A stretch of 33,325 bases of DNA from Mariprofundus sp. (GTDB lineage: Bacteria > Pseudomonadota > Zetaproteobacteria > Mariprofundales > Mariprofundaceae). The position numbers and the translations under genes are program-made. The notes below the pieces were generated by a model that was given only the letters and a program-made list of their open reading frames with translations, had not been told where the DNA came from and made no database searches. The stretch lies in NCBI GenBank assembly GCA_027013105.1, contig JALUYG010000347.1:1-33325 (forward strand), read 5' to 3'. This document shows, piece after piece, positions 1 through 33,325 of this stretch; positions within the stretch are counted from its first letter, which is position 1; every line of letters starts with the position of its first letter.

Positions 1-30
1 AAGTAGTGTCATCTTCCCGTTTCTGTTCAT
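1..30 (-). CDS. N-terminus of a truncated divergent gene (possible periplasmic CpxP/Spy-type or other), window edge
   Basis: Minus strand ATG at 30 reads MNRNGKMTLL to the window edge, preceded by a good Shine-Dalgarno (CGGAGGCAGATATG). Only 10 codons visible. Confidence 0.4.
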   Translation of the reverse strand, partial: MNRNGKMTLL

Positions 31-137
31 ATCTGCCTCCGACTGTTCTGTTTTTCGATTGGCACGGCCCTGCCGCCGTGCATGGCGAATAGTGACGAGA
101 GCCTGGTAAATGTACGCACCGACTGTGCAAACAGGGC

Positions 138-152
138 GTAAAGAGTTGTAAA
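138..152 (+). promoter_or_regulatory. CpxR-type box GTAAA-N5-GTAAA
   Basis: GTAAA GAGTT GTAAA at 138-152, about 70 bp upstream of the response regulator start; an additional GTAAA half-site at 106-110. Confidence 0.65.
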
Positions 153-223
153 GAATTTGAAAAAACCGGCTATTTCCGGCTAATTTCCCTGCCCATGCCC
201 GCTTTTTATGGCAACATAGCGGC

Positions 224-940
224 ATGCGGATTCTACTGGTTGATGACGATATCGAGCTGTGCGAACTGCTCGGACGTTTCCTGCAAAGTGAAGGAATCGA
301 GGCGGAATATGCTCATGACGGCCATTCAGGGCTGCAGCAGGCATGCTCCGGCGATTTCGATCTGGCCGTGCTCGATATTATGATGCCGGGGAAAAACGGC
401 ATGGATCTGCTGCGGGAGATCAGGCGGCAATCGACACTGCCGGTGATTATGCTGACGGCGCGGGGCGAAGAGGTGGATCGCATCATCGGCCTGGAACTCG
501 GCGCTGATGATTATGTGCCCAAGCCCTGCAATCCGAGAGAGTTAGCGGCCCGCATTCGCGCCGTGCTGCGGCGAGCAGAAAGAAAATCCGACCCGAACCC
601 AACGCCGAAAGTGATCCATGCAGGCAACATCGAATGGCATCCGCAATCGCACACGGTTTATGATCAGGGCAATCAGCTGGCGCTCACCTCAACGGAATAC
701 AGCATACTCGCCATGCTGATCGAGCATGCTGGCGAAGTGGTCAGCAAACAAGACCTCAGTAAATCGGCGCTCGGCAAACGCCTCGGCCCGTTTGACCGTT
801 CTCTGGATGTGCATATCGGCCATTTGCGCAAAAAACTCTCCCGCCTGCCGGACGGGGCGCCGCGCATCAAAACCATCCGCAGCGTCGGCTGGCTATTGAT
901 CGCTGATCAACAGCCATCCGATCCATCCGCGCCGATATAA
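224..940 (+). CDS. cpxR: OmpR/CpxR-family response regulator
   Basis: REC domain (ILLVDDDIELCELLG, LDIMMPGKNGMDLL) and winged-helix C-terminus (RSLDVHIGHLRKKL, IKTIRSVGWLL); CpxR-like box upstream. Confidence 0.85.
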   Translation: MRILLVDDDIELCELLGRFLQSEGIEAEYAHDGHSGLQQACSGDFDLAVLDIMMPGKNGMDLLREIRRQSTLPVIMLTARGEEVDRIIGLELGADDYVPKPCNPRELAARIRAVLRRAERKSDPNPTPKVIHAGNIEWHPQSHTVYDQGNQLALTSTEYSILAMLIEHAGEVVSKQDLSKSALGKRLGPFDRSLDVHIGHLRKKLSRLPDGAPRIKTIRSVGWLLIADQQPSDPSAPI

Positions 941-943
941 CGC

Positions 944-2326
944 ATGCGTCTGTTCTGGAAACTGTTTCTTGTTCTGGCGATCACGCTATTGATCACGGCC
1001 AGCCTCTCCACCTGGATTGCGCGGCAGTGGATGCAGGGCGATCAAGCCATAGAAAACCGGCTCAACAGCCTGGCCAGCCATGCCGACACAGCCATCAGCC
1101 TGCTGGATCAAAACGGCCTGCGCGCCTATCGGCGCTGGTTAATGCATACGATGCGCGCGCAACATTTTCGCGGCATGCTGGTCGATCGCGCGGGACGCAA
1201 TATTCTGGGCAGGAAGGTTCCGGCCCGGATGCGCCCGTTGGTGGATCAGGTGCTCCGGCGACAATCACGCATCACCACAGTTCGGCCACCCAACCTTGCC
1301 GTGGCGTTGCCTGCAGGTGCCGGAAACGATCAGCTCTACTGGATTGCGACCAGCGTGATCCCGCCACATCTGATGCGGCAAACCGGGCGGCAGCTGATGA
1401 TGGTTCGCATCACCTTTGCACTGCTTGTTATTCTGCTAATCAGCTGGCTCATCACCCGCATGTTGACACGCCCTGTCGCCTCGCTTCAGGCCGCCGCCGA
1501 GCGCCTTGGGCAGGGGAAAATGGATACGCGAACAGCAAAAAAACTGTCAACACGGAAAGATGAGCTGGGCGATCTGGCCCGCAGTTTTGATGCCATGGCG
1601 GCGCAGATCGACAGTCTTGTCGGCAGTCACAAGCAACTGCTGCGCGATGTATCGCACGAACTGCGCTCGCCGCTGGCGCGCCTGCAGGTGGCTCTGGAGC
1701 TGGCCAGAAACGAAGCCGGCGACAGTGCTCAGGAAGAGCTGGCCCGCATTGGCAAGGAGGCGGAACAGCTTAATCATCTGATCGGCGAGGTGCTGACGCT
1801 GGCGAGTTTTGAGCAGGGCGACATGCAACCCAGGCAGGCGCGCCTGCAACTGGATCAGATCCTCGAAGCCATCATCCATGATGCCATCTTCGAAGCGCAG
1901 GCGGCCGATAAACAGATCAGCGTCGATGCCATGCAAGCCTGCAGCGTGCATGGCGATCCCATCTGGTTGCACAGGGCTTTCGATAATATAATTCGTAACG
2001 CCATTCGCCATACGGATGTCGGAACCGCCGTATCCGCGTCGCTGACCGTATCGGGCGGGGTGGCGCACATCGCTATTCGCGACCGGGGCGCAGGCGTTGC
2101 ACCCGAGGCGTTGCCCCGCCTGTTCGAGCCATTCTACCGCGCATCGGAAGCGCGCGAGCGGGAAAGCGGCGGCTACGGTTTGGGATTAACCATAGCCCGG
2201 CGCGTCATCCGTTCGCATGGTGGAACGATCGACGCCGCCAACCATCCGCATGGCGGGCTGATGATCACAGTGTCGCTCCCCCTGATTCAAGAGCGGAAGC
2301 CTGAAACCGACATTGACAAATTTTAG
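944..2326 (+). CDS. cpxA: CpxA-like sensor histidine kinase
   Basis: Two TM segments, HAMP, H-box (DVSHELRSPLARLQ), HATPase motifs (NIIRNAIRH, DRGAGV, GYGLGL); 3 bp after the regulator. Confidence 0.85.
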   Translation: MRLFWKLFLVLAITLLITASLSTWIARQWMQGDQAIENRLNSLASHADTAISLLDQNGLRAYRRWLMHTMRAQHFRGMLVDRAGRNILGRKVPARMRPLVDQVLRRQSRITTVRPPNLAVALPAGAGNDQLYWIATSVIPPHLMRQTGRQLMMVRITFALLVILLISWLITRMLTRPVASLQAAAERLGQGKMDTRTAKKLSTRKDELGDLARSFDAMAAQIDSLVGSHKQLLRDVSHELRSPLARLQVALELARNEAGDSAQEELARIGKEAEQLNHLIGEVLTLASFEQGDMQPRQARLQLDQILEAIIHDAIFEAQAADKQISVDAMQACSVHGDPIWLHRAFDNIIRNAIRHTDVGTAVSASLTVSGGVAHIAIRDRGAGVAPEALPRLFEPFYRASEARERESGGYGLGLTIARRVIRSHGGTIDAANHPHGGLMITVSLPLIQERKPETDIDKF

Positions 2327-2531
2327 CGCATTGCTACCTTCCTGCGCCGCTTGAGGCTTGTGTGTTCAAGAAAAGATCTGGCGGTATGCATGACGGCGTA
2401 TCACCGCGGTTTTTGAAGGTGACTTTTGGCAACAGCCATTCGCACCTCCACCCCTCAAATGTATTGTTTGAATGGTCGCCGGGAATATATCTTGCGACCA
2501 TGATACCAGCTTCCACCCCGGTGGAACCAAG

Positions 2532-2645
2532 GTGTCGCCCGGGTCGGGCCCCGCACGGCGGACCCCTGTGAACCCCGTCAGGTCCGGAAGGAAGCAGCGG
2601 CAGCAGGGTAAAGCGCGTTGCGGATCTGTCCGGCTCGGGCGGCGC
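2532..2645 (+). ncRNA. ffs: Signal recognition particle RNA, 4.5S type
   Basis: Diagnostic domain IV core GTCAGGTCCGGAAGGAAGCAGC at about 2576-2597; flanks 2532-2549 and 2628-2645 pair to close the long hairpin. Confidence 0.9.
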
Positions 2646-2689
2646 ATTTATACGGCTTCGCCGTCAAGCCTCCACACCGGGAGAAATCT

Positions 2690-3127
2690 GTGTTCTGGCA
2701 TCACAAAACATTCGCTGCCATGTCCGATGAAGAGTGGGAATCGCTCTGCGACGGCTGTGGACGCTGCTGTGTCTGGAAATTTGAGGATGCCGATTCCGGC
2801 GAAATTCTCTATACCGATATTCGTTGCCAGCTATTTGACGACGCCAGCTGTCGCTGCCGCGACTATCCGCACCGATGCCAACGCGTGCCGGACTGCATGA
2901 ATATCCGCAATATGGTAGACGAACATTACGACTGGCTGCCGACCACCTGCGCCTACCGCCTGCTGCATGAAGGCAAACCGCTGTTCGACTGGCATCCGCT
3001 GATTTCCGGCGATCCGGCATCGGTACACCGGGCCGGCATTTCATTGCAGCACAATACGGTATGCGGCGAGCATTTCAGCGAAGCGGATATCGTGCGCCAT
3101 ATTATCGACCCCGACGGCACGCCCTGA
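2690..3127 (+). CDS. ycgN: YcgN-family cysteine cluster protein (UPF0260)
   Basis: LCDGCGRCCVWKFED...RCQLFD..SCRCRDYPHRCQRVPDC with Cys cluster; probable GTG start giving MFWHHKTF. Confidence 0.85.
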   Translation: MFWHHKTFAAMSDEEWESLCDGCGRCCVWKFEDADSGEILYTDIRCQLFDDASCRCRDYPHRCQRVPDCMNIRNMVDEHYDWLPTTCAYRLLHEGKPLFDWHPLISGDPASVHRAGISLQHNTVCGEHFSEADIVRHIIDPDGTP

Positions 3128-3588
3128 TGCCAGGCAATAACCCCTGCCCATGCGGTAGCGGCAAATGGTTGTCCGCTTGCTGCCTGCCGATCATTGAATG
3201 CGACAGCGCCGCCACGGCCGAAGCGCTGATGCGCTCGCGCTATACGGCGTATGTATTGGGCAGGTGGGATTATCTGCATCAAAGCTGGCACCCGGATACG
3301 CGTCCGTCACGCGTTTCGCCGACCGATACCGACTGGCTGGGGCTGACCATTGTCAACGCCTCGACATCGACGGTCGAGTTTATTGCCGGCTTCCGCGAAC
3401 AGGGAAAAATCATGCAATTGCATGAAATCAGCCGTTTCCTGCAAGTCGGCAACCACTGGCGTTATCTTGATGGCCAGTGCGATGTTTCCGAAGCCGGTCG
3501 CAACACGCCATGCCCCTGCGGCAGCGGCAACAAAACCAAACGCTGCTGCGGCAAACGATTACCAAACGATGACCATTGGCAGAAATAA
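3127..3588 (+). CDS. ychJ: YchJ-family protein with SEC-C metal-binding motifs at both termini
   Basis: MPGNNPCPCGSGKWLSACC ... NTPCPCGSGNKTKRCCGK; ATG overlaps the ycgN stop (TGATG). Confidence 0.85.
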   Translation: MPGNNPCPCGSGKWLSACCLPIIECDSAATAEALMRSRYTAYVLGRWDYLHQSWHPDTRPSRVSPTDTDWLGLTIVNASTSTVEFIAGFREQGKIMQLHEISRFLQVGNHWRYLDGQCDVSEAGRNTPCPCGSGNKTKRCCGKRLPNDDHWQK

Positions 3589-3610
3589 AAAGCGGGGTAT
3601 ACTGCCGGCT

Positions 3611-4363
3611 ATGCGGCTGATCATGCTTGATACTGAAACCACCGGGTTATCGCCCCTCAATGGCGACCGCATGGTGGAGATCGGCGCTATCGAAGTGGTC
3701 AATCGCAAGGTGCTCTCCGGCGATGCGCATGTATTTCACCACTATATCAACCCGGAACGCGATATCCCGGCCGAAGTGGTGCGCATTCACGGCATTGATA
3801 ACGCTAAAGTGAAAAACAAACCCACTTTTAGGGAGATCGCCGGGGATTTTCTTAATTTTATTGCAGGCGCCACGCTGGTGATCCATAACGCCGCATTCGA
3901 TCTGGGCTTTATCATGCATGAGTTGCACCTGAACGGCTTCCCGAATATTCAGGATATCCCGGTCATTGATACGCTGGCCTTCGCCCGTAAAAAGCATCCG
4001 CACCAGAAGAATAACCTGGATGCCCTGTGCGACCGTTACGGCATCGAACGCGGCATGCGCGAACTGCATGGCGCCCTGCTCGACTCGCAACTGCTGGCCG
4101 AAGTCTACCTGGGCATGACCGGCGGCCGGCAATTCTCGCTCGGCATGGATATCCCCAGCCAGCCAGCTTCCGGCTTTGTGCAGTTGCCTGAACAGTCACG
4201 CGGCCGTGACGAGCAGATGGAAACCGCCACCCTGATGAAACGCAGCCTGCCGCCTGTCGGCGAAGAAGATCATCAGGCGCACCTCTCCATGCTGCGCCGT
4301 ATTCACAAAGAGAGTCAGGGGCAGACCATCTGGAAAGTCCCCGAACTTGCTGAAGTATCCTGA
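3611..4363 (+). CDS. dnaQ: DNA polymerase III epsilon subunit (3'-5' exonuclease)
   Basis: MRLIMLDTETTGLSPLNGDRMVEIGAIE, HNAAFDLGFI, exonuclease motif HGALLDSQLLAEVYL. Confidence 0.93.
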   Translation: MRLIMLDTETTGLSPLNGDRMVEIGAIEVVNRKVLSGDAHVFHHYINPERDIPAEVVRIHGIDNAKVKNKPTFREIAGDFLNFIAGATLVIHNAAFDLGFIMHELHLNGFPNIQDIPVIDTLAFARKKHPHQKNNLDALCDRYGIERGMRELHGALLDSQLLAEVYLGMTGGRQFSLGMDIPSQPASGFVQLPEQSRGRDEQMETATLMKRSLPPVGEEDHQAHLSMLRRIHKESQGQTIWKVPELAEVS

Positions 4364-4386
4364 TCAATCTCGTATCATCACGCCAT

Positions 4387-4460
4387 GCGGGTGTAGTTCA
4401 ATGGTAGAACGGCAGCTTCCCAAGCTGCATACGAGGGTTCGATTCCCTTCACCCGCTCCA
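4387..4460 (+). tRNA. glyU: tRNA-Gly, anticodon CCC
   Basis: 74-nt cloverleaf GCGGGTG...GGTTCGATTCCCTTCACCCGCTCCA with encoded CCA; anticodon loop TTCCCAA. Confidence 0.95.
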
Positions 4461-4470
4461 TATTTTTCCC

Positions 4471-5097
4471 ATGAATCGTAGCAGCAACGATGTTGCGCTG
4501 ACACTGGCGGATTCCGCCAATACCCTGCAGGCGCGCGGCGGTGAACTTATTCTGCTGAACGGCCCGAGCGGCAGCGGCAAATCGCTCTGGCTGCACCGCA
4601 TGGCCGAACTGGCGGCATTGCCGCCCGATATCACCATCAGGCTGACGCATGCCAACCAGGACGCGCCGGCCGTTCGCATGCTGTTTGATCGCTGGCCCGC
4701 CATCTGGCTGGGGCAAACGGTGAAAGAGGAGCTAATGTTCGGTTTGAATCGTCAACCGGCGCCGCAACTACTGGATCGCGCATTGCAGCAGTGGGGCCTG
4801 AGCGAAATCGCGCAGTCAACCGAGCTGCAGATGCTCAACCGCTTGCAATCCCTGCGCCTCTCTCTGGCCGCCATGAGCCTGGCGGATCCCGCTCTGGTTT
4901 TACTGGACAACCCAACCGCAGCCCTCTGCGAGAAGGATGCTCAGGCGGTGATTCGCGACATTCAGGACTGGCGGCAGCAGACCAATACAATCGTGGTCGT
5001 CGCCTGCAATCGCTGGCAGGATTGGCGTTTCAGCGCATCGCAATGTTGGCGTGTCAACGCCCCGGATGCACTGCCGTTACCCGGGGGGCCGGCTTGA
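4471..5097 (+). CDS. ABC-type ATPase-like protein with degenerate catalytic motifs
   Basis: Walker A GPSGSGKS and Q-loop region QTVKEELMFG present; signature reads LNRLQ, Walker B end LLDN, switch region VVVACNR. Confidence 0.7.
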   Translation: MNRSSNDVALTLADSANTLQARGGELILLNGPSGSGKSLWLHRMAELAALPPDITIRLTHANQDAPAVRMLFDRWPAIWLGQTVKEELMFGLNRQPAPQLLDRALQQWGLSEIAQSTELQMLNRLQSLRLSLAAMSLADPALVLLDNPTAALCEKDAQAVIRDIQDWRQQTNTIVVVACNRWQDWRFSASQCWRVNAPDALPLPGGPA

Positions 5098-5102
5098 CAG
5101 AG

Positions 5103-5876
5103 ATGGTTCATTTTTCATTTGCATTGAGTCCACGCATGCGCGCATTCATTGAATTGCGTGATGCGCTGGCCTGCCTGGAAGCCGCCTGCGTAGGTCAACA
5201 GGCGGCCAACTGGCTGCATGCCGCCTGCGATTTGCGCGCCTCGCTGCTCGGCGAACAGGGGCGCAAAGGGGTGATTCCGGAAATCATCGCGCTGTTCGAT
5301 GATTTACAGACGCACCTGAAAAAACTCAGTCAGGATGCGCCGCCATACCGCGATAAAATTCTGCGCGCCTGCGATCATATCGACCGCATGGCTGAACAGC
5401 TGCAACCGGGCCTGCCTGAGGCCTGCGACTATCTGGCCCGGGATGCGCTGGTGAACGCCTATCTGAACACCCAGAAGAAACATGACTGGCTGGGGCATAA
5501 GCTCTGCATGCAGCAAAGCATCAAAACTATATGGAGCAGATCCGATATGCGCACGTTGCCGCTGCATCAGGCGCTGACGCCGCTATGCAGCGCTGTCGAT
5601 ATGCTGGATCGTATGCTCAATGATTTCGTCGGCTGGAAGCAGTGCGTCGCTGTCGGCGGCAGCGGCCACATTACGCCGGAACGCGGTAAATCGTTCGGCC
5701 TGCTGGTGATCGCACTGGCTGCCGATACTGTGGCGGAAGGCATCATTCCGGATATTTCCGGCAACCGTCTGGCCATTCGATTACGTTTTCAACACTGGCA
5801 ACCGGGCCAGCCCCCCATCGACTACGATCATGACATCCCCTACAACATGATGCTGGTGCCGGTGGGTTGCGCATGA
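5103..5876 (+). CDS. zapD: Cell division protein ZapD (YacF/DUF1342)
   Basis: HFSFALSPRMRAFIELRDALACLE..., start/end pattern and adjacency to yacG as in other proteobacteria. Confidence 0.85.
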   Translation: MVHFSFALSPRMRAFIELRDALACLEAACVGQQAANWLHAACDLRASLLGEQGRKGVIPEIIALFDDLQTHLKKLSQDAPPYRDKILRACDHIDRMAEQLQPGLPEACDYLARDALVNAYLNTQKKHDWLGHKLCMQQSIKTIWSRSDMRTLPLHQALTPLCSAVDMLDRMLNDFVGWKQCVAVGGSGHITPERGKSFGLLVIALAADTVAEGIIPDISGNRLAIRLRFQHWQPGQPPIDYDHDIPYNMMLVPVGCA

Positions 5877-5886
5877 GGCTGAAGCA

Positions 5887-6072
5887 GTGACCCGTAACAG
5901 ATCGCCATTTCGCTGCCCGGTATGCAAAAAACCGGTCAGCAAAGGCTCGGACAACTTCCCCTTTTGCTGTGCGCGCTGCCGCACCATCGATCTGGGGCGC
6001 TGGGCGGCCGGCGATTATCGCATCCCCGGCGAACCCGCCCACATCATCAACGATCCGGATAGCGAAACCTGA
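5887..6072 (+). CDS. yacG: DNA gyrase inhibitor YacG (zinc-binding)
   Basis: FRCPVCKKPV...FPFCCARCRTIDLGRWAAGDYRIP; GTG start. Confidence 0.9.
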   Translation: MTRNRSPFRCPVCKKPVSKGSDNFPFCCARCRTIDLGRWAAGDYRIPGEPAHIINDPDSET

Positions 6073-6082
6073 TAGTTCCGCT

Positions 6083-6655
6083 GTGCAGCTGATTCTCGCC
6101 TCCACATCCCCCTACAGGAAAGAGCTGCTCAGCAGGCTGCGACTACCGTTTGAACAGGTGCAGCCCGATTTTGCAGAAGCGCAGACAGGCAGCATGACCC
6201 CGGAAGAGCTGGTTCGGTTCAACACCCTTGGCAAAGCCGGCAGCGTGTTGCGACATCGGCCCGAAGCAACCGTGATCGCATCCGACCAGATCGCTGTTTG
6301 CGGCAATGCCATCTTGCAAAAACCCGGAAATATTGATGCTGCTTGCGCACAACTGCGCATGGCGTCGGGGCAAACGGTGAACTTTCTAACCGGCCTCGCC
6401 CTGCTCTCTGCACAGTCCGAACAGTTTGAAATCATCCCCTTTCAGGTCTGTTTTCGTAGCTTGAGCGACGAAGAGATTCGTATTTATGTGGAAACTGAAC
6501 TGCCGCTGGATTGCGCCGGCAGTTTTAAATCCGAAGGGCTGGGCGTCAGCCTGTTTGAGCGCATGAATGGAGACGATCCCACCGCACTGGTCGGTTTGCC
6601 GTTAATCCGCCTCTGCCATTGGCTCAAACCGCTGACCCATATTCAACAGCAGTAG
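6083..6655 (+). CDS. Maf/YceF-family nucleoside triphosphate pyrophosphatase
   Basis: QLILASTSPYRKELLSRL, VIASDQIAV, KSEGLGVSLFERMNGDDPTALVGLPL; probable GTG start at 6083. Confidence 0.88.
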   Translation: MQLILASTSPYRKELLSRLRLPFEQVQPDFAEAQTGSMTPEELVRFNTLGKAGSVLRHRPEATVIASDQIAVCGNAILQKPGNIDAACAQLRMASGQTVNFLTGLALLSAQSEQFEIIPFQVCFRSLSDEEIRIYVETELPLDCAGSFKSEGLGVSLFERMNGDDPTALVGLPLIRLCHWLKPLTHIQQQ

Positions 6656-6656
6656 C

Positions 6657-8981
6657 TCAGGCCCGAACCGCAGCTTTCCTGCGGCGAACCATATAAAAAG
6701 CAGCCGCCAGCACCAGCACAGGTAGCAGTGGATCAACAGCATTGCCAGGCGACGCGATGGAACAGCCGCCGCCACCGCTGCCGGAACCGCCCAGCACTTG
6801 CGGCGCGCCACCCACGGCAATCGGATCGACAATCACGCCGTTGGCCACGCCATCCAGATCCAGAGGGCCGCCATCGGTGACGGAAATCACCACGATCGTG
6901 GGCGATACGACAGTGATTTTCGATAATGGAATCAGCGAATACGCTCCGGCCTTGTCGACCTTGTAAAACTGAGCCCCGCTGCCAAACGGAACGGAAGATA
7001 TGATGCGGATCGGCACATTCACGCCGCCCGACTTCACCCGGAAAGAGAGCACCCCGAAGGACTTCAATATATTGGCAGGCGCGCCTGCACCCGGCAAACC
7101 GACATGGAACTGATCGAGCAACTGGCCGCCGGTCGCCTGAACGCTATAAGTGACGCCGCCGTTTACTGATACATGAAGACCCGACACCCTGGAGCCGTCA
7201 TTCACCGTCACGGCATCTTCCAGCACATCAACCACGCCATCGCCATCGCTGTCACTGGGGTTATTGGAAAATACAACGCCCCAGGAGTCTGTCGAAACGC
7301 TGGATGGATTGCTCTTCGCCAGTTTGGGGTTGGAGCCTAACTGCCACTCCGTAAAGTCTGTCAGACCATCGCCATCAAAATCAGTGGGAGGGCCAACTGC
7401 AAATGGCACTGCGGGCGGCACCACAGGCAATGGAACCGGCGTCACCAGCGGGCCATTGGCCGTGGTCAGGTTGCCAAAGATCGCCATCTCCCAGCTATCC
7501 GGAATACTATCAAAATCAAGATCGGCCCCGGCCTTGACCTGATTGGAGCCAACCACTGTCACCGTCGCCTGCGCCGTGCCCGTATTGCCTGCAGCATCGT
7601 GCGCCTTGAAGGTGATTTTGGTTTTTCCGATTGGCAGTTTAGCCGGCAGCGTCAACAGATCATATGAGACCTGCCCAACCACAGCCACATTATCTGTCGC
7701 GGTAGCGCCAGCCAGAAATGCCGACAGGCGCGGATCGTTACTGGCAACCCCTTCAAAATCGGTGGCCGTCAACAACAAATCGGCCGGCGGCGTCACAACC
7801 GGCGGCGTGACATCCGTTGTTGCCAGAGCCGGCGCCGGATCGATGATAATTGTCCGCGTTGCAGTTCCGGTGTTCCGCGGCGTGGCAAAATCCTGTACGC
7901 TGTATGTTTCGGTGTAGCTGCGTGCAACTGTCGTATCAAGCGGCGTCGGACTAAATGACGTGGTGATCGCGCCAGTGATATTGCCATCGATATTATCCAC
8001 TGCAATAGCGCCCGGATCGATATACAAACCTCCCTGAAGCACATGCACGATTGAGTTGCCAACCAGGCGCACTCGCGGCGCCACGGGATCGGGAGACCCC
8101 GGCACAGGGATGACGCCGACGCCGGTGCCCTGACTGATGGTCACGCCGGTTCCTGCTGCAACAGCGCCGGGCGTCGGCGTCAGGGCGACCATATTGGAGA
8201 GAATAATTGCAGAGTCTCTCAGCCCATCCACATGGTCTGCGATTGAAATCTTCAACGTATGCGTTGTCAGCGGCACCAACAGCGGTGCAAGAATCGTCTG
8301 GCGCGAAGACACCTTATCAAAGCCGGAAATGATCGTTCCCAGCGGCAGTGCGGCAAAAATACTGGTCGTATTGGCATTGGTCATGACCGTTGTAACCGGG
8401 TCCGGCTTGGCGAACTTTGCCACATTGACGCCATCAAGTATCACCACGGCGGCATCCCGAACAGCAGGAATCACGCCCAATGTTTCCTGCGTGGCAAAAA
8501 TCATATCCAGTGAAATATGCGTCATACCGGCTGGCACAGTAAAGCTGAACTGCAACGTGGCAGCATCCGACGTGGCGCCGGCGCCGGCAGCTATGGCGGC
8601 CTGCACATCCACATCGCCCGGAGTTCCAAGGGCATGACTGCCGCCAAGAATACTCCCGGTTGTCAACATAATGCCGGGAGCAGGCATATTCAGAGGCACT
8701 AAATTCACTGTGCCAAAGGCTATATTATTTACAAAACCGGACTGTGAAACCGCAGCCGTCGCTACAGAGGTCAAGGTTTCTGAACCAGGCACCACGGTAA
8801 TGTTTCCGGGTGGGGCATTCCCCACAAGTTGCGCCACCAGACTCCCGGCAGCCGTCGTCGCAGGAGGCACCACGGCCGCTGGCGTAACACTGGTCGCCGC
8901 TATGGAACTGGTCGATATCATACACAGGAAAAAGACCGAAAAAATAATTTTCGAACGCATCATAAACCTCATATCACGCAC
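6657..8981 (-). CDS. Secreted multidomain protein (choice-of-anchor L-like, Ig/HYR-like repeats, EF-hand-like calcium loops, choice-of-anchor U-like) with C-terminal Cys-containing sorting signal (JDVT-CTERM-like)
   Basis: Signal peptide MRSKIIFSVFFLCMISTSSIAA; DxDxDG loops (TDFDGDGLTDFTEWQLGSNP, SDSDGDGVVDV); DGGPLDLDGVANGVIVDP; C-terminus GGSGSGGGGCSIASPGNAVDPLLPVLVLAAAFYMVRRRKAAVRA. Confidence 0.8.
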   Translation of the reverse strand: MRDMRFMMRSKIIFSVFFLCMISTSSIAATSVTPAAVVPPATTAAGSLVAQLVGNAPPGNITVVPGSETLTSVATAAVSQSGFVNNIAFGTVNLVPLNMPAPGIMLTTGSILGGSHALGTPGDVDVQAAIAAGAGATSDAATLQFSFTVPAGMTHISLDMIFATQETLGVIPAVRDAAVVILDGVNVAKFAKPDPVTTVMTNANTTSIFAALPLGTIISGFDKVSSRQTILAPLLVPLTTHTLKISIADHVDGLRDSAIILSNMVALTPTPGAVAAGTGVTISQGTGVGVIPVPGSPDPVAPRVRLVGNSIVHVLQGGLYIDPGAIAVDNIDGNITGAITTSFSPTPLDTTVARSYTETYSVQDFATPRNTGTATRTIIIDPAPALATTDVTPPVVTPPADLLLTATDFEGVASNDPRLSAFLAGATATDNVAVVGQVSYDLLTLPAKLPIGKTKITFKAHDAAGNTGTAQATVTVVGSNQVKAGADLDFDSIPDSWEMAIFGNLTTANGPLVTPVPLPVVPPAVPFAVGPPTDFDGDGLTDFTEWQLGSNPKLAKSNPSSVSTDSWGVVFSNNPSDSDGDGVVDVLEDAVTVNDGSRVSGLHVSVNGGVTYSVQATGGQLLDQFHVGLPGAGAPANILKSFGVLSFRVKSGGVNVPIRIISSVPFGSGAQFYKVDKAGAYSLIPLSKITVVSPTIVVISVTDGGPLDLDGVANGVIVDPIAVGGAPQVLGGSGSGGGGCSIASPGNAVDPLLPVLVLAAAFYMVRRRKAAVRA

Positions 8982-8985
8982 CGCA

Positions 8986-9606
8986 TCAGAAGAACTTGTT
9001 CACCATCACACTGGCGCCGTAAAGAGATGCCTTGGATGTAGCGTTGGAGACAATGGAGAGCGGCACATTTTTCCAGTATTGAACCCACTCCACGCCGATA
9101 CTGCCCTTGCTGCGAAATTTATATTCCGCCCCGCCGCCATAACTGAAAGCGGATTTCCATGTCGTAATTGCCCCGCGCAGGCCGCGCGCGCTGGCGATTT
9201 GAAAACGCCCCGCAGTGCCGCCTACCAGGCCGTAAATCCTGAACTTCCGGCTCACAGGGTACTGAAATTTGAATAGGTAGGAGATGAAATTGGTGGTCTG
9301 TATCTCCAGATCAATCGGAGTGGCGCTGCCGATCGTGCCGGCAGGAAAGACGGTTGAAACACTGCCGCTCAATCCCGTACGCAGCTCAGCGCCCATATAT
9401 TGCTGGTAGTCGACACCGGCCTTGATGAAGCCCCCCCATGTCTTTTTGCTGAGCACCAGCGAGCCAAGCGCGCCCTGTTCGGAATACTTGGCGCCAAAAA
9501 GGCCGCCGCCCACGCCGACATAGGGCGTCAGGTCGTCCGCCTCTGCACGCAAAGCGCCACTGAACAGAAATAAAACCAGAAAAGTTACAATCCGTTTGCT
9601 CAACAT
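8986..9606 (-). CDS. Outer-membrane beta-barrel protein
   Basis: Signal peptide (MLSKRIVTFLVLFLFSGALRAEA), amphipathic strand pattern (TPYVGVGGGLFGAKY), terminal Phe (NKFF); 4 bp upstream of the secreted protein gene. Confidence 0.75.
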   Translation of the reverse strand: MLSKRIVTFLVLFLFSGALRAEADDLTPYVGVGGGLFGAKYSEQGALGSLVLSKKTWGGFIKAGVDYQQYMGAELRTGLSGSVSTVFPAGTIGSATPIDLEIQTTNFISYLFKFQYPVSRKFRIYGLVGGTAGRFQIASARGLRGAITTWKSAFSYGGGAEYKFRSKGSIGVEWVQYWKNVPLSIVSNATSKASLYGASVMVNKFF

Positions 9607-9756
9607 TTCCTCCGGAGTATGCAGCCGCTGTCGCCAAATGGCTCACACCATAGCAACTGAATTAATCGAGTAAAGAGTTAGATGAAAATTTACTGTAGCT
9701 TCTCCTGCCGGAAGATGCCGAACGGGTGATCATTACAGACGAGGGTAAGTCGTGCT

Positions 9757-10212
9757 ATGTTCATGAATCAAAGCAAAAAAACACTACGATGCCTGCCATG
9801 GTTGATTGCCATATTCATCGCACTGCCGATATGGGCCGCACTCTGGCTGTTGAACAAGCCACGCCTGGAGCCAGCCTGGCCCATCCATGCGCCGGCCACA
9901 TTTCTGTTACTTATCCTCATCTATCCCTTTCTGGAAGAGCTTGTATTTCGGGGCTTGATCCAGGGTGAACTCATGCACAAACAGACATTCAGGCGTTCAT
10001 ATGCAGGCATCAGCCGCGCCAATATGCTCACCAGCCTGCTATTTGCCGCAGCCCACATCTACGCCCACCCGTTCAGCATGGCCATGCTGGTTGTCGGGCC
10101 ATCACTGATCTTCGGGTATTTCCGCGACCGTTTTGATGGCTGGTTACTGCCGTCGATTCTTCTCCACATCTATTATAATCTGGGTTATTTCCTGATTTTT
10201 AGCCCCTTGTAG
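9757..10212 (+). CDS. CPBP/Rce1-type glutamic intramembrane protease; candidate MrtJ-type sorting enzyme
   Basis: Multi-TM with FLEELVFRG (EExxxR), FAAAHIYAHP, and LLPSILLHIYYNLGYF, the CPBP motif set. Confidence 0.78.
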   Translation: MFMNQSKKTLRCLPWLIAIFIALPIWAALWLLNKPRLEPAWPIHAPATFLLLILIYPFLEELVFRGLIQGELMHKQTFRRSYAGISRANMLTSLLFAAAHIYAHPFSMAMLVVGPSLIFGYFRDRFDGWLLPSILLHIYYNLGYFLIFSPL

Positions 10213-10217
10213 GCAAT

Positions 10218-10228
10218 GGGGGGGGGGG
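10218..10228. repeat. Poly-G tract (11 G)
   Basis: Direct reading; lies between the convergent protease gene and ffh. Confidence 0.9.
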
Positions 10229-10261
10229 AGCTGCGCCTCACGGCACGTCAACATGATTGCA

Positions 10262-11629
10262 TCACATCTTTGGCATGCCGGGCGGCATACCACCGCCCAT
10301 GCCACCAAATTTACCCATCATCTGCGCCATCATGCGCCGGCCTTTTCCGCCTTTCATGCGCTTCATCATCTTCTGCATCTGGGCGAACTGCTTGAGCATG
10401 CGGTTCAACTCCGGCACCGATGTGCCCGAGCCGGCAGCCACCCGGCGTTTGCGGCTGCCGTTGAGCAGCTTGGGGTACCGACGCTCTTTCGGCGTCATCG
10501 AATAGACCATCGCCTGCATGCGCCGGATCGGTTTGTCATCCATCTGCTCCAGCGCCTCCTTCGGCAGTTTCATGGCCGGCATCATCTTCAGCATCCCCGC
10601 CATGCCGCCCATTTTCTGCATCTGTCCCAACTGTTCGGCAAAATCACCGAGATCGAACTGCCCTTTTTTGATCTTGTCGGCCGCTTTGGCGGCCACCTTC
10701 TGATCGACGCTGGACTGAATCTTCTCCACCAGACCAACCACATCGCCCTGACCGAGAATACGCCCGGCCATGCGTGAAGGGTCGAACAGTTCAAACGCTT
10801 CGATTTTTTCGCCTGTACCGACATACCGGATCGGCACGCCGGTGCTGTGCGCCACCGATAGCGCCGCGCCGCCGCGCACATCGGCATCAGTCTTGGTCAG
10901 AATGCAACCAGACATATTGACCGCAGCATGGAACTGCTCGGCGATGGCGAGCGCCGTCTGACCCGTCATCGAGTCAAGCACCATCAGTCGCTCTGTCGCA
11001 CCGACCGCATCCGCCACCGATTTGATTTCCGCCATCAGTTCGTCATCCACCACCTGACGACCGGCAGTATCGAGAATCAACACATGCCGCCCATCGCGCC
11101 CGGCCTGTAATACGGCCGATTTGGCCATGGTCGCTGCGCTGGCGCCGTCGCCGGCGATATAGGGCACATCCACCTGGCCGGCCAGCACCTGCAGCTGCTC
11201 ACGCGCCGCCGGACGGGTGGCATCCACCGATGTAAGCGCCACTTTCTTGCCCTGACCAACCAGCAGACGCGCCAGCTTGCCCGCCGTCGTCGTTTTACCG
11301 GCGCCTTGCAAGCCGCAGAGCAGAATCACCGATGGAATTTTGGAGAGATCAAGATCGCGCCGCTGCCCGCCAAGCAGATCGGTCAGCACATCATTGAGAA
11401 TCTTGATGATCACCTGACCCGGCTGCAGCGATTTCGCCACCTCGGCGCCCAGCGCCCGCTCGCGCACCTCGCTCATCAAATGGCGCACCACCGGCAGCGC
11501 CACATCCGCCTCCAGCATCGCCAGGCGCATCTCACGCAGCGTGGCATCGAGATCGGCTTCGGAAACACGCGCCGCACCGCGCAATTTATGGGCAATATCG
11601 CCAAATTTCTCACTTAATCGACTAAACAT
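10262..11629 (-). CDS. ffh: Signal recognition particle protein Ffh (SRP54) with divergent GTPase motifs
   Basis: NG domain GLQGAGKTTTAGKLA, DTAGRQ, TKTDADVRGGAAL; M domain GSRKRRVAAGSGTSVPELNRMLKQF and Met-rich tail. Confidence 0.95.
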   Translation of the reverse strand: MFSRLSEKFGDIAHKLRGAARVSEADLDATLREMRLAMLEADVALPVVRHLMSEVRERALGAEVAKSLQPGQVIIKILNDVLTDLLGGQRRDLDLSKIPSVILLCGLQGAGKTTTAGKLARLLVGQGKKVALTSVDATRPAAREQLQVLAGQVDVPYIAGDGASAATMAKSAVLQAGRDGRHVLILDTAGRQVVDDELMAEIKSVADAVGATERLMVLDSMTGQTALAIAEQFHAAVNMSGCILTKTDADVRGGAALSVAHSTGVPIRYVGTGEKIEAFELFDPSRMAGRILGQGDVVGLVEKIQSSVDQKVAAKAADKIKKGQFDLGDFAEQLGQMQKMGGMAGMLKMMPAMKLPKEALEQMDDKPIRRMQAMVYSMTPKERRYPKLLNGSRKRRVAAGSGTSVPELNRMLKQFAQMQKMMKRMKGGKGRRMMAQMMGKFGGMGGGMPPGMPKM

Positions 11630-11664
11630 TTTTTACCTGCTTCCTTTCCCTGATCTGTAGTTAA

Positions 11665-11700
11665 TTTTCATCCGCCTTCATCTGCGTTCATCTGCGGTTA
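11665..11700. repeat. Period-10 tandem repeat (CGCAGATGAA family)
   Basis: Minus strand TAACCGCAGATGAACGCAGATGAAGGCGGATGAAAA. Confidence 0.8.
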
Positions 11701-11711
11701 GTGCTTTCGAC

Positions 11712-12992
11712 TTAAACCACCATCCCCGCCCCAACGGTGTTGTTGGTAAATGTATCGATCACAATAAAGCTGCCGGTCGTACGGTTCTCCGCATAGCTAT
11801 CGCAGTGCAGCGGCTTCATCAGCTTGAAGGTGATCTGGCCGATTTCATTCATGGCCAACTCATCGGCCTCATCCTTGTTGAGCGTATGAATATCACGGCG
11901 AAAATCGATGCTGGCCACCATCGCTCTGACGCTGTTGGTGGTATGCTTCAGCAGGTATTTTTTTCGCACGGACAGCGGCTCATCGCCAATCCAGCAGACA
12001 TTGGCGGTCAGCTCCTTGCTGTCGGCGGTTTCATGGCCCGGGTGCACCAGCATATCGCCGCGCGACAAGTCGATTTCATCATTCAGCGTCAGCGTAATGC
12101 TCTGCGGCGCAAAAGCCTCGTTCAGATTGCCATCAAAGGTGACGATCTCTTTCACAGTCGAGCGATTGCCGCTGGGAATCGCCACCACTTCGTCGCCAAC
12201 CTTCACCGTGCCGGACGCAATCGTACCCATAAAACCGCGATAATCGGGCAGATCGGCCGTCTGCGGCCGGTTCACCAGTTGCACCGGCAAACGGAAGGGC
12301 TTTTTATCCACATCGTCCAGCACCGACAACCCCTCCAGCGTTTCCAGCAACGTTTGGCCCTCATACCAACCCATATTGTCGCCGCGCACAGCCACCATAT
12401 CGCCATCCAGCGCCGACATCGGAATACAGATCAGATTCTTCACCCCCTGCCTGGCGCAGTAGTCATTCATCTCATCGCGAATCTGTTCAAAAACCGCCCG
12501 GTCGTGATCAACCAGATCCATCTTGTTGACCGCCACAATCAGATGCGGAATCCCCAACAACCCCAGGATATGGGTATGTCGCCTGGTCTGCTGCATCACG
12601 CCGTTGCGCGCATCGATGAGAATAATGGCGGCATTGGCGGTTGAGGCGCCGGTCACCATATTGCGCGTGTACTGCTCATGGCCCGGACAGTCGGCCATAA
12701 TAAACTTGCGTTTCGGGGTGGCAAAATAGCGATAGGCCACATCGATGGTGATGCCCTGCTCGCGTTCGGCCGACAAACCGTCAGTCAACATGGCCAGATC
12801 AATCTCCGCCGCCGAAGCGACATGCTCCACCCCTTTCTGTTTGCGCACAGCCAGCAACTGATCCTCAAACGCCCCCTTGGTATCGACCAGCAGACGCCCG
12901 ATCAGTGTCGATTTGCCATCATCCACACTGCCCACCGTCACCAGCCGCAGCAGTTCGATCTCTTCAGCTACCTTGATATTAAGTTTAGTCAT
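11712..12992 (-). CDS. cysN: Sulfate adenylyltransferase subunit 1 (CysN GTPase)
   Basis: LLRLVTVGSVDDGKSTLIGRLL, EREQGITIDVAYRYF, DCPGHEQYTRNMVTGAS; ATG (MTKLNIK) at 12992 preferred over GTG at 13001. Confidence 0.93.
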   Translation of the reverse strand: MTKLNIKVAEEIELLRLVTVGSVDDGKSTLIGRLLVDTKGAFEDQLLAVRKQKGVEHVASAAEIDLAMLTDGLSAEREQGITIDVAYRYFATPKRKFIMADCPGHEQYTRNMVTGASTANAAIILIDARNGVMQQTRRHTHILGLLGIPHLIVAVNKMDLVDHDRAVFEQIRDEMNDYCARQGVKNLICIPMSALDGDMVAVRGDNMGWYEGQTLLETLEGLSVLDDVDKKPFRLPVQLVNRPQTADLPDYRGFMGTIASGTVKVGDEVVAIPSGNRSTVKEIVTFDGNLNEAFAPQSITLTLNDEIDLSRGDMLVHPGHETADSKELTANVCWIGDEPLSVRKKYLLKHTTNSVRAMVASIDFRRDIHTLNKDEADELAMNEIGQITFKLMKPLHCDSYAENRTTGSFIVIDTFTNNTVGAGMVV

Positions 12993-13008
12993 CTCTTTCA
13001 CCCTTCAG

Positions 13009-13078
13009 GGTGAGGGGTGAGGGGTGAAGCGTCAGGGGGAAAGCTCCTCCTCACACCTCACACCTCACGCCTCACGCC
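13009..13078. repeat. Inverted arrangement of period-7 repeats (GTGAGGG / CCTCACR)
   Basis: GGTGAGGGGTGAGGGGTGAAG ... CTCCTCACACCTCACACCTCACGCCTCACGCC. Confidence 0.8.
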
Positions 13079-13079
13079 A

Positions 13080-14003
13080 CTAGAAATACCCTTCTTTTTT
13101 CTTGTCTTCCATCGAATTGGAGCCGTGGTCGATGATGCGTGTTTCACGCTCCGAGCGGCGCGCTGCGGCCGCTTCAATAACAATCTCATCCATATTGGTG
13201 GCATCCGAACGCACCGCGCCCGTGCACGGGCTGCACCCGAGGGTGCGGAAACGGCTCATCACCATCTTCGGCTCCTCGCCTTCCAGCAGCTGATCCTGCA
13301 TCTCTTCATAGTAGGGAATCAGCAGATGCTTACGCTCCACCATCAATCGTTCCTTGGCAAAATAGAGCGGCACAATCGGAATGTTCTCTTCACGAATATA
13401 GAGCCAGATATCCATCTCAGTCCAGTTGGAGATCGGGAATACGCGCACGCTTTCACCTTCATGTATGCGGCCATTATAGATATTCCACAGTTCGGGACGC
13501 TGATTCTTCGGATCCCACTGGCCGAACTCGTCACGCATGGAGAATACGCGTTCCTTGGCTCGACTGCGCTCTTCATCGCGGCGCGCACCGCCGAAGGCGG
13601 CATCGTACTCACCCTCTTCCAGCGCATCGAGCAGCCCCTGCGTTTTCAACGCGCCGCAGCAGCGCGCCACGCCGTACTCCTTCGGATTCATGCCTTTGGC
13701 GATGGCCTCCTCATTGCGTCGCACAATCAGATTGGCGCCGATCTCCTTACAAAATGAATCCCGGAATTCATACATCTCCTTAAACTTGAAACCGGTATCG
13801 ACATGCAACAGCGGAAACGGCAATGGCGCCGGATAAAACGCCTTGCGCGCCAGATGCAATAACACGCTGGAATCCTTGCCCACCGAATAGAGCATGACCG
13901 GATTACGAAACTCCGCCACCACTTCACGGATAATATGAATCGACTCCGCCTCCAGCGCTTTAAGCTGCGTCAGTTTGTGTTCAGATATGTTACTTTCAGA
14001 CAT
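13080..14003 (-). CDS. cysD: Sulfate adenylyltransferase subunit 2 (CysD)
   Basis: [40 protein letters not shown]; start at [14 protein letters not shown]. Confidence 0.93.
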
Positions 14004-14120
14004 TAACGTCTCCTGCTTATCTATGATGAAGCCATCAACAACTTCACTTAAATCGTCATCATGGGAAAATCGTACAGTGGCGGCCATTATAGCAGAAATA
14101 AACCTGCGCGCGCGAACCGC

Positions 14121-16778
14121 CTATCCCAACGCCCCGCCGTTCACCCCAAAACCAATCAGCGGCCACCAGAATTGCACCAACAACACGAACAGCAGCAGCG
14201 CCGTCAGGGATAGCGCCGCGCCGAATCGCAACATCGCCAGGCGCTCCACAAAACCGGTGCCGAACGCCATGGCGTTGGGCGGCGTGCCCATCGGCAGCAT
14301 AAAGGCGAAGCCTGCAATAATACCCACCGACAGCGCCACCGCGAGCGGATCGATGCCGGCCGAGAGCCCTGCAGAAATCGCAACCGGCAACAAAATCGCC
14401 ACCGCCGCCGCATTGCTGACCCCTTCGGTTAAAATCAATGTCGCCAGCGTCATCACCACAATCAACGACAAGCCGGTCAGCCCGTGCGGCAACAACTGCG
14501 TGGCCAGCCACGCCCCCGCGCCGCTAACGCTCAACGCCGAGCCGACTGCAATGGCGCCGCCATACATCAGTACCACGCTCCAGCTCACATGCTGTTCAAT
14601 CTCATCCCAACGCACCAGTCTCAGCCCGAACATGCTCGCCACGCTGAGCAGCGCGATCGCAGCCAGCGAGGTGGAATGCCCGCCAGCCATCCAGGCGACC
14701 ACCGTCAATGCGATCAACCCACCCATCAACCAGCCGCGCAGCTGTAGGTTACCCAGCTCCAGTTGACGCTCTTCAATACACCGACGCGCTTCGCTCACAC
14801 TGATCCTGTCAAACGGAGTCACCATCAGCAGTAGCGCCATCGCCGCCAGCAGCATCAGCACAACCAGCGGCGCCGCCGCCAGCGTCCAGTCCAGAAATGT
14901 GAATGTACGGCCGGAAATCTGTTGCACCATGCCCAGCGCCAACGGCCCGCGAGCACCGCCCAGCAGCGTCATCACGCCGCCGATAATCGCCCCCCACGCC
15001 ACTGCAAAAAACAGCGACTGGGCATAACGATCACCGATCTTCAGATTCAGGTGGCGAACAATATCCCGTGCAATCGGCAGAAAGATCGCCGCCACAGCAT
15101 GTTCGGGCATGACAAAGGCCATCACGGCCGGCAACCACAGCATCACCATCAACAGCTGTTTCGGCCCCGACCCCAATCGATCGATCAACGCCAGCGCCAC
15201 ATGCTCCGACAAGCCGGTAGCGCGGGCGCCGGCCGCCAGCATAAATGCGCCCAGAATAAAAAACACCGCCGGCGTACCGAACATGCTGTACGCCTCGGCG
15301 GCCGGAACCACGCCGCTTAACGGCAGCAGCGCCAACCCCAGCAGCGACGTCACCGCCAACGGAATCAGGCCGCTCACCCACAACGCCAGACAGAACAGGA
15401 AGATCAACAAGGCATGCCAGCCCTGGCCGCTCAAGCCTGCCGGCGACTCCTGCAGGCCAGCCCACAGGCCAAGCAGCGAGAACAGCGTCAGGGCCGCAAA
15501 TGGCACGCCCTCTTTGGCCAGCGCCCAATGCAGCGACTGCTTGCCAGACCGCCTGCTCCGCGCATCCATCCTGCCGTTGGAACGCAGATAACGGCGCAGC
15601 CCGTCCATCCAGCCGGAAACGTGACGACCAAGGCTGGATGTGGCCACCTGCTCCGGCAGATAGGGCTCCTTACCCACCAGCAAGCCGCTCTCCATCGGTG
15701 TCAGCACCCGCCCCATATCACGCAAGCGGTGCGTCGGCATGCCGGAGGATTCCAGCAACTCATACTGCACCAGCAGCGCCTGCTCCACATCATCCAGACT
15801 GGCCAATGGGCAGTCGCTCAAAGCCGTGCCCGGCAGCGGGCGAAACGGCAGCAGCATCGGCACAATGCCCTGCCCGACCAGCATCTTCATGCCCGCAATT
15901 GTCGATTTCAGCGGTTCAAGCCCGACTATCAGGTGGCTAACCACCGCGCCGGAGCGAAACACCGAACGGGCATGGCTCAGCGCCCGGTATATCGCTTTTT
16001 GCCCGCCAATCGCCTGTTTGCCCGGACAGATTTCAGCAAAGCGATCGGCGTCATACACCTCGACATTACAGACAAAGACATCCAGCCCGGCTTCATACAA
16101 CTCATCGATGGCGGACAGATCGGACGGGGCGACGGTCTCCAGCGCAATCTGGCGATGGCCCAAGTGCTTGCGCAGCAGCGCCACAACCGCCACCAGCTTT
16201 CGCAGGCCGACATCATCGGACGGAGAGTAGCCGTTGTAGAGATAGACCGTATCCACTTCGCGTTCGGCCAGCGCCGCCCGCACTGTCTCCACCAGTTCCA
16301 GCGGATCGCGCAGCGGCGGTTCCGCCGCATTGAGCATTGAGTCGTACTGACAATACTGGCAGGCCTGACCCGGCTTATTGAAAAAGCCGCAGCCCAGAAA
16401 CGGATGTAAAATCAACAGCCGATCATGCAGCGCCGCGAAACTGCCCATGCGCGCGCCGCTACGGGTGGTTTTCTGATAAAAAGCCGGCGCCGGCAGCAGC
16501 GTGACCGGCGACACCTCGCCGGCGCAATGCAACTCTGTTTTATCGCCCTGATGATGCAACGAAAAGGTGCTCTTTTCAGTGTATGGCTGGCCGACCGGCA
16601 CCGTGCACATCTGGCCAGTCGGCAGCCGGATATCGAGCACTGTCTCAATCGCATTGGCCTGCGAAATCCATCTGGAGGCCTGCGGCAAGCCTTCCGGCAA
16701 CGCCACGCCCCGGCTAACCAGCGACAGCTTGGTGCGCCCCGGATTGGCAAACGGATGCAGATCAGTAATGGCGTTCAT
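14121..16778 (-). CDS. Fusion: N-terminal radical-SAM domain plus C-terminal SLC13/DASS-type anion permease
   Basis: N-terminal half has CGFFNKPGQACQYCQYDS (Cx9Cx2C) and radical-SAM barrel segments (VYLYNGYSPSDD, DVFVCNVEVYD, SHLIVGLEPLKSTIAGM); C-terminal half about 11 TMs with SLC13 features (ILTEGVSNAAAVAILLPVA, AFMLPMGTPPNAMAFG). Start assigned to MNAITDLHPF. Confidence 0.8.
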   Translation of the reverse strand: MNAITDLHPFANPGRTKLSLVSRGVALPEGLPQASRWISQANAIETVLDIRLPTGQMCTVPVGQPYTEKSTFSLHHQGDKTELHCAGEVSPVTLLPAPAFYQKTTRSGARMGSFAALHDRLLILHPFLGCGFFNKPGQACQYCQYDSMLNAAEPPLRDPLELVETVRAALAEREVDTVYLYNGYSPSDDVGLRKLVAVVALLRKHLGHRQIALETVAPSDLSAIDELYEAGLDVFVCNVEVYDADRFAEICPGKQAIGGQKAIYRALSHARSVFRSGAVVSHLIVGLEPLKSTIAGMKMLVGQGIVPMLLPFRPLPGTALSDCPLASLDDVEQALLVQYELLESSGMPTHRLRDMGRVLTPMESGLLVGKEPYLPEQVATSSLGRHVSGWMDGLRRYLRSNGRMDARSRRSGKQSLHWALAKEGVPFAALTLFSLLGLWAGLQESPAGLSGQGWHALLIFLFCLALWVSGLIPLAVTSLLGLALLPLSGVVPAAEAYSMFGTPAVFFILGAFMLAAGARATGLSEHVALALIDRLGSGPKQLLMVMLWLPAVMAFVMPEHAVAAIFLPIARDIVRHLNLKIGDRYAQSLFFAVAWGAIIGGVMTLLGGARGPLALGMVQQISGRTFTFLDWTLAAAPLVVLMLLAAMALLLMVTPFDRISVSEARRCIEERQLELGNLQLRGWLMGGLIALTVVAWMAGGHSTSLAAIALLSVASMFGLRLVRWDEIEQHVSWSVVLMYGGAIAVGSALSVSGAGAWLATQLLPHGLTGLSLIVVMTLATLILTEGVSNAAAVAILLPVAISAGLSAGIDPLAVALSVGIIAGFAFMLPMGTPPNAMAFGTGFVERLAMLRFGAALSLTALLLFVLLVQFWWPLIGFGVNGGALG

Positions 16779-16819
16779 CAGGGGGCGCCGGGCGTCTGTC
16801 GAATGATCGTCAGCTCTGG

Positions 16820-19180
16820 TCAGATCGCAGAAATTTTCTCGACCCGGATTTTCCACTGGGTGTCGGAAATTTTCTCTTTCACATGCACTCTCTGGCCCTG
16901 CTCTTCGAGCGACAGCGGCACATTCTCAATCGGCGCGCCGTCATCCAGAATCACCTCCAGTTGCGCCCCGATCGGCATGGTCGAGAGCTTGATCTTCGTC
17001 TTCACAAAATTCATCGGGCAAGCCACGCCGGAGAGATCGAGCAGCACGACATCATCCGAAGCTGCTTCGGCTTTCACATCATCAGCAGGCTCTGCTTCAG
17101 ATGCTTCACCGCCATCCGCTTGCGGCACCGCTGCAAAGCGCACACCGGCCAGCTTCAGCCAGTCCGACTGCACATCGCGCAGCGCTGTCACGCCTGCCGC
17201 AGGATCGGCCAGGTCAATACTCATCAGCGCCGATTGCACAGCCTGGAAACCGGCCATCAATTCACTATCAGCCGCTGCATTGGCGGCCAGCAACCCGAAC
17301 ACCTGCGCATCTTCTTCCGGCGCCTCGCCAAACGGCACCAGAAATGCGCGCGCTGTCGAAATTGCCGAACGCCGCAACGCCGTCAGCGCCTCAGCCCAGA
17401 ACATCGCATCGATATGGGCGCGCGCAATCAGCATCTCGTATTCCGCTTCGGAGATCAGCGCATCGGACATCGACAGCACCGCACCGGCGCACTCGCCCTT
17501 CTTGTTGCCCCTGGTATTGAACGCCTCATTCTCACTCCAGTCGTAAATCAACCCTTCGACCTCTCCTGCATCGGCGACAAACGGCGCCAGAATGGCGGAA
17601 ATTCCCTCTTTGCCCAGACGCGTGGCCCAGTCATGCACCGACTCTTCACCATTGCGCCCGCTCTTATAGGCATTGAGAATGGCGATGCCCGCTTCGGGAG
17701 CATATTTGGCCGGCACAGGATCGGTGGCAAAAGCCAGCGGCGCGCCGGCCACGCCGGAACCGCCAAGATGCAGCTGATAATGCGGCACCGCCTGACCGGC
17801 CACCTTCTTGGCCATGCCGTGAAACCCCAGATCGGCAATATGGTGACGGGCGCAAGAGTGCTGACAGCCGGAGGCCTTAACGGTAATTCCGGCCAGTGTC
17901 GCATCGGTTTTGAAACCTTCCATCAGAGGTCGCAAGGCCGCCGCCAGACCGCGACTGGAGGTGATGCCCAGACGACAGGTTTCCGTACCCGGACAGGCCA
18001 CCACATCGGCAATCGAACGGGCATATTCGGTATGCAGACCGGCATCGTGCAGCAGCTTGAGCGCCGCATCGACCTTGTCCGCATCCACATGATTGATCAC
18101 CACGCCCTGCTCCGCCGTCACCCGCAGCGCCTCAACGCCAGCCGCACGCGCCGCATCGGCGACAGCATGGCACTGGGCCGGCGTCAGATCGCCACGAAAC
18201 AGATTGAGCAGTATCGCTTTCTTGCCGTTATGCTGATCCACCACACCGGATTTGGAGCACGGCAACGCACCGGTCGGCCTGCGCCAGCCGGCTTCTGCAT
18301 AACCATGATCATCGGCATGCGTGGATGCAATCACGGCGCGCTGTTTTTTATACTCTTCAATGAAGCCCTCCGCCCCGAGCTTCTGCGCCACATATTTCAG
18401 GCGGGCGCGAGCGCGGCGTTTGCGATCCGAATACTTAAAGTGCATACGCATCAATGCTTCGCCGACCAGCAGCATTTCGGACTCGGGCACGAAATCCTCC
18501 AGCAGCAGCGCACCCATCGGCTGTGACGACAAGCCGCCCGCAGCCCACACCTGAAATCCGTGGACGCCATCCTGTTCGGCGGCGATAAAACCGATATCAT
18601 GCATGCCGCCCAAGCCGCAATCGGTGGCGCAACCGGAGAAATTCACCTTAAATTTGCGCGGAAACTGCTGCGCCAGCGGATGACGCAGAAAATACTCGGC
18701 GAAACGACGCGCATGCACGCTCACATCGGCATGCTCCGCCGGACATGAGCCGGCCAGAAAACAGGAGGAAACATTGCGCACAGTATTGCCACAGGCCTCA
18801 CGCGTGGTTAGCCCGGCTGCATCGAGACGGCGCAGAAAAGCGACAACATCATCCAGCGCCACAAAATTGGCCTGAATATCCTGCCGCGTGGTGACATGCG
18901 CCAGCTTCTCGGGCGCTTCAGTGAGCGTGCCATCGGTTGGCAACTGACCAGTGTAATCCTCCACGCAATCACCGATCACATCGAGCTGATCCGGCGTCAG
19001 ACTGCCGCCCGGCAACTTGACACGCACCATCTGCACGCCTTCCTGACGCTGACCATAGACGCCCATCTGCAACCGAAACGGCGTAAACCGCTCTTCAGAC
19101 ATCGTGCCGGCGCGAAACGCCTTGTAGCCCGCCTCAAACTCATCCACATCGGATGTTTGCGTAAATTGAAACTCTGTCAT
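16820..19180 (-). CDS. Siroheme sulfite/nitrite reductase with C-terminal extension including a TusA-like domain
   Basis: Siroheme/4Fe-4S motifs NFSGCATDCGLGGMHDIGF, CPGTETCRLGITSSRG, SGCQHSCARHHIADLGFHG; C-terminus LLDLSGVACPMNFVKTKIKLSTMPIGAQLEVILDDG (TusA Cys-Pro motif). Confidence 0.88.
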   Translation of the reverse strand: MTEFQFTQTSDVDEFEAGYKAFRAGTMSEERFTPFRLQMGVYGQRQEGVQMVRVKLPGGSLTPDQLDVIGDCVEDYTGQLPTDGTLTEAPEKLAHVTTRQDIQANFVALDDVVAFLRRLDAAGLTTREACGNTVRNVSSCFLAGSCPAEHADVSVHARRFAEYFLRHPLAQQFPRKFKVNFSGCATDCGLGGMHDIGFIAAEQDGVHGFQVWAAGGLSSQPMGALLLEDFVPESEMLLVGEALMRMHFKYSDRKRRARARLKYVAQKLGAEGFIEEYKKQRAVIASTHADDHGYAEAGWRRPTGALPCSKSGVVDQHNGKKAILLNLFRGDLTPAQCHAVADAARAAGVEALRVTAEQGVVINHVDADKVDAALKLLHDAGLHTEYARSIADVVACPGTETCRLGITSSRGLAAALRPLMEGFKTDATLAGITVKASGCQHSCARHHIADLGFHGMAKKVAGQAVPHYQLHLGGSGVAGAPLAFATDPVPAKYAPEAGIAILNAYKSGRNGEESVHDWATRLGKEGISAILAPFVADAGEVEGLIYDWSENEAFNTRGNKKGECAGAVLSMSDALISEAEYEMLIARAHIDAMFWAEALTALRRSAISTARAFLVPFGEAPEEDAQVFGLLAANAAADSELMAGFQAVQSALMSIDLADPAAGVTALRDVQSDWLKLAGVRFAAVPQADGGEASEAEPADDVKAEAASDDVVLLDLSGVACPMNFVKTKIKLSTMPIGAQLEVILDDGAPIENVPLSLEEQGQRVHVKEKISDTQWKIRVEKISAI

Positions 19181-19197
19181 TTTTAACCTCAGGATTC

Positions 19198-19260
19198 ACC
19201 ACTGAGGACACGAAGAGCACGAAGGAATAAAAGCTTCGTGTGCTTCGTGTACTTCGTGGT
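19198..19260. repeat. Inverted period-9 repeats, CACGAAG family
   Basis: ACCACTGAGGACACGAAGAGCACGAAGG ... CTTCGTGTGCTTCGTGTACTTCGTGGT. Confidence 0.85.
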
Positions 19261-19266
19261 TAAAAA

Positions 19267-20088
19267 TTATTGCCCGAACTTGAGTTCGCAGGCCTGCTCG
19301 TAGGTGACCAGGTCGGTAATGGTCGGGTTTTCTCCGCACAGCGGACAGGCCGGATCCTTGTGCAGTTTCAATTTTTTCCACTCCATGCGCAACGCATCGA
19401 ACACCATCAATCTGCCAGCCAGTGAATCACCGATGCCTAATAATTCCTTGATCGCTTCCACCGCCTGAATGGTGCCAACCGCACCGGCCAGCGCGCCGAG
19501 AATACCCGCCTCGGAGCAGGAGGGCACCAGTCCTGCCGGCGGCGGTTCGGGATAGAGGCAACGATAGCATGGTGCGCCCTTTTCCTGATGCGGCTTAAAC
19601 GTCGCCACCTGCCCTTCAAAGCGAAACATGGCGCCGGAAATCAGCGGCTTCTTCTCGAAATAGCAGGCGTCGTTGACCAGAAAACGGGTCGGGAAATTGT
19701 CGCAACCGTCGATAATAAGATCATACTCACGAACAATCTCGCGCACATTCTCTTCCGTAATGAAGTAGTTGTAGGTGTTCACCTTCACATCCGGATTGAG
19801 CGCCTGCATGGTCTCGCGCGCGCTCTCCACCTTCGGCATGCCGATGCGATCCTGATTATGAATTATCTGGCGTTGCAAGTTGGACGAATCCACCACATCG
19901 GCATCGGCGATGCCGATCGTGCCGACGCCTGCTGCCGCCAGATAATAGGCAACCGGCGAACCCAGCCCGCCGGCGCCAATCATAAACACTTTGGATTCGA
20001 GCAGTTTAGACTGCCCTTCCGCGCCCACTTCCGGCAAAATAATATGGCGCGAATAGCGCTCGATCTGTTCTTCCGTAAAATCAATCAT
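19267..20088 (-). CDS. MoeB/ThiF/HcyF-family E1-like sulfur-carrier adenylyltransferase
   Basis: RYSRHIILPEVGAEGQSKLLESKVFMIGAGGLGSP, DGCDNFPTRFLVND, PEPPPAGLVPSCSEAGILG, CxxC zinc ligands CYRC and CPLC. Confidence 0.92.
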   Translation of the reverse strand: MIDFTEEQIERYSRHIILPEVGAEGQSKLLESKVFMIGAGGLGSPVAYYLAAAGVGTIGIADADVVDSSNLQRQIIHNQDRIGMPKVESARETMQALNPDVKVNTYNYFITEENVREIVREYDLIIDGCDNFPTRFLVNDACYFEKKPLISGAMFRFEGQVATFKPHQEKGAPCYRCLYPEPPPAGLVPSCSEAGILGALAGAVGTIQAVEAIKELLGIGDSLAGRLMVFDALRMEWKKLKLHKDPACPLCGENPTITDLVTYEQACELKFGQ

Positions 20089-20105
20089 GATAACTCCGTA
20101 AGGAG

Positions 20106-20164
20106 TAAGGTGTAAGGGGTGAGGGGTAGACTTCCGCCTGACCCCTTACACCTGACACCTCACT
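20106..20164. repeat. Inverted GTGAGGGGT/TGTAAGGGG-type repeats
   Basis: AGGTGTAAGGGGT pairs perfectly with ACCCCTTACACCT; same family as 13009-13078. Confidence 0.8.
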
Positions 20165-20171
20165 CAAAAAA

Positions 20172-21107
20172 TCAAACTTCGATGCCCTTGAATAGATCGG
20201 TGGACATATAGCGTTCGGCCATGGAGGGCAGAATCACCACAATGCGTTTACCTTGCATCTCCGGGCGTGCAGCCACCTTGAGCGCCGCCGCCACGGCTGC
20301 GCCGGAGGAGATACCGCCGGGAATGCCCTCTTCACTGGAGAGGCGACGCGCCATCTCAAAGGCTTCGTCGTTGGTCACTTTGACCGCGCCATCGAGGATA
20401 TCGACATTCAGATTCTTCGGGATAAAGCCAGCGCCGATGCCCTGAATCTTGTGCGGCCCGGGCGCTTCTCCGGAAATCACCGGCGAATCAGCCGGCTCCA
20501 CAGCAAACGCCTTAAAATCAGGGTTGCGCTGTTTGATCACTTCAGCAACGCCGGTAATGGTGCCGCCCGTACCCACACCTGCGACAATCGCATCAACATT
20601 GCCATCCGTATCGGCCCAGATCTCCTCGGCCGTAGTCTGGCGATGAACCTCCGGATTGGCCGGATTTTCAAACTGCTGCGGCATGAATGCGCCATCTGTT
20701 TCAGCGACAATTTCTGTAGCTTTGGCAATCGCGCCTTTCATGCCCTTCTCAGCAGGCGTCAATACCAGTTCCGCCCCCAGCAACTTAAGCAGCTTACGCC
20801 GTTCCAGACTCATCGACTCCGGCATGGTCAGAATACAACGGTAGCCCTTGGCGCGCGCCACAAAGGCCAGCGCAATGCCGGTATTGCCGGAGGTCGGTTC
20901 GACAATCACGCCGCCCGCCTTAAGGCGGCCATCGGCCTCCGCCGCTTCAATCATCGCCTTGCCGATGCGATCCTTGACCGAATTGAGCGGATTATAAAAT
21001 TCACACTTGGCAATGATTTCAGCCCCGGAATCCGCGCCAATCCGGTTCAATCGAACCAGCGGCGTATTGCCGATCGTTTCCGCTGCATTGTTATATATCG
21101 CCATCAT
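20172..21107 (-). CDS. cysM: Cysteine synthase (CysK/CysM family)
   Basis: [65 protein letters not shown]. Confidence 0.92.
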
Positions 21108-21127
21108 CTACTCCTTATCAATAACCT

Positions 21128-21289
21128 TTTCACCGCAGAGTTACGCAGAGTAAAAATAATCTCATTATCCACCGCGCTGTTGTAAATGCCTTTCTGTATC
21201 ACAACAAAACCACAACTTCAGCCACTGATACACACGAATGAAACACAGATATTACTTCCAGGTTTTACTCTGCGTAACCCAGCGGTGAA
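21128..21289. repeat. Inverted repeat pair of about 27 bp arms (CACCGCAGAG/ACGCAGAG family)
   Basis: TTTCACCGCAGAGTTACGCAGAGTAAAA at 21128-21155 versus TTTTACTCTGCGTAACCCAGCGGTGAA at 21263-21289. Confidence 0.75.
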
Positions 21290-21316
21290 TACTTTTGACT
21301 GTTGAAAAATCCCGAT

Positions 21317-21429
21317 GCGACCCATGGAAGGGTCGCCAACATCAAACGCCCCTGTTTGATGTTGTGAGCATAAAGAAAACCACGCTTTTCTCTATGCGTC
21401 AGAGCAAAAAGTCATGGACGACTTTTTGC
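21317..21429. repeat. Array of four consecutive hairpins with 6-nt loops
   Basis: GCGACCC/GGGTCGC; CAACATCAAAC/GTTTGATGTTG; GCATAAAGAAAA/TTTTCTCTATGC (one mismatch); GCAAAAAGTC/GACTTTTTGC. Confidence 0.85.
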
Positions 21430-21436
21430 GGGTCAA

Positions 21437-21676
21437 TCAGCCTTCGATCACATCCTGTTCGATGGGGGCCACTTTCACCCCCTGATCGGCCAGCCATGCC
21501 GTCGCCGCCTCGACCACGTCGCTTTCACCATCGATCTCCAGACCAACCAGCCCCATATGATTCTTCACTTCCGCAGTTCGAATGTTGGTCACCACATTGA
21601 ACTCCTTGCCCAGCTTCCAGATCAGCGGCTCGCGCACGGTCGATTCATCAAATGTCAGATATACTCGTAATTTCAT
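21437..21676 (-). CDS. Stand-alone NIL-domain protein
   Basis: MKLRVYLTFDESTVREPLIWKLGKEFNVVTNIRTAEV...GLVGLEIDGESDVVEAATAWLADQGVKV resembles the NIL domain of MetN. Confidence 0.8.
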   Translation of the reverse strand: MKLRVYLTFDESTVREPLIWKLGKEFNVVTNIRTAEVKNHMGLVGLEIDGESDVVEAATAWLADQGVKVAPIEQDVIEG

Positions 21677-21708
21677 AACAACTCCTTCGTTATAGCCATG
21701 AACTGAAG

Positions 21709-21818
21709 CCGGATATTTGTTCGAGAGCAAGGCTTGGCAAATGCGGGAAGCGGAGCGTATTGGAAATACGTGAGCATCGCAGCATTTGCCGTAACGCAGC
21801 TATCGGACAAACAGTCGG
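21709..21818. repeat. Imperfect palindromic (cruciform-like) intergenic element
   Basis: Nested arms: TTTGTTCGAGAG/CTATCGGACAAA, GGCAAATGC/GCATTTGCC, CGTATT-GGA-AATACG. Confidence 0.7.
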
Positions 21819-21820
21819 TT

Positions 21821-22099
21821 TCAGCGACCGCCTGCGATGGCCGGCACGATGGAAACTTCATCGCCATCCTTCAATGCAGTACCACGCCCATCCATAAAGC
21901 GGACATCTTCATCATTGACATAGACATTCACAAAACGGCGGATCTCGCCGTTGTCATCACACAGGCGCTCTTTCAGGCCAGGATGCGCCGCTTCCAGATT
22001 TTCGATCACCTCACCGACATTGGCGCCGTCAATGGTCACTTCATCAGCGCCGCCGGTCAGCTTACGCAGCGGGGTGGGAATTCGTACAGATACACTCAT
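21821..22099 (-). CDS. CysO/MoaD/ThiS-type sulfur carrier protein, C-terminus -GGR
   Basis: [21 protein letters not shown]...[18 protein letters not shown]...[17 protein letters not shown]; closely resembles mycobacterial CysO. Confidence 0.88.
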
Positions 22100-22120
22100 T
22101 TGTTTCTCCTTTCAGTTATT

Positions 22121-22187
22121 CACCACGAAGTTCACGAAGAAACCACAGCCATCAATATTTCGTGCTCTTCGTGTACTTCGTGGTTAA
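22121..22187. repeat. Inverted period-9 repeats, CACGAAG family (second copy)
   Basis: CACCACGAAGTTCACGAAGAAA ... TTTCGTGCTCTTCGTGTACTTCGTGGTTAA; shares the 21-mer CTTCGTGTACTTCGTGGTTAA with the copy at about 19243-19263. Confidence 0.85.
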
Positions 22188-22197
22188 TCTTTTTTTC

Positions 22198-23445
22198 TCA
22201 GGCTGCCGCCTGAAAACCATCGGCTTCAGCCAATGCATCAAAATCTTTCAGGCTGGCGTCGATAATGCGCGGCTTGTTAATAGCATCGAGCACCGCTTCC
22301 TGCGTTTTCAGGCCATTGCCGGTGATGCAGAGCACAATCGACTCGTCGCGTGGCAACTTGCCCGACTCAATCATCTTTTTGGCGCAGCCCAGCGTCACAC
22401 CGCCGGCCGTCTCGGCGAAAATACCTTCGGTTTCCGCCAGTAGTTTCATGGCATCAATCACTTCCTGATCGGACACATCTTCCGCCCATCCGCCGGTTTC
22501 ATTGATCACGCGATTGGCATAAAAACCGTCGGCCGGATTGCCGATCGCCAGCGATTTTGCGACAGTATCGGCGATAACCGGATGAATCAGGTCGGTGCCG
22601 TCCTTCACCGATTTGGCAATCGGCGAACAGCCGGTGGCCTGCGCGCCGTAGACAGCCGTGCCGTTATCCTCAATCAGACCCAGTTTGATAAACTCTTTGA
22701 TCGACTTGTGCACCTTGGTGCAGAGCGAACCCGACGCCATCGGCACCACCACATGCTTCGGCGCTTTCCAGCCCAGCTGCTCCATCATCTCATAACCCAG
22801 CGATTTGGAGCCTTCTGCATAAAACGGGCGCACATTCACATTCACAAAGGCCCAGCCATATTTGCCGGCCACCTCCGAGCAGAGACGGTTCACATCGTCA
22901 TACTTGCCCTTGATGCCGATAATACGCGTGCCGAAAATACCCGCGCCGAGCACCTTGCCCTGCTCCAGGTCGTGCGGAATAAACACATAGGACTCCAGCC
23001 CCGCCGCCGCCGCATTGGCCGCCACGGAGCCGGCCAGATTACCGGTCGAGGCGCAGGCCACCGTCTTGAAGCCAAACTCGACAGCCTTGGACAAGGCCAC
23101 GGAGACGACGCGATCTTTGAATGAGAGCGTCGGATAGCAGACCGAATCGTTTTTGATATAGAGCTCGGAGACGCCCAGCGCCTTCTCCAGGTTCTTCGCC
23201 CGCACCAACGGCGTAAAGCCGTTCTGCGCACCCACGCTCGGCTCGCCCTCGATCGGCAGCAGCTCTTTATAGCGCCACATCGTCTGCGGCCGCGACTCGA
23301 TCAGTTCGCGGGTAAAATAGCCATCGAGTTTTTCATAATCATAGACCACTTCCAGCGGCCCGAAACAGAACTCGCAAACATGCGTCGGCTGGATATCGTA
23401 TTCCTGACCGCACTCTCTGCATTTTAATGCACGAACTATGTTCAT
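22198..23445 (-). CDS. thrC: Threonine synthase-family PLP enzyme with N-terminal zinc ribbon
   Basis: CRECGQEYDIQPTHVCEFCFGPLE, PLP-lysine motif PTLSFKDRVVSVAL, ACASTGNLAGSVAANAAAAG, TETAGGVTLG-like FAETAGGVTLG; start MNIVRALKC after the riboswitch. Confidence 0.88.
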   Translation of the reverse strand: MNIVRALKCRECGQEYDIQPTHVCEFCFGPLEVVYDYEKLDGYFTRELIESRPQTMWRYKELLPIEGEPSVGAQNGFTPLVRAKNLEKALGVSELYIKNDSVCYPTLSFKDRVVSVALSKAVEFGFKTVACASTGNLAGSVAANAAAAGLESYVFIPHDLEQGKVLGAGIFGTRIIGIKGKYDDVNRLCSEVAGKYGWAFVNVNVRPFYAEGSKSLGYEMMEQLGWKAPKHVVVPMASGSLCTKVHKSIKEFIKLGLIEDNGTAVYGAQATGCSPIAKSVKDGTDLIHPVIADTVAKSLAIGNPADGFYANRVINETGGWAEDVSDQEVIDAMKLLAETEGIFAETAGGVTLGCAKKMIESGKLPRDESIVLCITGNGLKTQEAVLDAINKPRIIDASLKDFDALAEADGFQAAA

Positions 23446-23477
23446 GTGCCTATCTCCAGTTTCGACTCGTCCAGAAA

Positions 23478-23506
23478 CAAAAAACCTCCGCGATGAAGCG
23501 AAGGTT
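23478..23506 (-). terminator. Rho-independent terminator in the leader (riboswitch expression platform)
   Basis: Minus strand AACCTTCGC-TTCATC-GCGGAGGTT followed by TTTTTG; 9-bp stem with one wobble. Confidence 0.85.
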
Positions 23507-23544
23507 GTATCATAGAGAATGCACGCGTGCATCAGACTGAACAA

Positions 23545-23683
23545 CCCGCATCATCGCTCCCTTGAGGTCTCCCTCTCAGGCAGGCATTGGCACCATTCTC
23601 CTCGGACTCCATCAGGAATCGTTGGCCGGTTGCCGCAGTTTCACAGGGCCTGCACCCTCCACTGCTCTGGATAAGCCGGATTT
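23545..23683 (-). promoter_or_regulatory. SAM-I (S-box) riboswitch aptamer upstream of thrC
   Basis: Minus strand CTTATCCAGAGCAGTGGAGGGTGCAGGCCCTGTGAAACTGCGGCAACC...GGTGCCAATGCCTGCC...GAGGGAG...GCGATGATG matches S-box core elements. Confidence 0.92.
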
Positions 23684-23698
23684 AATATGTAGCGGCGA

Positions 23699-23726
23699 AT
23701 TATCGTGCCGATTTTTCAAAACGCAA
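23699..23726 (-). promoter_or_regulatory. Candidate sigma70-type promoter for the riboswitch-thrC transcript
   Basis: Minus strand TTGCGT-16 nt-GATAAT directly upstream of the aptamer. Confidence 0.5.
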
Positions 23727-23806
23727 CCATTAATGCGAACAGGCGCACCGGAACTTGACAGTATTACTCAGCCTTACGACGATGCCGGCCACCATGGAGG
23801 CGCGTT

Positions 23807-24886
23807 ATGACAACCGAAGCTGAGATTCTCAAAGCACTTTCCACCATTATCGATCCTGATTTTAATAAGGATATCGTTTCGCTCGGCTTTGTGAAAGATA
23901 TCAGCATCCAGGGTGACAAGGTCGCCTTCACCATTGAGCTGACCACGCCCGCCTGCCCGGTCAAGGAGGCGTTCCGTCAGCAGGCTGAAGAGGCCGTATT
24001 GGCCATTCCCGCCATCAAGACCGCTGATATTACCATGTCTTCCAGGGTGCAGCAGGCCGCGCCGGAAAAAGAGCTGGTTCCCGGCGTCGCCAATATTATC
24101 GCAGTCGCCTCCGGCAAGGGCGGCGTGGGAAAATCGACCACAGCCGTCAATCTGGCCATCGCCATGGCCCAGACCGGGGCGCGCGTGGGGCTGCTCGATG
24201 GCGATATTTACGGCCCGTCCATTCCGCGCATGACCGGACTGGCCGGATACATGCCGGCCATTGATCATGACAAAAATATCCTCACGCCGCTGGAAAATTA
24301 CGGCATCAAAACCATCTCCATCGGCTTTCTGATGCCGGAAGGCGAAGCTGTTGTCTGGCGCGGCCCGATGGTGGCCAGCGCCCTGACGCAACTGCTCCGC
24401 GATGTGGCATGGGGCGATCTGGATTACCTGTTTGTCGATATGCCGCCGGGCACGGGCGATGTGCAGCTGACGCTGACCCAGAAGGTGCCTGTCACCGGCG
24501 CCGTGCTGGTGACCACGCCGCAGGATATTGCCTTGCTGGACTGTCGCAAAGGCATTGAGATGTTCCAGAAGGTGAATGTACCGACCCTCGGCATTGTGGA
24601 AAACATGAGCCAGTTTATCTGTCCGCATTGCGGCGAATCCAGCCACATTTTCGCCGAAGGGGGCGCGGCGAAACTGGGTGAAGCCTACCACACGGATGTG
24701 TTGGCGCATATTCCTCTGGATATCGCCATTCGCGAAAAAGCCGATGCCGGCACGCCCATCGTCGCCGCCATGCCCGATTCCGATCAGGCCAAAGCCTACC
24801 AGACGCTGGCCGGCGAAGTGGCGCGTAAAATCAGCATCCTCAACCGCCGTAAAATAGATATTCCGATCACCACCGATAGCGCATAA
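23807..24886 (+). CDS. apbC: Mrp/ApbC (NBP35-type) Fe-S cluster carrier ATPase with N-terminal DUF59/MIP18 domain
   Basis: VASGKGGVGKSTTAVNLA, DMPPGTGDVQLTLTQ, CPHCG; DUF59 N-terminus. Confidence 0.93.
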   Translation: MTTEAEILKALSTIIDPDFNKDIVSLGFVKDISIQGDKVAFTIELTTPACPVKEAFRQQAEEAVLAIPAIKTADITMSSRVQQAAPEKELVPGVANIIAVASGKGGVGKSTTAVNLAIAMAQTGARVGLLDGDIYGPSIPRMTGLAGYMPAIDHDKNILTPLENYGIKTISIGFLMPEGEAVVWRGPMVASALTQLLRDVAWGDLDYLFVDMPPGTGDVQLTLTQKVPVTGAVLVTTPQDIALLDCRKGIEMFQKVNVPTLGIVENMSQFICPHCGESSHIFAEGGAAKLGEAYHTDVLAHIPLDIAIREKADAGTPIVAAMPDSDQAKAYQTLAGEVARKISILNRRKIDIPITTDSA

Positions 24887-24895
24887 CATTTCCGA

Positions 24896-26968
24896 ATGAA
24901 CTTCACCTCAATGTTCGAAGACCGGCGTCAGGTGCTGGCTCTGGTGCATATGATGAGCGCGGTGACGCTCGGGCTGTTTGTGTTGCTGCACTGGCTTGAA
25001 GGCTGCTGCCAGTCGTTACGGGTGGTGGAGTGCGCGCTGATCGTGGTGATGCTGATTGGCTATTGGCGCATTCGGCATGGCGCCAACCTGGCGCGCATCG
25101 AGTTTACGCTGATGGCATCGGCGCTGTTGCTGTTTTCAGCGCTTGTTTTCACAGAAACAGTTGAGGATACCGGTATTTTCTGGCTGGCCGGCTTCCCGTT
25201 TGTGGCCTACCTGGTGCAGTCGGTCAAACGCGCGCGTTACTGGGTGCTCCTGCTTGTGACAGAGATGTTCACAGCATCCATGCTGCAATCACAAGGCTGG
25301 ATCGAGACTCCGTATTCCTCCCAACAGTTATTCATCAGCATCGTTGTTGTGTTATTTTTCTGGATCTTCGCGCATATTTACCAATCCCAGCTGGAGTGGC
25401 GCAAACAGCAACTGGATGACTCGTACAGGGTGCTGGCGCAACAGCAGGATCGCATGCAGGTGATTCTCGATCACTCTCCGATCGGCATCTGGATGGTTGA
25501 TCGACAACGCAGAATTCAGTTTATCAACAAAGCATGGGAACGCCTGTGCGGCATTTCCGAGCAACAAGCGTTGCAGGCCGAAGACTACACCACGCTGTTA
25601 CCCGACAATATGGTTGCTTCGGTGCTGGCATCCGATTCCACATGCCTGCAGAGCGACCGGGCATTTTATGGCCGTGAAGAACTGACTTGTGCAGACGGCG
25701 TGTTGCGCATCTTTGATATTATCAAGGTGCGCCTGGTCCATGCCGATGGAGAAATCTCCGGCCTGGTGGGCTTCGCCATTGATGTCACCGACAAACTGGC
25801 GGCGGAAGCGGAGCAGCAATCGCTACAGCAGCAGATGCAACATGCCCAGCGCCTGGAATCCCTGGGGCTGATGGCCGGCGGCATTGCACATGATTTTAAC
25901 AATTTGCTCACGGTGATTCAGGGCCACATTGAGCTGGCGAAGCTGGAAGAGCATGCATCCGAATCGATGCATGAATCTCTCTGCTGCATCGATGATGCCG
26001 CCCATGCAGCCGCTGATTTATGCCAACAAATGCTGGACTATTCCGGCAAGGGGGTCGTACATCCGGAAGCGCTGAACATGCAGGCGACGGTTGAAGATAT
26101 GCAGAGCCTGCTGCGCGCATCCATGGGCGCGCATGTCACACTCTCTTTCGATATGGCTCAACAGCCGTTATGGGCGCTGGCGGATCGCGCCCAGATCAAA
26201 CAGATGCTGTTGAATCTGACGATTAACGCCTCGGAATCTATCGCGCCGGAGCGCGCCGGCGAGGTTCATGTCGCTATTCGGCATCGCGCTCTCAAGGCCC
26301 ATGATCAGATCGACTTTTACGGCGCGGACGCCAAACCGGGCGACTATGTGGTAATCCGGGTGCGGGATAATGGCTGCGGCATGGATGCGGATACGCTGGA
26401 GCATATCTTCGATCCGTTTTACACCACAAAATTTACCGGTCGCGGTCTGGGTATGAGCGCCATTCTGGGCATTTTACGCTCGCACAATGCCGCCATGGAG
26501 ATTGACAGCACGCCCGGCAAGGGCACAGCTATATCCGTCTGGCTGCCTGCCATCGATGTCGCAACCCATCCGAACCTGATCAATCGGGCCGATATGAAAC
26601 GGCAGTTATCCGGGCGCGTGCTGGTGGTCGATGATGAGCCGGGCGTGATTCATGTCGCCAGCCGCATGTTGACGCGGCTCGGCATGCGCGTTGAAACAGC
26701 AAGCAATGGCCTGGAAGCCGTGAAACTGTTTAGCCAGGATTCCGATTTTGACTGGGTGATGCTCGATGTGATGATGCCGGAAATGGGCGGCGCGGATTGT
26801 CTGCAGCGATTGCGCGAGATTCGACCGGATATTTATGTCGTCATGACATCTGGCTATGATGCAGACAGCGCCCTGTCGCCCGATAGCCATTGCCAGCCGA
26901 ATGATTTTCTCAGCAAGCCATTTACACTGGGTAGATTGCGCACGGTGGTAGATAAGGTGTCAAAGTAA
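24896..26968 (+). CDS. Membrane hybrid sensor histidine kinase (TM region, PAS, HisKA, HATPase, REC)
   Basis: PAS (ILDHSPIGIWMVDRQRRIQFIN), H-box GGIAHDFNNLLTVI, HATPase DNGCGMD, REC VLVVDDEPG...LDVMMPEMGG. Confidence 0.88.
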   Translation: MNFTSMFEDRRQVLALVHMMSAVTLGLFVLLHWLEGCCQSLRVVECALIVVMLIGYWRIRHGANLARIEFTLMASALLLFSALVFTETVEDTGIFWLAGFPFVAYLVQSVKRARYWVLLLVTEMFTASMLQSQGWIETPYSSQQLFISIVVVLFFWIFAHIYQSQLEWRKQQLDDSYRVLAQQQDRMQVILDHSPIGIWMVDRQRRIQFINKAWERLCGISEQQALQAEDYTTLLPDNMVASVLASDSTCLQSDRAFYGREELTCADGVLRIFDIIKVRLVHADGEISGLVGFAIDVTDKLAAEAEQQSLQQQMQHAQRLESLGLMAGGIAHDFNNLLTVIQGHIELAKLEEHASESMHESLCCIDDAAHAAADLCQQMLDYSGKGVVHPEALNMQATVEDMQSLLRASMGAHVTLSFDMAQQPLWALADRAQIKQMLLNLTINASESIAPERAGEVHVAIRHRALKAHDQIDFYGADAKPGDYVVIRVRDNGCGMDADTLEHIFDPFYTTKFTGRGLGMSAILGILRSHNAAMEIDSTPGKGTAISVWLPAIDVATHPNLINRADMKRQLSGRVLVVDDEPGVIHVASRMLTRLGMRVETASNGLEAVKLFSQDSDFDWVMLDVMMPEMGGADCLQRLREIRPDIYVVMTSGYDADSALSPDSHCQPNDFLSKPFTLGRLRTVVDKVSK

Positions 26969-26990
26969 TGGGTGCTAATATTTGCCCCGC

Positions 26991-27395
26991 TTACTCCAGC
27001 GGCAATTCGCGGCGTAACCGGGCAATAATGTCGGCAGCTTGACCCTCATCATAGGGTGTTGCCTTGAACTTTCCCCATACCGGCGCCGGCCAGGCCGGAT
27101 CGGTGACATAGCGTACAATATGATGGATATGCAACTGCGGCACGACATTACCGAGCGCTGCGATATTGATTTTATCCGCCTTGAAAGCCGTTTCGATGCA
27201 CGCCGCCAGTTGTGAAGATTCGCGCATCAGTTGCTGCTGGTCGGCGTCAGAGAGTTGGTGGATTTCACCGACGCCGGCGCGTTGCGGCGCCAGAATAAAC
27301 CACGGATATTGACTGTCGTTCATCAACAGCAGCACGGATAACGGCAATCGTCCGATCACAAAACAGTCCTGTTTTAATTGCTCATGTAAAATCAT
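26991..27395 (-). CDS. HIT-family protein
   Basis: WFILAPQRAGVGEIHQL and histidine triad QLHIHHIVR. Confidence 0.88.
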   Translation of the reverse strand: MILHEQLKQDCFVIGRLPLSVLLLMNDSQYPWFILAPQRAGVGEIHQLSDADQQQLMRESSQLAACIETAFKADKINIAALGNVVPQLHIHHIVRYVTDPAWPAPVWGKFKATPYDEGQAADIIARLRRELPLE

Positions 27396-27510
27396 GGCGT
27401 CTCCTTCGGGTTTGCGTGTTCTCTGTCTGATATTAAAAACTGCTGCAGCAAGGAGATCATCACATAACCATCATCAAAAGCAAAGCAAGCCCTGAAACCC
27501 TGGCTTCGAC

Positions 27511-27539
27511 TTGCACATGACCACTTTTGTGACTATAAT
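27511..27539 (+). promoter_or_regulatory. Sigma70-type promoter of the toxin-antitoxin pair
   Basis: TTGCAC-17 nt-TATAAT, 28 bp upstream of the antitoxin start. Confidence 0.7.
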
Positions 27540-27566
27540 CGGGATAAACACAGAAAGAGGTGTGCT

Positions 27567-27797
27567 ATGGCAACGATGAAAGCGTCGGTATTCAAGGCAA
27601 AATGTCTGGGCGTCATGGATGAAATTAATGAAACAGGTGAAGAGATTATCATCACCAAGAATGGTCGCCCGGTTTCCCGCCTCTTGCCCTTTCGCCATAA
27701 GCCAAAAACGCTGTTTGGTCTGCACGCTTCCGGCATTCATGCGGCGGATGATCTGATTGAACCTGTAGATGAAGAATGGGGGGCTGAAAAAGCGTGA
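27567..27797 (+). CDS. Phd/YefM- or VapB-type antitoxin
   Basis: MATMKASVFKAKCLGVMDEINETGEEIIITKNGRPVSRLLP. Confidence 0.85.
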   Translation: MATMKASVFKAKCLGVMDEINETGEEIIITKNGRPVSRLLPFRHKPKTLFGLHASGIHAADDLIEPVDEEWGAEKA

Positions 27798-28195
27798 TCA
27801 TTCTGGATACCCATGCAATGATCTGGATGGATGCAGGAGCCCCGTCCCTCGGCAGGCGAGCGGTTCAAATCTTGGATCAGGCGCTGGCAGATGATGCGCT
27901 GGCGGTTTCTGCCATTTCATTCTGGGAGGTGGCAATGCTCGTCAACAAGGGGCGGTTGGAAATGGATTTCCCGCCAGATGTATGGCGTCAGGAGCTTATC
28001 AGCAGAGGTTTGATTGAGTTGCCCATCAATGGCCAGACAGGCATAGCTGCAGCCAATCTCCAGGACTTCCATGGCGATCCTGCCGACCGCATCATTGTTG
28101 CAACAACCATTTCAACCGGCTCCTCACTGGTGACTGCTGATGGGAAAATTCTGAATTGGGATGGCCTCAATCAAAAAATCAATGCCCGGAATTAA
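27794..28195 (+). CDS. PIN-domain VapC-type toxin
   Basis: MIILDTHAMIWMD, SAISFWEVAMLVNKG, DPADRIIVATT; overlaps the antitoxin by 4 bp. Confidence 0.88.
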   Translation: MIILDTHAMIWMDAGAPSLGRRAVQILDQALADDALAVSAISFWEVAMLVNKGRLEMDFPPDVWRQELISRGLIELPINGQTGIAAANLQDFHGDPADRIIVATTISTGSSLVTADGKILNWDGLNQKINARN

Positions 28196-28279
28196 ACCGA
28201 TTCTTGCCGACCTGCTACATCAGGATCTTCACATCACCGCAGGCTACGGCATACATTGACCCGTGCTGCATTATTGATT

Positions 28280-28732
28280 TTATCCCTTTAAATAACGCGT
28301 CAAGAAACGATCCAGCTGATTGGAAAATGCCTGACGATCAGCAGGGCTGAATGCCGCCGGGCCGTCTGTCACCACCCCTTCCCCGCGCAGATTATCCATG
28401 AAATCACGCATACTCAGCGCCGATCGCACATTTTCAGATGTGTACATCTCGCCCCTTGGATTCAGGGCGAAACCGCCTTTTTCAATCACGCCTGCCGCCA
28501 GCGGAATATCGGCAGTAATGGCCAGATCACCCGGCTCGGCATGCGCAATAATATAGGCATCCGCTACATCCGCTCCGGCGCCGACCCGGATGGCATCGAT
28601 ATATTCAGAAGCAGGGTGACGCAGCTGCGTATTGGCCACCAGCGTCAATGGCAACTTCACCCGCTCGGCGGCTCGAAACAGAATCTCCTTGATCGCCCTC
28701 GGGCAGGCATCGGCATCAACCCAGATACGCAT
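28280..28732 (-). CDS. YaiI/YqxD family DUF188 protein (UPF0178)
   Basis: [52 protein letters not shown]. Confidence 0.9.
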
Positions 28733-29421
28733 TATTTGCCGGCCAGCCTACGCCCGGCGCGCATCAAATCGGCCGGCCGGCCAACATCGAACCAGTAACC
28801 GTCATGCAGCAGCCCCTTGCATGCATGCCGGGCGATCTGTTCGCGAATGGGTTGGGTCAGGGGAAAAGCCCTGTCGGCGTCGTAGCCATCAAACAACGCG
28901 CCATCCCAAACCGACACGCCGGCAAATGTGAAACGCGCATCGCCGCGTTCGGACACATCGGAGCCGACAAGGCAGAAATCGCCCTGCGGATGGTGGGCGG
29001 GATTTGGCGCCAGCGCCAGGCTACAGCCGCCAACCGGTGCGATCCTCGCCAGACGCAGCAGATCAATATCGGCCAGCACATCGCAGTTATGCACCAACAC
29101 AGCGCCGCTGCCCGGCAGTTTCGTCAGTGCTTTTTTCACTCCGCCGCCGGAATCCAGCAATGCTTTTTCTTCACTGATGACAATATGGCAGCCGAAACGC
29201 ACACCATCGCCCAGATAATCGCTGAGCTGATCGGCATGATGAAATGCATTGACCGCAATCTCATGAATCCCCTGCGCTACCAGCCGCCGGATCACATGCA
29301 AAATCACCGGCTCGCCGGCCACCTGCATCAACGCCTTGGGGCGATGGCGGGTCATCCACTTCAGTCTGGTCCCCATGCCCGCTGCCAGAATGACGGCGCG
29401 TTCTGCTCGCTGCATTGTCAC
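28732..29421 (-). CDS. Sugar nucleotidyltransferase, MurU-like
   Basis: [56 protein letters not shown]. Confidence 0.82.
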
Positions 29422-30359
29422 ACATCCAGCTTTTCGATCAGCTCGGGAATTTTCTCCAGTGCGGCCTGCCTGCCCTTCTCAATCTCCTGTTCCGGATTGG
29501 AAAAATCCTGCCATTGCGTAAAGCCGACCAGCGGCTCAATCAGCACATCGGCGAATGCCTTGTTGTACTTACGCAAATACAACGCCTGAATCTGCGCCGA
29601 CCAATCGCGCATGCCATACACATTGGAAGGCTCCACATCTTCACGTGGCCGCGCACCAACATTCACAGCCAGCACCAATTGCTCCGCATTGGCAACCATC
29701 TGGGCTTCCTTGGCGGGCAAATCGGAAGCGACGCCGCCATCAACATACTGAACGCCATCGATTTTCAGCGGTTCGAACACGCCCGGTATCGCCATGCTGG
29801 CGGCGACCGCGCAGGGCAGCTTAACGCCGGAGGTGGCTGAAAAGATGTGGCACTCGCCTGAGGGGAAGGCTACTGCTGTGACATAAACCGGTATTTTTGC
29901 GTCTTCAAAAGATTCTCCGCCACAGAATGAAAATACGATATCCGTCAGAATATCGATATCGGCGACCGAGCGTTCCGTTGCCGCCCGCGTATACAGCAGC
30001 GCCTGTTTGGCAGCGGAACTCATACGACCCAGCCAGCTCTGATCCTGAGCGCCGTTTGTTTCCAGCATGGACAGATCCAGACTGGCGAACAGATCGGATG
30101 CGAGAATCTCCTCAGCGCGCCGGATCACTGCGGCGGCGTCCGGCGTGATCGCATACATGGCCCCGAACATGGCGCCGATGCTGCTGCCGACAATGGCATC
30201 GGGCTTTAAGTGGTGCTGCTCCAGAACATCCAGCACGCCCAGATGCGCCAGCCCGCGCCCGCCGCCGCCGCCCAGCGCCAGCACAAAGCCGCTCTTTTTA
30301 CGCTTTCTCGCCTCAAAAATACGTTCAAGCAGATACATATAAAACCTCTTGTTGAACAC
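29418..30359 (-). CDS. Patatin-like phospholipase (RssA-like)
   Basis: LALGGGGGRGLAHLGVLDVLE, lipase motif GSSIG, DGG catalytic Asp motif (YVDGGVASDLP). Confidence 0.88.
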   Translation of the reverse strand: MFNKRFYMYLLERIFEARKRKKSGFVLALGGGGGRGLAHLGVLDVLEQHHLKPDAIVGSSIGAMFGAMYAITPDAAAVIRRAEEILASDLFASLDLSMLETNGAQDQSWLGRMSSAAKQALLYTRAATERSVADIDILTDIVFSFCGGESFEDAKIPVYVTAVAFPSGECHIFSATSGVKLPCAVAASMAIPGVFEPLKIDGVQYVDGGVASDLPAKEAQMVANAEQLVLAVNVGARPREDVEPSNVYGMRDWSAQIQALYLRKYNKAFADVLIEPLVGFTQWQDFSNPEQEIEKGRQAALEKIPELIEKLDV

Positions 30360-30422
30360 ACAGGATTCCCGCCTGCGCGGAGGATCAGATATTTTAATCT
30401 CTTCGTAAACAGTCCATGCGCG

Positions 30423-32990
30423 TTACTCCGGCAATGTCGCCACGTCAGCCAGCAGCTTGCACAATGCCGCCACCTGCTCCGTCGAAAGCTGTTCCGATTG
30501 CTTACCGGTGACAAAAAACACATCCACCGCGCGCTCGCCGAATGTCGAAACCGAGGCGCCGTGCAGCGCATAACCTTCTGTGTTGATGCCCTCCGCCAGC
30601 CGCGCCAGCAGGCGTGGCTGATCAGCAGCGGAGACCTCGATCACCGTCTCCTTTGATGAGGCCGCCGGCAGTTCGCGCACGCGCACCGGCACGCGCCGCA
30701 TCAGCACATTCACCTTGAACTGTTTTTCCACCCTGAGGCTGGCAATCTGATCCTGAGCCAGAATATCCCCGATGCGGGATTCCAGCCGTTCCAGATCGGC
30801 GGAGACATCAAACGGCATGCCATCATTGCCCTGCAGGTGAAACAGATCGAGCACGCGGCCATCGCTAAGCTTATAGGCTTGCGCCGCCACAATACTGGCG
30901 TGACCGGAGGTGAGGACAGCAGCCAGCGCAGCAAACAGCCCCTCGCGTTCACGCGCCGCCACGCAGGCCAGCGTTTCAGCGCGTTCCGGATCCACCCACA
31001 GCCGGGCGGCGTCATCGGGATGGCCGGCCAGCAGTTCGATGATGTGGCGCAGTTGCCGCGGCGAAAATTGCATCACGCACGCCGTCGGCAGCAACTCCAG
31101 CGCCCGCCTTAGCGACGCCTGATCCCCCTGAGCCTTTTCCAGTACCGTTTCCACCCGGGTGCGATAGCGCTGCTCGCCGGCTTCGCCGCCGCCCGCTTCT
31201 CCCAGAAGACAGCGGGCGGTGGCGTGATAAATTTCGCGCAGCAGCGTCCCTTTCCAGTCGTTCCAGACATTCGGCCCGACAGCGGCGATATCGGCCACCG
31301 TCAACAGCAGCAGATAGTTCAGGCGCTCCTTATCGCCCACCCTCGCGGCGAAAGCGCGGATCACGGCCGGGTCGGAGAGGTCGAAGCGCTGGCTCTTGAC
31401 CGCCATCAGCAGATGCTCGCGCACCAGCCACTCGATCAGTTCGGCCGCATCGCGATTCAGGCCGATACGCTGGCAGAAACGACGGGCGATCACAGCGCCG
31501 TTCTCAGAGTGGTCGCCATCCATACCTTTGGCGATATCGTGGAAAATCAGCGCCAGGTAGAGCAACTCCGGGCGCCTGATTTTGCAGCTGACATCATTGG
31601 CCAGCGGCAGCCGCATGGTGCGCTCGCGATGCCAGAAATTTCGCGCTTCACCGACTGCCCGCAGGGTGTGCTCATCCACCGTATAGGCGTGGTAGCGATT
31701 GAACTGACCCAATCCCACCACGTCGCGAAATTCCGGAATAAAACGCCCCAGTACGCCGGTGATATTCATGCCGCGCAGCGCCCAGTGTACATTGCGGTTG
31801 CTGCGCAGAATCAGCAGAAACAGCTTGTGGGCTTCCGGATTGTTGCGAAAAGCGTCATCAATCAACAGCACATCGGCCCGAATCTGGCGCAGCGCCTGAC
31901 TCGATAGCAGCCTGCGATCCTGCTGGGCGACATGAAAAATACGCAGCAATCGCATCGGCTGCTGTTTGAACACATCGGCATGGGCGATGCCGACCAGTTG
32001 CCCTTCAAGGGTGAAGCCGTCACCGATATTGCGTTTGCGGGTGAACCGCTGCGGGTGCAGCTGTTCATTGAAATGCATCCGCATCAGGCTGGTAATGCGT
32101 GAAATCCGTCCGACATGGCGAAAATACTCTTTCATAAAGGCGTCAACCGCCGGACGATGTTCTGTCGCCTGATAATGCATTCGCTCCGCCAACACCGCCT
32201 GCTGCTCGAAGCCGAGGCGATCGGAGGCGCGCCCGACCTCCAGATGCAGCGCCGCCCGGCAGCGCCAGAGAAAATTCTGGGCGGTCAGCAGATGCTGGCG
32301 TTCTGTCGCCGAAATCGCTCCCTGTTCAACCAGTCCGTCCACATCGTCACAGTTGTACCACGCCTTGGCCAGCCAGAACACCGTCTGCACATCGCGCAGG
32401 CCGCCCTTGCTCTCCTTGATATCCGGCTCCATCAAAAATGCCGTGCCGCCGGTGCGTTCATAGCGCGCTGTCAATTCGGCCAGTTTGGCCTCGACAAACG
32501 CCTTGCGCTGTTTTTTGAAAAACAGGCCGAGCTTATCCTGCAAGCGGTTGTAGATTTCGCCCCGGCCATACAGCAGTCGCGACTCCATCGCCGCAGTCGC
32601 CGACGACCAGTCCTCATGCACATGCAGCAGCGTCTCCTTCACCGTGCGCACCGCATGGCCGACTTTCGCGCCCATATCCCACAGCGCCAGCAGAAACGCC
32701 TGCATCTCCTGTTCGGCTTCAGGCGGGCAGCTATCCGGCGCCAGAAACCACAGATCCCAGTCAGAACACGGGGCCAGTTCGCCGCGCCCGTAACCGCCGA
32801 CCGCCACCAGATCGACGCAACCGGACGCCGTTGGCGCTTTTGCTTGCCACAAATCGATCAGCAGCGCATCGACATTGCGGCACATCAGTCCGGAGAGTTC
32901 AGCGCCGCTGGCGCCCGCATCGAAGGCTTCGGTAACCGCCGCAAACAGCGACTGCAGCGAAACCTTCTCAGTCGTGGCAACGGTAGACAT
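30423..32990 (-). CDS. glnD: [Protein-PII] uridylyltransferase / uridylyl-removing enzyme
   Basis: VGGYGRGELAPCSDWDLWFL, HD motif LIFHDIAKGMDGDHSENGA, two C-terminal ACT-like regions. Confidence 0.93.
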   Translation of the reverse strand: MSTVATTEKVSLQSLFAAVTEAFDAGASGAELSGLMCRNVDALLIDLWQAKAPTASGCVDLVAVGGYGRGELAPCSDWDLWFLAPDSCPPEAEQEMQAFLLALWDMGAKVGHAVRTVKETLLHVHEDWSSATAAMESRLLYGRGEIYNRLQDKLGLFFKKQRKAFVEAKLAELTARYERTGGTAFLMEPDIKESKGGLRDVQTVFWLAKAWYNCDDVDGLVEQGAISATERQHLLTAQNFLWRCRAALHLEVGRASDRLGFEQQAVLAERMHYQATEHRPAVDAFMKEYFRHVGRISRITSLMRMHFNEQLHPQRFTRKRNIGDGFTLEGQLVGIAHADVFKQQPMRLLRIFHVAQQDRRLLSSQALRQIRADVLLIDDAFRNNPEAHKLFLLILRSNRNVHWALRGMNITGVLGRFIPEFRDVVGLGQFNRYHAYTVDEHTLRAVGEARNFWHRERTMRLPLANDVSCKIRRPELLYLALIFHDIAKGMDGDHSENGAVIARRFCQRIGLNRDAAELIEWLVREHLLMAVKSQRFDLSDPAVIRAFAARVGDKERLNYLLLLTVADIAAVGPNVWNDWKGTLLREIYHATARCLLGEAGGGEAGEQRYRTRVETVLEKAQGDQASLRRALELLPTACVMQFSPRQLRHIIELLAGHPDDAARLWVDPERAETLACVAAREREGLFAALAAVLTSGHASIVAAQAYKLSDGRVLDLFHLQGNDGMPFDVSADLERLESRIGDILAQDQIASLRVEKQFKVNVLMRRVPVRVRELPAASSKETVIEVSAADQPRLLARLAEGINTEGYALHGASVSTFGERAVDVFFVTGKQSEQLSTEQVAALCKLLADVATLPE

Positions 32991-33285
32991 TAAAAATCCG
33001 TTCTCCATCGACAATCTTGCTCATGGCGACAATCGTATCGCCTTTCATCTCCGCCGCCGCATTGCGCCCCAGCGTCTCCAGCTCATCGGCCATCTGCTCC
33101 TCATTACGCTTCACAAACAGGATTTTATCGAGCACAGAGACCGTCGCACGGCCCAACTGTTTGCACCCCTTCACCTGACTCAGATAAGCCACCCGCACAT
33201 TCAGCGCATCGGCGGTCGGCTTCACCCACGTGCAGCCGGCCAGCAGCGCGGCCGTCACGCATATCATCCATCCGTTTTTTTTCAT
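32968..33285 (-). CDS. DUF4156-like lipoprotein
   Basis: Lipobox ALLAGC after a short signal peptide; VKGCKQLGRATVSV... pattern; overlaps the glnD start. Confidence 0.75.
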   Translation of the reverse strand: MKKNGWMICVTAALLAGCTWVKPTADALNVRVAYLSQVKGCKQLGRATVSVLDKILFVKRNEEQMADELETLGRNAAAEMKGDTIVAMSKIVDGERIFNVYRCHD

Positions 33286-33325
33286 TGCTCTTCAACCTCT
33301 TGTTTTAATCTGTCCAGCCATGTCA

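Follow-up and report, generated by a model that had tools for sequence, protein, structure and literature searches.

Results

Gene content of the locus

The window analysed here, a stretch of 33,325 nucleotides, comes from Mariprofundus, a member of the Zetaproteobacteria, which are marine iron-oxidising bacteria. On its minus strand, the frame 14121–16778 is open, with neither frameshift nor stop, and starts with an ATG at 16778; its product of 885 aa consists of a radical-SAM part followed by a permease of the DASS/SLC13 group. A preliminary description of the window, made from the letters alone and giving no strand, had proposed one continuous frame for a radical-SAM enzyme and a permease, lying between sulfite reductase and CysD, and both proposals were borne out. 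The fused gene, its parts and its neighbours are listed below.

14121–16778, minus strand: fused gene for a radical-SAM protein (NF045502 type) and a DASS/SLC13 permease, 885 aa (ORF, profile searches and relatives)
15579–16778, minus strand: radical-SAM part, about aa 1–400 (Pfam, NCBIfam, motif, AlphaFold and Foldseek)
15483–15578, minus strand: linker, about aa 401–432, variable and positively charged (conservation and codon comparison)
14121–15482, minus strand: DASS permease part, about aa 433–885, its onset being given as about 430–433 (profiles, motifs and fold)
22198–23445, minus strand: threonine synthase (ThrC), with which the conserved operon begins (profile searches and synteny)
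21821–22099, minus strand: ThiS/SAMP-type sulfur carrier with the C-terminus AIAGGR, directly after threonine synthase (neighbourhood comparison)
21437–21676, minus strand: NIL-domain protein (neighbourhood comparison)
20172–21107, minus strand: cysteine synthase, CysK type (Pfam and NCBIfam profiles)
19267–20088, minus strand: MoeB/ThiF-type activating enzyme (Pfam and NCBIfam profiles)
16820–19180, minus strand: NirA-like sulfite reductase with TusA, a sulfur carrier, fused at its C-terminus (Pfam and NCBIfam profiles)
13080–14003, minus strand, ORF opening at 14087: CysD, sulfate adenylyltransferase small subunit (ORF list and NCBIfam)
11712–13001, minus strand: CysN, sulfate adenylyltransferase large subunit (Pfam and NCBIfam profiles)

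Both halves of the product were recognised by profile searches. In Pfam, Radical_SAM (PF04055) was matched at residues 138–287 (E 1e-7, 32.7 bits against a gathering score of 29.5) and Na_sulph_symp at 445–876 (E 3e-60, above the cut-off), and in NCBIfam the matches were to variant_rSAM NF045502 at 63–322 (174 bits, cut-off 125) and to DASS TIGR00785 at 445–872 (260 bits, cut-off 199). Thus, the domain search proposed earlier as a check on the N-terminal half places that half under two radical-SAM profiles, and the second half is the complete SLC13/DASS transporter that had been described. The radical-SAM part has a beta-rich N-terminal portion and a barrel at about aa 115–320. When the full protein was modelled with AlphaFold, both domains were well formed, with their mutual arrangement not resolved (pTM 0.57). 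The charge of the linker is consistent with an N-in topology, in which the radical-SAM domain would be cytosolic. The whole is a new domain architecture assembled from known families.

A conserved sulfur-assimilation operon

The fused gene belongs to a co-directional operon with the order thrC, ThiS/SAMP carrier, NIL, cysK, moeB, sulfite reductase–TusA, radical-SAM–DASS, (cysH), cysD and cysN, which was retained in all 26 loci that span 15 kb or more. In these loci, cysD and cysN were present in 25, and cysH was found in the operon in 22 and was not found there in four. A DsrE-like gene and a second TusA gene are added in seven of the operon loci. The window and its close relatives have no cysH in the operon (gap 14004–14120); instead, the gene was found beside cysS and gltX, neighbours that were recognised by eye (positions 1529–2260 of locus L206), and strain PV-1 carries both copies. 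Since the cysH of the window is therefore located elsewhere in the genome, APS reduction is complete.

The operon combines assimilatory sulfate reduction with an apparent carrier-protein cysteine synthesis. The combination of a ThiS/SAMP carrier, MoeB and cysteine synthase suggests that cysteine, and perhaps homocysteine as well, is made with a thiocarboxylate carrier. The known CysO/SAMP loci for thiocarboxylate-dependent cysteine synthesis likewise hold a carrier, a MoeB-type activator and a cysteine synthase beside sulfate-reduction genes, whereas the zetaproteobacterial operon differs from them in its sulfite reductase–TusA fusion, its NIL protein and its radical-SAM–DASS gene. The NirA-like sulfite reductase–TusA fusion is conserved across the class, and it also occurs (39% identity) in one genome, G029, from another family of the Pseudomonadota. 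Elsewhere in the window (6657–8981, minus strand), a gene encodes a surface protein in which choice-of-anchor domains of types L and U are combined with an Ig-like domain and, as sorting signal, JDVT-CTERM.

Distribution and integrity of the fusion

A scan of species-representative genomes with radical-SAM patterns yielded 63 loci, with relatives named Mariprofundus, Ghiorsea and other Zetaproteobacteria. A few are labelled just "Proteobacteria", yet they cluster with the Zetaproteobacteria, as do all the others. The search for fused and split homologues, also proposed beforehand, gave an open fused ORF in 51 of the 63 loci and separate but adjacent halves in seven, the remaining five being truncated by contig ends. 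Among cultured isolates, the fused ORF is carried by M. ferrooxydans PV-1, M. micogutta ET2, M. erugo P3 and Mariprofundus sp. KV, and the fusion is also present in members of two further families of the order. Where the genes are separate, the stop of one and the start of the next overlap or almost touch (four loci checked).

Comparison of the window with its nearest relative (86% identical) showed mostly synonymous codon changes both in the radical-SAM part (140 versus 32) and in the DASS part (161 versus 79). In the linker, the corresponding counts were 6 and 14, so that its sequence drifts while the frame is kept. This linker, the sole stretch free to vary, falls within the region of about 15.45–15.55 kb that had been flagged earlier as a place where the frame should be examined, and it is in frame with the nearest relative. 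That the fusion is an artefact of assembly or annotation of two adjacent genes is therefore next to inconceivable: the frame is open in 51 independently assembled loci, cultured isolates included, and the junction varies yet stays in frame, while the sole point counted for the artefact is that adjacent separate genes do occur in seven loci. The separate-gene form corresponds to one change on the whole-protein tree and to two on the radical-SAM tree; because the outgroup branches are very long and the rooting is unreliable, the order of fission and fusion cannot be read from these trees. A role in defence was rejected, as PADLOC gave no match, and so was viral spread, as no relative was found among viral contigs.

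The radical-SAM part

No other segment of the protein is as conserved as the radical-SAM core (residues 126–322), where the mean identity to the commonest residue is 0.81, against 0.70–0.72 for the DASS part. The cluster-cysteine motif of this core is C130-X9-C140-X2-C143 (CX9CX2C), the spacing noted in the preliminary description, and all 49 rows of the alignment, those of Nit1C proteins included, have the three cysteines. Together with the PF04055 match, they place the protein in the radical SAM superfamily. Because the cluster cysteines are invariant and the segment is the most conserved one, the radical-SAM part is probably a catalytically active enzyme. Two further cysteines, C237 and C251, are invariant only within the Zetaproteobacteria and not in the Nit1C relatives; they are possible ligands of an auxiliary cluster or redox cysteines.

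The nearest described proteins are the MSMEG_0568/Nit1C radical-SAM enzymes (TIGR04043, within NF045502), which have in common with the zetaproteobacterial protein the CX9CX2C motif, the N-terminal region and the barrel, and which also pass NF045502. Their identity to it is 20–25%, however, and the zetaproteobacterial part scores 92.6 bits against the TIGR04043 cut-off of 303.7. The Nit1C proteins stand alone beside genes for a nitrilase, a GNAT protein and an AIRS-like protein, and no case of a transporter fusion or of a location in a sulfur operon was seen among them. The NF045502 profile scan outside the Zetaproteobacteria covered the Pseudomonadota, in which the proteins over the cut-off, among those inspected, were stand-alone, about 390 aa long and located in nitrilase-type clusters; the four stand-alone proteins tested all exceeded the TIGR04043 cut-off. 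As the zetaproteobacterial protein falls far below it, we regard this protein as related to, but distinct from, the Nit1C enzymes. Other phyla may contain separate radical-SAM and DASS pairs. In another family of the Pseudomonadota, a stand-alone NF045502-like protein, whose motif is CX3CX2C instead of CX9CX2C, is encoded beside a cyclase-like protein (positions 8539–9621 of locus L080).

The AlphaFold model of the radical-SAM part (pLDDT 87.6, pTM 0.87) matched, by Foldseek, HydE (E 4e-8), LipA (2e-7) and BioB (2e-6), and also PylB and ThiH; matches in the PDB to designed pentatricopeptide-repeat proteins were discarded as chance matches driven by repeats. The part thus has a fold group in common with the BioB/LipA/HydE/ThiH enzymes, along with a weak profile match to lipoyl synthase, but it differs from them in cysteine spacing and lies below all of their family cut-offs. 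The earlier label "Elp3-like" holds for the cysteine spacing and fails for the family, since no Elp3 family was among the profile matches and the relatives are the Nit1C proteins and the HydE/LipA/BioB/ThiH folds. Substitution for a missing LipA or BioB was also rejected, as LipA exists as a separate gene in 21 of 21 genomes and BioB is over its cut-off in 20 of them.

The permease part and its cargo

The second half belongs to the DASS/SLC13 family, as its profile match is full-length and exceeds the cut-off and its fold is of the DASS type; the full model matched, by Foldseek, NaCT, VcINDY and the human sulfate transporter NaS1. The two SNT specificity motifs at the substrate and sodium sites, typical of characterised DASS members (not of all), are absent. 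At the positions where VcINDY has SNT in the alignment, the DASS part has MPEH (557–560) and SNA (788–790), both kept in the relatives; the N-terminal radical-SAM fusion is a further difference from VcINDY, NaCT and NaS1. The replaced motifs mark a subgroup, and membership in the DASS fold family stands. With such motifs, the cargo and the coupling ion could be unusual.

Genome G029, the only one of its class that the search covered, carries the same operon, which there ends with sulfite reductase–TusA, ATP sulfurylase and a lone DASS protein, and which has no radical-SAM gene. This lone permease is 39% identical to the DASS part and has the PEHAVAA motif in common with it; a second DASS protein of the same genome also deviates from SNT (GEH, SNG). 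Because the relative in G029 stands alone beside ATP sulfurylase, without a radical-SAM protein, the permease would carry sulfate rather than an organosulfur compound. Of the two cargoes considered in the preliminary description, sulfate is thus favoured, with fair support from the operon context, and an organosulfur substrate is less so. No sulfate ABC transporter over the cut-off was found in 39 genomes of the family, and a SulP-family protein, present in every family genome examined, is a rival candidate for the sulfate carrier. The SulP gene of PV-1 is split into two overlapping ORFs (positions 3521–5051 of locus L205), and it is a single ORF in related genomes.

Discussion

The explanation that we favour, with modest confidence, is that the gene is an old, functional fusion typical of the class Zetaproteobacteria, made of a sulfate-type permease and a competent cytosolic radical-SAM enzyme. 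The DASS module would serve the assimilatory sulfate operon as its permease and import sulfate, or a sulfur oxyanion closely akin to it, via the elevator mechanism of SLC13 proteins. The radical-SAM module, which precedes the positively charged linker, would be kept on the cytosolic side of the membrane. There, it is predicted to bind a [4Fe-4S] cluster through C130, C140 and C143 and to cleave SAM, the resulting 5'-deoxyadenosyl radical then acting on a small substrate. As the G029 sister operon has no radical-SAM gene, the radical step would supplement sulfate assimilation without being one of its core steps. More tentatively, the radical reaction might serve the same pathway, and the fusion might keep the two modules equimolar and co-located; the target would then most likely be a small metabolite of sulfur assimilation or a part of the sulfite reductase–TusA–carrier (ThiS) relay, neither of which is singled out. 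It is rather unlikely that the enzyme acts directly on the cargo delivered by the permease, or that SAM chemistry drives or gates transport, a coupling of radical chemistry and transport that would be new to description.

Other roles for the tethered domain were weighed against this explanation. The permease might import an organosulfur compound, such as a sulfonate, from which the radical-SAM domain would cleave the C–S bond, passing sulfite straight to the neighbouring sulfite reductase. Such a cleavage is well suited to radical chemistry, in every locus the radical-SAM part has sulfite reductase as its immediate neighbour on one side and the permease on the other, and the DASS motifs are atypical; however, the same operon holds CysD, CysN and usually CysH, which are needed for sulfate alone, the sister operon couples a lone DASS protein with ATP sulfurylase, and these organisms are autotrophs in sulfate-rich seawater. 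We therefore hold organosulfur import to be unlikely. Somewhat more doubtful is a sensor, in which the radical-SAM fold would bind SAM and an oxygen-sensitive cluster and gate the permease, catalysis not being essential. Regulatory cytosolic domains are common in transporters, the tether here is covalent and on the cytosolic side, and SAM is a downstream end product of sulfur assimilation, but the constraint on the whole radical-SAM core and on all the cluster cysteines exceeds what a sensor needs, and in seven loci the domains are separate proteins.

The radical-SAM protein could also be a maturase of an operon protein, be it the ThiS/SAMP carrier, the sulfite reductase–TusA fusion or the permease itself, given that the operon linkage is strict and that LipA, which acts on protein-bound substrates, is in the fold group. 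Nevertheless, the carrier, the sulfite reductase and the permease all recur in the sister operon, which yet has no radical-SAM protein, and the profile searches gave no peptide-binding region of the SPASM or RRE type, so that we consider maturation quite improbable.

In the open literature searched, with most subscription journals outside its scope, there was no earlier report of radical-SAM–permease fusions or of the fusion protein in Mariprofundus, and the PV-1 genome paper (PMC3179512) makes no mention of it. Biochemical work on NF045502 proteins was likewise not found in that literature.

Under the favoured explanation of a functional, class-typical fusion, its class-wide retention inside an operon for sulfur assimilation suggests that a radical step connected with sulfur uptake has gone unrecognised. 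The Nit1C enzyme, which has been linked to the assimilation of cyanide, belongs to the CX9CX2C family, and this uncharacterised family gains here a second genomic context for working out its function.

Follow-up and report, generated by a model that had tools for sequence, protein, structure and literature searches.

A SAM-I riboswitch and its terminator–antiterminator leader precede a metM-like gene and a sulfur-assimilation gene run in Zetaproteobacteria

The window analysed here is a 33,325-nt stretch of DNA from Mariprofundus sp. (GenBank assembly GCA_027013105.1, contig JALUYG010000347.1, positions 1 to 33,325 of the forward strand). Its minus strand carries a leader RNA at 23478–23683, the limits given in a preliminary description of the DNA, which proved right. 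Behind the leader lie a gene for a threonine-synthase-family pyridoxal-phosphate (PLP) enzyme, which we denote metM-like, a gene for a small MoaD/ThiS-type sulfur carrier, which we denote metO-like, and a collinear run of genes for sulfur assimilation (Table 1).

Table 1 Leader elements and genes on the minus strand of the window
Feature	Position	Strand	Basis or remark
Probable −10 element GATAAT	23699–23704	minus	About 30 nt upstream of the upper P1 strand
Lower P1 extension, 5′ strand AAUCC	23678–23682	minus	Pairs with GGGUU at 23547–23543
SAM-I (S-box) aptamer	23548–23677	minus	RF00162, 61.6 bits, E 3.7e-12, full-length
Antiterminator 5′ arm GCGATGATGCGGGTTGT, P1 3′ strand included	23541–23557	minus	Minimum-free-energy fold, pair counts
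Antiterminator 3′ arm ACAACCTTCGCTTCATCGC, terminator 5′ arm included	23490–23508	minus	Fold, duplex energies, pair counts
Intrinsic terminator: 9-bp stem, 6-nt loop, U tract	23479–23506	minus	
metM-like gene, threonine-synthase-family PLP enzyme, proposed homocysteine synthase, 415 aa	22198–23445	minus	PF00291, TIGR00260
metO-like MoaD/ThiS sulfur carrier, 92 aa, C terminus ...AIAGGR	21821–22099	minus	PF02597, NF041918 SAMP1
NIL-domain protein	21437–21730	minus	PF09383
cysK, cysteine synthase A	20172–21107	minus	TIGR01139, 456 bits
MoeB/ThiF-type E1 adenylyltransferase without rhodanese domain, candidate carrier activator	19267–20088	minus	PF00899; PRK08762, PRK05690
Sulfite/nitrite-reductase-like protein with C-terminal TusA domain	16820–19180	minus	PF01077, PF03460, PF01206
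Radical-SAM/DASS sodium:sulfate-symporter-like fusion, collinear	14121–16856	minus	One open frame; presumed operon member
cysD, sulfate adenylyltransferase small subunit, collinear	13080–14087	minus	TIGR02039, 450 bits
cysN, sulfate adenylyltransferase large subunit, collinear	11712–13001	minus	TIGR02034, 556 bits

The preliminary description had read S-box core elements in the minus-strand leader, and a covariance-model search bears this out: with cmscan at the gathering threshold, RF00162 matches 23677–23548 over its entire length (model positions 1–108) with 61.6 bits against a gathering score of 44.4. An Rfam scan found no other RNA class overlapping the leader at this threshold, and a whole-genome search returned one S-box in the genome. 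The upper P1 of the window copy contains two mismatches. Below it, P1 is lengthened by an AAUCC–GGGUU extension, all five pairs of which are formed in 41 of the 45 leaders scored, and this extension also appears in the fold of the window leader that combines P1 with the terminator.

Downstream of the aptamer, the hairpin AACCTTCGC-TTCATC-GCGGAGGTT (23506–23483; nine pairs, loop of 6 nt, stem energy about −13 kcal/mol) is followed by TTTTG, and the intrinsic terminator that had been proposed at this place is thus present with its U tract and, as described below, conserved. The further proposal, that the 3′ flank of the aptamer together with the P1 3′ strand is complementary to the 5′ half of the terminator, likewise holds: GCGATGA.T.GCG.GGTTGT (23557–23541) faces ACAACC.TT.CGC.T.TCATCGC (23508–23490), forming 16 pairs with one U–U mismatch and a UU bulge. 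Because the 3′ arm of this antiterminator contains the 5′ arm of the terminator, the two structures are mutually exclusive, and because GGGUU is common to the extended P1 and the antiterminator arm, P1 and the antiterminator compete directly. Folding of the free leader yields the antiterminator as its minimum-free-energy structure, at −82.0 kcal/mol; with P1 and the terminator imposed the energy is −75.2 kcal/mol, a gap of about 7 kcal/mol that could plausibly be closed by SAM binding.

This anatomy suggests how the leader would work. At low SAM, GAUGAUGCGGGUU, the 3′ strand of P1, would base-pair with the terminator's 5′ half to form the antiterminator, and RNA polymerase would read through; when SAM is bound, P1 including the AAUCC–GGGUU extension would be held, the terminator would form and transcription would stop before the gene. 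That SAM turns transcription off, as had been suggested, is the expected logic, and the arrangement of terminator and antiterminator supports this as the probable direction of regulation. The leader might alternatively act mainly on translation, hiding the ribosome-binding site rather than terminating the transcript. In some relatives from outside the class, no obvious terminator follows the aptamer, which fits such a mechanism and indicates that expression platforms vary, but a terminator with its U tract is present in all 48 zetaproteobacterial leaders and the Shine–Dalgarno region of the window gene (about 23453–23458) lies outside both alternative stems; we regard control mainly at translation as extremely unlikely here. 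Upstream of the aptamer, a −10-like hexamer at matching spacing occurs in 31 of 46 zetaproteobacterial leaders, compared with 9% of shuffled upstream sequences, and many of the others have AATAAT at this place. We found no convincing −35 element, and a simple sigma-70 scan performed no better than chance.

Conservation was assessed in 48 leaders, comprising the window and 47 relatives, with pair counts made on the 41 distinct aligned leaders. Both the terminator and the antiterminator form in every one of the 48. The antiterminator duplex energy averages −15.9 kcal/mol over this set, as against −9.2 kcal/mol (s.d. 3.0) with the 3′ arm shuffled; the pairing is not due to chance. Among the distinct leaders, the nine terminator pairs are formed in every alignment cell (100%) and those of the antiterminator in 91.8%, values that fall to 42–63% and 30–56%, respectively, when the partners are slid by one to three columns. 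Compensatory changes are few (4 cells in the terminator and 12 in the antiterminator), and with most pairs invariant there is modest covariation in the strict sense, so the support rests mainly on maintained pairing.

The riboswitch is linked to the same gene throughout the class. An S-box is present in 67 of 78 class genomes, exactly one in each, and 66 of these lie 85–345 nt upstream of a metM-like gene on the same contig and strand; the 67th sits at a contig end. Among named organisms, Mariprofundus and other Zetaproteobacteria are closest, with protein identity of up to 97%. Outside the class, an S-box precedes the metM-like gene in loci of Planctomycetota, Actinomycetota, Acidobacteriota and BMS3Bbin03. 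In the nearest named actinomycete, Nonomuraea gerenzanensis, whose homologue is 54.6% identical to the metM-like protein, the order is S-box (68.7 bits), metM-like gene and carrier. A suspicion that the actinomycete S-boxes might be SAM-IV was rejected, as Rfam assigns them to SAM-I. No S-box reached the gathering threshold in three Dadabacteria loci (L052, L053 and L055) or in L059; the three Dadabacteria loci have the metM–carrier pair without an S-box.

The preliminary description saw a threonine-synthase-family gene, and not one of the met genes, under this control, a reading that was not borne out. The protein does pass the threonine-synthase model TIGR00260 (262.4 bits against a cut-off of 167.1), so annotation pipelines would label the gene thrC, and its nearest solved structures are threonine synthases, with which it shares PLP fold type II. 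A second, canonical thrC with a higher TIGR00260 score, however, lies elsewhere in the genome directly after hom, the gene for homoserine dehydrogenase. The S-box gene product is only 32% identical to this ThrC and differs from it in an N-terminal Cys-rich ribbon and in having a carrier partner. In both the tree and the identity comparison it fails to group with the hom-linked ThrC, and the metM-like clade is separated from the genome's own ThrC with support of 99/100; as the tree has several long branches, we use it for this clade separation alone. The carrier gene adjoins the metM-like gene in all clade loci outside Zetaproteobacteria except one, in which it is 2.4 kb away. On these comparisons, the ‘threonine synthase’ label of the S-box gene almost certainly reflects a look-alike, a putative MetM that would make homocysteine.

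The gene content of the genome points the same way. The assembly comprises 392 contigs at about 96% completeness, and gene absences are accordingly not absolute; in it we found neither MetA nor MetX and no full-length PF01053 enzyme (MetB/C/Y/Z), the latter family giving just weak partial matches. The aspartate-semialdehyde (DUF39/HcyBio) route, hinted at by the NIL gene, was rejected because HcyBio is absent from the genome. MetH is present, in two contig pieces. With MetA, MetX, MetB/C/Y/Z and HcyBio absent and MetH present, the metM paralogue is the only homocysteine-synthase candidate found here, and together with the separate hom–thrC pair this led us to reject literal control of the cell's threonine synthase. 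Across the class, 37 of 39 good genomes have a metM-like gene; 25 of these lack a full-length PF01053 enzyme and 12 contain one, and the other two (G025 and G043, good but fragmented) have neither. A full-length PF01053 enzyme is missing from the isolate M. erugo P3 but present in M. ferrooxydans PV-1. Such an enzyme occurs in 15 class genomes in all; in the one case examined (L079, 1486–3844, minus strand) its gene is immediately next to a MetA-like gene. A second S-box occurs in none of the 15 genomes, and the PF01053 route is therefore not under S-box control.

Among the observations that count against reading the gene as a homocysteine synthase are the score against the threonine-synthase model, the co-occurrence of a full-length PF01053 enzyme in 12 of the 39 good genomes, the lack of both genes in G025 and G043, and the in vitro activities of a Microcystis homologue, reported as threonine synthase and deaminase (PMC12172450). 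The first and last of these would suit a second functional threonine synthase, with SAM control balancing O-phosphohomoserine between threonine and methionine. The canonical thrC beside hom, the linkage of the S-box copy with a sulfur carrier and with genes of sulfur assimilation, and the fact that the genome would then have no detected homocysteine synthase all speak against such an enzyme, and repression of threonine synthesis by SAM makes little sense; we judge this reading quite unlikely.

The carrier itself has an unusual end. Zetaproteobacterial carriers (the window and L009–L057) end in GG followed by one to three residues (R, C, K, S, I, V and others), whereas those of most other lineages end in bare GG; Dadabacteria carriers are capped too. 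Elsewhere in the genome, an unlinked gene for a JAMM (Prok-JAB) protease lies beside ribosomal protein genes (L078, 1447–1968, minus strand). The encoded protease has an intact metal motif, HSHPD...S..D, and a Prok-JAB match is found in all 39 good class genomes. By analogy with other JAMM-linked carriers, the capped diglycine and the protease suggest trimming of a carrier pro-form, and the unlinked protease is a candidate for the trimming enzyme.

Beyond the carrier, nearly all zetaproteobacterial loci that extend far enough have a NIL homologue at the matching position. The NIL gene is followed by a 330-nt gap before cysK, and in this gap the perfect hairpin GCAAAAAGTC-GTCCAT-GACTTTTTGC (21400–21436, minus strand) could end or trim the transcript. 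A similar intergenic repeat (accacgaagtacacgaag...cttcgtg) follows metM (22110–22190) and the E1 gene (19190–19260), both on the minus strand. The reductase–TusA protein possibly hands sulfur directly to the carrier system. The radical-SAM/DASS fusion has homologues over its length in many relatives' loci, at 59–88% identity. That cysK and the E1, reductase–TusA, cysD and cysN genes are collinear would also suit a carrier-dependent synthase of cysteine or another thiol, analogous to CysM/CysO, with SAM as a general signal of sulfur sufficiency, and carrier-dependent cysteine synthases are known. Yet a good cysK is already in the genome, the fold family is that of threonine synthase, with O-phosphohomoserine as the substrate, homocysteine formation would otherwise be missing, and methionine genes are the typical company of SAM riboswitches; a thiol synthase of this kind seems very unlikely.

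We conclude that, very probably, an ordinary transcription-terminating SAM-I riboswitch represses a methionine operon led by a homocysteine-synthase metM-like gene. The encoded enzyme would probably turn O-phosphohomoserine into homocysteine, drawing its sulfur from a thiocarboxylate on the neighbouring metO-like carrier; the downstream E1 would probably activate this carrier, with sulfur coming from the sulfite reductase–TusA protein. Transcription may also read through past the carrier gene. A further reading, less likely than not, is a variant of the MetM pathway in Zetaproteobacteria, in which a carrier made in capped form would be trimmed by a JAMM protease, activated by E1 and loaded from sulfite by way of the reductase–TusA protein, and in which a single SAM riboswitch would control all the steps between sulfate activation and homocysteine, cysteine synthase among them.

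Among the closest known systems is MetM/MetO of Streptomyces, described by Hasebe et al. 2024 (doi 10.1128/aem.01247-24), as cited in PMC12172450, as converting O-phosphohomoserine to homocysteine; the same source mentions a SAM riboswitch upstream of MetM in Streptomyces albulus. As far as that account goes, the window is alike in having a threonine-synthase-like enzyme beside a sulfur-carrier gene with a SAM riboswitch upstream, and differs in that its carrier ends in GG plus one to three residues and in the E1, reductase–TusA, cysK and NIL genes downstream. Context and clade, rather than comparison with the characterised S. albulus sequence, make a strong case that the window gene would be MetM. 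Because the gene matches MetM, for which a SAM riboswitch has already been reported, its regulation is of the expected kind, and the surprise voiced in the preliminary description goes away: a riboswitch of known class precedes a met gene of a kind described only recently, and the riboswitch mechanism is not new. Apparently unreported so far are the capped-diglycine carrier with its one to three extra residues, the unlinked JAMM protease and the collinear sulfate-assimilation run.

Two points of interest remain, the capped carrier and the apparent dependence of the whole class on a MetM-type pathway. Such a pathway would account for methionine synthesis in marine iron-oxidising Zetaproteobacteria that lack the textbook homocysteine enzymes. 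‘Threonine synthase’ genes under SAM riboswitches should be considered as possible homocysteine synthases, and the SAM riboswitch could serve as a functional marker of MetM-like genes in several phyla.

Compared with the SAM-I/S-box class (RF00162), the window RNA is alike in its aptamer core and pseudoknot-capable loop and, as in S-boxes with an attenuator, in an antiterminator that shares the P1 3′ strand and a terminator with a U tract; it differs in the P1 lengthened by AAUCC–GGGUU and in its host class, Zetaproteobacteria here as opposed to Firmicutes in PMC4239095, where SAM-I is described as widespread in Firmicutes and is not treated among proteobacterial regulons. The sulfur-transfer genes recall the neighbourhoods that Iyer et al. 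2006 (PMC1779556) class as type 4e, in which ThiS/MoaD, JAB, E1, SirA and sulfite reductase are associated with sulfur assimilation, and the protein-thiocarboxylate methionine pathway of Wolinella (Krishnamoorthy and Begley 2011, cited in PMC5764234). Against what these sources outline, the window shares the carrier, an E1 without rhodanese domain, SirA/TusA and sulfite reductase, and its capped diglycine would likewise imply a JAMM protease. In contrast to them, the window has a threonine-synthase-like enzyme instead of O-acetylhomoserine sulfhydrylase, its JAB gene is unlinked and its TusA is fused to the reductase.
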